Assembly: GCA_037783545.1 (NCBI GenBank)
Contig: JBBELK010000064.1
Location: 62,001-126,000 of the forward strand
Direction: 5' to 3'
Source of the DNA: Henricia sp. BOLD:AAB3569
Taxonomy: Eukaryota; Echinodermata; Asteroidea; Spinulosida; Echinasteridae
Length of the DNA stretch: 64,000 nt
The translations under genes were made by a program, and so were the position numbers. Under the pieces are notes generated by a model. It saw only the letters and a program-made list of their open reading frames with translations, had not been told where the DNA came from and searched no databases. Positions 1 to 64,000 of the stretch are shown here, one piece after another (position 1 is the first letter of the stretch; each line of letters begins with the position of its first letter).

Positions 1-51
1 ATTCAACACTGAACATTTTTAAAAACTTGCCAACAAAAGCCAGTTTCAAAC

Positions 52-643
52 CATCCTCTTGCAACAGTGCCCCTTTAACGCACTCCCTAACTCCTGCGTA
101 CAGTGGCCCTGTTGAAAAAGGCCCCATTTGGCGGTGGGACTAGCGACAGAAATCTTGTCGCCTCTGCTGGACCAATCAGGACGCTTGCAGTGCATTGTAG
201 CACGATTGCAGGCATTCAAATGTAACGCGCGCAGATTGTAAACACCGTGCATGCATGTGATACATGTACTCGGTAATGCTGGCCGTTGTCCGCGTCGCCG
301 ATTGGCTGCTATTTAAAGCATACTGGGGAATCCGTTCCATTACATTCGTCAGCATGCATCCCTGTTATTAATGTGAACAACTGCGGAGTAAATAAGGTTC
401 GTCGTTTGAAAGTTTGGTAGGAATGGGACAGTCATAAGGAACGGAACCCAATACAATTTCTGGAAAGTATAGAAATTGTTTCTTTTCGGCATAACATGAC
501 CGAATTGATTAAATTACATCAAAATGACGCGGGCGTGAGTTGGCTCAAGACAACAGCCGGCTCGCTCCACAGATTTGCGTGTATTTCCTCAGGGTATTGT
601 CACGTCGCTTCGCATAGTGGAAATTCCCTGAGATCTCAGGATG
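52..643. repeat. Dispersed ~0.6-kb repeat, copy 1
   Basis: This segment is almost identical to 10234-10827, and a diverged third copy lies at 43862-44295. All copies run from a CATCCTCTTGCAACAG-like start (missing in the third) to a CTGAGATCTCAGGATG-like end. There is no convincing coding potential. It is probably a non-autonomous mobile element of unknown class. Confidence 0.8.
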
Positions 644-1059
644 GTTTCAAACAGTCTATCAACATTAAAAAGTCATGCCAACCTTTTTTTTCTTGCGCAA
701 CATTTTCGAAAATATGCGTCAACATTAAATTATCAGTGTTGAATTATTTTTCGCTTTGGCGTGCCATAGTATGGACCGTTGTCAAGCCAGGGGAAACCCA
801 AGAATAAGAGTATACTATTTCAAACAACTTTATTAGATGGATTCAAAAACTTGGTCCCATGGTCAATTTGACCTCTCTTGGGAAATTATTCATAAATCTG
901 TCACAAATTATCATATTTGAGCGTTTGATGTCTTATTTGAATGAGGAAGATTGTAGCTTTCACACCATGCATATATTATTGACGATGGTTACGCATTCCG
1001 CGTTTAACATTCCGTTAAATGTAGATTGCATTTTTTGAGACACCCTGTATTATAACCTA
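644..1059. other. AT-rich intergenic sequence
   Basis: I see no gene, RNA or clear repeat end here. Confidence 0.5.
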
Positions 1060-1800
1060 TAGTTGTAAAGCAGGAATCGGTTTATTTGGACATGTTCGTG
1101 ACGTGTGTTTAACAGCGAACTCGAATACCACGAACAAAATATTTTTAGTATATAAGAAAATACAATTAAACAAGATAAAACGACAGCTGTTAAGGATATT
1201 TGCATGTAATTTGCATACAGTTTACTCGCTGTCAATTACCAATCTTAGTTTCCTTTTTTACAAATTAAGTTTCCTTTTTATCGAATCTCAAAAAGTATGG
1301 ACCTCACATTGCAATAACTTATTTAAACAAAAAACTTTGAGCGTTTCAAATATATATAAAAAAAAAAACTTTCCTGTTAAAAAAATCACCTGTATAAGAC
1401 CGACGTTGTCCCACGAATATACTATAGTCCATGTAAAAAGTAGCCTTTTATAGGCGTCAGTGAAAAACTGACAGGTAGAAATCGGTATACTGATTGCTTG
1501 ACAAAAAAGCGCAAAATTAGTTTGTAAGCCACTTGACTATACAGCAAAACCAGGCTTTGCCCGTTTTCTGAGGTTAAACTTTAACGCTTTTCACTGTCAA
1601 TCCGAAATACCTCATTAGAAACCATAATTAACCGCTCGGCGAAGTAGTCTTGTTTCTATAGATAAGGGTGTCATCAATCCACATTGTCCTTATTAGACTT
1701 GACATTGCTGATGAGTTTTCCCTGGGTGTGTCAGTCTTCCAATATCCGTTTAAAAGAGCGAAAGTGTACTGAACGTATTGGCTGTAAAATGAAACTTCAA
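1060..1800. repeat. Diverged duplicated segment (paired with 7975-8500)
   Basis: Several blocks recur in the same order in 7975-8500, including ACAGCAAAACCAGGCTTTG and AAAGGAGCGAAAGTGTA. The two copies are separated by about 6 kb and are well diverged. Reading frames across it are shadows. Confidence 0.55.
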
Positions 1801-1827
1801 AAAGCATACTTGTGGCCGGCTATAGAC

Positions 1828-1942
1828 TTGGCCCAAGACCATGGTGATCGATATTGGATTGTGCATCTTGGATATTCCTGAAATAGTGCGCCCTCTTGCA
1901 TCACTAACAGACCAGTCCGACAAGCTCACACCATGGTCTTGG
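1828..1942. mobile_element. ~115-bp MITE, copy 1
   Basis: The ends form inverted repeats around CCAAGACCATGGTG, and the interior is shared with an oppositely oriented copy at 5178-5293. It is short, non-coding and bounded by its own TIRs, as expected for a MITE. Confidence 0.65.
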
Positions 1943-2400
1943 TAATCTCCAGCTGGATCCGAATTAGTGGCTTTGGCTGTGGCTGTTGCTATGCTGTTTC
2001 ATTATGCCTAGCGTACATCGACATTGCAACTGGAAGCAACTCAACTGGGGCTAATTACATAAAACATGTTAGCACCCGATTTCTGATTGAGCAGCGCGCT
2101 CTCCATTTCATAAAGCTGTTCAAGCACTAGCAAACCAAACCGCATGCTAACCTACCGATATTTTGCTAACGCGACGCCATCTTTTTTCTTCGCCATACTC
2201 GGTGTAATTCGCCATACTCGGTGAAAGGCAAGAGTCTTCTGTGGTAGTGATAATCATCCTAAAATAGAAACATTATCGATTATGATACATGTACTTGAAA
2301 AATTTGACGTTGACTTATGAAAGCAGACGATGAACGTGTCGAACAAAACGGACGATAGCGTTGCGCGCGCACTCTCTGCACGTGCTTAGAAGAACAAGCT

Positions 2401-2495
2401 TTATAAAATAGACCCTTGCTTAAGCAATTTTCGTGCTATGCTTAATCCACAATTTTTGATTAAAAAAAAATAATATGTTTTATGAAATTGGCCCC
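2401..2495. mobile_element. MITE family B fragment
   Basis: It ends in TTTATGAAATTGGCCCC and contains TGCTTAAGCA, the signature ends of the family seen complete at 12128-12852. Confidence 0.5.
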
Positions 2496-2564
2496 AGATC
2501 AGTTGCTGTCGATGTGTGCGTAGCGCGCTCATCGACAGCAACTGATCAGTTGCGCAACTAGACT

Positions 2565-2915
2565 GGTTCCCGTCCACATATTCCACACAGGAGAATATAA
2601 GGACAGGTAAAGGGCGCTTCATATTGATCTGTAATTGGCCGTCTTTGCGCGTGCGCATTGTGTTTTTTATATTTAAAAATTGGCCAAGTCCTTTGCTTTA
2701 GGCAATGTACTTTATTTACATAATTGGATATGTTCGACACGCACGGCCAAGTTACAAATGTCAATTCAAAATCTGCGCACTTACTAAAAATATAAAAATA
2801 ATAATAACCACGTGACGGGCAGAATTCTGCCCGTCATGGCTGCCCTTTACCGATCCCTATATTTTCGCAATAAGCGAACCAATCTATAGGGATCGGGAAC
2901 CAATCTATTGCGCAA
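2565..2915. repeat. Repeat shared with 35575-35890
   Basis: Both loci begin with ACTGGTTCCCGTCCACATAT and end with a block containing CCAATCTATAGGGATCGGG, but the interiors differ. Conserved ends with variable interiors suggest a non-autonomous element family. Confidence 0.5.
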
Positions 2916-3312
2916 CTAGCAGCAACTGGGAACATCCAGTTTTCAGAGCGCGCACATCAACACGGCAAGTCGGTAAAGCCTAGATTACATTGACCTTGCA
3001 ACTGGAAGCAACTGTTGCTTCCAGTTGCTGTCGATGTGCGAGCAATCATTCAGACACACACGTGCAACTGACACCAACTAGTTGCAACTAAGACCCTTGC
3101 GAAAGGAAGATGATGGGCTTAAGGACTGTCATTGTCCGCCCATAGCAACAGCCTAGCAACGGCCATAGCCACAGCCAAAGCCACTAATTCAGATGCAGCC
3201 TTCCCTGTGCTTCAGCATTGGGGGCGTTACGTTCTACACGTTAAAATCGTGCAGCTGCACAGGGTTTTATGATGGCATACAAGGGACATCGCATACCACA
3301 GATATCTTAGCC

Positions 3313-3486
3313 TTGATCAAGGCGTTGGGCTTGTCTTCTGGACGGCCCGCTGAAGATAAAACTGAACAAAGCGCTCACAAGCTACGGAATCTGTTGCACG
3401 TATTGGCTCACAACGCGCCGCGCTACGACTATGCACACATGCACGTACATGTATCGGTACGGTCCTAAACCCAACGCCTTGAAGGT
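3313..3486. repeat. Short inverted-repeat element
   Basis: CAAGGCGTTGGG near the left end is repeated in inverse orientation (CCCAACGCCTTG) near the right end, about 140 bp away. No coding sequence is supported. Confidence 0.4.
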
Positions 3487-3489
3487 TCT

Positions 3490-5177
3490 GCATTCAGCTA
3501 GCGAAACTCATTACAGTAATAGGGAAACCACCCCAGCGTGAGCTGAAATTTCATTCATTGGTCGACGCACGGAAGGTTATGTTTGAAAAACGCTATGATC
3601 TGCGATCCCCAGTTTGTTCATCCGAGGCAGTATTAAGAGCTCCCACAAATCATTCAGGAAAGCTGTCATATTACGACCGTTGTCCCCCAGAAGTGTAATC
3701 AAATAAGTAAACAGACAAGCACAATACATGCTACGAACCCGAGAATATTTGTTGTTTTCGTCCATCGATCATGCCACGGTTCTCGTAACATGAGGACGCC
3801 ATGACATGCATAATGCATACATCGCGTCATCACGTGCTGCTCATGAAGCTCTTGGTTGGCTCAAAACAAAATTTAATATATTCATACCTTGCATACCCGC
3901 ATACTCGAAGCCCGCCCATTTTCGGCTAAAACTGGCCGAAAAAATAAAGAAAAACATTAAACCCGGAAGTGCAGACTCGACAAGGCTGTCTTTCGAGCCA
4001 GGCCAGGCCGTACGCAGCTAGTACGCAGTATGTACGCAGCCAATGTGTTGCCGTACGGGTTTACTACGGAAATCGTTATCTCACAGTGGCTCGTTTTGAT
4101 GCCGTGTGCAGTTTGCATGCGCTAGAACCAATATTCTCTCGTACAGCAAAAAAACCTGGAGACGGCCTTTATGGACAAGGCTACATATATCTTTGCAAAT
4201 AATTGCAATGTCGCAAATATCTTCACAAACGAATGTATTTTGCGATGTCACGTCTCTGCAAACATGTTTGTAAATATATTCGCAAACATTTGCCAAGAAA
4301 ATTATGCCCCCGAAAATATTAGCAAAGATAAAACGGTTATGTTCGATGTTTCTTGTAAGCCGCCTTATATTTTTAAAACCATTCGAAGTGCGTACACGTG
4401 GTGTGCGAAGCGCGTGCGCGGGTTTTTGTATTCAAATGGCGTTTAACAATAGGAACAATAGGGGCCGCGATTGCCAAAGGCGTCCACGATTTGGAATCGT
4501 GTATACAAAACAAATTAGAGCATGTCGCCAAAAAACTAAGTCCAAACAAAAGAGGAACAATGGGACGTCCGCGGTGGAGAGTGGGTTCACACATAGGTGT
4601 ACGCGCAACTGCATGCATTCATCCGACGCGCTGCTGTATCTGGGTCGCTCGCTGATTGGTTCCCTAGAAAAGCATAGGCAAAAACAGAGAAAAAGTTAAC
4701 AGCGAGCAAGTTCGGGCGGGCGAGTATAACTAGACTAACCATAGTCGATCTAGATGTCACCGAACGCTGCGTGGTTTGACTAGCTAGTCTGACTAGAGGA
4801 ACCAAGCCCTAGGGGTAGGTTCATCTCTATTCAGTTGTAATCACGTCACTTTTTAAGATGGCGGGAAAGGTAACGCGATTGGAAAAAAAGCTTTCGCTAA
4901 AAAAGTGTTAATTTATATCAGAATTAAAGATGAATTAATAACCAATTCTATGGTAGCTTTTGGTGAACGAGTTGAAATGTCTTCAGTAGAACATAAGAAG
5001 GCAAACAATTGCTTGTTTTTTGTAAACCGTTGGCGGCGGCCAGTGCAGACGATTTTGGCCATGTTTGACTAGATTTGCCTGAAGACGCGTTCGGGTGAAA
5101 AACAAACTAGGCATGTGTGAAAACAATCGCAAATTTACTAATGGTCAGCACCAGAACTTGCTCATGAGTGGCAATTT
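3490..5177. other. Intergenic sequence, no gene seen
   Basis: Overlapping short frames on both strands at 3.8-4.8 kb show no protein family features. CAAACATTTGCAAATAT-like words recur around 4180-4300, but no element ends could be defined. Confidence 0.45.
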
Positions 5178-5293
5178 CCCAAGACCATGGTGTCAGCTTG
5201 TCGGACTGGTCTGATATTGCTGCAAGAGGACGCACTATTTCAGGAATATCCATGGTGCACAATCCAATATCGATCACCATGGTGGTCTTGGGC
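5178..5293. mobile_element. ~115-bp MITE, copy 2 (inverted relative to copy 1)
   Basis: This is an inverted copy of 1828-1942 with the same CCAAGACCATGGTG-type ends and the shared interior word ATTTCAGGAATATCCA. Confidence 0.65.
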
Positions 5294-6565
5294 CAAGACT
5301 AACTTGTGGCAAGTGCATGTGCTAAATTATTAACTAATCTAACACACACACAAAAATCAACTATACCAACTTACGATTGCAATAGACGAGTGCCCCAAAG
5401 TAGCCAGTAGCAAACATTGGTAGCGTTACTGTACGTCGAACGCAGCCCAGCCGAGGTTTATTCCGCGTGCACATAAATCCAAAACAGCCTTTGTCCTTTT
5501 TGACCCATTTTGGCAAATGGCCCTTATCTGCGCATACGCGAGCGTTGAAGTTACCATATCTTCAGCTCCAATGTAATTTTACGTTCACAGATCCCCAACA
5601 TTTTTTTTAGAAATCCTATTCAAACACTCAGTGGTTACAGGTACAGGTGAACACTAGGCCTACTACTTTGTCCAAGTTTCTCTCCAAAGTCCAACCAATA
5701 GTTCGGCATCGCTGGCATGGCGTGTCTACGCGCCGATGGACCTGCGCGCGTTGCGTCTGTCTGTCGGAACAAGGTTTTCAAAAAACCCACACAGGTTTTT
5801 CCAGTGCAAGCTGTTTACTCCCATATATAGTGTCACGTATGTATGTGTTGCTGCGGGAGCCCGGGATGATGAGCTACCATAGGAGTCTTGGTTATAGCAG
5901 CGGCATCAGAGGCAACATTCCCACGAGTGCTGCTGTTTACGCTAGCGCTGAACACTAGGAATTGCTTATTTGCTTATAAATGTACCAGTGTGGCGTGAAG
6001 GAAATCATCTTTACAAGGAGTTACAGCGAGTTGTCATCTAAGTTCGGTCTGTCAACTTGTCGAGATCGTACTGCATGGCGCAGGTATTGTGTCACAACGT
6101 CCTGCCGGCAGGTACTGGGAGCTCCGCGGGGTCTTCTCCCGAGTCATAATCAGCGGGCTTGAAGCTTAGGATTATTAGGGTGATGTTGTGAAGAAGGGGG
6201 TGGGGTAGGAGGGGAGCGAATGATGTGGCTAAGCCAGCGGGTCAGCCGTTTGGTAACCAGTCGATGGTCGGGTGGCTGTTTAGTGCGCTCCCGAAGCACA
6301 GTGTTTGGGCAGATGGTCTTGTCGTACATTCTTGATGGTCCGTAGAGTAGCACATAGGACAGAGGCATTGTAGATACGGAATTTAGTGTAGCAGGATATT
6401 GAGCGATGGCACCAAAAAGGTCTCCATACAGACTGCATGACTCCGGCAGTGGACACTGAGTGAGACCCGACGTCTAGTGATCTCTACGCAATATATGACG
6501 CTGGCATGCATGGTATCGGTGGCGTAAGCCACATACAAGGTAAATGGCTTTAGAGCTTGCAACGG
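5294..6565. other. Intergenic sequence downstream of the GPCR gene
   Basis: No gene or clear repeat boundary is visible. I found no AATAAA close to the GPCR stop on the minus strand, so the 3' UTR end is unknown. Confidence 0.4.
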
Positions 6566-7606
6566 CTACGTGTGGTTATTTCTAACTGTGAGATCGAAGG
6601 CAGCAGCCACCCTTGTGTGGCGATGGCAACAGCGAAGAAAAACATAACTCCGAAGTTCCTGCTGAAACTTCTTGTATTTTAAGGCATAGACGAAAGGGTT
6701 TACCGCAGAGTTCAGAACCGCTATCATCGTTTCTATCATCCCGAGCGTGTGTTTGGTGTCCCTGTCTATTTTGTTGTTGCTTACTATGATGATCATAAGT
6801 ACGTGGACAGAAAGCCACGTGAGAATATAGAGTACCGCGACGATCAAAAGAACTTTGATAACTCGCCTGCAGGCCAGCAAGAGCTCATTGGCCGGAGCGT
6901 GGTTGTTCTCACGCTGCTGTTTCTTTGCATTGTCTCGAAGGTTGATCAAAATTTTCACATAGCTCCAAAATATGACAAAGAGGGGAAATAACCATACGGA
7001 GTTAATTATGAGAAGCCATGTCGCACTTTTGGTGGACGCGCCGTCGGGGTAACATTGGTCTTGGCTCTGGTCGTAATACGGATTCACTGCAAACGGAAGG
7101 TGTGCAATAAACCCCAGGCCCCAAATGGCAGTAGTGATTATGACTAGTCGTCTTCTGGTGAAGAAAACCGAATACCGCAGTGGATGTACAATAGCAAGGT
7201 ACCTTTCGAAGGTCACAGCGACTATACTGTACGTAGACACGTTGCACAGAAACCACATCACTTCATTATCATATAACAGCCTGCAAATTAATTCTTTGTA
7301 TACCTTACTTTTCTCGTTTGTTTGAAATGTAGAAAAATACCTTTCCTGAAAAATGACATTAGCCAAACAGATCAGACTATCAACCACTGCCATATGGGCA
7401 ATAAGGAAGTTTGTTGCATTGTGCATGGATTTCGCTCTCGCTATAATGACACACACCATAATATTTCCAAGTATACCAATTGCGCTCAGAGTCATTCGCG
7501 CGATGAACAAACCATTTTCAACACCGTTGTAAGAGGTTGGCGAACTTGTCGCGGAATAGTTCCTTCGAAAGCTGTCGTGTAAATCCATGTTGATCATAGT
7601 TACCAC
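6566..7606 (-). CDS. Class A (rhodopsin-like) G-protein-coupled receptor, intronless
   Basis: The 346-residue product is a full-length seven-helix receptor of the plasma membrane that should signal through heterotrimeric G proteins. Seen in the sequence: an N-terminal sequon (Asn16-Tyr-Ser), the TM1 GN pair (Asn48), Asp76 in TM2, Cys108 at the TM3 top with a partner Cys185 in loop 2, the ERY motif (134-136, a DRY variant) followed by LAIVHPLRY, and NPFVY (303-307) in TM7 followed by a basic helix 8. The usual TM6 CWxP reads TWLS (263-266), so the conserved proline is missing. Overall it resembles peptide-receptor-like orphan GPCRs of invertebrates, but I cannot name a ligand. The first in-frame Met is chosen; Met4 and Met7 are alternatives. 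The single-exon structure is common for expanded GPCR families. Confidence 0.9.
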   Translation of the reverse strand: MVTMINMDLHDSFRRNYSATSSPTSYNGVENGLFIARMTLSAIGILGNIMVCVIIARAKSMHNATNFLIAHMAVVDSLICLANVIFQERYFSTFQTNEKSKVYKELICRLLYDNEVMWFLCNVSTYSIVAVTFERYLAIVHPLRYSVFFTRRRLVIITTAIWGLGFIAHLPFAVNPYYDQSQDQCYPDGASTKSATWLLIINSVWLFPLFVIFWSYVKILINLRDNAKKQQRENNHAPANELLLACRRVIKVLLIVAVLYILTWLSVHVLMIIIVSNNKIDRDTKHTLGMIETMIAVLNSAVNPFVYALKYKKFQQELRSYVFLRCCHRHTRVAAAFDLTVRNNHT

Positions 7607-7974
7607 CCAGTAGCTTATGATGTAGGCCTACCTCTGTACTTTTGTTATGAAAATTTGCTCGATACACAGCTGCAAAAAGAATGGAAACCAAGATCAGAAA
7701 AAGACACGCTCGTGCTTCAGAACCAGAATTTGTAATCTATATATACAGTGCACTCGTGTTATAGAAAGGCAGTGGTAGGCCTATAGCCACGGGGATGGGG
7801 CACCGACGCTCCTACTCATCTCCCAAAACAGCTTTCCTAATGTTGTCAGATATAAAGTAACAGTATCGACTCATGGTTCTTCTCCTTTGCTTTTCACTGG
7901 TCGGTGCCCCTTGTTCCCCCCAAAACTCCATCAATATACATGTACAAAAGCAAACTCCTTTCATAGCCTATATA
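7607..7974. other. 5' flank of the GPCR gene
   Basis: No coding sequence is seen. It should hold the receptor promoter, but no distinct core motif can be assigned. Confidence 0.35.
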
Positions 7975-8500
7975 GAACTTCGCTGTATTAGTTTACCCGC
8001 CGTCAAATACCAATCTAAATTACATAATTATCTTTTTTACTGAAACCTCCATGATCGCATGTAGTCGGGATGGACCACAAATCGATTTATCTCATGTATA
8101 TGAATTTGAGACATGATACCTTTCAGCGTTTCAAATAAGTTTCCCCTTCGAATGAAACATTTAAAAACAAAATTCACCTGTAAACAATTCACATGTAAAA
8201 CCGGCGCAGAGTAACGACAAACGTCCGTTGCTTTACGAATATAGTACTTAGTAAAACGTATCCTATTAGCGTTAGTGAAGAGCTGGCGTGTGGAAATTGC
8301 TACTGCTTGCTTGACAACAAAGATGAAAATGAGTTTGTAAGCCACTTGGCGTACAGCAAAACCAGGCTTTGTCGGTTTTCTGTGGTTGAACTTTAACTTC
8401 ACTAATTACCCTCGGTGAAGTACATAAGGGTGTGTTTTTCCTGGCTGTGATAGTATCCATCTTAAAGGAGCGAAAGTGTACGAAAGTGTAGGCTATAAAT
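7975..8500. repeat. Diverged duplicated segment (paired with 1060-1800)
   Basis: It shares ordered blocks with 1060-1800. No long intact frame is credible as a gene. Confidence 0.55.
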
Positions 8501-8559
8501 AAAACTTAAAAAAACGTACTTGACTGCGAAAGGCTTATCAGGCTTCCGATGAGGTTACG

Positions 8560-9410
8560 ATGCGCTACCGGGCTGAAAATCGGGAAGAATGAGCGGCGAC
8601 CCACCAGGTGCCGGAGGGCGACCGGTGATTTTTTGGACGCCGGGGACACGCCGGGAAGAGATCGGGAGAAAATAGCGCGGAGTTATTTTCTCCCGATGTC
8701 TTCCCGGGTGGACCCCCATCGGGGAGGCATCCGTGACACACCAGTGGGGGACCCGTGGGTGACCCTCCGGGGGCCTATCGGGCGCCGTCCTAATCGGAAG
8801 GAATTTCGCCGCCGGCGCCCTTCTCTGGTGGCCGGAGGGTGATCGGTGCATGGGTGACTGGTCGGTCATCGGAGAATGTCCGGTGTGTCCCCCGCCGGGC
8901 GCCAGTCATAATCATGACATCGCACGGTGCCCGGTGGGCACGTACAGGCTTCCGAGAGGCGGCCGGACGGCGCCCGGCCGTACGCCGGTGAAGTGACAGT
9001 GTGTTAACAGTGCATGTATTAGGTATATAAAAGTCGCAACCGGTACCGGCCGGGCGCTGGCGGGCGTCCTTTTATACGCGAAGGGAACGCGCCCGGCGTC
9101 CATCCGGGTGCCGGCCGATGCCCGGATGACTGCGATGACGACGGCCGGGTGCCGTCCGGGGACTCGTCGATGCCCGGGCGGTTCCCGCCCGATGACCGTT
9201 GGAAAAGCGGACAATATGGCGCTACCATTTTTTCGAAAATCGAGCGGCGGCCCACCGGCCATCGGCCGGTGACTGCTTGGGGAACCTCCGGACACCTCTC
9301 CTCTCGCCGATATGTCAAAGATATGTGGGAAATTTAACAGACATCGGGACGCCGGTGAAAACCACCGATGTCTCGACATCGGTGGCACGCCGGTGGAAAT
9401 GTGACCTAGC
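8560..9410. mobile_element. GC-rich inverted-repeat element
   Basis: Composition jumps abruptly to GC-rich relative to both flanks. The sequence is built from repeated words in both orientations (GCCGGTG, CGGCCGGTG, CCCACCGG), and the outer parts (GAAAATCGGG... and CGAAAATCGAGCGGCGG...) are related. A strong hairpin sits at 8652-8707. Open frames across it are by-products of high GC. It is probably a non-autonomous DNA element. Confidence 0.55.
8652..8707. repeat. Strong hairpin inside the GC-rich element
   Basis: Two arms of about 23 nt (CGGGAAGAGATCGGGAGAAA and its near-perfect complement) flank a loop of about 8 nt. Confidence 0.7.
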
Positions 9411-10233
9411 TTTTAGTCAGTGTTATGAGTAGTATACTTTTGGTTGGAAAAGAGCCATTGTGTGTGCAGGTACGTTCCAAGCCTCGCTGTAGAGACGAGG
9501 CTTGAAACGCATAGACAGTCTGGCATCACCTTCCCAATCGCAGGTCGCATTTTAAAAATTTTGGATGCAGGGCCACGGATACCGATTGCCTCGTCTGCGT
9601 CCATAAAGTCATACCAATTTCTGATTAATTAAATTAAAAAACTATTTTATTAAAAACATACAAAACATGCGCAAAAGGTATCTTGGGGTGATTGCGAAAG
9701 ATGGCGGACCGATTTATTATTGTTCGGCGTTGCAGATATCGCCAAGTGATGATGTCGACGCGGTGCTTGACATGCTCATTTTGACTTTCGTATAGATAGG
9801 CCTAATATGGCTTGTGACATATTCATATTTACTTTCCTAATTTTGTTGGCTGTAAATAGTCCCTGCAATATTAAAAACCAGACAGCAATTTGTCATCTTG
9901 CAATCACAGACAGGCAATTTCAGTGCCAAGTTTAAGTACCTCCATGGTATGGACCCTTTGCACGGCGATTAGGCATGTCATTGCAACAAATCGCAATAAA
10001 TTATTGCAACATTTGCAAATAACGTAATGACGCCAATTTGTGCGGGAAAATTTTCCAAACAAATTAGCAACCTAACGCAGTTGGTGGGCAATATAAGGAG
10101 CCGGCCAAAATTGTCAACATTTTCACAGTTGTACAGAGAGTAGTAATTTTTCAAGACCCTTTTTCCTCCCCTAAAAAAAGCGCATGTAAATTCCTACGCG
10201 GCCTTTGACCCTTCCGGCCCTCTCCCCCTTCCT
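9411..10233. other. AT-rich intergenic sequence
   Basis: I see no gene or repeat boundary. Short frames show no family features. Confidence 0.4.
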
Positions 10234-10827
10234 CATCCTCTTGCAACAGTGCCCCTTTAACGCACTCCCTAACTCCTGCGTACAGTGGCCCTGTTGAAAA
10301 AGGCCCCATTTGGCGGTGGGACTAGCGACAGAAATCTTGTCGCCTCTGCTGGACCAATCAGGACGCTTGCAGTGCATTATGCAGCACGATTGCAGGCATT
10401 CAAATGTAACGCGCGCAGATTGTAAACACCGTGCATGCATGTGATACATGTACTCGGTAATGCTGGCCGTTGTCCGCGTCGGCGATTGGGTGCTATTTAA
10501 AGCATACTGGGGAATCCGTTCCATTACATTCGTCAGCATGCATCCCTGTTATTAATGTGGACAACTGCGGAGTAAATAAGGTTCGTCGTTTGAAAGTTTG
10601 TTAGTAATGGGACAGTCATAAGGAACGGAACCCAATACAATTTCTGGAAAGTATAGACATTTTTTTTTTTCGGCATAACATGACCGAATTGATTAAATTA
10701 CATCAAAATGACTCGGGCGTGAGTTGGCTCAAGACAACAGCCGGCTCGCTCCACAGATTTGCGTGTATTTCCTCAGGGTATTGTCACGTCGCTTTGCAGA
10801 GTGGAAATTCCCTGAGATCTCAGGATG
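10234..10827. repeat. Dispersed ~0.6-kb repeat, copy 2
   Basis: Near-identical direct copy of 52-643, with only scattered substitutions and small indels, which implies recent dispersal. Confidence 0.8.
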
Positions 10828-11263
10828 CCCCTTCCTATGCTTTGTAGAACAACTTTGGACGACCCCTAACTTCACATACAAAGGCTTCAATAGAGTAGTG
10901 TTGCCACACCTGGACCGGAGCACCTGCATATCATTTGTCACTGATTTGTCACACGCCTGATAGGCTTCTCTCTATATTCCCTCATCTCACATTGATGATC
11001 AACATGTTGAGTAGCAGAATTACGCAACTGTTAATTAACTAATTATTAACAAACTATTGTGTAAACAGAATTGGCAACAGGGTTGTGCATTTTCTTACTC
11101 AACAACTGCTGGATTGCATACTTAGACAACGTTGAGTAAAATGCCGAGTACAATTTTACACAACGTTTTTGCAGTGTACTTTTTTGTAAACGTTCTGCTG
11201 ATTTTTCCTGCCTATGCCTATAGGACCTATAGTTCATCCAGCAAGAACATTTTCAGTGAATGC
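10828..11263. other. Intergenic sequence
   Basis: No supported feature. Confidence 0.35.
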
Positions 11264-11533
11264 TGTTGTTAACTTCATGGCATTTTCGGCAACTATAGGC
11301 TCTTCAACTACACGGCATAGCTTCAACCTTACTTTATTATCAACTCAAGATGACGAAGAAGGAGATGCAGTTTTATAAGTGGGAAGAAACCCCCCAGGAG
11401 ATTTCCCTGGGGAAAACCCACACGGTCAAGTATGGACTGCAAACCCAATCCACATACACGTCCCGGAATCGAACCTGGGACACCACAGGTGAAAGGCGGC
11501 CAGAAAAGAACCACTACAACCCGACCGCCCTAT
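11264..11533 (-). mobile_element. tRNA-derived SINE (family 1), near full length
   Basis: On the minus strand a tRNA-like head carries an RNA polymerase III B box, AGGTTCGATTCC (11465-11476). It is followed by a body with TGGGTTTGCAGTCC and GTGGGTTTTCCCC, then a tail with GAGTTGATAATAAAGTA. Related copies lie at 16455-16685, 21500-21772 and 25560-25685. Confidence 0.8.
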
Positions 11534-12127
11534 TTCAGCGGAGATTTTTCATGGGTGTTTCAATCCCAATCTAATCTATAACCCCTTCAAAAGGAATATC
11601 AAACATTAGCACCATTTTTGACCACTGGTGATGATTTTTGAAGCACAGGGTGGCGTACGTAAATGGGACTCTAAAAGTTCGTGGGATGACCCTGTTATAG
11701 TAAAAGTAGAATACATTTCAGCAAGTACATGTATTATCAAAAAGTACCAGTATACACCGGCCATTGTACATACGGTCAAGGCTGGGTGATTTTGTAATGT
11801 ACGCCGCAGGGTGGAAAAATGAATTTAAAAAGAACGAATTAAGTACATCGAAAGTGATAACTGTAGTGTAGGCCTACCTGTTGAAAAAAAATCCATGCAT
11901 GGGTGGCTATTGGCGCCAAAAAGGCTGTAAATTTCAATGCTGAAAGCTGTAACCGTCAGACACAAATCCTGTATATTCCTTTGATTTAAATTGCCACCTA
12001 TTTATTGCCTTTTCCGCACGTACGCACTTTTTGCAGATTTTCAGGGCTGCACTGTTGACTCGCATAAACGCACATCACTAAAATGCATCAATATAGGATA
12101 TTTTTTAGTGCAATACATGAGTATCCA
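11534..12127. other. Intergenic sequence
   Basis: No supported feature. Confidence 0.35.
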
Positions 12128-12231
12128 GGGGCCAATTTCATAAAGCTGTTTAGCAAAACAAATTGCTTAATCCAAAATTGGTTTGCTTTATAAAAATGGG
12201 TTTCCATTTAAAATCTATATGATGTGTATTA

Positions 12232-12785
12232 CAATCAAAACTTTGGAAACACCTTGAAAGTTTCAGGTTTTTGAGAAGAAGACGTATAATGTTAATTTTG
12301 TGAATGTTAATTTTGTGAAAGCAACTGTAGGTGTATTCTAACAAAAAAGCAACATATATGCCATCTTCGGCCTCAGCAGTGGGCTTTATCAACATACTGG
12401 AGAGCATGCAAAAATAAACCGCTAAACTTGATGTTCATCAAAGAGTCCCCCTGTGCAGCTATGACAGCTACACCCAATCTCTGCCTCCTAATTGTCAGTT
12501 TCTCCAAACATTCAATGGAAATACGCCTCTTTTAACTTAAGACTCTCCAGAGGTTTTTTTGGCTGGTTGGGCATTTCTTTCTGACCTTACGATCCAACTC
12601 CTCCCCGGACTCAGGAGCAGCTCAATGGGATTGAGATCAGGTGACTGGGCTGGCCATTCCATGATGGACAGCACTCCAGATGACTGCTTACACCTCCGTT
12701 TGCTTAATTTATTAGGAATAAACAAAATAATACTTCCTTCTCAAAAACCTAAAACTTTCAAGGTGTTTCCAAAGTTTTGATGGGT
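12232..12785 (-). mobile_element. Deleted Tc1/mariner-type transposon
   Basis: Inverted repeats of about 45 bp start ATCAAAACTTTGGAAACACC at both ends, close to flanking TA dinucleotides, the target preferred by this superfamily. Only the C-terminal part of a transposase remains, so this copy cannot encode an active enzyme. Confidence 0.75.
12540..12700 (-). pseudogene. Tc1/mariner transposase C-terminal fragment
   Basis: The minus-strand translation contains WPAQSPDLNPIE, the hallmark around the last acidic residue of the Tc1 DDE catalytic triad. The N-terminal DNA-binding domain and the first two catalytic Asp residues are absent. The remnant reads through a frame disturbance after the motif. 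Confidence 0.85.
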
Positions 12786-12852
12786 AGCGTAAATCAAACA
12801 AATTTTGGATTAAGCATATTTTTCTGCTTAACAGCTTTATGAAATTGGCCCC

Positions 12853-13512
12853 AGTTTAGGATGTCAGATATTATGAATATTTAGACCTCTTTAAAAATAA
12901 TCTTAAATAATAGATTTCCTTGTCGTGGTAAACAGTTATAAACTTTCACATGGAGCACGAAGCATCAACTTAGGACACGGGAACTATTCAAATTAAAGGA
13001 GTTTGTCTATGCAGATTTCGTTCTAAAAACCTAACAATCATACAAAATAATTCCCCAAAATACAATCCACGGAAAGGAAACAGGAAATTTGGAATCTCCA
13101 ATTTGGATGTTATAACAACAAGTTTGGTGTAATCGCTGCACTGCTTTATGGAACCGGATAAATTAGTTTACAAAACACCGATTTTTGTTTACGATACCCT
13201 TGAAAATATGTAGATCTTAACCAGGGGGTAGCGGTAAGAAAATTTGCAGACATCCACTACAGGGGTAGGTTCTGTCGTTTCTAGACTTATTTCAAGTATG
13301 AGATCACATTCACCAATTATGGGAAGTACCCTCTGCATAACTGGTTTTGTACATTTCACATGGAGTCAGACTTGAAATAAGTCTAAAAACGACATTATTA
13401 TACGTTGGATCACGGAATATAACGCGACACGTTAAAAGATGACGCTTTCCTAGCCGTGGATTCAGATTACTTCCCAATTCTGGATTCTAAATGAATCGAT
13501 TGCCCACACAAA
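12853..13512. other. AT-rich intergenic sequence
   Basis: No supported feature. TCTAGACTTATTTCAAGT (13281-13298) has a near-complement around 13366-13387, a weak inverted pair. Confidence 0.35.
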
Positions 13513-13680
13513 TAGACTGCCGAAGTGAATACGCAATATTTTGTTAGTTGCCTATAGGCAATGGCTTTACACTAAACAACACTGAACCGCTCTCTGTGCT
13601 TTTGCAACGGTACTTTTCCCGACGATCATGATGTTTAGAACCAACTACCATGGCAACACGTCACACTTCGGCTGTCTATA
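13513..13680. mobile_element. MITE family A, copy 1
   Basis: A 168-bp element with ends TAGACTGCCGAAGTG / CACTTCGGCTGTCTA and an inner inverted pair around the GGCAATGGCT-type motif. Four further copies occur at 19211-19361, 29170-29337, 51384-51552 and 53209-53823. Confidence 0.85.
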
Positions 13681-14511
13681 TAGCAAGTCGTCCCAACTAC
13701 CCCCCTCCTCGCCCCCAACCTCCACCCCCCAAAAAGGAGTTTCAAGGCAAAACTCTCACAAAAGCTCTTTGCGTGTGCGACAAGAGTACGGGGTCAATCG
13801 TCAATGCAGAACATAAGCGGACGAAATCATTTTGACAAACGGGTGAATATCATACCCCAACTCCAATAAATAATATCGTCAGTAAACGCACACGAGCACA
13901 TGTATCAATAATTTTAAAATGGAGGTACAGGCGGATGAGAACGCTACATTTTACGGGGCGAGGAGTATTTTTAAACCTAAAAACTGTCCGATACGAAAAG
14001 GTGCAGACATTGGTTTTACCTACTATATTCAACTTTTTCCTCGACCATGCAATGCACCAATATCATCATGTTAATGCTTCAAAGCTCTAAAGCCTCACAA
14101 CAGGTGATTATGCCTACTCTGACGTCATTGCCCAACGCCAATGTTGCATGCAAAGATACCCTGGACAAAAACAGCAGTTCAATCTGTATATAAAAGCAGA
14201 CCGACGTAATATGTTACGGCTCAACCCAGTCTGTGCCAATTTTCCTGAAATGCCAAGGGTCTAAACTGCAATCGTCTTTAACTGGATAGAAAGCTTTACA
14301 ACTGAAAGTTTGTCAAGTGAGTATACAGCTTAATTATGTCCTTGTTTCTAAATGTAATATCAAATTTGCATACATCTTGAAAATTTCAATTATGAGAGGG
14401 TAGGCCTAATTCAATGAAAACGGCCGCGCCCACGCACAAATCTCATGTATCACTTTTAGCCCTTGCCACATGCCGGTCGGTCATGCATACATACGCCACC
14501 AGCATTTAAGT
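13681..14511. other. Intergenic sequence
   Basis: Contains a CCCCCAACCTCCACCCC pyrimidine-rich stretch at about 13700-13732. No gene is supported. Confidence 0.35.
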
Positions 14512-14650
14512 TATTCCACGGTAAAGAGGGGGCATTTTGGCAACACAGACCAAAATAAAAGAAGTAAGTTTCAGTTGTTCTGAAGAGATAACTTATGCCC
14601 CCAAAAGGGTTATATAGTGTGACAACGTGCCTTTCTAAAAACCCTGTATA
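14512..14650. repeat. Family C repeat, left arm
   Basis: This is the inverse complement of 17145-17325, and a third copy sits in FBXL5 intron 2 (58798-58955). The shared words are AACTTATTTCTTTTAT and GCCAAAAT.CCCCCTTTAC. Together with 17145-17325 it brackets the nested element at 14672-17120. Confidence 0.65.
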
Positions 14651-15144
14651 CAAATTTACAATATAGGCCTACGCTCGTAACCGGGACGGTCTAAAATGTA
14701 ATGCTACGTTTACATCATGTCCCCGGCAGCGGTCCCGGCGCCCCGGTTTGGCCAAAACGTGGCGTGCCGTGGAACTTGTATTGTCTTTTTATTACTTTGG
14801 CTCGACTCGGCTCTAGTTGGGCCGGTGTGTTGCGTTCTACCACGGTGCGTTACGTCCTGCAACCGATTTCACGATAGAGTGCGCAGCCTGCGCAACTTTT
14901 GAAAAATGGCGCAAGCCCCATAGTTTGTGTGTTTATCATCGCTAATTTGTTGCGCGACATACGCAATAAAACGTTGCGCAAGTGGGCTTACGCAACTGCG
15001 TAAGTTTCGTGAAATCGGCTGCCGGTACGGAAAGCGTGGCGCGCCTTGCCGGTTCCGGGCCGCGAGGCGGACGGCGCGCCCCAGAACCGGGACGGGGCGC
15101 TACGTTTCAAGCGCCGTTCCACTACGGATGAGTCCACGTCCCAT

Positions 15145-15555
15145 GCCGGTGTCACGGTCTCAGATGTTCCGCGTGCTCAGATGTTCCGATGACGTCACGG
15201 AACAGTTCAGCACGTTGCGTGCACGATCTCAGATGTTCCGCGTGCTCACATGTCCCGGTGTAAAAGGTAAAACTGTCCCCTTGCGAATGTGTACCCGGCT
15301 TTCCATAGACGAGTGCATACAAGCATTGTAACCTGCAGTGGCGAACGTTGGCAACGTTTGCGTATGTGGAACGGACACTGTACATCTGCGCGCCTGCGCC
15401 TACGTACATGGCGCGAATTCTGCTGATCAACTCAGCACTTCACCTAAACTGGTATAATTACGTATGCTGTGCGCATGACGTTCCGTGACGTAAGCTACCA
15501 TATTTGGTCATCGGAACATCTGAGCACGCGGAACATCTGAGATCGGGACACCGGC
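15145..15555. mobile_element. Nested TIR element (CAGATGTTCCGCGTGCTCAG type)
   Basis: GCCGGTGTC and two CAGATGTTCCG motifs at the left are matched in inverse orientation at the right, ending GACACCGGC. TTCCGTGACGT-type words also pair across the element. Confidence 0.75.
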
Positions 15556-15579
15556 CTGCTTAGTTCTGATGCGGTGCCA

Positions 15580-16292
15580 GGCCCGGTCACACAGCGCTTT
15601 ACGGCTTAATCACGGCCAAAACCCGTCCAAAAGTTGTCTCCCGTGAAGCAGACGATGTTGTTCGCGTTGATGTCGAGTTTAAGACGAGCTACAGTCGATT
15701 TATAGACGTGGCAGGACGCGGGGAGAAATCGGAACGGCGTCGGACGCGGCAAAAAGTTTTGAACTGCTCAAAATTTTAGCCCGCGGACAAACACGGGTGG
15801 CACACGTGGTAAAGACGTGCAACACACGTGAAACACACGTGATAATCCGTGTTTCGGCAGTGATTAAAACTTGGGGAGACGCAGTAAGACGCAGTAAGAC
15901 GCAGTAAGACGCGAAAGTTTAGCGGTCTGTCACGGGCAGAGCACGGTCATCGGTTACCCGTGATTGGGCAGTGCTATGGCAGTGGAGTGCCCGTTTTACG
16001 TCCGCGCTCAACACGTGATCAGCAGTGCTACAGACGCGATGAGGCCACTTTTTTTCCCGCGTTTAAACACGTGCGAACCTATTTGTAACCTTACACGTGG
16101 CTGGACGTGGTTAGCTGTGCTTAGGCTGTGCTTAGGCAGTGCTTTAGCAGTAGAACAGCCGCCGACGGCCATACCTGTACAAAGCACGGCCAAGCCAAAA
16201 TTGACCAAAAATTACCACTTACGACCACGTCCACCAGATTTTCATAACTTTTTGTACGTGATTTAGACGTGGAGTGCTGTGTGACCGGGCCT
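15580..16292. mobile_element. Second nested TIR element
   Basis: The left end AGGCCCGGTCACACAGC pairs with the right end GCTGTGTGACCGGGCCT. The interior holds three tandem GACGCAGTAA units (about 15880-15912) and many ACACGTG words. No coding sequence. Confidence 0.75.
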
Positions 16293-16454
16293 ATGTCCGT
16301 CCCGTTCGTGTCACGTTTGTTAGAGCGGCCCAATACGTTCCCGACGGTGTGCGAGGGTCTGCTGCGGCGCCCTGCGACTGAACGGGGCAGCTGTCACGTT
16401 TCACGCCCCGGTGGTCACCCGGTGGTAGCCCCGGTGGGTATAAATAGTGCGCTT

Positions 16455-16685
16455 TCGAATCCGGGGCGTGTATGTGGATTGGGTTTGCAGTCCCTACTTG
16501 ACCGCGTGGGTTTTCCCCTAGGGATTTCTCTGGGGTTTTTCCTCCCACTTCTAAAAATGCAACTCCTTCTTCGTCATCTCTAGTTGATAATAAAGTATAG
16601 TTAAAAGCTAAACCCGTATAGTTAATGGCATAAAGGGCCTTAGTTGCCAAAGATGACATAAAATTAACAACAACAAAAACAAATA
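16455..16685 (+). mobile_element. SINE family 1, copy lacking the tRNA-like head
   Basis: The body matches the 11264-11533 SINE (TGGGTTTGCAGTCC, GTGGGTTTTCCCC, GTTGATAATAAAGTA), but no B box is seen upstream of it. Lies inside the 14672-17120 element. Confidence 0.75.
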
Positions 16686-17144
16686 GTGCGCTCCACACCT
16701 TCATTTTCACTTCGTCCTGGAGCGCTGCCGCATCAACATCATCCTCATCGTCATCATCGTGAGGCACCGGTCGCGATCAGAGGTCCCCGGCACCCCACGG
16801 TGCCACACCCCGGTGAGTCAAGGCACACTGCGGACCGTCACGCCCTGTGACGGAAGCCCCTTCCCACTGCGGCCCAGGACGATTCTCAATAGTGCCGGGA
16901 CTGCCGGGCCAACATTTTTGACAGAGCTGCTCACTGGCCTGTCACCGGCCGGTGGCAAGGCCAGCTACGGTCATTCACGTTTCGCCACCCCGGTCCCCAT
17001 GCATACGCTCCCCGACGTCCATCCCGGTGCCTCCACGGTGCTCCTCTACCGGGGCGCCGGGACTGCCGGGGACATGGTGTAAACGTAGCATGAGACAAGT
17101 GTCCGTCCCGGTTACGAGCGTATATTGCAAATGTGTACACATGG

Positions 17145-17325
17145 TTTTTTTTTAAAGGCATATTGTTACACTATTTGTAACCCTATTTGGGCCTATAAGT
17201 TATCGCTTCATAACAACTTAAACTTATTTCTTTTATATTGAGACCAGACAAAGGTAGGCCTATGTCCTCGAAAATATGATCTGTGGTGCCAAAATCCCCC
17301 TTTACTGTGGAAAGACCCACCTGAT
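17145..17325. repeat. Family C repeat, right arm
   Basis: Inverse complement of 14512-14650 and direct counterpart of 58798-58955. Confidence 0.65.
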
Positions 17326-17465
17326 CGTTCTGTTTTTCCACGTCAAAATATCTTGGAGGGAGGGGGTGGGGGTTAACTGATATGAACAACCAACAGTTGT
17401 TTCTCTTAAGAAAATTGGGTGGGTTAGTCCGACACCATAGGAGGACAAATTTTCCAATCCGATAT

Positions 17466-18669
17466 GGGTGATTCCATAAATTCGGACCCATATGAATGGG
17501 TAGATTGTACTTTCATGTTGAATTGTCAAGTTACTTCAGTCCACATGTTATTTTTTTAGCTTTGCTCGTGTCACCAACATCATAAATTTGTACTAAACAA
17601 AGCCTTCAAAATTGGTATCATGAATATTCGTTGTCCTAATTCTTACTAAAATTATCACTTGTTAAGCACAAATTTGTGACATTTTAAACACATATCATTT
17701 TTAAAATAAGATTTTCCTTGTTTTCGGTGGGTTAGCTTGGTTATTTGTAAACTGAAATGATTGATAACACCTTGCTTTTGACAATTAAACCCACATTTGA
17801 TGAACAATGTGATAGTTTCGCAATACAAAAGGTTTGGCAAAAGGTTTGGCCGGGGGGGGGGGGGGGGGGGGGGGGAGGCGGGGGGGAACAATTGATAGGT
17901 GCATTACGCGTGAAACATGTGTACGTAACCAACTGCCACAACTTTTCAATTTCTATGCATAATGTAAGCCTGTACTTAGTTTCATATCACTTAAATTTGT
18001 GGACATGGAAATTAGTAGGCAAACAATAACAATATGGGTCATTCTGATTTTCGTCGGACCACTTTGGTGTCCCCCTAATATTTACGTCGTGAAACTTTAC
18101 AGTAATTTACTATACAAAATATTTACTGAGCTTAACATACGGACTTTTCTAGCAAAAATGTATTTTCGTGGAGCCTTTTCAACATACAGCACACAACATA
18201 TTGTAAATTTGTTTCAGAATTTGATAATTTAGGCAAAAAACAACTTTGGTGTCCCGAACAAATCCTTACAAGTGAAACTTTGTTTTTGTGCCATAAAAGT
18301 GTAATGAAAACACCGACAGACATAAACAATTGAGTTTTTAGCTTGGAATTGACTACATCTTCAAAAATAAACACATAAATGGTATGAAACAAATACATGT
18401 ATTAAAGTGGTTCCAATGAGAAAAGGGCATTTTGGTGTCCCCCCTTACGCGAGAAACCAACAATTTTTCGATGATTGGAGATATTTAGAGGGTATACATG
18501 ATTCTTAACCCCTGAAAAGAACTTACATACCATACATTTTAGGAAACTGAGTAAATATGCAAATTTAATAAATGGTTTTACAAAATAAAGGATGAATAGT
18601 GATGATTTATGGATTTAGGGCCTAAAATGTGCATGTCACAAGTTGGTACCCTAATTTATGGAATCACCC
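17466..18669. mobile_element. 1.2-kb TIR element (GGGTGATTCCATAAATT ends)
   Basis: The left terminus GGGTGATTCCATAAATTCGG and the right terminus, its near-perfect complement, bound 1.2 kb of AT-rich sequence with several TTTGGTGTCCC words. The same word and a similar AATTCCC/GGGAATT end design occur at 30392-30817. No open frame of note. Confidence 0.65.
17852..17875. repeat. Poly(G) tract
   Basis: A run of about 24 G, followed by a second G-rich run to 17886. Confidence 0.9.
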
Positions 18670-19210
18670 ACATAAAAAGTGTTTTCTTCTGATGCCCCCT
18701 GGATCTAGTACCATACCTCGGAGATGGCCTTCCGCAAGTCAGATCTAAAAATAGACCGTGTATCCGGGCAGACTTTTGGGGTCATGGGTCATCGTAGTGA
18801 CACGGGTACGGTAGAGTACTTTCATGACTTGGGAGTTGTCGATTTGAGTAAAAATAATCGAGGACGGAGAACTCGAATGATTGTGTATATATACCGTGTA
18901 AGTTGACCTCGAGAACGTGCGAGACTCCGCGAAACTCGTCGACTTTCGAAGACCTCGTATATGAGCTTAACCTCGTGCAGTGACTGTTTTTCGGTACCAT
19001 TTTGACACCACGTAGTGCCAAAATCCCATTTATTACTTGTGAGAAATATTAATTTAGTGTAAAACTTGTTAGAAAAGTTAATTTAGTGTAAAGCTCCAGT
19101 AGCTGAGCAGTCCAGGGTTGTGGTGAGTCACCTTGTGGGAACGGCCCGTGAGGAAATTAAATGCCATCCTAGCTGAAAGCGTGCAAAATGACATAAAGGC
19201 CCTAAACAAA
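18670..19210. other. Intergenic sequence
   Basis: No supported feature. Confidence 0.35.
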
Positions 19211-19361
19211 TTACGTCATCTTCTGTTAGTTTCCTAGGCAATGGCTCCACACTAAAAATCACTGAACCATGTCCCTGTGCTTTGCCATTGGTACTTTTTT
19301 TGACGGCCATGATGTTTAGAGCCATGGCAACCCACGCCACACCGGCACTTCGGCTGTCTGT
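19211..19361. mobile_element. MITE family A, copy 2 (left end eroded)
   Basis: It shares GGCAATGGCTCCACACTAAA, ACGGCCATGATGTTTAGA and the CACTTCGGCTGTCT right end with the other family A copies. The left terminus is missing. Confidence 0.7.
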
Positions 19362-19382
19362 GGAGCTCTGGATCCAAATATA

Positions 19383-20371
19383 GACCGTGTTTACACTGGT
19401 CCCGAGCTCGGGATCAAGATTGACCCCCTGATAAGAATGTGTTGAGGTTAACCGCAATGGTCTCGAGTGCCGCGTTTATATCTGTTGTTGATCCCGAGCG
19501 CGGAGCCAGAAGTTGCAGTCAAAGGTCAAGCTAACGCAGCAGAATTCCAAGATGTTCCGTCCAGTTTAGCCATTATTTCTGCGCTGGCCCAAATGTCCAA
19601 AAACTTCGCCAGTTTTTCGTTGCTCCACGAGCGCCCGCGAACTTCGTTTGCCATATTTTCACACGAAGACAACTCGACTCGGCCACTTCGTCTTCGTCAA
19701 CTTCTCTTCACGACGAAATAATGTCGACTTATGCTATGTCGGAAATTGTTGAATGACACTCCGAAATCCTTGATATAACAACTAAAAACTAAGCTGTATT
19801 ATGATAATGACAAAGTGTCGCTAGATAGTTGCAGAAAGTAGAGAAGTTGCAGAAAGTAGAGGAAATACAGAAACTTTTTCTCAACGTGTGAAGTTTGTAT
19901 CGGACACGCAAAAGAGATTGCTGAATGCAGGATACCAATTACGTTTGTAGTACGTTGTGTTTTCGTAACGGACACCAGCGATCGAGATTCTCAGCTTTGC
20001 ATCACATGAGTCGCGTCGGGGTATCATGCATTTTGTCCATAGCCTGCAATGCATGGAACCAGTGGTACCCAGCTGTACGCTGTGTGCGTGTATATGTACT
20101 ACGTGTACACGTGTACATAATACGAGCGCGGGCTCCCCTGGAATTTTCGCGCGCTTTAGCCCGCAACAGGATGTCGGGAAGATTTATTGCCCAGCTAACC
20201 GCAAACTGATCCCGAGCTCGGGATCGAACCCTCCGCCATCGCGAGACCAAAATCTCGGGGTCTGATCCGGGGCCAGTTTGGTTCCGAGAGCGTTTACACC
20301 TATTTGTGATCCGGGGCTGATCCCGAGCTCGGTGTTCGATCCCGAGCTCGGGATCAAGTGTAAACACGGTC
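19383..20371. mobile_element. ~1-kb TIR element with GATCCCGAGCTCGGGATC palindromes
   Basis: The ends GACCGTGTTTACAC... and ...GTGTAAACACGGTC are inverted copies. The perfect 18-bp palindrome GATCCCGAGCTCGGGATC occurs near the right end and again internally, with variants at the left. No transposase is visible. Confidence 0.75.
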
Positions 20372-21329
20372 AATGTATTTGGCACCACATTCACAAGGTT
20401 TATCCTGTATAGTGTTCGTTTGCTATTGTCCCAGCGGCGTGGGGAGTCCGAGGGGCACCTGGGAGTTAACACTTTTTTTTCCCCGGGGCACTAAAAGCAA
20501 ACGATGTTCAGCCTATTATGTGGATGTATACAAAAGGGCCCATCACAGACAGCAAGGATATAGAGGAATTATCATCGAAAGTCCCGTGTTCGAATCTTGT
20601 TTGATCAATGAAAACACCAAAACGGCTTCTAACTCATGCGCCAAAGGTGAAGCAAATACCTATTTGAAGAAAGAAAATCAGTACAATAATACATAGGCCT
20701 ATGTTACTTGTTCATACGCGGTTTATGTACTTGTCACAATACACATAATATGCATTTTAAAAAGGGAGATTAAGAGTATGCCTTGCATTTCATTTTTCTA
20801 ACCACACTAAAAGCTATATACCTTGGTTCCGTTATCACACTACTACAACCATCAATCTTGATCTGAGGAAGGCCGGCACTGACCACCCGAAACGTTGTTC
20901 AGGTCAACATTCGAAGCAACAATGTGTTTGTTAGATGTTTATGAAATCATAATACAAGACACCGGGTAATCCCCGTACTCTTCGCAACGGAATGCTCTGG
21001 GATCTTTTAGGTGCGTCAAAGGGGGGGGGGGGGGGGGGGGGGGGGAATGAAATAACCTATGTATTTGCGTACCTTCCGAAGGAGGGAGCAATCTGGACAT
21101 GCAACATCAAGGTTTTTACATAATTTTATGTGGCAAATCAAGCACCAGGCCACACTATACCTCGCAACGTTCTTACATAATGCCGAGAGAAATAGCTGCT
21201 ATTATCAGCAAGGACGATTCGGGGTATACCAGTTGAGCACTTACACAGCAGGAAGAGTATCCAACTGATAGTTGCAGACTATTGACATAAATAGTTTAAT
21301 AATTTTGAAATTCGTTGTTTTGCTTTCAG
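20372..21329. other. Region upstream of the DyP-GRE gene
   Basis: It contains a run of about 25 G at 21021-21045. TGCTTTCAG ending at 21329 looks like a splice acceptor for an untranslated first exon, so the real promoter may lie further upstream. Confidence 0.4.
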
Positions 21330-21357
21330 CAGACAGACGGCTGTACCCTACTTCACG

Positions 21358-21384
21358 ATGGATCAGACAAGAAAAAGGCAAAAG
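21358..21384 (+). CDS. DyP-GRE exon 1 (start exon, 9 codons)
   Basis: The ATG is in good context (CACGATGG) and encodes MDQTRKRQK, then a GTATGT donor in phase 0. It joins exactly in frame to exon 2. The in-frame GTG at 21954 lies in the intron before the acceptor and is not a plausible start. Confidence 0.75.
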
Positions 21385-24300
21385 GTATGTACGGACAGAT
21401 TATTGGTGATGAATGTCGATTTCTCTGACGTACAATTTTTGCATTGCATCTCGGCTGCAACCACAGACATCATGTTGTATCTTGCACAATGGCAAGGGTG
21501 GTGCGGTCGGATTAGGCAGTGGTGGTTCTTTCCCCGCTTTTCACCTATGGCATACCAGGCTCGATTCCATGGCGTGTGTGTGGGTTGGGTTTGCAGTCCA
21601 TAGTTGACCGCGTGGGTTTTCCCCGGGGTTTTTTTCCTCCCACTTAATCGTCATGAGTTGATAAGAAAGAAAAGTTAAAGCTAATACCGTATAGTACTAT
21701 CGTTGATGGCATAACGAGCGTTTATAGTTGCCGAAGAAGACATAAATAATCAGTATAACAGCAGCAGCATTTACATGTACATGATTTTGGGAAGATCACC
21801 TCACCAGCTAAGGTGATTCGTTATACCTACAAAACGGTGGCTAGTAACGGACTAGGGTGTACCAATTCATTAGGCTGCTGTCATTAACAATAAGACCTGA
21901 ACGCTGCTGTCCCACTTACCGGACAGACCCTGTTTTTAATAGCCGTCGAATTTGTGAATCGTAATGACTTTTTTCAGACTTACCATCCGAAGAGGAAGTC
22001 CGTGCCTGATGACGAGAAGGTTTCAACCTACCTGCAAGCTCAACCTGGTATTTTCTACACCAGGCCACAACACGGTTGTATGGTCGTGGTGGAGCTGAAT
22101 GACAAGAAGAAGACTGGTAAAACAGCCGTATTTAATGCGGTACAAGCCGTTCACGAAAAATCCGAGTCGCTACAGGGACGAAACGGGTACGTCGTCTCAT
22201 TTGACCCAGCCTTGTGGAAGGCGTGGAACCCCAATGACGTCATCGAAGACCGACCACAGGGCGACTACATGTTGGAAACATCTAAACGGTTCGTCAACAC
22301 AGGTGGAGATGTGCTCTTTTTCTTGAAGTCCGACACGGAGGATGTCGTGCCACAGCTTTTGCTCCAGGTGGAAAACAACCTTGATCTGGCTTCGCTTTAT
22401 ATCACTCGAACCCGGATTTACAACGATCGTGCCATCCACGGAAGGTTCCGAGACGGCGTTGCCAATCCGGTCGACAAGGAAACCGTAGAGCGCTTCATCT
22501 TGACACCGCAGACCAAAGTTCCAGGATCAGGCGGTGGTAGCTACATGTACACACAGAAGTTTCGGATGAACTTTAGCATGTTTAACGAAATGACCGTCCG
22601 CGAACAGGAGAATGTCATTGGCAGAAAGGTTACAGATGAGATCATCATCGATAACGACCCAAGAAGTCACATCCGCCGAGCCCGTCTGAATGACGGTGGT
22701 ATTCATTTGAAGATTCTTCGTGGGAGTATGCCCTACGGTGATGACTATACCCAGGGAGGCCTGAGCGGCCAAGAGGGAATCTACTTCAATGCTTTCGCTG
22801 ATCACTTTTCGCTTTTCATCGATCTCATGCAAAGTCTTGCCGGAGACGACCCTGACTTCACAGAAGATAAACTTATTGCTATGACTAAAGGCATCGAGGG
22901 AAGCTTCTGGTATACACCAAGTTTGCACCAGCTCGGTTTTACTGACGAACCGGACGCAGGCACGGTCCCGACTCTTGACTTCCTGCCATTGTGGGACGTG
23001 AAAAGCACCAACGACTACATGTTTTACAACAGCCGCGAATATCTTCGCCGCATGAGTTTTGGCGAGTATGCTCCCGGGGATCCACCAACACCTCGAGTCA
23101 TCAAGCTCCTGTCCGTGGTCTTCTCCGAGTGGAATGACCAATGGTATCACAGACCAGAAACTGCCCGCATTCCCCATCTGCGAAACTACGTGACGGCAGC
23201 CGAGGAGCCACTTCTGCAGAAGTCTGCGGCCATTCGCAAAGGTCTGGCAATCAAGAAAACACTGGGCACTCTAATTCCAAAAACGGACTATGGCAAAGAT
23301 AACGATCTCTTCCGTATATATCCAAATGAGCTGATCGTAGGCGTCATGCCAAGATTCTCTCTTGGCGTCGGCAAGCACGTCATGCCCTATGCAAGAGAAG
23401 ATGAGGAATTCCCTTGGTTTATGAAGGGACTGAGTGAAGGTGGTGCCATGGGCCACATTGTTCCCGACCACGGTATAGTGTTGAAAGTCGGTCTCGACAA
23501 TTTACGGAAACAATACCTCAAACAACCCAAGGCTGAACACAGAGATTTCTACCAGTCGGTAACCATGGCACTGGAGGGTGTTCAAGAGTACATCCAGAGC
23601 TTTGCGGACCTGGCCCAGCAGATGTCAGAAAAGAATGAACATACAGTCGAAGAAAGGGCAAACCTGAAAGCCATCAACACTAGACTGTTGAAAATAAAGC
23701 ACAACGCCCCCAGCAACATGCTAGAAGCCGTTCAACTTCTGTTCATGGTGCATTGCAGTATGCATTTAATTGGCAACCCGGTGGCTATAGGCCGACTCGA
23801 CGTTCTTCTGAGTCCGTTCTACGACGAGACGGTAACGCCAGACGCTAAGGCGCAAGAGATCTTGGACTGCCTGTGGATTAAGTTAAGCGAACGTGTCGTC
23901 ATCAACCGCCACTTCACACCAGACTTTCACGATCGAGGTTCCACATCGGTGATGTACGCGGCGTCGGGCAACTTTGGTCAAGGCAGCGCCGTCAACCAGT
24001 GGGTCCAACAGATCACTGTGGGCGGATACCAAGCAAACAACAATCGTACACCGACATCGGCCTGTAACAACATCACTTTGCTTTGTCTCAAGTCGTCTCG
24101 CAGGATCCCCACTAATGCCCCGTGTTTGAGTCTCAGGCTGCACAAGAACATGCCAGACGACATACTGCAAGAATCCGCAAAGGCGCTTCTGAGCGGGGGC
24201 GCACATCCCATACTTATGCATGACGACAGGCTTGTACCGAGTCTGATTAGTAGTGGCTCCCCTGACGCACCTGTCAGCCTAGCTGCAGCACGAAACTACG

Positions 24301-26973
24301 CCTGTGATGGATGCTACGAGCCAATGATTGCGGGCGAGACCGAGTTTGCATTCGGCACAATAGTACTGCTGAATATTCTGGAGATGACTCTCAACGAGGG
24401 AACGCTTTGCGCCGATTCCGGAGCGGTGTATCTTCGGGGTCTGAAAGTCTCTTATCCGTCACCACACTGCAGCCAAATCAAGACGTTTGACGAGCTGAAA
24501 GAAATCTTCTTAAAACACCTGCGAATGCAAACAGCCCAGTTTTACATCATAATACTCTCCAACTACGGAAACCTTTGGGATATCTGCCCTTCACCACTTC
24601 TGTCTTCCCTCATTCACGGATGCAAGGAAAGCGGTCGTGATCTTTCCAACGGAGGGTCCAACTTCCACACTCTGGCTATGATGAACGTCAGTGCGTCCAA
24701 CACCATCGATTCACTGTATGCCATTAATAAGCTCGTGTTCGACCCGAGCGAAGCCCTCACGACCCTGCCCGAACTGCTAAAAGCGCTAAAACAGGACTGG
24801 GGATTTGAGATGAGAGAACCGTTTATCGACGAGCGTGCTGGAGACATACGAGAAGATGCGTCGGCTGCTACCTACAAGACACTGAGAAAGAAGGCGTTGA
24901 GTCTGCCCAAGTTTGGACGAGGAAACCCCGAGGTTGACGAGATAGGAAAATGGCTGATGGAAAATGTGGTGTCTATTGCCAAGGAAACTATCCACAACCC
25001 TCCGTCTGTACTCGATGACATCATCGCTAGAATCAAAGAAAAGTATTCGTTACCAGGTAATGAAACTTTGCTTTTTTTTTATTATAATGGAAATGATTTG
25101 AAACCGTTGTACTGTAATAAATTATTTTAGTTTGCAACGTTGAATACCTCCTCGTGTTGTTTAAGAAAGAATCGATGTTAACTGGCTCAGCACGGTCAAG
25201 ATTATTCTAAGCTCCTTCTATTCCCCTCGATTCTAGGTCGCCCGTTTGGTTTCCTAATTGAACCCGGCATCGGCACGTTCGAGGGCTACGTCCCACAAGC
25301 CTTGGGTACTGGCGCCTCCGCGGACGGGCGCCGCAGTCGTCAGCCGTTCGCCTCCGATTTTAGTCCGTCACCCGCACCACAGGACAAAGCTGCAAAGCCG
25401 GCGTTCGTCAACATCTATCAGTGAGTGCATTAACATATTAGTACATGCATGTACACTTTATACTGTCATTTGTTTGGGTTAATTTTACGAGAAACTTGTC
25501 ACTAACATGCAACACTAAAGTTCGATGTTGCAGACGTACACCGACAGTTTTTAAGACTTTGCCTCTCCTTCGTCATCTCAAGTTGATAATAAAGTATAAT
25601 TCAAGCTAATGCTGTATAGTTTATGGAACAAAGGGCCGTAGTTGCCAAATATTCCATCAAATTAACACCACCACCAACAACATATATTTTTATTTCTCCT
25701 GAAATCAAAGGAGCATCAAGCCATGTTTGAGATGACTGTTCATTATAAATAAAGTAGCCTACGCTGTAAAATAAAATTCACTGTCAAACAGGTTGCCAAC
25801 AAAAAAATCGTAAAATTACGGTATCCCGTAATTGTTTTAAAACGATTTTGTCCCTTAAAATGCTACGTTATTCCCGTATTTTGATAGTGCTATACCTTAC
25901 TTTCCCTATACTAAAATTAAATTTACTATTAGTCGCTCATATGCATCTGTCGCCAGCTTAAGTTAACTTGTAGCCAACAACTGTCAATTTTGCATCTTTT
26001 TCAAGCAAAAAACTCAATTAAAAAAGCAAAACAACTGAAAAGTGAAAATATTACCATCTTTACAAAGGAAATATTTTCAGTTACGCGCTATCCCACAATG
26101 CATTGTGAAAATATTTTTATGGGCACTTCCCGTAAAAATGCATTTACGGGAATTTTTTATTTGCAAATCTAGATTGTTACAATTTTTATAATTTATTCCT
26201 GACCGTAGGGCCATGACCAGTTATGACAACCCTGCCGTCAATGTTGGTCTATCCAACGGGTCACCGGTTGACATGAACGTCAAAGAAGACTTCCCAGAGA
26301 ACCAGCTGTACAAATTCATACGCCACTACGCAAATGGCACAAAACCCATCGGCTCCAATCTGATTACAGGTACATTAGGCTCAATTCAATCAGTTCTGGT
26401 ATGTACATGGCATGAAATAAAATAAACTTCATAACTTGTACAATTGGGTTTCTACCAAAGATAATATAGAGATAGACCACTCATGCGAAATATATTTAAT
26501 AACAGTAGTAGGCCTATACTTATTCTCGCGTATGGCGTGCACAGCCTACAGTTTCAGGCCAAGGTTGGACATCCAAGCCAGGACATCCAAGCCAAGGCAG
26601 CATCGGTCACTTTGTGAAATGTCCCTCATTCCACCGGGAAAAACCTTAGTGAGCATTCGTTCGCGATGTGTGGAATGATCTGGTATAGGGAACCACAGTC
26701 ACAAGCAGGGCTTTCCATCATCCCTCACTTGTGCAAACGATGGGCTGTTTTTGCATGGAGGGTGCGGATTCTATTTAGGTCTAATAACCTTTTGTATTTG
26801 TTCTTACTGCAGTCACATGCGCCGATTTGGAGACATACGAACAAGCTGTTGAGGAGCCGGAGCGTTATGACCTGGTGCGTGTACGTACCGGCGGCTGGAC
26901 GGAGCACTACGTGTCCATGTTCCCCGAACATCAGAAACAGCATCAGCGTCGTGTTTTCTTCACACCGCTGTAG
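21358..26973 (+). CDS. DyP-type heme peroxidase / glycyl radical enzyme fusion (5 exons, 1203 aa)
   Basis: Exons 21358-21384, 21978-25056, 25237-25420, 26209-26369 and 26813-26973 join in frame (intron phases 0, 1, 2, 1; all GT-AG) to 3612 nt with stop. Residues ~30-330 are a DyP peroxidase: RDGVANP with distal Asp168, SHIRRA with proximal heme His240, ILRGSMPYG with distal Arg257. Residues ~380-1203 are a glycyl radical enzyme: GRLD, GCYEP with thiyl Cys788 and Glu790, TGASADGRR, ASDFSP, and a C-terminal VRVRTGGW with candidate radical Gly1178, 25 residues from the end as in the family. GCxE is typical of eliminase/dehydratase GREs; pyruvate formate-lyase has Cys-Cys. The N-terminus is basic with no signal peptide, so cytosolic location is inferred. 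Substrate unknown; a radical-SAM activase is needed elsewhere. No clear AATAAA lies soon after the stop. Confidence 0.9.
21500..21772 (+). mobile_element. SINE family 1 in DyP-GRE intron 1
   Basis: The head carries B box AGGCTCGATTCC (21557-21568), the body TGGGTTTGCAGTCC and GTGGGTTTTCCCC, and the tail GAGTTGATAAG. It is in the same orientation as the host gene and occupies about half of the 593-bp intron. Confidence 0.8.
21978..25056 (+). CDS. DyP-GRE exon 2 (3079 bp): whole DyP domain and most of the GRE barrel
   Basis: It follows a TTTTTTCAG acceptor and ends before a GTAATG donor (phase 1). It encodes residues 10-1035 with no interruption, including the catalytic Asp168, His240, Arg257, Cys788 and Glu790. 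Such a long exon is unusual beside the four short ones. Confidence 0.92.
25237..25420 (+). CDS. DyP-GRE exon 3
   Basis: Acceptor TTCTAG, donor GTGAGT. It encodes the GRE C-terminal segment GRPFGFLIEPGIGTFEGYV, then GTGASADGRRSRQPFASDFS, a strongly conserved part of the family. Confidence 0.92.
25560..25685 (+). mobile_element. SINE family 1, 5'-truncated, in DyP-GRE intron 3
   Basis: Only the 3' part is kept (TTCGTCATCTCAAGTTGATA, AATAAAGTA, GTTGCCAAATA-type tail, then CCACCACCAAC). Confidence 0.7.
26209..26369 (+). CDS. DyP-GRE exon 4
   Basis: Acceptor CGTAG, donor GTACAT. Phase 2 in and phase 1 out fit the neighbours. It encodes AMTSYDNPAVNVGLSNGSPV and continues to GSNLIT, matching the GRE region before the glycyl radical loop. 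Confidence 0.88.
26813..26973 (+). CDS. DyP-GRE exon 5: glycyl radical loop and stop
   Basis: Acceptor TACTGCAG. It encodes VTCADLETYEQAV, then ERYDLVRVRTGGWTEHYV, and ends FFTPL-stop. The candidate glycyl radical Gly1178 is encoded at 26893-26895. Compared with the usual R[IVT][CSA]G[YWF] it reads RTGGW. Confidence 0.88.
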
Positions 26974-27533
26974 ATTCATAAACTGTATCAACGCGGTGCG
27001 TAAGTGATGGTTTCCACGCATTCAATTAGCCTTTTGCATGTAACATTTGCATAATAGCTGGCGCCCCAACTCTTCACTTACAAATGGAGGTCTGGTGCAG
27101 TTTAGAAAGTCACATACTATGTTGTGGTTGCTACGTGGTGCACGCCATTGTCTGGCAACATGGTTGCTTTAGGCCTTTCTCTTCTACGGTGAACATGGTA
27201 TTGATTCTCTACTTCGCACCTGCCGCGTGCGTCACATAGCAACAAAATTTAGTCTGGTCAAGTGGATATCAAGTGTGCATGTGAAAGGAAGTACGTCAGT
27301 ACACCAGACGCTATTCATGCGAAACACGCAAAAGGCTAATTCATCACAATACTTAAAGCAGGAGTACGAGACGTGTAACCGCCCGGCGAATGTAGTATTT
27401 TTTACTAATCGAAAGTAATTATTGAAGTGTTTGTGTTAGTTTGTAGTAAACGTCTATTTGCTGTGTATCCTGGACGTGTTTTTTTTTTTAATGATTGTTG
27501 TTAATTTGTATGTATTTAATTCGTTAGATTTAG
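26974..27533. other. 3' flank of the DyP-GRE gene
   Basis: It presumably holds the 3' UTR. No AATAAA occurs before 27647, and that one is inside a MITE. No other gene is seen. Confidence 0.4.
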
Positions 27534-28013
27534 TACACTGCAAAAACTGTGGTGTTAAATTAACACCAGTGGTGTTGTTTTATATAGATACCAAGCCTGG
27601 TGTTCAAATTTAACACCATATGTGTTACTTTTAATACCACACTTGGAATAAATGCATTATTTTTAACACCCTCAGTGTTAAAAAAAAATAATTGTGGTGT
27701 TAATATTTAACACCAGGCATTGGTATCTACAGTTGAAGTCAGAAGAATAATTACAACTGTATGCAACCGAGACTTAGTGTTAAAATTAGTGTGCTTACAC
27801 CATTTGTGCTTACACCATTTTTGTAACAGTCTTTACTAAAGTCTTGATTTTGTGGAATTCCTCACGTGCATGCAGTACTTAAAAACATATAGCTTGTACA
27901 CCTTACAATGGTTCGGGTAGTCCTGTTTACCATTTTTGGTGATGGGGTGTACATGTATTTATACTTCTGACTTCAACTGTATATAAGACAACACCCACAG
28001 TTTTTGCAGTGTA
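27534..28013. mobile_element. MITE with TACACTGCAAAAACTGTGG ends, containing a nested Tc1-type MITE
   Basis: The ends TACACTGCAAAAACTGT / ACAGTTTTTGCAGTGTA are inverted. Short GGTGTTAA/TTAACACC repeats fill the subterminal regions. The inner part is a separate inverted-repeat element (27728-27981). Confidence 0.8.
27728..27981. mobile_element. Tc1-type MITE with TACAGTTGAAGTCAGAAG ends
   Basis: Perfect 18-bp inverted termini begin TACAGTTGAAGTC. From memory these closely resemble the termini of vertebrate Tc1-like elements such as the salmonid family. Internal length is about 220 bp with no coding capacity. Confidence 0.75.
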
Positions 28014-28119
28014 CCATTGGGGTAACGTTCTATTTTACACGGTATTTCTTGAGAACTCACTCGCAGTTATTTATATACTTAATCTTACTTGTGATAATTG
28101 AATTTATTGCATATATCAG

Positions 28120-28492
28120 AGACCCTATGATCTGTTTTTGAGCGATTCTGGAAACATTATAAATCGAAAGAAAGTATTTTTTTCGTTCAGATTGAACCCG
28201 CTTTTTGGTAAATTTATATATTGAAATCGATAGCTTATTCAATTCTAAGATATACTTCCCATTTGCACTTTTGTCGCAAATGTGGCTTTTATGTCTACAA
28301 AAATCACATTTTCTCCTACAAAAATGCAGTCAGTTAGTGCACAAGATAACCATTCATTTATCTCAGAAATGCAACATTTCCGACAGAAGTGCAAGTGGGA
28401 AGTATATCTTAGAATTTAATAAGCTATCGATTCCAATAATATTTACCAAAATCCGCGTTTAATGTGAACAAAAAAATACCAAAGATCAGAGG
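28120..28492. mobile_element. Foldback element with long inner arms
   Basis: The arms 28206-28275 and 28385-28449 are near-perfect complements (GAATCGATAGCTTATT... and its inverse). The outer part, GATCTGTTTTTGAGCGATTC, is shared with the MITE at 41866-42392. Confidence 0.65.
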
Positions 28493-28951
28493 GACATACA
28501 AAAAAACTATCTGAAGACTTTTCAGCTCCGTCAAATGCACTGTAACTATAGATATGAATCTTAATCCTAAATTAATGGTTTCACTACACAGAATAAGAGA
28601 ACTTTAAATGAATTAGAATAGATTGCATTTTTTTGTGTTTTTATGTAGCCTAGACATGTTTTGGTTTGGTTTTAATTTTGGCTTTTGATTTTAATTTTGG
28701 GTTTTAGTTTGTAGTAGGCCTAAGTATGGAACAGCATTTCATTTAATGTTTTTGAATAAAGAATGCGTTGATATGGTAAAATCTATAGTGGTGGGGGCCA
28801 GATAGAATGGACTTTTTAGATTAAGATAACACGATTGTTCTCCGAACAAATTTTTAAAGCATTTACTTTACTATATATTTTAGACATCGACAACCCTGTG
28901 AAAAACGCCGTTTTTATACAGCCGGTTTTGCGCCTTGCCTGAATTTGCCCA
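28493..28951. other. AT-rich intergenic sequence
   Basis: Repeats of TTTTAATTTTGG-type sequence occur at 28660-28705. No gene. Confidence 0.4.
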
Positions 28952-29345
28952 GGGGCCAATTTCATAGAGCTGCTTAAGCATGAAAAACTTGGCTTGATAA
29001 AATGAGGTTACCAGCAAAAATTTCACGAGATTGTCATGGTAATGAAACAGCCCCCTAATACTTGTCAATCACTACTTCTATTACATGAGGATTTCAGTGG
29101 TAACGTTCCCTACTAAACAAGAGTTTTTTGTGCTTAAGCAAATATTTGTGCTTAAACACCTCTATGAAATAGACTGCCGAAATGAATACGTCACCTTTTG
29201 TTGGTTGCCTAGGCAATTGGATCTAAACTAAAAATCACTCAACCGTGTCCAGTGTTTTTCCAATGGTATTTTTCCCGACGGCCATGATAGTTTAGATCCA
29301 ATCGCCATGGCAACGCACGTCACACTTCGGCAGTCTATTGGTCCC
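28952..29345. mobile_element. MITE family B interrupted by MITE family A
   Basis: The left end GGGGCCAATTTCATAGAGCT and right-end remnants CTATGAAA and TTGGTCCC are separated by a complete family A element. The interruption lies at a TA, giving a relative age: B inserted first, A later. Confidence 0.75.
29170..29337. mobile_element. MITE family A, copy 3
   Basis: The ends TAGACTGCCGAA and TTCGGCAGTCTA are perfect, with strong similarity over 168 bp to 51384-51552 in inverse orientation. Confidence 0.85.
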
Positions 29346-29545
29346 TGGTCTGACTTCCCGTGTTTGGTCTGTGGTGCGGTGCATACAGCGCGCCCTCTGG
29401 ACTGGTAGTCTGTCAAATCTCTTTTCTTGTCTCGGAAGACTTTCTGAGACGGAGGAAACAGAAGAAACCAGATTGGACAGGCCACCGTTCCGGATGGCGC
29501 ACAGTGCGCTGCTCGTTGCAGACCATGCACGGGAGGTCAGACTTG
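29346..29545. repeat. Imperfect inverted-repeat (hairpin) element
   Basis: GGTCTGACTTCCCGTG at the left pairs with CACGGGAGGTCAGAC at the right, and CTGTCAAATCTC-type sequence pairs across the centre. It is probably a small MITE. Confidence 0.55.
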
Positions 29546-30391
29546 GACAAGTCTACGCTTTAAATTATTGACAGTAACTAACTATTGACGATAACTAAAC
29601 GTTCGTCAATTGTTTTCGTTGTCTCATTTGAAAGCAAATAACTTTTACGGTTCTAGATAAATATCAATTTAAAAAAACTTTTTATTTTTCAAAGTGCCAC
29701 ACCCAAGACGCATTGACATTTTACTGTGTAAGATTACAGAGGGAATACACACTTGTCGTGTACCTAACTTTATAAAATTAAGAGGCCTAGTTGTTTTTGC
29801 GACCTTAACCAGAATCATGTTCCTGCTCTAATCAGAACTTAACATTGATACAAAGCTACTAATTAATTATATGAATGGGGAAATATGTTAGATTAACAAC
29901 AATTATTCGACGTTCATTTTTAAGGCGAACGTTAATTCAAATGGGATATCGATTGCATTAATTGAAAACGAGAAACACCACCAGATAATACGCCATGCTA
30001 CTTCGTTTTAGACTTGTATTGCATCAAATGCACATGACAGAATTGGGAAGTTAATCATGGCTTCAGACCTTGTGCACAAAATATAATTATGAGATTGGCT
30101 GAAATTCAGTGTTTTTCTAAGAAGATATTTTTACCCACTCCTAGATTTGGGTTTTTCTATCAAATCTACACTCCCGATACTTGATAAGTCATTTTAAAGA
30201 AAAGTATGATCAGCTTCTAAATTTGTACCTAATTAATTTTCAACTTTGTTATTTTAGCGTTATATTATTATACTTTTTGGTGATTTTGTACAATTTATAC
30301 TCGTTTTGTTTTAAATAATCGATGATCCAATAACCCTATGCAGTTTGCTCTGGTTTTTAAGCGTCATCCCGACATGGGCACTATGATGCGA
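29546..30391. other. AT-rich intergenic sequence
   Basis: No supported feature. Confidence 0.4.
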
Positions 30392-30817
30392 GGGTATAAT
30401 TCCCAAAATTAGGGGTCCAAAACGTTTGGGGTCCCAGTTATGTACTACACCCTGTCCACTCATGATCACAGATTCTCAGTAATAGACTGTGGCCTGTGAT
30501 TACAGGGGACAGCACAAATTTCTTGAATATTTTGTTCTGTGATTACTGACAAATATTTGAAACAAAATACCATAAAGGCTCATAATTTGTTCCAATAGAC
30601 ATTTGGTGTCCCGGGTTACCTACGCCAATGGAAATTAGCTGTAGAATGAGTTTGCATTAACCTTGGTGCCTTATCCACACACAAACGTTAAATTTAAGTG
30701 GCATTTATGGAAATAAAAAATATAATAAATATTAATAAATATAATAAATATTTTCTACTGGAAATCCACTTTCAATCACTAAACACACTTTTGGACCCCT
30801 AATTTTGGGAATTACCC
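30392..30817. mobile_element. TIR element with AATTCCCAAAATTAGGGGTC ends
   Basis: The left terminus GGGTATAATTCCCAAAATTA and the right terminus are inverted copies. The interior contains TTTGGTGTCCC, as in 17466-18669, so the two are probably the same superfamily. Confidence 0.7.
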
Positions 30818-31132
30818 GCGAACGCTCATTTCCCTGTTCTCTGCATAAATTTTCCACCGAAAGATCACCCCACTGCGTAAACCTATTTACCATTTTAATT
30901 ACTAAACATGCCTAAAAAAACCTTAATAAGCACCTCGGTAAAGCTCGGAAGGCTGCACACACACCAGTATCACAACACACATAAAATAGTCATTACATGT
31001 ACATGACACTCACCCACATTACATTTAAGTTTCGCCACGAGACTACCTGAGAACCTGCACTTCTAGGGATTTCTGAGACGCGCAGCTCTAGCTCTGGAGG
31101 TCAGCTCTTGGACCTAGAGGAAATCACTTAAA

Positions 31133-31600
31133 GGGCACATGATTTGGGATTTGTATCAATAAAACCTATGCTATAAAACCACTCTACTCAGTTACAGTCA
31201 TAACAAATCCTATTTGGAGCTTGTTTTGTGGGTTAAAACGAAGATTGTTTTTTGTTTTTACGCTAATGCAATATGCACATTCATGACCAAGGTCAAGGAA
31301 AATTATATTCAACTGTGCACAAAGGATTCCACCTTTTTTCTCAAATTTTGTAATACATGGCTGTTTAAGTTTGTTTTTCATGTTGCCTGCAGCAATTTGC
31401 CTTAAGTCCATCTTGAAGTCTTATGTTTTTTCTAGCGCCCTCTGTCTGTGATTTATTGCAATGAAATCTTCAAAGTTGAAAAGTCTACCTTTTATTGATT
31501 TTACATCCAAACGAACAATAGTATAAGCAATCTGTCATATGAAGCAAAGATTAGGCACAAAGTTGTTTAGCATGTCATGAGCCCTTTGAGAAGATATCTT
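31133..31600. repeat. Duplicated segment, copy 1 (paired with 39210-39745)
   Basis: Shared blocks include CTACTCAGTTACAG, CCTATTTGGAGCTTGTTTT, TACCTTTTATTGA and AAGTTGTTTAGCATGTC, in the same order and orientation. It is a non-coding dispersed repeat. Confidence 0.75.
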
Positions 31601-31739
31601 GAAAGCGATTCCAAAGTGATTGGTCGATAATCGCCTTGTTAATCCCAGGTTGATTGTATTCAAGAAACTTCTGTTCTTATCAGGAATTGGCATGATAGGA
31701 AACTCGTTATGGGAAAGGATACACCAAAATGTCTTTCCT

Positions 31740-33130
31740 TGTCTTTTATTGTCGCCCCTAACTACCATAGCGTCACACCATAAGGCGCTGCTTTGATGGG
31801 TGCCTTCCCACCATAGCACGCGGATAAAGGGGCTGTCACACCATAATGAGCCACTAAAGGTCGCGTTCCTTCCATAGGGGACAGTTAAAAGAGTTGTCAC
31901 ACCATAAAACATTGCTAAAGAGCTCCTTCTCACCATAGCGCGCAGCTAAAGGGTCTGACACACCATAATGTGCTGCTAAAGGGAACATTGCTAAAGGGTG
32001 CTGTCACACCTTAAAGCGCTGCTTAAGGGTGCCTCCCCACGATAGGGCATGGCGAAAGGGTGCTATCACACCATAAGGCGCCGCTAAAGCTCCCCTTCCC
32101 ACCATGCCCTACGTCTAAAGGGTGCTGTCACTCCATAAGACTCCGCTAAGTGCGCCTTCCCACCATAGGGCGTGCGCCTTTACACCAAAAGATGCCGCGA
32201 AAGTGTGGTGTGCCCTTTCACCATATGGTGCGGCTAAAGAGTGCTGTTAAGATGCCGCTAAATGGCGCCATACCAACATACATGTAGCATGCCAGTAACA
32301 CCAATAGGTGCTGCCAAAGGGTGCCTTCCTACCACATCGTGCTGCTAAAGGGTGACGTCACACCATATTATCACCATAGGGCATGGCTAAAGGGTGCTGT
32401 CACACCATAAGGTGCTGCTAAAGGACGCCTTCCCACCATAGGACACGGCTAAAGGGTGCTGCCACACCATAACACCATTAGGCGCTGCTAAAGGGCATCT
32501 TTCCACCATAGGGCACGGCTAAAGGGTGCTGCTTCGCCATAAGATACCGCTTACTGGCGCCATACCAACATAGCGTGGGAATTAAGGGTGGCGGTAACAC
32601 CATAAGAGGCTGCTAAAAGACGCGGCCACACCATAAGATGCTGCTAAAGTGTGCCCTTCCACCATAGGGCGCGGCCAAAGCTTGGGTGCTGTTAGAAAGG
32701 GCGCCATTCCATCATAACATGCCAGTAACATCATAAGGCACCAAAGGGTGCCTTCACACCATACTAGCGTGCTGATACGGGTGCTAGCCTATCATAAGGC
32801 GCCGCTAAATGGCACCTAATTCCCACCATAGGGTGCAGCTAGAGTGGGCTCGTAACACTATAAGGCACTGCTAAAGGGCACTATGTTACACAATAAGATG
32901 CCGCTTAAAGGGTGCCATACACACATACCGTGCCACTGAAGGGTGCCAGTAACACCATAAGGCGCTGTCAAAGGCGGCGCCTTCCCACGATAGCGTGCTG
33001 CTAAAGGGTGCTGTCACACCATCTTACCACCACAGGACGTGGCTAAAGGGTGCTGTCATACGGCACTGCTAAAAGGCGCTTTCCCACGACAGGTGCGGCC
33101 CAGGGGTGCTGCTACACCATAAGATGCCGC
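31740..33130. repeat. Degenerate minisatellite, ~1.4 kb
   Basis: About twenty imperfect units of roughly 60 bp alternate CACCATAAGGCGCTGCTAAA-type and CCTTCCCACCATAGGGC-type half-units. Units have drifted in length and sequence. No frame persists. Confidence 0.85.
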
Positions 33131-35574
33131 TTAACCCGAGCGTCAATCCCCAAAAGCAGACGCGGTTGATCCTAGCGACTGTTTTGAAGAGTATGTTTGT
33201 TTTACTCATATATGGCCTTTTTTGGTGGACGAAGTACAAGTCTAATGGTCTGAATATGTTGAATGGAAATCTCTTAGACCGTGTAAACTGGAAATTTGAC
33301 TTATCCGACAATATCTACAAGGCCAACCACCAGAAGTACACAAGCCCCGTCCCTCCCCACTCCAAAATCATGCAGTGGTAAATGGCGACTGTTTACTCTG
33401 CGTAATTGAAATTTTGCTGGGGATTATTATTGTTGCGTACAATACAGTTTGTCTGGGTCAGCGATTAGTTGAACACAGCTGTTTGCATACAGGACTGAGA
33501 AAGCATAGGTGATTGATTGTGCGGCAAACCAAGCGCGGCAAACCAAGCGCGGCATCACAAGGCATATGCAGCACGATGTGGCAGAGGGCATCCCCCTACC
33601 ATTGTGTCTCAAACATCCAAGGAATTCCTTTCCGTTTTTAGGGGGTGTTGGTGCGTTGACAAAAAGGGAAGAGTGTGTTGAGGTATAGGGTCGTTAGGGG
33701 TCAGTCCCTTTGCCACATATCGTGCTGGGTATATCACAAGAGGATCAGGTTTTGTACACAGTTCAATGAGGATTCCCTAAAGGCCCTGCTTTCTGCAGTT
33801 CGCTGTGGCCGAAGGGTGAACCCCAGAGTAAAGGTGACCGCACAGGCTTAAATTAGAAGAGTTGGGTTTGAGCTTGATCAGCCCCCCCAAAAACGTTTAG
33901 TATCCTAATTAACAAAAACTGCAAATTTGTACTACGGTATCATTGAAGATCGGAGGGTTAAGGGCACTAATCAACCAAGCATGTTGGACAGAAGCCCCCC
34001 AGGAAATTTTGAGTTGTAAATTCAGCTTCTAGAGGATCAAAAACATATAATTGGATTCCAAGATCATTCAAATCGGACAATTATCTGGCATTTTATGAGG
34101 TCATGACATAAGGATATGGTGGACATTTTGAAAAATGGCGACCATTTTGAATTTTCAAGTGGCTAACGGGATTTTCCAAAAAAGTGGCCCAAGAGGGATG
34201 TACATGCAAAATGTAGTGCTTGCATCAAGTTTTGAAAGATTGTTTCACTAATCTGCTGTACTATATCGCGTCCGGTCAGACTGAATACAACATGTACATG
34301 TATAGAATCACGCAGGGGGCATCACTGGTCCCCGCCCCACGAACACAAGCGACTAAAATCCATCTGGCACAAGGTGATTCTTGTGGCTGTTCCCGGTCCC
34401 GAATTCACTGATACGGTACGCGTTTTAGTTCATCTAACATTCTTCGTTTTATTTACATACATGTATTTAATCGCTAGAATTTATAGGATTCGGTTGCTTC
34501 AATTTCACAGCTGCTCTTTAATCAAATATTAGTGATAGAATCACATACTGTTATACTTTGTACGACGGACATCTTCCACGCATTGGGCAATTGGGTATTC
34601 TGTATACTTGTCGGATCAACTTAATATGAAAACCTACCTGCCCAGAAACATGACCGCCGATATATGCAAATGATCCGTTTTACTTTAGTAAAGTAGGCCT
34701 ACATAACATAAAAGGAATTCCTTGCGTATATACAAGAACAAAAAAAAAAAGTATGAAAGGTTTATAAACAGGAAAAAAATGTACTCAAGCTAGATCTAAA
34801 GCATCATAAGTCCTTTTCAGAAAGCCAATTCTTAATTTGCACTGAATCCGATCAAGGCCTCTTGGAATACGGGGACACGGCACATTATCGTTTCAGTCAA
34901 CTTGATGATCGATTACAGCATTTTCATCAGATCGAGTGTCTTTTCTAATCGTGCTTCCCTGGATCCGCCCCTGAAGCCGGGGTGTTCCTTTAACACACTC
35001 TCCTTTTGTTAACGCACGACTCCCCCATGAAACCCGAAAGAAAATTCTTTGGATGTCCGACACACAATGGGGGAACAATGGAAGGGTAGTTGTGCGTTCA
35101 CTCGATCTCATATCGTGCACCAAAATGTTTCGTACTTAGTCTATCCATGGAGGTAGGAAAACCTGGAAAAGATCTTGCGCCTACGGCGCTATATCATGTT
35201 GGATGACCAGCATGGTATAAGGAAGAAAAGTTGATCCTTATTTTCCTTCAGTGAAAGTTTTATCCCACGCTATCACGCAGCAAAGAAACAGCGAACAATA
35301 TCGGTGCCATGAAAATAATCAGATAATATTTGACGGGGTTTCGTATCTTAATATACTGAACCGCAAAAGAAACGTCGCTTTTTCAAATGATGATAAAACC
35401 TCAACAGAAAGAAGTTCTTTCTTTGCCAATTTGAGTGGGAGGGGGTTGCGAGTGGGAAGGGGTTGCGAATGTGTCACGACAAAAATGAAATGCACCTGCA
35501 TCTCAAGAGAGCCATGGGTAATGGATATTAGCCACCCCAAATTCAAAAGCTGCCAGTTGTTACGCGGATGCAGT
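33131..35574. other. Intergenic sequence, no gene seen
   Basis: Short frames lack family features. GGATCCGCCCCTGA at 34972-34985 is an end-like word shared with the element at 37841-38132. Confidence 0.4.
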
Positions 35575-35890
35575 AGACTGGTTCCCGTCCACATATTCCA
35601 CACGGGAGAATATAATATATTTTCGCAATTGATCACGTTCACAGACGCCATCTTTGTAGGAAAAAAGGCTACTGCGTATTAAACGCCATAAAGTACGCGC
35701 ACGCACACGCTGGAACATGTTCCAAACACGCGCGTGTGTTGTTCCAAATACGGCGCAATCGATGCGCGTCACCAAAAAATACGCTCAAAATCATGATGCA
35801 CGTGGCAATTTGTACACGTGTTGTAGGAAGTGACGTCATTTGAACGTGATCAATAAGCGAACCAATCTATAGGGATCGGGAACCAATCTA
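35575..35890. repeat. Repeat shared with 2565-2915
   Basis: Same ends as 2565-2915 with a different interior containing ACGCGCACGCACACGC-type sequence. Confidence 0.5.
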
Positions 35891-37076
35891 GCGGATGCAG
35901 CAGCCATGCCACGACTAGAGTGCCAACCAACGTGAACAAGCCATTGGACGTTTGCATGCTGGGCAAAGTCCCCAGATGATAGCAAATGTCTTCAACAGCA
36001 AGTACGAACTATACAGCGTGACACCAACAACAGTCCACGCAGTGGTTGTCCGAGGGTCACAACGCCTCGCTTTATTTAATAACCTCACTTTATCGAATAC
36101 AACATGTCTTCCGCACCGACAAAAAGGTTAAATTTTCCAATAGACTTTTCTCATGTGGGAAATGGGCCATCTGTGCTTTGTACACTAACGTTAAAGCAAT
36201 AAAGATATCTGTATCTGCTTCCATTTTTCTCAGGGGCTATATATTAAAGAAGCCGAGTTGAGATTATGATTTTTACATCAAGTGTGGCTCAGATATGTAT
36301 CTTTCAGCTGTGTAAGCTTAATTTTCATTGCTAGGCTAACTATCTACGCAGTTATTCAGCCCTTATAATTATAATACCTATAATTTATTCATTTTTTATA
36401 AAATAGTGACTTGATGATTACTTCCGAAAATATTTTTATGTACCTATAGTTTTGTGCCTAAATAACAATAATCCAGTGGAATATTTGGTTTTGGCCCACA
36501 ATTGAACCCAAGACTGGAGCTCAACAATTTAAAAAAAGAAAGCAAAAAAGAAGTGATTTACGCCTTATCAAAATCCAATTTTGAGAAGATTGTAACTTTG
36601 TAATGCTTTATCAAAGCCCAATTCTGATGCCAGATTCCGAGAGTGTGAGCAGTATTTAGTCACAGTAGCAATGTTTAGCTTCCTATCATGTTTAGAAATG
36701 AAGTTGTGACCTTTCAAAAACCCTCACTAATCAGTGTAGCGAAAAAAAGTGCAAAAAAAGAGGTGCGACACCCAAAACTTAAAGAGTCATAATTCTGAAA
36801 CCCCTTTGAATTTTCCACTGAAACGTTGGGGTTTTTCATTACACAATTTAAGGTATATTTGGTCAATTTCTTTGCAAAATCAGAGATGGTCATCCTGGAG
36901 CCCCTGGTTGATTTGGCATGGAATGACCCGCCTGCATGTAACTCTAGTCCAACCGTTGGTCAACTGCTGGTTTTCCTCGCCTGAAATTCAAACCATAAAA
37001 CAAAACATCACTGAACAAGCAAACAAAAATGTACATTATGTCCTGCTCTGACTTGAAGAAACTTATGAAACTTTTA
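35891..37076. other. Intergenic sequence
   Basis: No supported feature. Confidence 0.35.
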
Positions 37077-37080
37077 AGTT

Positions 37081-37130
37081 TCAAGGCTGTCTCTACTACT
37101 TAAAAGTAGTAAAGTAGTAAAGACAGCCTT
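37081..37130. repeat. Small hairpin
   Basis: AAGGCTGTCTCTACTACTT pairs with the TAGTAAAGACAGCCTT side around a short loop. Confidence 0.7.
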
Positions 37131-37159
37131 TTCGATGCGAGTGTAACATCACATTTATG

Positions 37160-37490
37160 GGGTAATAAGTCGTTTAACGAGCTAATTGGCTCATTACAGT
37201 ACTCATTACGGTACTCATCCCCGGTTTCCGTGGCATGGAGTGACTAGGAGCAATGCTACGTGTACTCCTTCTGGATGGGATGCCAGTTCATCGCAGGTCT
37301 ACCCCCAGCAACTAGTTGGGTTTCTCTAACCGTATTTACTGGTACCCATTTAAACACCTGGGTGGGGAGAGACAACGTGGAGTGAAGTGTCTTGTCCAAG
37401 GGCACAATGCTGTACGGTGCAATGACCAGGTTTAGAACCATGGACCTCTCGACCGTAAGTCCGACACGCTATCCACTAGACCACCACGTC
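37160..37490 (-). mobile_element. tRNA-derived SINE (family 2)
   Basis: On the minus strand the head GACGTGGTGGTCTAGTGGAT resembles a tRNA with an A box, and GGTTCTAAACC (37429-37439) is the B box. A core with CCCTTGGACAAGACACTT and CTGGCATCCCATCCAG follows, typical of broadly distributed marine-animal SINEs. Confidence 0.75.
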
Positions 37491-37840
37491 TACACAACAT
37501 CACATTTATAGCACTATCTAAACACCAAGATCTCATAACATGTTTACCACAGGCAGAGATTCCAGCATTTATTGGTTTTTTCCCCAGCCAATCACGATCA
37601 GCAAAAAAGAGAGCTCCAAGTATAGAGTTGGCAACTGTCTTGTACTCCCCCGGAGCAAATTACTCTTGATTTGCAATATTGGCATCTCTGCACAGGTAAG
37701 CGAGAACTTGGAGCAGTTTGAAAAACTTCCAGCTAAATCACAGCAGAGAACCTTGCAGACTTACAACAAATGTAGCATCATGTCATATCAGCTGGACAAG
37801 GGCACTAAAATGTATAATTGTTTCCATAGTTTTCGTTGGC

Positions 37841-38132
37841 AGGGGCGGATCCCGGATTTTTAAAAGGGGGTGGGGGGGGGGGGGAGGGGGGGGGGGCGTG
37901 ACATTTATTAAGCATGAAATGCTGATGACAATGAAATAGCGAGCGCGTAGCGCGAATCCCTAACGGCTTCTAGATTATTCTAGATGCTCTGTGGTGCGAT
38001 CTGGGGCAATATTTAACCACTTTAAGCAGGAAAAGTGTTTACAAAAAGTGGATTGTTTTATTTGTTTGTTTGTTTGTTTTTTAAATGGGGGGCGTGCGCC
38101 CCCCACGCCCCAACCCCACTGGATCCGCCCCT
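37841..38132. mobile_element. MITE with AGGGGCGGATCC ends
   Basis: The left terminus AGGGGCGGATCC and the right terminus GGATCCGCCCCT are perfect inverted repeats of 12 bp. The interior has G-rich tracts (37864-37896) and a TTTGTTTGTTTG run. Confidence 0.7.
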
Positions 38133-39209
38133 GGTTGGGGGCACAGAGAGACGTTGTCTCTTACCCAGACCTGATGGGGATGCTCACCCAATAGGCATGG
38201 ATACTAAACGTGAAGGTTCATCACTGATTTGTTGATACCAGTCTCACAATGTCAGATCCATTCAAGTGCATCTGACAATTATAGATCCGTTGTCGATAGA
38301 TCACACACTACTATTGGCTATTCGATCAAATTAGCACGCTGTCATAACAAGAGCACACCTTTTAATGGTCAGGTGCTGCAGAAACCTTGCGACAGCAACA
38401 AAGTACGGTGCTACATGTACGATATACAATACAGCCAATAGACTGTCGGTGTTTCAAATTGTTGTGCATACGAAATGTTACGACTGCATTTGACCGAGTT
38501 TGGGGGAGGATATTCTTCTTGTTTTTCCACGGACTAATCAGAGCACAGGGATACCTAATCCTGTTAAGACTACTTTTTTTCTTCTTTTTTTTGAAAACAT
38601 GTATTATTTTAGCACTTTGGTTTCAATCATTACTGTTACAAAATCTGTCCAGATTTTCTTTTATTTCTATCTGCATCTAAAATTTGATTTTATCTGCTTC
38701 TCTGAACTTCAGCATCGGCAGCCATCCTTTCCCATCAGATCTCAACAAACATTTAACAAGAAAATGCACAAATAAAAAACAGTAGAATTTTATTGAGTAC
38801 GAAATGCAAAGGATGCACTCTCTAAATTGAAGTGACCAAAGTGCTAAAATAAATAAAAAAGACGAATTTACTTTTGAAATACAATGCCGATCACCGCACG
38901 AGACGAAATCCATGAAGTCAGGACGAATTAGAACGCATGTTAATTTGAATTATACTATTTCACAGCAAGTGAAAACCATTGGTGACTTGTCTAAATTCAA
39001 ATCGAGAAGTGAGCTCATCGCCGTTAGGGGACAAAATTAAAGTATTGTAATAGAGAATTTGTTTGATATAAGTGCTAAAATAACTGGGAAATCCTATACT
39101 ACACTGTGATTTCACTTCGTCTGATACTGAATGCGCACACCTGATGCAGATAATCCAAAATTAGATGGCATGGTTGAGCGATTTAATTAAACCCTCAAGA
39201 AGCGTTGAC
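38133..39209. other. AT-rich intergenic sequence
   Basis: ATTTTAGCACTTTGG (about 38607) recurs inversely near 38838-38853, a weak inverted pair. No gene. Confidence 0.4.
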
Positions 39210-39745
39210 ATGAAAGGGCCCATGATTAGGGATTTGTATCAATTAAATCTATGCTATGAAACTACTCTACTCAGTTACAGTAATAACAATCCTATTTGGA
39301 GCTTGTTTTAGGGGTTAAAACAAAGGTTTTTAGCTTATATGCTAATGTAATATGCATATTCATGACCAGGGTTAAGATGTCACAAGAGACAAACACAGGA
39401 AAATCACATTCAACTGTACACAGAAGATTATTCCACTTTTTTCCATGGCCGTTTGAGTTTGTTTTACATGTTTCCTGTTGTAAGCCATGACAAAACAGGG
39501 GGTGGAAACTGCATCAATTTGCCACAATTCCAACTTGAAGTCTTATGTCTTCCTGAAGTGATCCACCTCAAACAGCGCCCTCTTTCTGTGATTTACTGAA
39601 ATGAAAACTTCAAAGTTTAAAAAAGCTACCTTTTATTGACTTTACATTAAAACGAACAACAGTAATGTCTTGCTAAACAAGTAATTCATCATATGAAGCA
39701 AAGACTAGGCATAAAGTTGTTTAGCATGTCTTGGGCCCTTTAATC
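39210..39745. repeat. Duplicated segment, copy 2 (paired with 31133-31600)
   Basis: Direct copy of 31133-31600 with small indels. Confidence 0.75.
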
Positions 39746-40550
39746 GAAGCGACTGGGCCAAATGCATGATGCTCTGCCGAGTTGACCTTGATGCTGCTTC
39801 AAGATATACACTTTCTGAGGCCAGCTTGGCTAGCATACCCTATCCTAAATTTAAACAGGCTTGTATGATACACTTCAATCAAACGAATTCGTGATTCTGA
39901 CTGGTAGATCAATGGCAACAGTGACATTGTACTATGTACATGTACCTTTTCCGATTTTGTGCACACTCTGCGTAGTGCGCCCTAATATTCCAAGCGCACT
40001 GCATCCCCTATGCAGAATGATTCAGAGCTGTACTAGCCAATTGAAAAGTGGTGCATGTGCGCATGATGTGGCTCGTCAAGTGCATGATTCTTTGCATGCG
40101 CTCCCCATCCTGTGCACAAAATTTGCTCGATGATAAATTTGTTATCCCACTTGCACACATAGAACGCAGCATAATGTGCATTTGCATCCCATATACACGG
40201 GACGCAGATGCACAAAATTGTGCCATATTCCACTCGCACTCGTGGGATAACATTTAGAGCAAAGTTGTCAGTGGTGCCTCTTTTAGTTTACTCCATGACA
40301 GAAAACTGGCACCGAAAAGTGTAACATTTTAAGAATTTTCTGCTAATTTTAGCTGCCTCTTACACCTTTGCGAGAGGCAATCAATGGGCTTTTTAGATTG
40401 GGACGTAGTCACTGCAGTACAAGCATCCGCGTACATGTAGTTTTCACGTGCACTTGCATTGCCCTTTATCTGCAACATAACGTGCACAACTTGTACTTGG
40501 AATGACACATGTACATGTATGGGATAATGTCACTATCAGCAGTTAACCTA
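39746..40550. other. Intergenic sequence
   Basis: The block 40010-40255 carries TTTGCATGCGC, TTATCCCAC and GTGGGATAACA words in both orientations, but no complete element could be delimited. Confidence 0.35.
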
Positions 40551-41459
40551 TATTATATACCTCATACGTAGATTCCAGTCATCTTATTGTTTAAAAGTGG
40601 GGGCATTGAATCAGCTAGACCCGGCGCGTAAATGCCCACCGGGCATAGTCTTTGCCATGCCCCAGGCATAGTAATTTAGCGGGTTCCGGACGCATGCATT
40701 ACATGTGTTAGCATAGCTGTGCACCAACTATGCAGCTGGGCGCTTGACGTAAACATTCAGCAGGACGGTAATGGCAGAATCGAACCTCGACGAAGTCGTT
40801 TTGTCGTCTGTCGTAGATGATGAAGTACTTAAGAAAATAGGAGAAGTCGCCTAGGCCTACAGTGAAAACTGTGTCAGGTGAAATGTGCTACTAAAGTGCC
40901 AGGTGATTATGCTACAATTTTTTGCTGTAAATATACAACTTTTCCGCCGTAGACCAGCTTCCGAAATCGAAATTTGAAGGACCACTGTCATGACTGTGAC
41001 TGTGTATCGTTACTTTTACCCAACTAGATGACAAAAATCTACACATTCGGTATATAAAACAAATATTGACTGCTGTTTATTCGGGTCATGGTTAAGATTA
41101 TAGGCCCTCGGTGATCTCGAAGCCATGACTATGCCCCTCGACTTCCGCCTTGGGCCTATAATCTTAACCATGCCCCTCATTGCAGTGTATATTACTATAC
41201 CTCATAAATATTCATTAGGCAGCCGCAGTATTTCATTGGTCCATTCCACCAACTCAGCCGTGTAATAGTTTTTATTATTATACCTCATAAATATTCATTA
41301 GGCAGCCGCGGTATTTCATTGGTCCATTCCAGCAACTCAGCCGTGTGTTAGTTTTTACTAACACACGGGTACTATCACACGGCCTAGATTTGTCCCAGTA
41401 CACTGTGATCTTTTTACCAACAACGTATTCACTTTTCGTTTGTGCAGTGGAGATTAGTG

Positions 41460-41690
41460 CAAGAGCTCATTGTACCAGTCTATTACAGGTATAAATCAAA
41501 ATGGTGTTTACTGTGCTCGCTTTGCGATCGTACAGAGGAAGAACTTGATGAAATTTTGGTTAAAAAAAGACGCCAAAGAATCAAAACCAGCTTTAGAAAA
41601 TGCAGTTTGCATACTTGCAACAAACACTGAATGCAGGGGAATGACCATAAATAAAGTAGAACAGTTGGAAGAAAGGTAATTAAATGACTT
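41460..41690 (+). pseudogene. Decayed coding fragment, possibly from a tyrosine-recombinase (Crypton-like) or ZMYM-type protein
   Basis: Across a frameshift the words EELDEIL, KDAKESK and ALENAVCIL appear. These recall the short region that precedes DUF3504/Crypton-like domains in many invertebrate proteins. A parallel copy at 42660-42850 is also broken. This is a weak assignment from motif memory. Confidence 0.3.
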
Positions 41691-41865
41691 TCTACACCGA
41701 AGTTCGCACCAAGTTTGACAATGACAGAATTGACGGTGTTCCATTTAAAACCCTTAAAGTTGTTGCAAAACTTTAATTTTTTAAACATAAATTAATTCCA
41801 GTGTTTGTCTGAATTTCAAAAATATTAAATGACTAGACATGAACTTTCTGCTCTGTGTCTCCTTA

Positions 41866-42392
41866 AAGGCCCTGTAGATGATCTGTTTTTGAGCGATTCT
41901 GCGAATAAAACCATTATAAATCAAAAGAAAGACATCAACAAACTCATCCGAAGAAATTTCAGCTTTGTCAAATGTACCACGTTTAAAAAAACCATGAAAA
42001 TCCATATGCATTTTCCTGGTCTTGGCGGGGTGTTTCAAATATTCGTTCACAGTTGATCGGGTACTATGTGGCTTGCGTCATGCACTCTATGGCGCACATA
42101 CTGCGTGTGCGCGCGATCCATAAAAATGCATCGCGTTTGAACACGCACACGGAGTACACAGCGCCCATGCATTTTGGACCGCGTAGATGCGAACCAAAAA
42201 TAAGTAAATCGTTTGCAAACGATCTAAATAATTTCATCTTTACGGATTATTTTCTGGTAAAATTATATCATTTTGAGCGAAAACCTTTCATTGGATAGTT
42301 GCTATTAATTCAATCTTTACTTTCAGAACTTTTCCCCTGTAAACTCGTCGATTACTTTTTCGGTCATTGCAAATGATCCACTGGGCCTTTAA
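41866..42392. mobile_element. MITE inserted in the foldback element
   Basis: The ends AAAGGCCCTGTAGATGATC and the inverse of GATCCACTGGGCCTTT pair imperfectly. The subterminal GATCTGTTTTTGAGCGATTC is shared with 28120-28492. It is absent from the parallel module at 42537-43020, so it inserted after the module duplicated. Confidence 0.6.
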
Positions 42393-43712
42393 ATTGAAAA
42401 GAATGTTTTAGTTTAACCAACTACTGCACGATAAAATTAAAACACATGGTGGAATGGACCAGTGAAATACCGTGGCTACCTAATGAATAATTTATGAGGT
42501 ATAGTAAAACAAATACAACATGGTTTTCGTTTGTATACTAACACACGGGTACTATCACACAGCCTAGATTTGTCCCAGTACACTGTGATCTTTTTACCAA
42601 CGACGCATGCGCTTTTCGTTCGTGCAGTGGAGATTAGTGCAAGAGCTCATTGTACCAGTCTATTACAGGTATAAATCAAAATGGTCTTTACTGTGCTCGC
42701 TTTGCGATCGTACAGAGAAAGAACTTGATGAAATTTTGGACAAAAAAGACGCCAAAGAATAAAAATGAGCTTTAGAAAATGCAGTTTTCATACTTGCAAC
42801 AAACGCTGAATGCAGGGGAATGACCATAAATAAAGTAGAACAGTTGGAAGAAAGTTAATTAAATGACTTTCTACGCCGCTCTACGCCGAAGTTCGCACCA
42901 ACCAAGTTTGACAATGACAGATTTGACGGTGTTCCATTTAAAACCCTTAAAGTTGTTGCATTTTTCAAACATAATTCCAGTGTTTGTCTGAATTTCAAAA
43001 ATATTAAATGACTAGACATGGTGGAATGGACCAATGAAATACCGTGGCTAGCTAATGAATATTTTATGAGGTATAGTAAAACAAATACAACATGGTTTTC
43101 TTGGGAGATAGTATACAAATTTTGACTGCAATGAGGGGCATGGTTAAGATTATAGGCCCAAGGCGGAAGCCGAGGGGCATAGTCATGGCTTCGAGATCAC
43201 CGAGGGCCTATAATCTTAACCATGAATAAACAGCAGTCAACATTTGTTTTATATACCGAATGTGTAGATTGTTGTCATCTGGTTGGTTAAAAGTAACGAT
43301 ACACAGTCACGACAGTGGTCCTTCGAGTTTCGATTTCGGAAGCTGGTCTACGGCGGAAAAGTTGTATATTTACAGCAAAATATTTTAGCATAATCACCTG
43401 GCACTTTAGTAGCACTTTTCACCTGACACAGTTTTCACTGTAGGCCACTTCTCTTATTTTCTTCATGACTTCATCATCTACGACAGACGACGAAACGACT
43501 TCGTCGAGATTCCGCCATTACCGTCCTGCTGAATGTTTACTTGAAGTGCCCAGCTGCATAGTTGGTGCACAGCTATGCTAACACATGTAATGCGCGCGTC
43601 CGGAACCCGCTAAATGACGATGCCCGGTGGGCATACAGGCCGGGTCTAGCTGATTCAATGCCCCCACTTTTAACCAATCAGATGACGGGAATCTACGCAT
43701 GAGGTATATAAT

Positions 43713-43792
43713 GAAAACTAACAACCCCGAGGTGTTGGATGATTGGCACTATCTAGTGCCAATCATCCAACACCTCGGGGTGGTTAGTTTTC
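43713..43792. repeat. Near-perfect 80-bp palindrome
   Basis: Arms of about 37 nt (GAAAACTAACAACCCCGAGG..., and complement) are separated by only about 4 nt, with a single mismatch noted. It abuts the end of the foldback element. Confidence 0.85.
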
Positions 43793-43861
43793 ACTATCTC
43801 CCATCAAACCATGTTGTATTTGTATACTATCCTCTTGAAACTCTTAATTAACACTACTATA

Positions 43862-44295
43862 CTCCATGCCCCTGTTAAAATTCGCACCATTTTGTAGTGG
43901 AAGAGGCGACAGAAATTTTGTCACTGCTCTGGGCTAATCAGGATGCTTGTTCCATTGGGCGTTCGGTGCACTGTGTGAAAACCACAGACTTGAACAATGC
44001 ATGCCCGACATAGCACGCTCGGCGATTGGCTGCCAGGTATTTTTATCCTGCGGGCATTCCCAGCATCTTTCTTATTTATTTTAAAAAAAACTGGAGTAAA
44101 TAAAAATATCGCCAGAAATTTCGGAAGAAAGAGGGTAAAACTAGAACAAAAGCTCAATCGAATTTCGGGAAAAGTATTAACAAAAATATTTTCAGCATAA
44201 CATGACCAATTTGATTAAACTACATCCAAATTTCCTCAGGGGATTGTACCATGCTTATATTAGCAGAGTGGAAATACCCTGAGCTCCCAGGATGG
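43862..44295. repeat. Dispersed ~0.6-kb repeat, diverged copy 3
   Basis: It shares GCGACAGAAAT, CATAACATGACC, TTGATTAAA and AGAGTGGAAAT blocks in order with 52-643 and 10234-10827 but has many indels. It lies just downstream of FBXL5. Confidence 0.6.
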
Positions 44296-44343
44296 CCTTT
44301 ACATGTAGTACTTAAAATCTTTAGAGAAATTGTTGCATAACTC

Positions 44344-44349
44344 TTTATT
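44344..44349 (-). terminator. Candidate FBXL5 poly(A) signal
   Basis: AATAAA on the minus strand, about 33 nt after the FBXL5 stop codon. Confidence 0.5.
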
Positions 44350-44381
44350 GTCCGACAATTTTTCCCACTGAATCTTACCAC

Positions 44382-44610
44382 TTATTCTCCACTGCGACAG
44401 CAGACCAGATGTCGGCACTGCAAGTTCTGACAACCACTGGCAGTGTCGGCATAAGGACCCTCCATGATGTTATCGCAGTAGTAGAACTCCTCGTGGTCTA
44501 AACCGGAGCAAACCGCTGCCAACTGGTTCAATCCGGTGGAAGTCACATTTGCACACCCGGAAAGATCCAGATGTTTCAGGTTCGGCAAAACTCCGTTTCC
44601 AGCGAGGTAT
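44382..44610 (-). CDS. FBXL5: FBXL5 exon 9: last LRRs, Fe-S cysteines, stop
   Basis: It encodes [20 protein letters not shown], then [20 protein letters not shown] and ends CCRSGE-stop (TAA). This is the most conserved part of the family. The acceptor TTTGTACCAG supplies the third base of Arg. Confidence 0.95.
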
Positions 44611-47600
44611 CTGGTACAAATAACCAATTTATGCCATTTTAAAGCATTTCATTACTTTAACCCTCATATGTTTTCCCTAATGCATAGTGTTATGGTTAAA
44701 ATTTGTACTATTGCCGGTTAAGAGGTTAAAACCCGTTTGTACAATTTTGTAAATGATAAATCATAAATGCATAATTCCAAACAAGCTACTTCCAAGAAAG
44801 CAAATTTTAGAAAGTATTAATAGAAGCAAAAGTACAAATTCAGGGGTGTACGGGTAAGTGGAGATCCTAAAAAAAATCTGAAACGGCAATCGTGAAGCTG
44901 AAATTGCATTAACAGTGTGGGGTTCGGGGCCCACTTAAGTTGCACTGACATCTTGATGAATTAATGTCCCCAGTTGGTGCATTTTATGGCTTCGAGAATG
45001 GAATTTTGTACTGAATGCTGGCTTGCACATGGTGTGTGCTAGCAAGTGGCAAGTACCATACTGTAGAAAAAAAGCGGTAAATAAAATCAACGCTTACGCA
45101 TAGGGGAAATAAAAGGAAATATGTCGGGAGAAAAAAAAAGCTGAAATAAAATTTTGGTACATTAAAAGAAAAATTTGAAATCAGATAAAAATCTGAAGTT
45201 TCACACCCCTGAAATTATTGTGAAAACAGTTTTGATTGTAAGTGAATGAGTTTGACCCATATTCTTGATTTTGGTCCAGATCCTCCGACATTTGTAAGTA
45301 AGTTGCAGAACCAGAAGTGACTGAAAAAAAAAAAAAATGCAGTGGCAAATTTTGAACTACAGAGGCGGAAGAAATGCCAGGCAGTAATAAAATAACAGAA
45401 GGTAGGCCGCCCCACTAGAACCCCTCGTGGGAAACCCTGGGGTGCATTCAACAATGGAACCGAACGCGCGGTATTCCAAATATGTATTGCTTCCCAAGCA
45501 ATTCCAACTCGGAGGCGGTACGCTTACTATTCCAAGATGGCGAAAGGATAATTGTGGCTATTCTGCTTCAACATTCAACGTGCTGAGCAAAATTTCAAAG
45601 TGTTTATTCTTTGACTGCGGAAGGCCACTGCCAGCTGAGTAAGCAGTTAGCATTGTTATATCAGCCGTACGCAGCACGCTGGTATATTGTGATCGTCCGA
45701 TTTCTTTCTTTCTTTCTTTCTTTCTAAATTCTTTCTTTCTTCGGGCAAACGGTCACGTGACATCATATATCTGCTAATAACTGCCAAACGCCGTGGCCGA
45801 TTTCAACCAGATTTGGACAGAGTCTTCCTTGACCGGAGTCCTATCTTGGGTGACCACCGCGTGAGGTAAATGGTCACCTACTGGTCACCTACTGGTCATT
45901 TTCTTCAAAATTATAAAATGCTTCTTCTTCCACAGTCTTGACCCAATTAATGTCAAATGTGGTCAGTAACATCTTTGGACCAAGCTACATATGGGTTGTT
46001 CACAGAATTTGGCCATCGGCTACCTAATGGTCAGTACGGGTCATTTTAGTAAGGGGCCGTAGACTGTACAGTAACGAGGAAACGGCGTATTGGGCATTTC
46101 GCTAGTGCAGAGGTAATTGCAATAGACTGTACAGTAACGAGGAAACGCCGTATTGAGCATTTCTGTACTGCAGCGGTTAGGGCCATAGACTGTACAGTAT
46201 AGTAACGAGGAAACGCCGTATTGAGCACTTCGGTACTGCAGCGGTAAGGGCAATAGACTGTACAGTAACGAGGAATCGCCGTATTGAGCACTTCGGTACT
46301 GCAGCGGTAAGGGCCATAGACTGTACAGCAACGAGGAAACGCCGTATTGAGTACTTCGGTACTGCAGCGGTAAGGGCCATAGACTGTACAGTAACGAGGA
46401 AACGCCGTATTGGGTATTTCGGTACTGGGGCGGTAAGGGTTATAGACTGTACAGTAACGAGGAACCGCCGTATTGAGCATTTCGGTACTGCAGAAATGGT
46501 TCAAATTTGACCCATTTTTAATCCGAGGACGCCCTCTGTTGGTGAAAAATGATTTGCGATATATATGGTCTATGTATACCGGATCAGCATCTTGATTTCC
46601 AGTCAAATAATTCCCCAACCTTCTGCAGTGTTCAAAAGTCAGAAAAACCTTTCATAAAAGCTATTTCAGGCTGATATTCGTGCTTCGTGAAGCACATAAG
46701 CTCTAGTTTGATTTGCGATGTATTTTGTCAAAATCTTTGCGTTAAGCGTACAGCCATACATGTAATGCTTTATGTGGTTTACATTAGCCATGTTTGATCG
46801 TACGTTTTGAGATGCAGTGGTTAAAGATAGTATACATGATTGGTAAACTGTTACAAATAGTTTTATCCCCCTGTGTGATTGAAGATATGCATGATTAAAA
46901 CCAACCTGAGAAAAAACCAGCTCCGTACTTCGTCTAACTTTTGGGAAAACAGTCAAAAAAGGGTTTGCAGTCATTTCGCCCCAAAACCACTTCGCCCTGA
47001 ACCACGGCATGTGCACGAAGTGGTTTTGGGGCGAAGTGGCATTTGGGCGATGTAGTGTTTGGACGAAGTAATTTGAGGCGAAATGGCACTCGGGCGAAGT
47101 GGTTTGGGGCGAAATGGCACTTGGGCGAAATGGTTTTGGGGCGAACTGAATTTTTGTCTCATGAGACGAAAACTAATTGTTTTACTTATTTCTCAAAGAC
47201 TAGAGCACTTCAGACAAAACCATTTCAGGGGAAGTTTTTTACGGTCATCATGTTTATATTGTGTAAGTTAGGCGTAAATCTGTGAACATTTCTGATTTTC
47301 GAGATTATCAATGATGTATACTGCCTTTAAATAAGCAGTTTCGGTTGCAGCATACCGATGCTGCGAGCCGAATATAGGTATTGCGGTGTCCAACACACCC
47401 CCAGTGTTGGACATTACATTCTTGTACAAACCTTACCTTAACCCATCATCTGATATTTTGTAGCAACCAGCAAGACTGAGAAACTCCAGCCGACTCCTTT
47501 TTAACACAGTCTCTTCGCTCTCACTGGAATTGTCCATTAGTTTCTGGGAACAAGAAGTCTTGTGGGATGAACCACACTGATTCAAAATGCTCCAGCTATT

Positions 47601-50600
47601 TTTAGTCCTGTTAACATCTGTGTCGAGTCCTTGGCCGTTGATGTGATTGGCACATCCGTTGTTTATCTCATTCTCATTCTGGTAAAAAATATTGGTGCTT
47701 GACAAAAGCTTTCCAGAGTGTCTTCGATTTGGACTCTTTTGCTGTACAAGCACTTTGCATGTGTCGTGTGTTCCAAAGTGTGGTATGCTGGTGACAGTCT
47801 CATCAGTCGTGTGGAGTGGTTTCGGTCGGCCATTTTTGTCCTTTGATAATCCGTCAATGGCGACCGATCCACAGAAATCTTTACTGCTGGAATCACATGA
47901 GCAGCACCTCCCTTCCGTCTTGGGAACTGTCTCTTTTGTTTGTTGTTTCGGGTGAGGTGGTGTTGCTGCCAAAGCATGCGCCAGGCGTTTCAGAGTAATG
48001 TCCGTTATACTGGTACAGCCTGACAGATTCACATGCTTCAGTTGTCCTCCAGACTCTTTCTTGCCCAGCCTGTTACAGTATAAAAGAGACATTGCACGTT
48101 AGTTCAGAAGTCCGTACAATTTAGCTGAAAAAATTGAAGCTTGAAACAATAAAAGGACAATCATGCACGTATATATTTTTTTACAAATGACACTATCAAA
48201 AACAGAACCACTCCTCAATGACACTCAACACAAAAATGCCAAGCAAAGGAGGTAAATTGGGGTATATATTTGATCATAAATACACACACATGGGATTTTC
48301 TATGCCTCTGCTTTCAGATGGATTGATTTGTTCATTCATTTACCGTAAAGGCTCTTTCACGCACGGAAAAATCTCGGGCGCATGCTTCAAGAGTTGGCGA
48401 ATTCGGGAAACTCCTGATAAAACCCTTGGCGTCACAATGTTTACAAGCGTACTACGAGTTGGTTACAAGTTTTTAGATTTTGGTACGAGTAGGTTAGGAA
48501 TTTGATATGAGCCTGGTATGAGTTGTCCCGAGTGTACTGCGAGGTTTACAAGTTAACTACGAGATTTTACGAATTAGGCAGGAGTTTCCAAAGCAAGTCA
48601 TGAGTTTACTGTACGAGCTTTCCGAACTTACTGCGAATCAGTTATGAGTGTGGCACGAGTTTGGCACGAGTTACCCGACTTTGGCATTTTGCGTGGAATT
48701 TGGCGCAAACCATCTGAATTTCACTGAAGCTTGCAACTTGTGCGTGAAGTCTTATAACTCATTGACCACTCGTATAAAACTTTACCCAAACTCGTGTGAT
48801 ACAGTTTGCTACGCGCTACACGAGTAGGGTACGAGTTATATACGAGTTGCATGTGTTTGCTCCGATTTGCACAAGTTTGTACGAGTGGCAACAATTTTGA
48901 ACATGTTTGAAATTTTCGCTAGGAGTTGCGCACTGCTACCAGTTGAACCAAGTTGTGCCTGAGTTACACGAATCATCCCGAGTTGTCCCACGAGATTTCT
49001 CGAGTTTCCCAGTCCTTCATTTTTAAAAAAGTCAGGAGAGCCCTAAATTGCTCTCCTGAGATAATCGAGGAGAGCTAATAGCTCTCCTAATAAAAAAAAG
49101 TTCCTTAAAATCTTTGAAAACACACTGTATATGAACTTTTGGGGAAAAATCAAATGTTTAGCCTGTTTGGGGCCGAGACAGTCTGGGGCCGAGTTTGTAC
49201 ACAAGGCAATGGGGGTCGAGTTGGTCTGGGGCCGAGTTTGTACAGAAGGCAATTGGGGCTGAGTCAGTCTCGGTACGAGTTTGTACACAAGGCAATTGGG
49301 GCCGAGTCAGTCTGGGGCCGAGTTTGTACACAAGGCAATGGCGGCCGAGTTGGTCTGGGGCCAAGTTTGGGGCCGAGCCAGTCTGCGGCGGACAAAATAT
49401 CTGTTCCGCATGTAGGTCGCCGAGCGAGTATGAATTGGGCTTAAGTCGCACCGTACAGCGTTGGCGTTCGGACACTTGGTCATTGATGGTCCCGTTATTT
49501 TTTGAGGAGCGCTATTTTTTACGCTCCCCGAAAATTACGAAGAGCGCGGTAGGAGCGCCTGCGCGATCGCGCTCCTTAAAAATGATGGTCTGGTTTCCAC
49601 AATTCACCAACTCTTACAGCTCATGCCGCTCGCGCCCCAGATTTTTCCGTGTGTGTGAGAGAGCCTTTAGAGTCAGTGTCACTAATAAACTTTTAATGTG
49701 ACGTCAGTTTCCAGGGTAACTGGGTCTAAACATTCACTGGTAATCTGAAACATCCATTGCTAAAGCGCAGGGAAACAGTTCAGTGGTATTTGTGTAGACT
49801 TAGTTATGCTGGGAACACAAAAGGGTTACATTTTCACTTTGGTGTTCTATTTCCAGGATAATACGCGATGTATAAGGACAATTCAGTTGGTGAGAAAAAA
49901 AATCTTTAGCAGGCCTCGAAATTCAATTTCAAAAGGGCACGGCAGTTTTCTCTTAGTAAAGGGCACCTGAATAAGGAAATAGAAAATTTGTGTTAGAACT
50001 TTATAAGGGCAACACGGCAAAAACATAGGGAACTGACGGCAATTTGCCGTGGTGCCGTGGGCTATTTCAAGGCATGAATTATTACTTACACTTTGAATGC
50101 CATATCGGACACTTTGGTGAGTGACAGGTCGAGGTATTTCAGGTTGGGGGTATTGGCCAGCATTTTGTACACCTGCAATGGACAAACAAAACATGACATG
50201 CCAGACAGTGCTTTGATTAGCCTTTTGACAAGGCCTCGTGAATTTGGGCGATTTGGTGACTTGAGTAGAGTGTACACACACCGAGTGTCTCATTCACTTG
50301 GCCTTTTTCGAACTGCGAGGCAATTCTTATGTTTTTCTTTATAATCGCTACCGAATTCGGTAGAAGAAAACAGCCAGTCACGTGCAGGTCACCCTATGCA
50401 AATTACGTCGTTAGCTCCTACAAACAAGCTTTTGAATTCACTGGGTAAATTAAACAGAAAATAAATCAAATCAAATGGAAATTATATTCGTTCCGTATAA
50501 AACCTGAATGTAATAAACGTACCCCATGCATGCAGCCTACAAGGCCTATCACAAATGTACGCAATGCATGTATGCAGGGCCGCTGCCAATTGGCGATGCA

Positions 50601-53600
50601 GGCAAAGATGGCACTTGCTTAGGGATTAGACTTGTACAAGTCTGCTTCGCCACTCTTAAGCATCTACAGTACAAAAGCGCCGTATGCCATGACACTTGGC
50701 AACTAGACTTGCACAAGTTGGCTTCGCGAAATTACTGAATCAATTGAGGGAGCGCACAACAAAAAAGAATAGTCCACCATGACATCCGCTAAAAATCTGA
50801 GATTTCACACCCCTGCATGTTCCATACGTGCTGAAACTGACTAGGGCACCACGCATGGGCCAGACTAGAAAGTTTCCCAGCCGGGACATTTATCGTCCGT
50901 TTATGACTGGCCACGTGACATGCTCTCAGCCAATAGGGATGCACAAACTGTCTAAGGTATTTATGAATGGAGTTTGAAAACCGAGGTGCTTACCACAGCA
51001 TTATTAAGCCCCTTGCTCTGTGACAGCACGAGTTTCTCCACCCCATTGCCAATAGCAGGTATCAGGTACTTGGCTATTCCATCCAGCATCTTAGCTTCAC
51101 GCCGGATGCTCATTACGGCTCTGTTGCCTTGGTAACTGTCTTTATCATCGCTATCGCCCGAGGATTCTGATTCGTCAAAATCAGCATCTTCATCGACGGT
51201 GACACGGTTACATTCGTCTTCGTCATTTTCTACGGTGTCTGGAGGTTCAACGTCGGAATCATCAATGACGAAACGCCAGTCACCTGAAGGCAAAAATAAA
51301 CCACAATTTAAAGCTCCAATACATCATTTGCAGTTATCCGAAATTTTACTCCACGAGTTGACAAGAGAACAAGACTAGGAGTATAGACAGCCGAAGTGTG
51401 ACGTGCGTTGCCATGGCAATTGGATCTAAACTATCATGGCCGTCGGGAAAAGTACCATTGGAAAAGCACTGGGACACGGTTGAGTGATTTTTAGTTTAGA
51501 TCCAATTGCCTAGGCAACCAACAAAAGGTGACGTATTCACTTCGGCAGTCTATTGGAAAGTTTAAAAAGTTTGCCTAATGATTAAACAAAACCCACTTGC
51601 AAAGAATTCACATTAGGAGCCGCAGTGAAAAAGACGTCACGTGGAGGACCGAGGGGCTAGCTAAACTTTCCGAAAAGCTGATAGCAAAGAAAAGACATGT
51701 AAAATTGACCTCTCATGCTCCTTGATCCTGTTTTGCATCTTCCATATTTTGGCGCAAGTTAATTTTAGATTTTTTTACAAAACTAGCCCCTGTTTAGTTA
51801 GGCGTGAAATTCCCAAAATGATGACGACATTAATGAAAACATAAATCCTATGTCTACCGATGTGTGTGAGCCAATTTTTTAAATATAGTACAATTTCCAT
51901 TTTATCTACAATTTTATGAGTGTACACTTTTTTTTGATACACCTTTTTTTCTGATACATTCAATTTGTCCACATGCTGACATAGCGGTTTGTGACATTAC
52001 CTTGTGCCCATCTGACAGGGTGGATGTTCTTCCACAAGGAACAGTCCATAGCGAGCTGGTTCCACTGCGTATTAACCTGAGCACAGCGGCACAGCTCCTT
52101 AGGGTTAAGATACGACATGATCTGTAGCAGGACTTCTGATGGTAACCCGGCAACCACGCAATGGCCGGTATTATCTTCGTCCTCTTCTTTGACTTTGTCT
52201 GCTTTTTCTGTAGGTGTGGAAAAAAGTTTTTATACATACAATGCCTTTCCAAAATTGATTTCTACCTATGGGTTGTTGAAAGATAACCCCTAAATTTTGT
52301 TTTTGGAGTTTTTCCAAATAACATTAAATTTTACATTCATGCCCACAAATTTCATTCTGGAATGGTTGTTTGAGAAATATATATGCACATGTCCAACGCA
52401 TACTGTTTTTGCTTCAACTGAAGATTGTCCCATGCGTAACACCAATTTTGCTGATTTGTCACTTTGACATCTAGTAAATGAATGACCCTGCTGAAAAGTA
52501 CTTTATGACACTGCCACTTCCCAAAAGGTATGGTGTACACTGGTTCAAAATTTGTACAGATATGGTTACTTCAGGTCACTTGAAATTTTGTGCGACTTTG
52601 GCGCTTCATTCAACGAAGATTAGTTAATCATCGTTAGTTAATGAAGCGTGCGTTCACATATCACTTAACGAAGATCGATTGAAGAGCGGTACCGTACATA
52701 TTATAAGCGACCGCTAACGAAGAGAGCGTTCTCATTACAAATTTGCTTCATAGAATGAAGCGATGTCTTCATCGAAAAAAGCGATGTCTTCGTCGAATGA
52801 GGCTATATTTGCTTCATCGAATGAAGCGATTCTAATCATCGTCGAAAGAAGATGCGTGCGTTCACATCAGGAAAACTCTTTGTCGAATCATCGTTGAATC
52901 ATCGTCGAACGAAGCGATTTCTCTAGTGAGAACGGGAGAATATTTTGAAACACCCCTGTTCTGAGAGAACTGATTTCTTACCCGAAGATTTCTCAAGTAC
53001 AGATTCCTTGTCGCCGTCCGAGCTGTACTTTGTGTGTCGAACATGCCTCTCAATCACGTCATAGCGAATCTGCTTGAGCTCCTCGTACGTAAAATACTTC
53101 ATCAGCAATGGCTGAAACAACTGAAGAAAAAAAAACCAGAAACATTTTGTTGACAAACAAATTACATACAGATTGCACCAGTTTAGTCAAAGTGTCCTCC
53201 AAGAATAATAGACAGCCGAAGTGTGACGTTAGTTGCCACGGTAATTGGCTCTAAACATCATGGCCGTCTACAAAAAGTACCATTGCAAAAGCACAGGGAC
53301 ACGGTTCAGTGATTTTTAGCGTAGAGCCAATGCATAGTTCCGACCTGTCAATCAACCGAACCCGCCGACCAATCACAACAGAGCTAGCAGATATCACCCA
53401 CATAGGTCAAAGTGCACTGTCTCACAACAACATCACACAATGTTCTGCCCCATACAATTTGTACAGTGTTGTATGCGATGATCCGGGTGAATTTTTGGTT
53501 TCAAGGCCGGTCGTTTCGTTGTTCAAAGGTACGAAAGCACGTATTTCATGATACAGTATGACATCCCTGTATTACTGGCCCTTTACTCGGTGTGTTCTAT

Positions 53601-56600
53601 AATAACTGTCGACCCTGAAACATGAATACCTTTGGGTTTTCTCCAATGAATCTGTGCTTTCCGTTGAAAGTCCCATTGTTTTGTGCATTGTGTGTCGCCA
53701 TTTTTATGACAGCGTGTGAGCCATAGCAACAATATCCAAGGGGGCGGGGTTAACTGGGCAAAATCGGAACTATGCATTGCCTAGGCAACCAACAGAAGTT
53801 GATGTATTCACTTCGGCAGTCTATACTACATGTAATAGCATGCCTGGGCCCAGTTCAAACATTTTTAGTAAAATTTTTCTTGTCAACCCATTAACTTTGG
53901 GTGATTGCAAATTAAGTAAAGGGCTACATCCAGTGATTAGATATTGATGGGAAAGCTTATGCACGTGCGGGGACGAGTGTGGAGTATGGGCCGGCCTCTG
54001 AGTGGACGAGAGAGGGCACCCCACAAGCATGCCGTTCTATGAATGATGATTTCTCTCGATGTCCTATTGCACGCAACATGTAAAAAATGGTGAAGCACAG
54101 GTTTTGTTTGGGATTTTTTTGAAAAATACTGGTATGTTTGTGATTTAATTTTATTGGTCGTTTATCAACAGATTTTGGCAAATACCAATATTATATTAAT
54201 TTTTTTAAATTTATTCGGTTTAAAGCACAACACTGATCGACAGGAAGCACCCTGATATGAACAGTTCACAAATTTACAAATAAAATACAAATGTTAAATT
54301 ACCAAGTAAAACATTAAAGTGAGTTGATATGATTTTATTAAAATTCAATTGAGAAAGTTACAAAGTTACATTAAGATAAACAAGGGGTGCATTCTAACCA
54401 AATTAAATTTGACAAAGAAGGGCACAGATAAAAAGGTAAGGAAGGAAGGGAAAAATTTAAGAAATAAAGAATATCGGCAAAAGCCAAATATTGGCAAATT
54501 TTATTTGCAAACTTTAGTTTTGTAATGCTGTTCCCGTTTTTAAAAGTATCTGTCTTTAAAGGAGTGTGCCCAGATCACATTTTTGAGCCCACATTTTTGC
54601 CATGGTTGTTGTGATTTTGACACCATACCATTTTAGTCGGGTATCTATGGGGGACCCCCCGTGCACCCCCCCCAGTACTAAACCAAACCAACTTTTTTAG
54701 ATGCATTTTATGGTCCTAAAACACATTTTTGATGTTAACAGTAAAAAAAACCCGATGCACTCGGGTTATTCAAAATAGCGGCCAAAATGGCGGCCAAAAT
54801 GGTCAAAAATCATATATTGGCCAAATAATATGATGAAAGCACTTAAAAAATGGCTAGTTATATGTTTTTTACCCTCGCAAATTTATTTCTGGGGTCCCTT
54901 TTTCTCTATCATGCTTCAAATTTAAAATGGTGGCCAATATGGAGGCCAATATGGCTGCCAAAAGTGGCCAACTGTAAGCAAAATGATATATAATGGACAA
55001 AACTAATGATAAACACATACATAACAGAAGTTATATGTTTTTGACCTTCGCAAATTTATTTCTGGGGTCCCTTTTTTTCTATCATGCTTCAAATTCAAAT
55101 TGGCGGCTAATATGGAGGCCAATATGGCTGCCAAAAGTGGCCAACTGTGAGCAAAATGATATATAATGGACAAAAATAATAATAAACACATAACAAAAGT
55201 TACATGTTTTTGACCCTCGCAAATTTATTTCTGGGGTTCCCTATTTTACTATCATGCTTCAAGTTAAATGTGGCGGCCAATATGGCGGCCAATATGGCGG
55301 CCAATATGGCGGCCAATATGGCACAATATGAAGAAAAAAAAAAATATATAATGGACAAAAAATAATGATAAACACATACATTAAAGGCAACCACCCAGAA
55401 CTAACCCACACCAACTTATTGGGACCCCTTTGTGATCCTATAGCATATTTAGCATGTTAACAATACAATAAAATGCTCTTGAGATATCTAAAATGGCGGC
55501 CAATATGGCCACTAAAAATGGTCCAAAATGAAAAAGATCATACATGTATATTAGCCAAATAATGACAATTTTTTATAAAGTTGCTAGTTATGTTTCTTAC
55601 CCTCGCAAATTTTATTTTTTGAGGCACCTCAAAAGTTGAGGGTTTTCTACCATGCTCCAAATAAAAAATGGCTGCCAAAAGCGGCCATATATGAGGGCCA
55701 AAAACAACCCACAGCTTGAAGATGGCGATCACTGTAGCTGCCAAAAGTAGATAAATATGAGAAACATTAAACATATAAAGAGAAAAATATAAAAAACTGT
55801 TGCACCTTCAATCAAGAACTAAAGCACACCAACTTTTGAGGTGCCTTTTGATGTCACAAAACATGTTAATTAACAATGGTCTGGCCATCAATATGGCTGT
55901 CAAGTGTAGCTGAATGTAAGAAAAATGATATCTAATCGGCCAAAAACAAATTATGAAACATAAACTAAATGATGTTGTTCACCCTTATCAGTTGTCATCT
56001 TGGTATACTTATCATGTTTGAAGTTAAATGAGGCTGGTATGACCACCAAAATGGTTTTTCAGGTCTACAAAAAATATTAAATATCCTCAGTATTTGTTTC
56101 CATGATCACAACAAATATGATCTGAGAGATACAGATATGGGATCACGAGACAATGGGGTGTTTGTAGTTCGTGAAGAGGGAGTCTAAAGTTGAAAAGAAC
56201 GATTCCACAGAAATCAACGGTATTGAAGTGGGCATAATTATTTGGGTACACAAAATGTGAACAACTCAATACAATTTGAATTTGGATGTGCTTATAGAGC
56301 AGTTTAACTGTACACTCCTCAACATGATAGAAACCAGCAAACAACAGATTAGGATCGGCAGTTGTCCTGTGCGATATTTCCATACAGATGCATCACTTGG
56401 GTCTACATGTACTGGGGACACACCTATCCATATGGCAATGCTACGGTGAGGGAAGTTTCAGTTTCACTGGATCTCTTAGTGAAGGATCCCTTAAGCGAGC
56501 AAGGGAAAACGCACTAGCCCAGCCAGCACAGCAGACATGTTTCTCATTTGGCCTCTTTTGTCAGCCATGCTGATCGCACATTATGGAATATAAAGTAACA

Positions 56601-59600
56601 AAAGGATAGCGTAAAGATGATTGTTGAGGGTAGAAAACATACCAGTAACTAACCATTTTATTAATTTTTATTGCATCATATGGGTGATATGATTTGTCAG
56701 CCATATTGGCCGGCATCTTGGATATCTCAAGGGCCGCAGGGTTTTTATCTGTTAAAATCCAAATAGTTTTCGTGGATCAACGCACCCAAAGGTTGTTATT
56801 GGGGTGTGGGGGGAGGGGGGTGGGTTATTAAATTCATTTATTTAACTTATTTTGGCAGCCATATATTGGTTGTATAATAAATATGGGTCAAGAACATATG
56901 AATAGCAATTTATAAATGCTAATTATTTGGCTTATGATATGCTTTTAATTTTAATAATGTTAACATCTAAAACTGTTTCAGGACTCTAAAAGGCATCATA
57001 AAAAGTTGGTAAGGTTAGTTTAGCGGAAGGGGGTTGCATTTCATTTATGCATTGTTTTTTGGTCATTGTATATCATTTTTCTTACATTTGGCCACTGTCG
57101 GCAGCCATATTGGTCGCCAATTTTGAATTTAGAGCATGATGTATGATAGAAAAATAGGGATGCCTAAAAAAAAAATTTAAAAACGGTCAAAAGCAAATAA
57201 CTAGCAATTTTATAAATGATTTTATCATATTATATTTGGCTAATATATGATCTTTTCCATTTGGGACATATGGCGGCCATACTGGCCGCCATAATGGTCA
57301 TCTCCATAGCATTTTATCTTCTTGTTAGCATCCCATGTGCTTCAGGATCATAAAAGACACCCTAAAAGGTTGTAAGTTTGATTGCATTTAATGTACATGT
57401 ATTTTTTTGTCCATTATACATGTATATCATTTTTCTCACATTGACCACTTTTGGCAGCCATATTGGCCGCCATTTTGAATTTGAAGCATGATAGCAAAAA
57501 GGGGACCCCAGAAATAAATTTGCGAGGGTCAAAAACATAACTTTTGTTATGTATGTGTTTATCATTATTTTTGTCCATTATATATCATTTTGCTCACAGT
57601 TGGCCACTTTTGGCAGCCACTTTTGGCAGCCATATTGGCCTCCATATTGGCCTCCATATTGGCCGCCATTTTAAATTTAAAGCATGATAGAAAAAAAGGG
57701 ACACCAGAAATAAATTTACTTACACATTGTAAGTTAATTCTGGTGATTGCATTTAATGTACATGTATGTATTTTTTGTCCATTATATCATTTTTCTCATA
57801 TTGACCACTTTTGGCAGCCATATTGGCCGCCATTTTGAATTTGAAGCATGATAGAAAAAAGGGGACCCCAGAAATAAATTTGCGAAGGTCAAAAACATAC
57901 CGTAACTTTTGTTATGTATGTGTTAATCATTATTTTTGTCCATTAAATATCATTTTGCACACAGTTGGCCACTTTTGGCAGCCATATTGGCCTCCATATT
58001 GGCCGCCATTTTGAATTTGAAGCATGATAGAAAAAAAGGGACCCCAGAAATAAATTTGCGAGGGTAACAAACATATAACTAGCCATTTTTTAAGTGCTTT
58101 CATCATATTTTTTGGCCAATATATGATTTTTGACAATTTTGGCCACCATTTTGGCCGCCATTTTGAATAACCCGAGTGCATCGGGTTTTTTTTACTGTTA
58201 ACATCAAAAATGTGTTTTAGGACCATAAAATGCACCTAAAAAATTTTGTTTGGTTTAGTACTGGGGGGGGGTGCACGGGGGGTCCCCCATATTTTGTCAT
58301 ATTTTTCTCATTACCATTCTGAAATTTCGCGTTCTCAATTTGTATATTTTTAAGGATATCGTCCAAAAACCACTAATGTTTTGTAATCCAATCTGGTTCC
58401 ATAAAGCAGTGTAGTAATTACACCAACCTTTTAGCTTCCACATCCAAATTGGAGATTGCAAATTTCCTGTTTTCCTCCCATGAAGAGTATTTTAAATGAT
58501 TGTTATAGGTTAGAACAAAATCCATTTTCTGGAAAAATCTGAACATAGTTCTTACCTCTTCTTCCTCCTGCATGTGAGGCAGGAAGTCCTTGGTGAACAC
58601 TTCCAATGCGTCTCTGATCTTACTGCCGATGGTCATCATCTGAGTGGCCGAGTGGCAGTGCTCTGTCCGACTACACCCATCCTCTAGCAGACACTGCACC
58701 TCACTCAGACGATTGTCGGAGTGAACCTTAAGCACAGCGTCATTTTCGACCTGTTGGAAAAATCATACGATTCAATGCTACCAAGTTATATTGGCAATAT
58801 TTAGAAAGGCATGTTGACATTATTTGTAACCCTTTTTGGGTCCAAGTTATCTCTTTAGAACAACTGAAACTTATTTCTTTTATTTTGAGACCAGACAAAG
58901 GTATTTTCTGGAAAATATGGTCTGTGTTGCCAAAATTCCCCCTTTACCGTGGCCGACTTTTCTACAAGGCAGTTTATCAACATTATTCTATTATGTCTTT
59001 GGTTATGTAATGTTAAACTTGTTCCTGGAATTTGTTCCCCAGAACTCTGTTGCAGCTGAAGCTCATGTCTCTAATAAAAGTGATTTCTGTGAACAAAATA
59101 TCAACAGAAATCACAAAACGTACCTTGAGGAAGCGCAATCTATGCTTGAGTTTTTGCATGATGCACTCATTCTCTATGCATTCATGACTTTTAAATTCCC
59201 TGAAGGTTGATCTCAAACTCCAGAGTAAATCTCGTAGGTCTGTGTAGTTGGCAAAATCGGTCGATGAGAGCTGCAAAATGACCAAATGAATTCAATTGGT
59301 GGTATAAATACTGTACACCTTCGCCACTAATTCTTCCTAATATGACATGATGATAATGCCTTAAAAAGGGTCAATTTGGTTAGGCATGTTCGTGTCAAGA
59401 ACAGATCGGTCGAACTTCACCGTTCATTTTGATTATACACCCTTTTTCTCCTAAAGTAACAGTAGAGGCGCACGTCGCAACTCGGGGACAACCTGAATTC
59501 GAGGAATACCTGGTTTTCGGGGACAAAATCTGTCCCCCTCAAACGAGAATGCAGTGTTCTCCACAGTTATATAGCACCCTCACACATCTAAAATGGTGGA

Positions 59601-60030
59601 CGATGAATTCTGTTGTTAGCTGCCTTTTTACGTGGGAGTATATTCTTGCTTCAAATTCAAAAACGGTGTTGTAAGTCATGTAAGTTATGGGCATCTCAAA
59701 CCACTTCAGGACACAACCAGCTGGACATTTTTGGGTGTGATTCTAATTTCGAGGCAAAATGACAACCAACCACGACATGAAAGAGGTGTTCACCATGTTC
59801 ACAGACTTAGCCAGGGCAAGAGCAAGTAGGCCTACGCAGTTGCAGTCTGGATTGAGTGACTGGCATGAAATCCAACTCAGTTTTTATTTCTGAAGCACAA
59901 GTTGGTTTAATAAACGTTTGGCCTCAGCCTGGGTCCTGTATCCTACCTTGTCCAAATATATGCGGACTAACTCTTTCATACGACTGTGAGGACCAGAAAA
60001 AACATCCACTTCCTGTGGAGCTGGCGCCAT
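44382..60030 (-). CDS. FBXL5: F-box and leucine-rich repeat protein 5 (FBXL5), iron-sensing E3 ligase subunit (9 exons, 668 aa)
   Basis: Exons, 5' to 3' on the minus strand: 60030-59947, 59270-59124, 58750-58556, 53120-52982, 52207-52001, 51283-50994, 50172-50090, 48069-47437, 44610-44382. They join in frame to 2007 nt including stop; all junctions are GT-AG. FBXL5 is the SCF substrate receptor that degrades iron regulatory proteins when iron is plentiful. The hemerythrin-like domain (1-170) keeps every iron ligand by alignment to human FBXL5: His15, His57, Glu58, Glu61, His87, His136, Glu140. The F-box spans about 208-253 ([13 protein letters not shown]). An acidic stretch ([10 protein letters not shown]), LRRs and a long low-conservation insert follow. 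The C-terminal Cys residues that hold the [2Fe-2S] cluster (Cys638, 653, 663, 664) are present. There is a 7-residue insertion before His87 relative to human. Confidence 0.97.
45701..45742. repeat. TTTC microsatellite (FBXL5 intron 8)
   Basis: About ten TTTC units with one interruption. Confidence 0.9.
46061..46500. repeat. 63-bp minisatellite, 7 copies (FBXL5 intron 8)
   Basis: Units start at 46061, 46124, 46187, 46255, 46318, 46381 and 46444, each beginning AGACTGTACAGTAACGAGGA. The period is 63 bp except for one 68-bp unit. Because 63 is divisible by 3, a minus-strand frame of about 190 codons stays open with a 21-residue repeat; coding use is not otherwise supported. Confidence 0.9.
46970..47145. 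repeat. GGGCGAAGTGG short-motif repeat (FBXL5 intron 8)
   Basis: About eight variants of TTTGGGGCGAARTGGCA occur, including an inverted set at the left (TTCGCCCCAAAACCACTTCG) that makes a hairpin with 47015-47040. Confidence 0.75.
47437..48069 (-). CDS. FBXL5: FBXL5 exon 8: LRR, variable insert, LRR
   Basis: It encodes [20 protein letters not shown], a long Ser/Asn/Lys-rich linker of about 150 residues with few conserved positions, and [19 protein letters not shown]. The linker corresponds to the poorly conserved insert of human FBXL5. Confidence 0.93.
48419..49020. repeat. Degenerate CGAGTT-rich sequence (FBXL5 intron 7)
   Basis: TACGAGTT, GCACGAGTTTG and similar words recur dozens of times with no fixed period. 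It looks like an eroded short tandem repeat. Confidence 0.6.
49172..49390. repeat. ~45-bp tandem repeat, about 5 units (FBXL5 intron 7)
   Basis: Units read GGGGCCGAGTTTGTACACAA, GGCAAT, then GGGGCCGAGTCAGTCT with small changes. Open frames on both strands follow from the period being a multiple of 3. Confidence 0.85.
50090..50172 (-). CDS. FBXL5: FBXL5 exon 7: LRR
   Basis: It encodes [20 protein letters not shown] followed by VSDMAFK. The donor is taken at GTAAGT, giving phase 2, because this is the only choice that joins exon 8 in frame. Confidence 0.9.
50994..51283 (-). CDS. FBXL5: FBXL5 exon 6: acidic region
   Basis: It encodes GDWRF, an Asp/Glu-rich stretch ending in [11 protein letters not shown], and [23 protein letters not shown] and DEDAD.DESE match human FBXL5. 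Confidence 0.93.
51384..51552. mobile_element. MITE family A, copy 4 (FBXL5 intron 5)
   Basis: Ends TAGACAGCCGAAGTG / CACTTCGGCAGTCTA. Nearly an inverse copy of 29170-29337. Confidence 0.85.
52001..52207 (-). CDS. FBXL5: FBXL5 exon 5: F-box
   Basis: It encodes [35 protein letters not shown] and [13 protein letters not shown], a clear F-box that binds SKP1. Confidence 0.95.
52600..52935. repeat. Multi-inverted CGAAGATGAAGCGA-rich element (FBXL5 intron 4)
   Basis: GCTTCATTCAACGAAGAT, TTAGTTAATGAAGCGTGCG and ATGAAGCGATGTCTTC words recur in both orientations. GCGTGCGTTCACAT occurs at both 52647 and 52855. Probably a MITE with an expanded interior. Confidence 0.5.
52982..53120 (-). CDS. FBXL5: FBXL5 exon 4: end of hemerythrin-like domain
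   Basis: It encodes [20 protein letters not shown], then DVIERHV. This directly continues the HMQEEEE helix of exon 3. Confidence 0.94.
53209..53823. mobile_element. MITE family A, copy 5, split by another element (FBXL5 intron 3)
   Basis: The left part (53209-53332) and right part (53777-53823) make up one family A element. The intervening 53331-53776 has its own perfect 13-bp inverted ends, TGCATAGTTCCGA / TCGGAACTATGCA. Confidence 0.8.
53331..53776. mobile_element. TIR element inserted in MITE A
   Basis: About 446 bp with perfect 13-bp termini, inserted within the inner part of the family A element. No coding sequence. Confidence 0.75.
54643..58292. mobile_element. 3.6-kb foldback element rich in GGCCGCCATATTGGC (FBXL5 intron 3)
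   Basis: The left outer sequence GGGGGACCCCCCGTGCACC... TAGTACT-type repeats inversely as GTACTGGGGGGGGGTGCACG... at 58258-58290. Each arm has tandem modules of about 170 bp containing CGCAAATTTATTTCTGGGGT and ATCATGCTTCAAA, and short GGCGGCCAATAT repeats. The centre (about 55.5-57.2 kb) is less symmetric. No transposase found. Confidence 0.85.
58556..58750 (-). CDS. FBXL5: FBXL5 exon 3: hemerythrin-like domain, middle
   Basis: It encodes [10 protein letters not shown], then [20 protein letters not shown]. It holds iron ligands His87, His136 and Glu140. Confidence 0.94.
58798..58955. repeat. Family C repeat, solo copy (FBXL5 intron 2)
   Basis: Matches 17145-17325 directly and 14512-14650 inversely. 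Confidence 0.65.
59124..59270 (-). CDS. FBXL5: FBXL5 exon 2: hemerythrin-like domain, helix 2
   Basis: It encodes [20 protein letters not shown], with ligands His57, Glu58 and Glu61. Confidence 0.94.
59947..60030 (-). CDS. FBXL5: FBXL5 exon 1: start
   Basis: It encodes [20 protein letters not shown] and ends LVRIYLDK before a GTAGGA donor. It aligns without gaps to the human N-terminus, including ligand His15, which fixes the start codon. The start sits in AAAATGGCGCC, a YY1-like context. Confidence 0.95.
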
Positions 60031-60471
60031 TTTCGCAGAAAAATCACACGCGCATCACTCTTGTATGACGGATGACGTTAGTGCAACATTAACTGTGCGT
60101 GTATACAGCAGTACAGCAATGTACGCCGCATTTTCGCCCCTTACAAATTCACCTCCTACAAAGTCGCCCTCTAACAATTTCGAAGAAAGAAAAAAATCGG
60201 CCCTCGCCCCGCCCTTGCAAAAACGACACAAAATATAGCTTTCTCAGGATGCAGATGGTAACAACTTTTAGACTAGAAGTTGTTTTTTCTCGGGGGCGGG
60301 GGTGGGGGGAGTAGGAGGTGACCGAGGATACTTAGGGAGTAACCTTTTAAAACTTTTTAAACCACTTGCGGCACCGGCAGCGCAGACTCGACTGCATGCT
60401 GACGATCAAGAGTAGATTATGGTGTCCCATTGACGACACATCGCGTCGCTGATCGAATGATCTTGAAAAGA
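60031..60471. promoter_or_regulatory. Probable FBXL5 promoter / 5' UTR region
   Basis: This is the immediate upstream sequence of FBXL5 on the minus strand. No TATA box is evident. A G-rich run lies at 60291-60310. Confidence 0.35.
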
Positions 60472-60615
60472 TGACGGCGGCAGCGACGGCGGCAGCGACG
60501 GTGGCAGCGACGGCGGCAGCGACGGCGGCAGCGACGGCGGCAGCGACGGCGGCAGCGACGGCGGCAGCGACGGCGGCAGCGACGGCGGCAGCGACGGCGG
60601 CAGCGACGGTGACAT
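60472..60615. repeat. 12-bp tandem repeat (GACGGCGGCAGC)n
   Basis: About twelve near-perfect units. All six frames stay open because 12 is divisible by 3 and no unit has a stop; this should not be read as protein-coding. Confidence 0.92.
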
Positions 60616-60899
60616 CGCCTGTCGTGTCGTCTCGTTGCGCCGACTTTCCCTGACCATCACATGTACAGTTTGCGCAGTGCTTCAACGAAACACTAGTATA
60701 TAGTACAGTTCACGTCTTCGCTCGGCCGCCGCTAACTAAAAAGCAGCTAGTGCTGTACACTACTTGAAGTTGGCTTTTGTCACGGAAGGCAATCATCATC
60801 ATCGTACTCACACTTTCCATAGGTTTACGTTTGTAAAACGCGTCGGGGAGAGATGCGCGAGGGAGGTTGGGAGTGTCCGGTGGGAGAAATTGTGCTGCT

Positions 60900-61350
60900 G
60901 TCGTACGCTGCGTTAAAAATATATATACGCGAACGTTTCTTTTGCAAACGTTCGCCAACGTTGTGGCCAACAAACGTTTGGGTTGTTCGCGATGTTTGCA
61001 AACCATTTTAAAATGGCGCACGCGACACAGACGATGACACTTTTGAAAATAACAAATAAATCGCACCTTTCGTGATTTTTCCCCGAAAGGCAACGTGTCA
61101 CATTACCTCAAAAATGTGGTGAGCAGCGCCGAGCCACATCGTCACTCACTGCATACGACTGCTGGGGAGTGGACGCCGCCATCTTGACAACGTATTTTGG
61201 CAAACAATCCGTTCCACGTACATTGAGAAAAACGTTGGCGCCAACGTTTGCAAACGCTCGCGTTGGGAACGCAGCCCAGCCTATAGGGCTTCGTTCCAAA
61301 TACGCGAACATTTATAGTTGCAAACGTTTGCAACGTTCGCCAACAACAGG
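60900..61350. repeat. Inverted-repeat region with GCAAACGTTCGCCAACG words
   Basis: TTGCAAACGTTCGCCAACG-like words occur at both ends in mixed orientation. ACGCGAACGTTT at the left and AAATACGCGAACATTT at the right look like element ends. Probably a MITE in the FBXL5 upstream region. Confidence 0.5.
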
Positions 61351-61498
61351 TACCCGCGGCTTTCCAAGCGTGCACTAAAGAATGCTGCACGAAATCAGCA
61401 GAAGGCCCTGCCAAATGAAGAAGTCTTTTTGGAAGTACATGCAATTTGAAAAAAGTACGATTAAACAACTGCATCGTCGATCAGCATTAAAGGCGCAT

Positions 61499-61609
61499 GC
61501 TCGTCAATGCGCGGGTGAGGCCAAATTCGTGTTACTACAGCTCCGGGCCTTTGCTATGGAGCTGCGTATTTCGTGGCACGAATTTGGCCTCACGCGCGCA
61601 TTGACGAGC
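61499..61609. repeat. Strong hairpin with 33-nt arms
   Basis: GCTCGTCAATGCGCGGGTGA... (61499-61530) is matched inversely at 61577-61609, and a second inner stem (CAGCTCC/GGAGCTG) continues the structure. No gene or sequence family recognised. Confidence 0.8.
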
Positions 61610-63113
61610 CTCTGCCTTTCTATTTCGCGGGAAATTTTAAAACCAAACACTTCGTCATTGGTTTTCATCTATAATGGCAGATATTTGTGGAATTAGTGCA
61701 TGCACTTAAATCGCACTAATTTGTTTTCAGTGCTAAATATCCATATATCCAAGCATGAAGCAAATAAAACGAGTACAAGATAACTCTCAGACATTCAAAA
61801 CGCACTTTAAGTTACTTTAAGTTACGCAATTTACTGTGCACCGATGCTCTCTCAATTTAAAACAGTCAAAATTCACTCTCTCTTATTGAAACTATAGGGT
61901 CAAGACGAAGTGAAGTACAATTTCCTCACTCCGATAAATTGAGATGTCACTCGTGTTGCCACTACTGGAAGGGGTCATTTTACAAACTTTTTCAATCAAA
62001 ACTTAGAGAGATGTTCAGTCTAAAACGTCCAGTCCCTATATAGTTTCACTCTTACCGATTTAGCGAGTGCACGGTTTTCAAGATGTAATGGGTGACTAAG
62101 TGGCATATGTAGCCTAAGTCACTTTTTCGGTTTTTCCGATGACGAGAAGAATTATACGTAGAAATGGCAGCTCGTGGTCGCTCACTCAGGCAGCATGCGA
62201 AAATATCAAATAATATCGGCAGCGGTTGACCAATGCGTTTGAGGGGAATGACGTGGATTATCTCGAGCTTGCAGTTGATCTGGGTATCAAAAGGTCCACG
62301 GCGAGATCAAAAGTAAAGATGCACACGGACTATCGGTTGTCTTTTTCAAATTGTCAACTCAGTTCTCTCTAAATGTAAAAGAGTGAATAACCACTCTTTT
62401 AAGAGCCATAGCTCGCTTTTGAGTGACTTCGCTCTTTTATATTGCTTTTTCACCTTGGAAGTGTGTTAAAACCCACTCTGAAGGGGTGAAATCTTCACTA
62501 AAAAGAGTGAAATTATCACTCGAAAAGGAGCTGTGATATCGCCTGTTTAATTAGACCGACACGATGTGACGTCTTTGAAGCACCGTACATATAAAGGAAA
62601 GACTTCTTTCCTTCCTTCACAAACATTTTCGCAAATATACTTGGACTAAAGATAGAACTTCATTGTGTTAAGGTGTTGTTGAGTTTTGTTTTTGTCTTTT
62701 GTCTAAGCAATGATGGTCCAAGAGTATTTGCAAAAAGGTCTCGGCTGGGGGTGACTACAACAGGAGGCGCTTAGAATTAGAAAGGGGGCGATTATTATGG
62801 AGGCGACTTGACTTGAAAACGCGTCGGGAACCAGTCTCGCGTGGTACCAGTGGCGGTACATTGCAATACCGCCCTCCTTTGTCCTCATCGTAGAGGACCC
62901 GTCCATGCCCATGCCATGGTAACGTAAATAATAACATTCATGACATTTAGTTACGATACGTTTTGTGCTTGCGCTTTGCCATTGATTTCCTTCAAAGTTT
63001 AGTCAGGTTGATTGTCTTCATATCTTCTCCAAATCTACTTGAGATTTTGAGGCATAATTCTCAAGAATTTTTGGTACGTCTGAGCTTGCTGAGTCGCAAA
63101 ATTAAAGACAATC
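61610..63113. other. Intergenic sequence upstream of the SPMIP1-like gene
   Basis: At 61860-62530 the word GAGTGA/TCACTC recurs about fifteen times in both orientations, suggesting an eroded MITE. No gene is seen. Confidence 0.45.
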
Positions 63114-63674
63114 ATGAGGGAACTTTTCGACGTGCAACGCCAGAACTTCTGGACGGAATCGATTCACAAGGAAGCGTACACGAGGCTGGCATGGCACGAA
63201 AAATACAGCAAGGAGTTCGCCAGAGAATCCCGACAAGGAAAAGGAGTAGTCCGCAAACAACGTCCAGATATGGTCCCCAAGGTCCACGCGGTGCCGAGCT
63301 TGCAATCCAGGAAGCCAGCTGCTGAACAGTCAAAAAGTCTGAGGGATCTTGCGGCCAAAAAGGAAGCGCGCAAGAAGGAATTGGCTGCCACCGCTAGCGA
63401 AGACCCCGACGCGCTCCTGGTGGAAATGAGGCCTGTAACAGCGACGGTGAAAGATCAACTGTACAAGGGCTTCAGTAAGGAGGGAACCGGTCGCTACGCC
63501 TACCTACAGATCAGGAAAATGAAAAAACCTGAAATGAAGTACGACTTTCCCATCACAAGTTCCTGGGAGTACGGGTGGCGTTTGGATGATGTCGTGAAGG
63601 AGTTCAGAGCACCGGCTTTTGGTCGATCTCGAATTGTCAAGGACTCTTTCTACCGCACGAATGGCATCTTTTAG
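63114..63674 (+). CDS. SPMIP1: SPMIP1 (ATP6V1FNB)-like protein, single exon, 186 aa
   Basis: The small basic protein begins MRELFDVQRQNFWTESIHKE followed by AYTRLAWHEKY, and ends with SSWEYGWRLDDV and FYRTNGIF. From memory, this N-terminal helix pattern and the SSWEYGW block are the conserved parts of SPMIP1 (formerly ATP6V1FNB), a microtubule inner protein of sperm axonemal doublets. No signal peptide or membrane segment. Lys/Arg-rich helical middle (about 75-105). The ATG at 63114 is the first in frame and fits the family start. AATAAA at 63968-63973 may be its poly(A) signal. It is divergent from FBXL5 and about 3.1 kb away. The ortholog name is a pattern match and could be a related ciliary protein. 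Confidence 0.7.
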   Translation: MRELFDVQRQNFWTESIHKEAYTRLAWHEKYSKEFARESRQGKGVVRKQRPDMVPKVHAVPSLQSRKPAAEQSKSLRDLAAKKEARKKELAATASEDPDALLVEMRPVTATVKDQLYKGFSKEGTGRYAYLQIRKMKKPEMKYDFPITSSWEYGWRLDDVVKEFRAPAFGRSRIVKDSFYRTNGIF

Positions 63675-63967
63675 TTTTAACTCGTCACAATATTTTCTAG
63701 TCAATTCATTTGATCTTAAATGGGGTGTAGTCTATACTCACCTAGTTTAATACATGTAGGTGCTTTTACTTCTTTAAAAAAATGATTTAATACCACAATT
63801 TTCAAAGATGAACTTCCTTCTCTATCTCCATTGTCTGTGATTTCTTACAAATCTCTCGTTAAAAAAAATAATTTCAGTCAAAGAGAAACATTGAAGTTGA
63901 ACGTTAAGCATGAAAACTACAGTTCTTTCATAAATGAAGAAATAGAGCTGGTTCATTTTGTCGATAA

Positions 63968-63973
63968 AATAAA
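63968..63973 (+). terminator. Candidate poly(A) signal of the SPMIP1-like gene
   Basis: AATAAA about 294 bp after the stop. Confidence 0.4.
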
Positions 63974-64000
63974 TGGATTATGTTAACAATTTTTGGAGCT

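Follow-up and report, generated by a model that had tools for sequence, protein, structure and literature searches.

How does a glycyl radical enzyme (GRE) joined to a DyP heme peroxidase come to stand in an animal genome, and what could start its radical there? In textbooks GREs work anaerobically and need an activase that oxygen damages, as it does the GREs themselves. The gene that raises the question lies in the window, the whole stretch of 64,000 nucleotides analysed here (contig C64:62001-126000 of the 740-Mb assembly), where a first-pass annotation had read one spliced frame at 21358-26973.

The gene model bears this reading out: five exons on the forward strand (21358-26973), separated by GT-AG introns, join into 3612 nt free of internal stops and encode 1203 aa. 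Exon 1 (21358..21384) is a proposed start of 9 aa, MDQTRKRQK, open up to the donor GTATGT; since these residues are without homology support, the start codon is uncertain. Exon 2 (21978..25056) encodes the DyP domain (residues ~22-330), a linker and the GRE barrel including Cys788-Tyr-Glu790, exons 3 (25237..25420, GTFEGYVPQALGTGASADGRR...) and 4 (26209..26369) encode the C-terminal part of the GRE, and exon 5 (26813..26973) contributes the glycyl loop RVRTGGWTE and the stop codon. Identity to the loci L070, L055 and L049 amounts to 66-68% for exon 3, 53-57% for exon 4 and 67-71% for exon 5. Both junctions in this part agree with uninterrupted bacterial relatives, exon 3/4 (NIYQ/AMTSY) reading like NIYQALKSW and exon 4/5 (GSNLIT/VTCADLETY) being similar to GSNLITLTCADLATY, and a single open frame of 1078 codons (21894-25130) holds most of the fusion.

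An artefact, be it a contaminant, a mis-assembly or neighbouring genes mis-spliced into one, might be suspected in a family that is mainly bacterial within what was searched, yet it is extremely improbable here. The junctions agree with the bacterial relatives, the long open frame crosses both domains, and both examined introns carry host repeats, by which contamination was ruled out: intron 1 (21385..21977) has repeat copies in common with the window at 11.3-11.5 and 16.5-16.7 kb (blastn), and intron 3 (25421..26208) holds a host interspersed repeat at ~25909-26155 (own-genome search), ~240 bp long, with copies at 81-90% identity on 18 other contigs among 40 candidates scored. Moreover, C64 is a multi-megabase contig with a match as far out as 2.67 Mb, and a rhodopsin-type GPCR frame and an SPMIP1-like frame share the window. 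Rfam gave no match anywhere in the window. The placement in an animal genome that had been claimed is upheld, and we are almost certain that the locus is a resident, intact animal DyP-GRE fusion gene of a family otherwise bacterial here, which probably reached this animal's lineage through a transfer long ago.

The encoded protein consists of an N-terminal DyP heme peroxidase followed by a PFL-like GRE. The profile searches that the annotation had suggested returned Dyp_perox_C (PF20628) at 92 bits and PFL-like at 324 bits in Pfam, while Gly_radical on exon 5 alone scored 14.7 bits, below its cut-off of 22.2; the N-terminal DyP model PF04261 had no match for the animal exon in the Pfam search. 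In NCBIfam, Dyp_perox_fam (TIGR01413) reached 132 bits, above its cut-off of 100.5, and GrcA-type glycyl-radical models matched exon 5 weakly, below their cut-offs. The catalytic residues are exactly those named beforehand: the DyP-type set of proximal His240, distal Asp168 and Arg257 is intact in the spliced translation, and the GRE set comprises Cys788-Tyr-Glu790 (CYE) and the C-terminal loop RVRTGGW, with Gly1178 placed by alignment as the glycyl residue. The Cys-Cys pair of pyruvate formate-lyase (PFL) sensu stricto, whose adjacency is a PFL feature (PMC12338860), is absent, the animal sequence being GCYE. Likewise, the PFL equivalog TIGR01255 had no match in the main exon and 13.4 bits, against a cut-off of 994, in exon 5. 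AlphaFold2 modelled the exon 2 product with a pLDDT of 86.0 and a pTM of 0.87.

Bacterial loci were retrieved by GRE motifs alone ([SAL][VL]NQW[IVM]QQ and [ND]YA[CA]DGCY), although fusions made up two of the three seeds. A DyP is present at all 78 testable loci, within a single ORF at 64, fused but frame-broken at 2 and as the next gene at 12; the other 2 of 80 loci end at a contig edge. A plasmid of Asticcacaulis encodes a single-ORF fusion that covers 99% of the query (tblastn in plasmids), and a pattern scan of genome contigs with the animal protein as sole seed gave four pattern matches and no relatives. The carriers include cyanobacteria, myxobacteria, Pedobacter, Acinetobacter, actinomycetes and one animal, whose protein has as its nearest rows a clade that is mostly betaproteobacterial (the tree omits L069, which was too short). 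Some carriers are not of the aerobe type, e.g. a Desulfobacca MAG, L051. At the Hymenobacter locus L003 the GRE lies in two frames adjoined by a DyP frame, and genome G068 has a second PFL-like frame of 949 aa. Two DyP subfamilies partner with the GRE: fused DyPs are nearest YfeX/type-B DyPs, and that of L074, the sole separate DyP compared with solved structures, is nearest EfeB/deferrochelatase. For the fusion of Collimonas, AlphaFold2 gave a pTM of 0.90 across 1181 residues, which agrees with the two domains being fixed relative to each other; the best 50 Foldseek rows listed are all GRE-type, and DyP matches turn up in a separate search. A unique architecture was ruled out by the many single-ORF fusions in bacteria and a published fungal one (PMC5041501), and to say that no enzyme of this build had been described would be too strong.

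Conservation across the relatives is uneven. In an alignment of 83 rows, which leaves aside L004, L005 and ORFs <660 aa, the Cys and the Glu are each found in 82 rows and Gly-Gly-Trp in 81, and His502 is almost invariant. The row without the Cys, L068, is also without the RVRxGGW loop, as if, to judge from the sequences, the two go together. This loop sets the fusion family apart from canonical GREs, which have RVSGY or RVAGY in 7 of 7 cases in the six genomes that carry both types and also in L004 (for L005, a regex search gave no glycyl-loop match). Among the 68 rows having a DyP domain, the His is present in all, the Asp is replaced by Glu in 46, and four (L050, L051, L063 and L073) have other residues in place of both Asp and Arg. 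The annotation's check for the same domain order and both catalytic sets in other genomes, applied here to bacteria, thus finds the GRE set almost invariant and the DyP Asp often changed to Glu.

What, then, activates the GRE? A canonical GRE, matched by the PFL-like profile from its first residues, also occurs in 6 of the 80 carrier genomes, and exactly these six have a strong match (at least 127 bits) to the activase profile TIGR02494, four of them above the curated cut-off and all on the contig of the canonical GRE, within ~4 kb. Treating the genomes as independent, although they are related, puts the chance of this coincidence at 3e-9. In the other 74 no functional-looking TIGR02494 match was found (first batch listed down to E 1e-3, second to E 1e-8; MAGs among the 80 may be incomplete), the strongest stretch there (73.6 bits) being a broken remnant, followed by one of 51.6 bits. 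The remnant, in the Trinickia genome of L021, was rejected as an activase: its sequence does not form a single open frame, and the matched ORF, which when scanned scored 76.1 bits with TIGR02494 and 118.6 bits with PFLA, has no Cys cluster. Two other sub-threshold matches examined are AmmeMemoRadiSam enzymes. As controls, PF02901 was found in 3 of 14 named genomes and the TIGR02494 cut-off was passed in 3 of 14, the latter given as a count without genome names. Two pooled motif scans detected radical-SAM motif ORFs at 3 of 83 DyP-GRE loci (L053, L063 and L076), none adjacent, whereas the canonical control locus L004 has an activase gene next door; the scans took in 85 loci including L004 and L005, with short flanks at contig edges, and the first missed L004 while the widened regex found it but dropped L076. 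The animal genome has no TIGR02494 match at E 0.001, a search of limited sensitivity as exon-split genes are hard to find; only four radical-SAM stretches were found there, and one of the activase searches had no positive control. The absence of an activase refers to one profile, and another radical-SAM enzyme could serve. Within this scope, a DyP-GRE family without a radical-SAM GRE activase looks new, judged by profile matches.

That most bacterial carriers lack an activase gene hints that the DyP may switch the GRE on. Directly observed are the domains, the residues, a DyP tied to the GRE at every testable locus, the missing activase match and the changed glycyl loop; radical formation by the DyP, the type of reaction and the substrate are inferred. 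We propose, at a probability of roughly 0.4, that the protein works as a radical enzyme of the elimination type and resembles glycerol/propanediol dehydratase and choline TMA-lyase in its build, with the DyP domain taking the place of the oxygen-sensitive radical-SAM activase. Peroxide would bring the DyP heme to a high-valent state, which, via radical-carrying aromatic residues, would abstract a hydrogen (electron and proton) either from Gly1178 or, directly, from Cys788. The thiyl at Cys788 would then attack the substrate, Glu790 serving as the base, and re-oxidation by peroxide could bring back a radical lost to oxygen. The broader version, namely that this is a new way of starting glycyl/thiyl radical enzymes, with a heme peroxidase, in cis or encoded by the adjacent gene, generating the protein radical from peroxide and letting a GRE function in air with no radical-SAM chemistry, and that one animal lineage has adopted it, we hold equally tentatively, if with slightly less weight. 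Besides the DyP linkage and the activase results, points in favour of DyP activation are the partnering by two DyP subfamilies, the almost invariant GRE residues with their changed loop, the DyP His in every row that has the domain, the model of the Collimonas fusion, the precedent of DtpA and GlxA described below, and the induction of the fungal fusion gene by peroxide and peroxyacid. Several points count against it: identity of the animal protein to five fused relatives is far lower in the DyP domain (24-28%) than in the main part of the GRE (42-48%), the DyP Asp is Glu in most relatives, carriers such as L051 are not aerobe-type, and a putative PFL activase was reported in the fungus Chaetomium (PMC5041501). 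A strict form of the model fails for L063 and L073, because their DyP Asp and Arg are replaced and their genomes have no activase either. DyP-based GRE activation was not found among the matches listed in the open-licence literature.

The annotation itself had suggested in-cis protection. On this reading some radical-SAM enzyme would activate the GRE, and the DyP would only clear peroxide, which otherwise would destroy the glycyl radical or an Fe-S activase. The oxygen sensitivity of GREs speaks for this, as do the claimed fungal PFL activase and the induction of the fungal fusion gene by H2O2 (3-fold) and peroxyacetic acid (18.5-fold; PMC5041501). However, protection leaves the GRE in need of an activase, and since no functional-looking one turned up in 74 of the 80 bacterial carrier genomes, protection alone fits poorly; the rarity of radical-SAM ORFs at the loci and the changed glycyl loop add to this, and we regard it as unlikely. 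Also suggested was a two-step bifunctional enzyme, in which the DyP would oxidise a substrate or a GRE product that is channelled to the other active site. A stable fusion or operon pairing and the high pTM would suit it, and some clades have neighbours with phosphodiesters or nucleotides as possible substrates: of a neighbour cluster found at 14 loci, the three scanned members are PLD-like, and PF04185 phosphoesterase, S1/P1 nuclease, 5'-nucleotidase and cytidine deaminase were seen once or a few times, as were DUF2608, FGE-like and MFS proteins. Nevertheless, neighbours vary by clade and no common pathway emerged, the missing activase is left unexplained, and the DyP Asp and Arg are gone in four rows, which makes this reading rather improbable.

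Many neighbours have no Pfam match, including a recurrent one of ~270 aa that we take to be HAD-like by motif, and in a look for an anti-phage defence context PADLOC on eight neighbour proteins gave weak matches for the PLD-like and a protease-nuclease protein and none for the other six. Finally, the family may form no glycyl radical at all, the PFL-like fold being reused with Cys788 as an ordinary or directly oxidised nucleophile and the DyP as a heme sensor or scaffold. The absent activase, the replacement of catalytic residues in several DyP domains and the sub-threshold Gly_radical score of exon 5 would agree with this, but not the near-invariance of Cys, Glu, His502 and the Gly-Gly-Trp loop, nor the joint loss of Cys and loop in L068, and we consider it more doubtful still.

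Activation by the DyP, if true, would matter beyond this locus. A DyP-tied GRE clade mostly without activase would change the rule of GREs as anaerobic, activase-dependent enzymes, DyP-GRE relating to canonical GREs as the oxygen-using class I ribonucleotide reductase does to class III, and the animal would gain radical chemistry not usually expected in animals.

The closest known system is the DyP-B/PFL fusion of Chaetomium, published in 2016 with reference to Strittmatter 2014 and, among the matches listed in the open-licence literature, the only description of such a fusion found (PMC5041501). By described domain order it shares the N-terminal DyP and the C-terminal PFL-like glycyl-radical region in one chain, and it shares bacterial acquisition; the host is a fungus rather than an animal. 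The accessible portion of that paper mentions DyP-PFL fusions in other prokaryotic and eukaryotic genomes, assumes a PFL activase, contains no statement on activase-free carriers, and includes Deuterostomia and Mollusca in a DyP tree, so that animal DyPs, be they fused or separate, had already been noticed. Compared with the GRE eliminases, B12-independent glycerol/1,2-propanediol dehydratase and choline TMA-lyase (22-24% identity in their rows), DyP-GRE differs in the residue at the place of Asp447, which is not conserved in the family, in its loop RVRxGGW, in the attached DyP and in having no activase gene beside it, and compared with YfeX/type-B DyP peroxidases in the fusion to a GRE and the Asp that is often Glu in relatives. 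A DyP that helps to mature a protein-radical enzyme has a precedent in DtpA: when copper is limiting, the radical copper enzyme GlxA depends on DtpA to mature (PMC4736821), though not strictly, because added copper rescues maturation; there, unlike here, the two are separate proteins, DtpA is Tat-exported, and GlxA is a copper enzyme and not a GRE.

The five-exon frame that the first-pass annotation had drawn at 21358..26973 (+) is real: its exons join across GT-AG introns into a protein of 1203 aa, in which all the catalytic residues proposed at that stage (Asp168, His240, Arg257, Cys788 and Glu790) are present. A DyP peroxidase occupies residues about 22-330 (PF20628, 92 bits; TIGR01413, 132 bits) and a PFL-like glycyl radical enzyme (GRE) residues about 400-1203 (PF02901, 324 bits). 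The glycyl loop reads RVRTGGWTE, and alignment to RVSGY would place the radical on Gly1178. The joins of exons 3/4 and 4/5 read like the uninterrupted sequence of bacterial relatives, while the start codon in exon 1, on which homology is silent, is a proposed one.

The fusion gene is part of the animal genome. The window corresponds to C64:62001-126000 of this assembly of 740,731,340 bases. Among 1148 first-look candidates for the ~240 bp repeat of intron 3, the 40 that were scored include copies (81-90% identity) on 18 contigs besides its own, and that search also matched the gene's own contig at 2.67 Mb; repeats in introns 1 and 3 recur in other parts of the window. An inverted, fold-back repeat in the 3' flank, at 28174-28479, has a copy on another contig of this genome (C620), and the stretch adjoining it is shared with a further one (C350). 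The window also carries an SPMIP1-like frame (sperm microtubule inner protein 1; 63093-63674, +, 135 bits) and, as a single uninterrupted frame, a rhodopsin-type GPCR (6566-7627, -, 144 bits), whose nearest solved structures are prolactin-releasing peptide and galanin receptors. One PFL-like gene was detected in the animal genome, where the fusion as query found no match besides itself.

The architecture is not unique to this gene. A DyP-PFL fusion is already in print, its significance being called elusive by the authors (PMC5041501), and many bacteria encode single-ORF fusions. A tblastn search of plasmids found a 1326-aa Asticcacaulis ORF, annotated as Dyp-type peroxidase only, with 31% identity over 99% of the main exon (exon 2, 21978-25056). 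Scanning genome contigs with GRE motifs only, derived from an alignment of three sequences including two fusions, yielded 83 relatives. The 80 retained comprise 64 single-ORF fusions, two frame-broken fusions (L069, L072), two loci truncated at a contig end (L057, L061) and 12 in which the DyP is the next gene instead of being fused (L074-L085). Since the separate DyP of L074, the sole one compared with solved structures, is nearest to EfeB/deferrochelatase and the fused kind to YfeX-type DyPs, one GRE clade appears to be tied to two DyP subfamilies. Recorded hosts include the aerobes Pedobacter, Acinetobacter, Corallococcus and Anabaena, as well as aerobic actinomycetes and betaproteobacteria; a few, such as a Desulfobacca MAG, are not of aerobe type.

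A quick 82-row tree places the animal sequence on a long branch (1.0) adjoining eight Pseudomonadota rows (SH-aLRT 99), seven of which we read as betaproteobacterial; the top identity of the animal sequence is 51% over 769 columns. This join may be a false one caused by long-branch effects, and any donor or date of transfer read from it would be tentative. The Asticcacaulis plasmid and Pseudomonas sp. SDI rows (L002, L006) form a deep outlier pair, both with a formylglycine-generating-enzyme-like gene directly upstream. Over the tree columns, the fusion on an IMG/VR 'viral' contig (L086) does not differ from the Burkholderia cepacia one (L043); the contig may be a prophage neighbour or mislabelled bacterial DNA.

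Across an alignment of 83 rows (the animal and 82 others), the GRE Cys and Glu are each kept in 82, as is the second loop Gly, and the first Gly and the Trp in 81. The sole row lacking the Cys, from Candidatus Albibeggiatoa (L068), also lacks the RVRxGGW loop and may be either a degenerate copy or frame-damaged. With the numbering we assume for glycerol dehydratase, set against an alignment, the His matching His164 is kept in 81/83 rows, and the place of Asp447 is not conserved. Cys-x-Glu and the fold suggest that the reaction would be an elimination. The DyP domain is present in 68 rows, all with its His and 64 with its Arg; the Asp place holds Asp in 18, Glu in 46 and His in four. Four fused DyPs (L050, L051, L063, L073) have both distal Asp and Arg replaced; a PLD-like cluster gene lies downstream in L050, L051 and L073. 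Several fusions (e.g. L010, L025, L031) bear short Cys-Pro-Phe-His motifs in an N- or C-terminal tail, which we take to be like heme-regulatory CP motifs.

All 80 carrier genomes were searched, in batches of 50 and 30, with PF02901 and with TIGR02494, the profile of glycyl-radical enzyme activating proteins. Six (G008, G026, G032, G034, G062 and, with two, G061) additionally contain a canonical GRE, whose match to the PFL-like profile starts at the first residues. These six genomes, and no others, have strong TIGR02494 matches, in each case on the contig that carries the canonical GRE. Four of the six pass the curated cut-off; the two Andreprevotia matches (G032, G034) fall below it at 127-128 bits. 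Among the 74 other carriers, the top TIGR02494 stretch reached 73.6 bits and all others at most 51.6 bits. The former (L098) is a PflA-like remnant, not one open frame, in a Trinickia genome (that of L021) whose sole PFL-like match is the DyP-linked GRE; two of the weaker matches, on examination, are AmmeMemoRadiSam enzymes. The split of 6/6 versus 0/74 has a chance of 3e-9 assuming independent genomes, which is a rough guide only because they are not independent. Of 14 named control genomes, three matched PF02901 and three, not necessarily the same, passed the TIGR02494 cut-off. Radical-SAM-like ORFs occur in 3/83 DyP-GRE loci (both motif scans pooled), none adjoining.

In the animal genome, neither the TIGR02494 profile nor a bacterial activase as query found a match. 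PF04055 matched just four short stretches, spread over three contigs; those on two of the contigs are, by motif, presumably RSAD1/HemN-like and CDK5RAP1/MiaB-like. Evidence for activase absence is weaker here than in the bacteria, since PF04055 itself found so few stretches and the activase query had no positive control.

We propose that the DyP, together with peroxide, would generate the protein radical of the GRE. This would account for the constant pairing and its two ways, for the lack of an activase and for the altered loop. The chemistry is plausible: DyPs probably rely on long-range electron transfer and surface Trp/Tyr radicals (PMC8197335), and maturation of the radical enzyme GlxA involves a DyP, although added copper can rescue DyP loss (PMC4736821). 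In Chaetomium, H2O2 and peroxyacetic acid are reported to elicit a response of the fusion gene (PMC5041501). Against DyP-driven activation, the same authors claim an activase in the fungus carrying the fusion, the DyP active site varies among relatives, and the genomes of L063 and L073 lack an activase as well as an intact DyP set. Among the papers listed by searches of open-licence literature, we found no statement of carriers without activase or of peroxidase-driven GRE activation. The seven canonical GREs of the six genomes, as well as a canonical control locus (L004), have the loop RVSGY or RVAGY, whereas DyP-linked GREs carry RVRxGGW or close variants.
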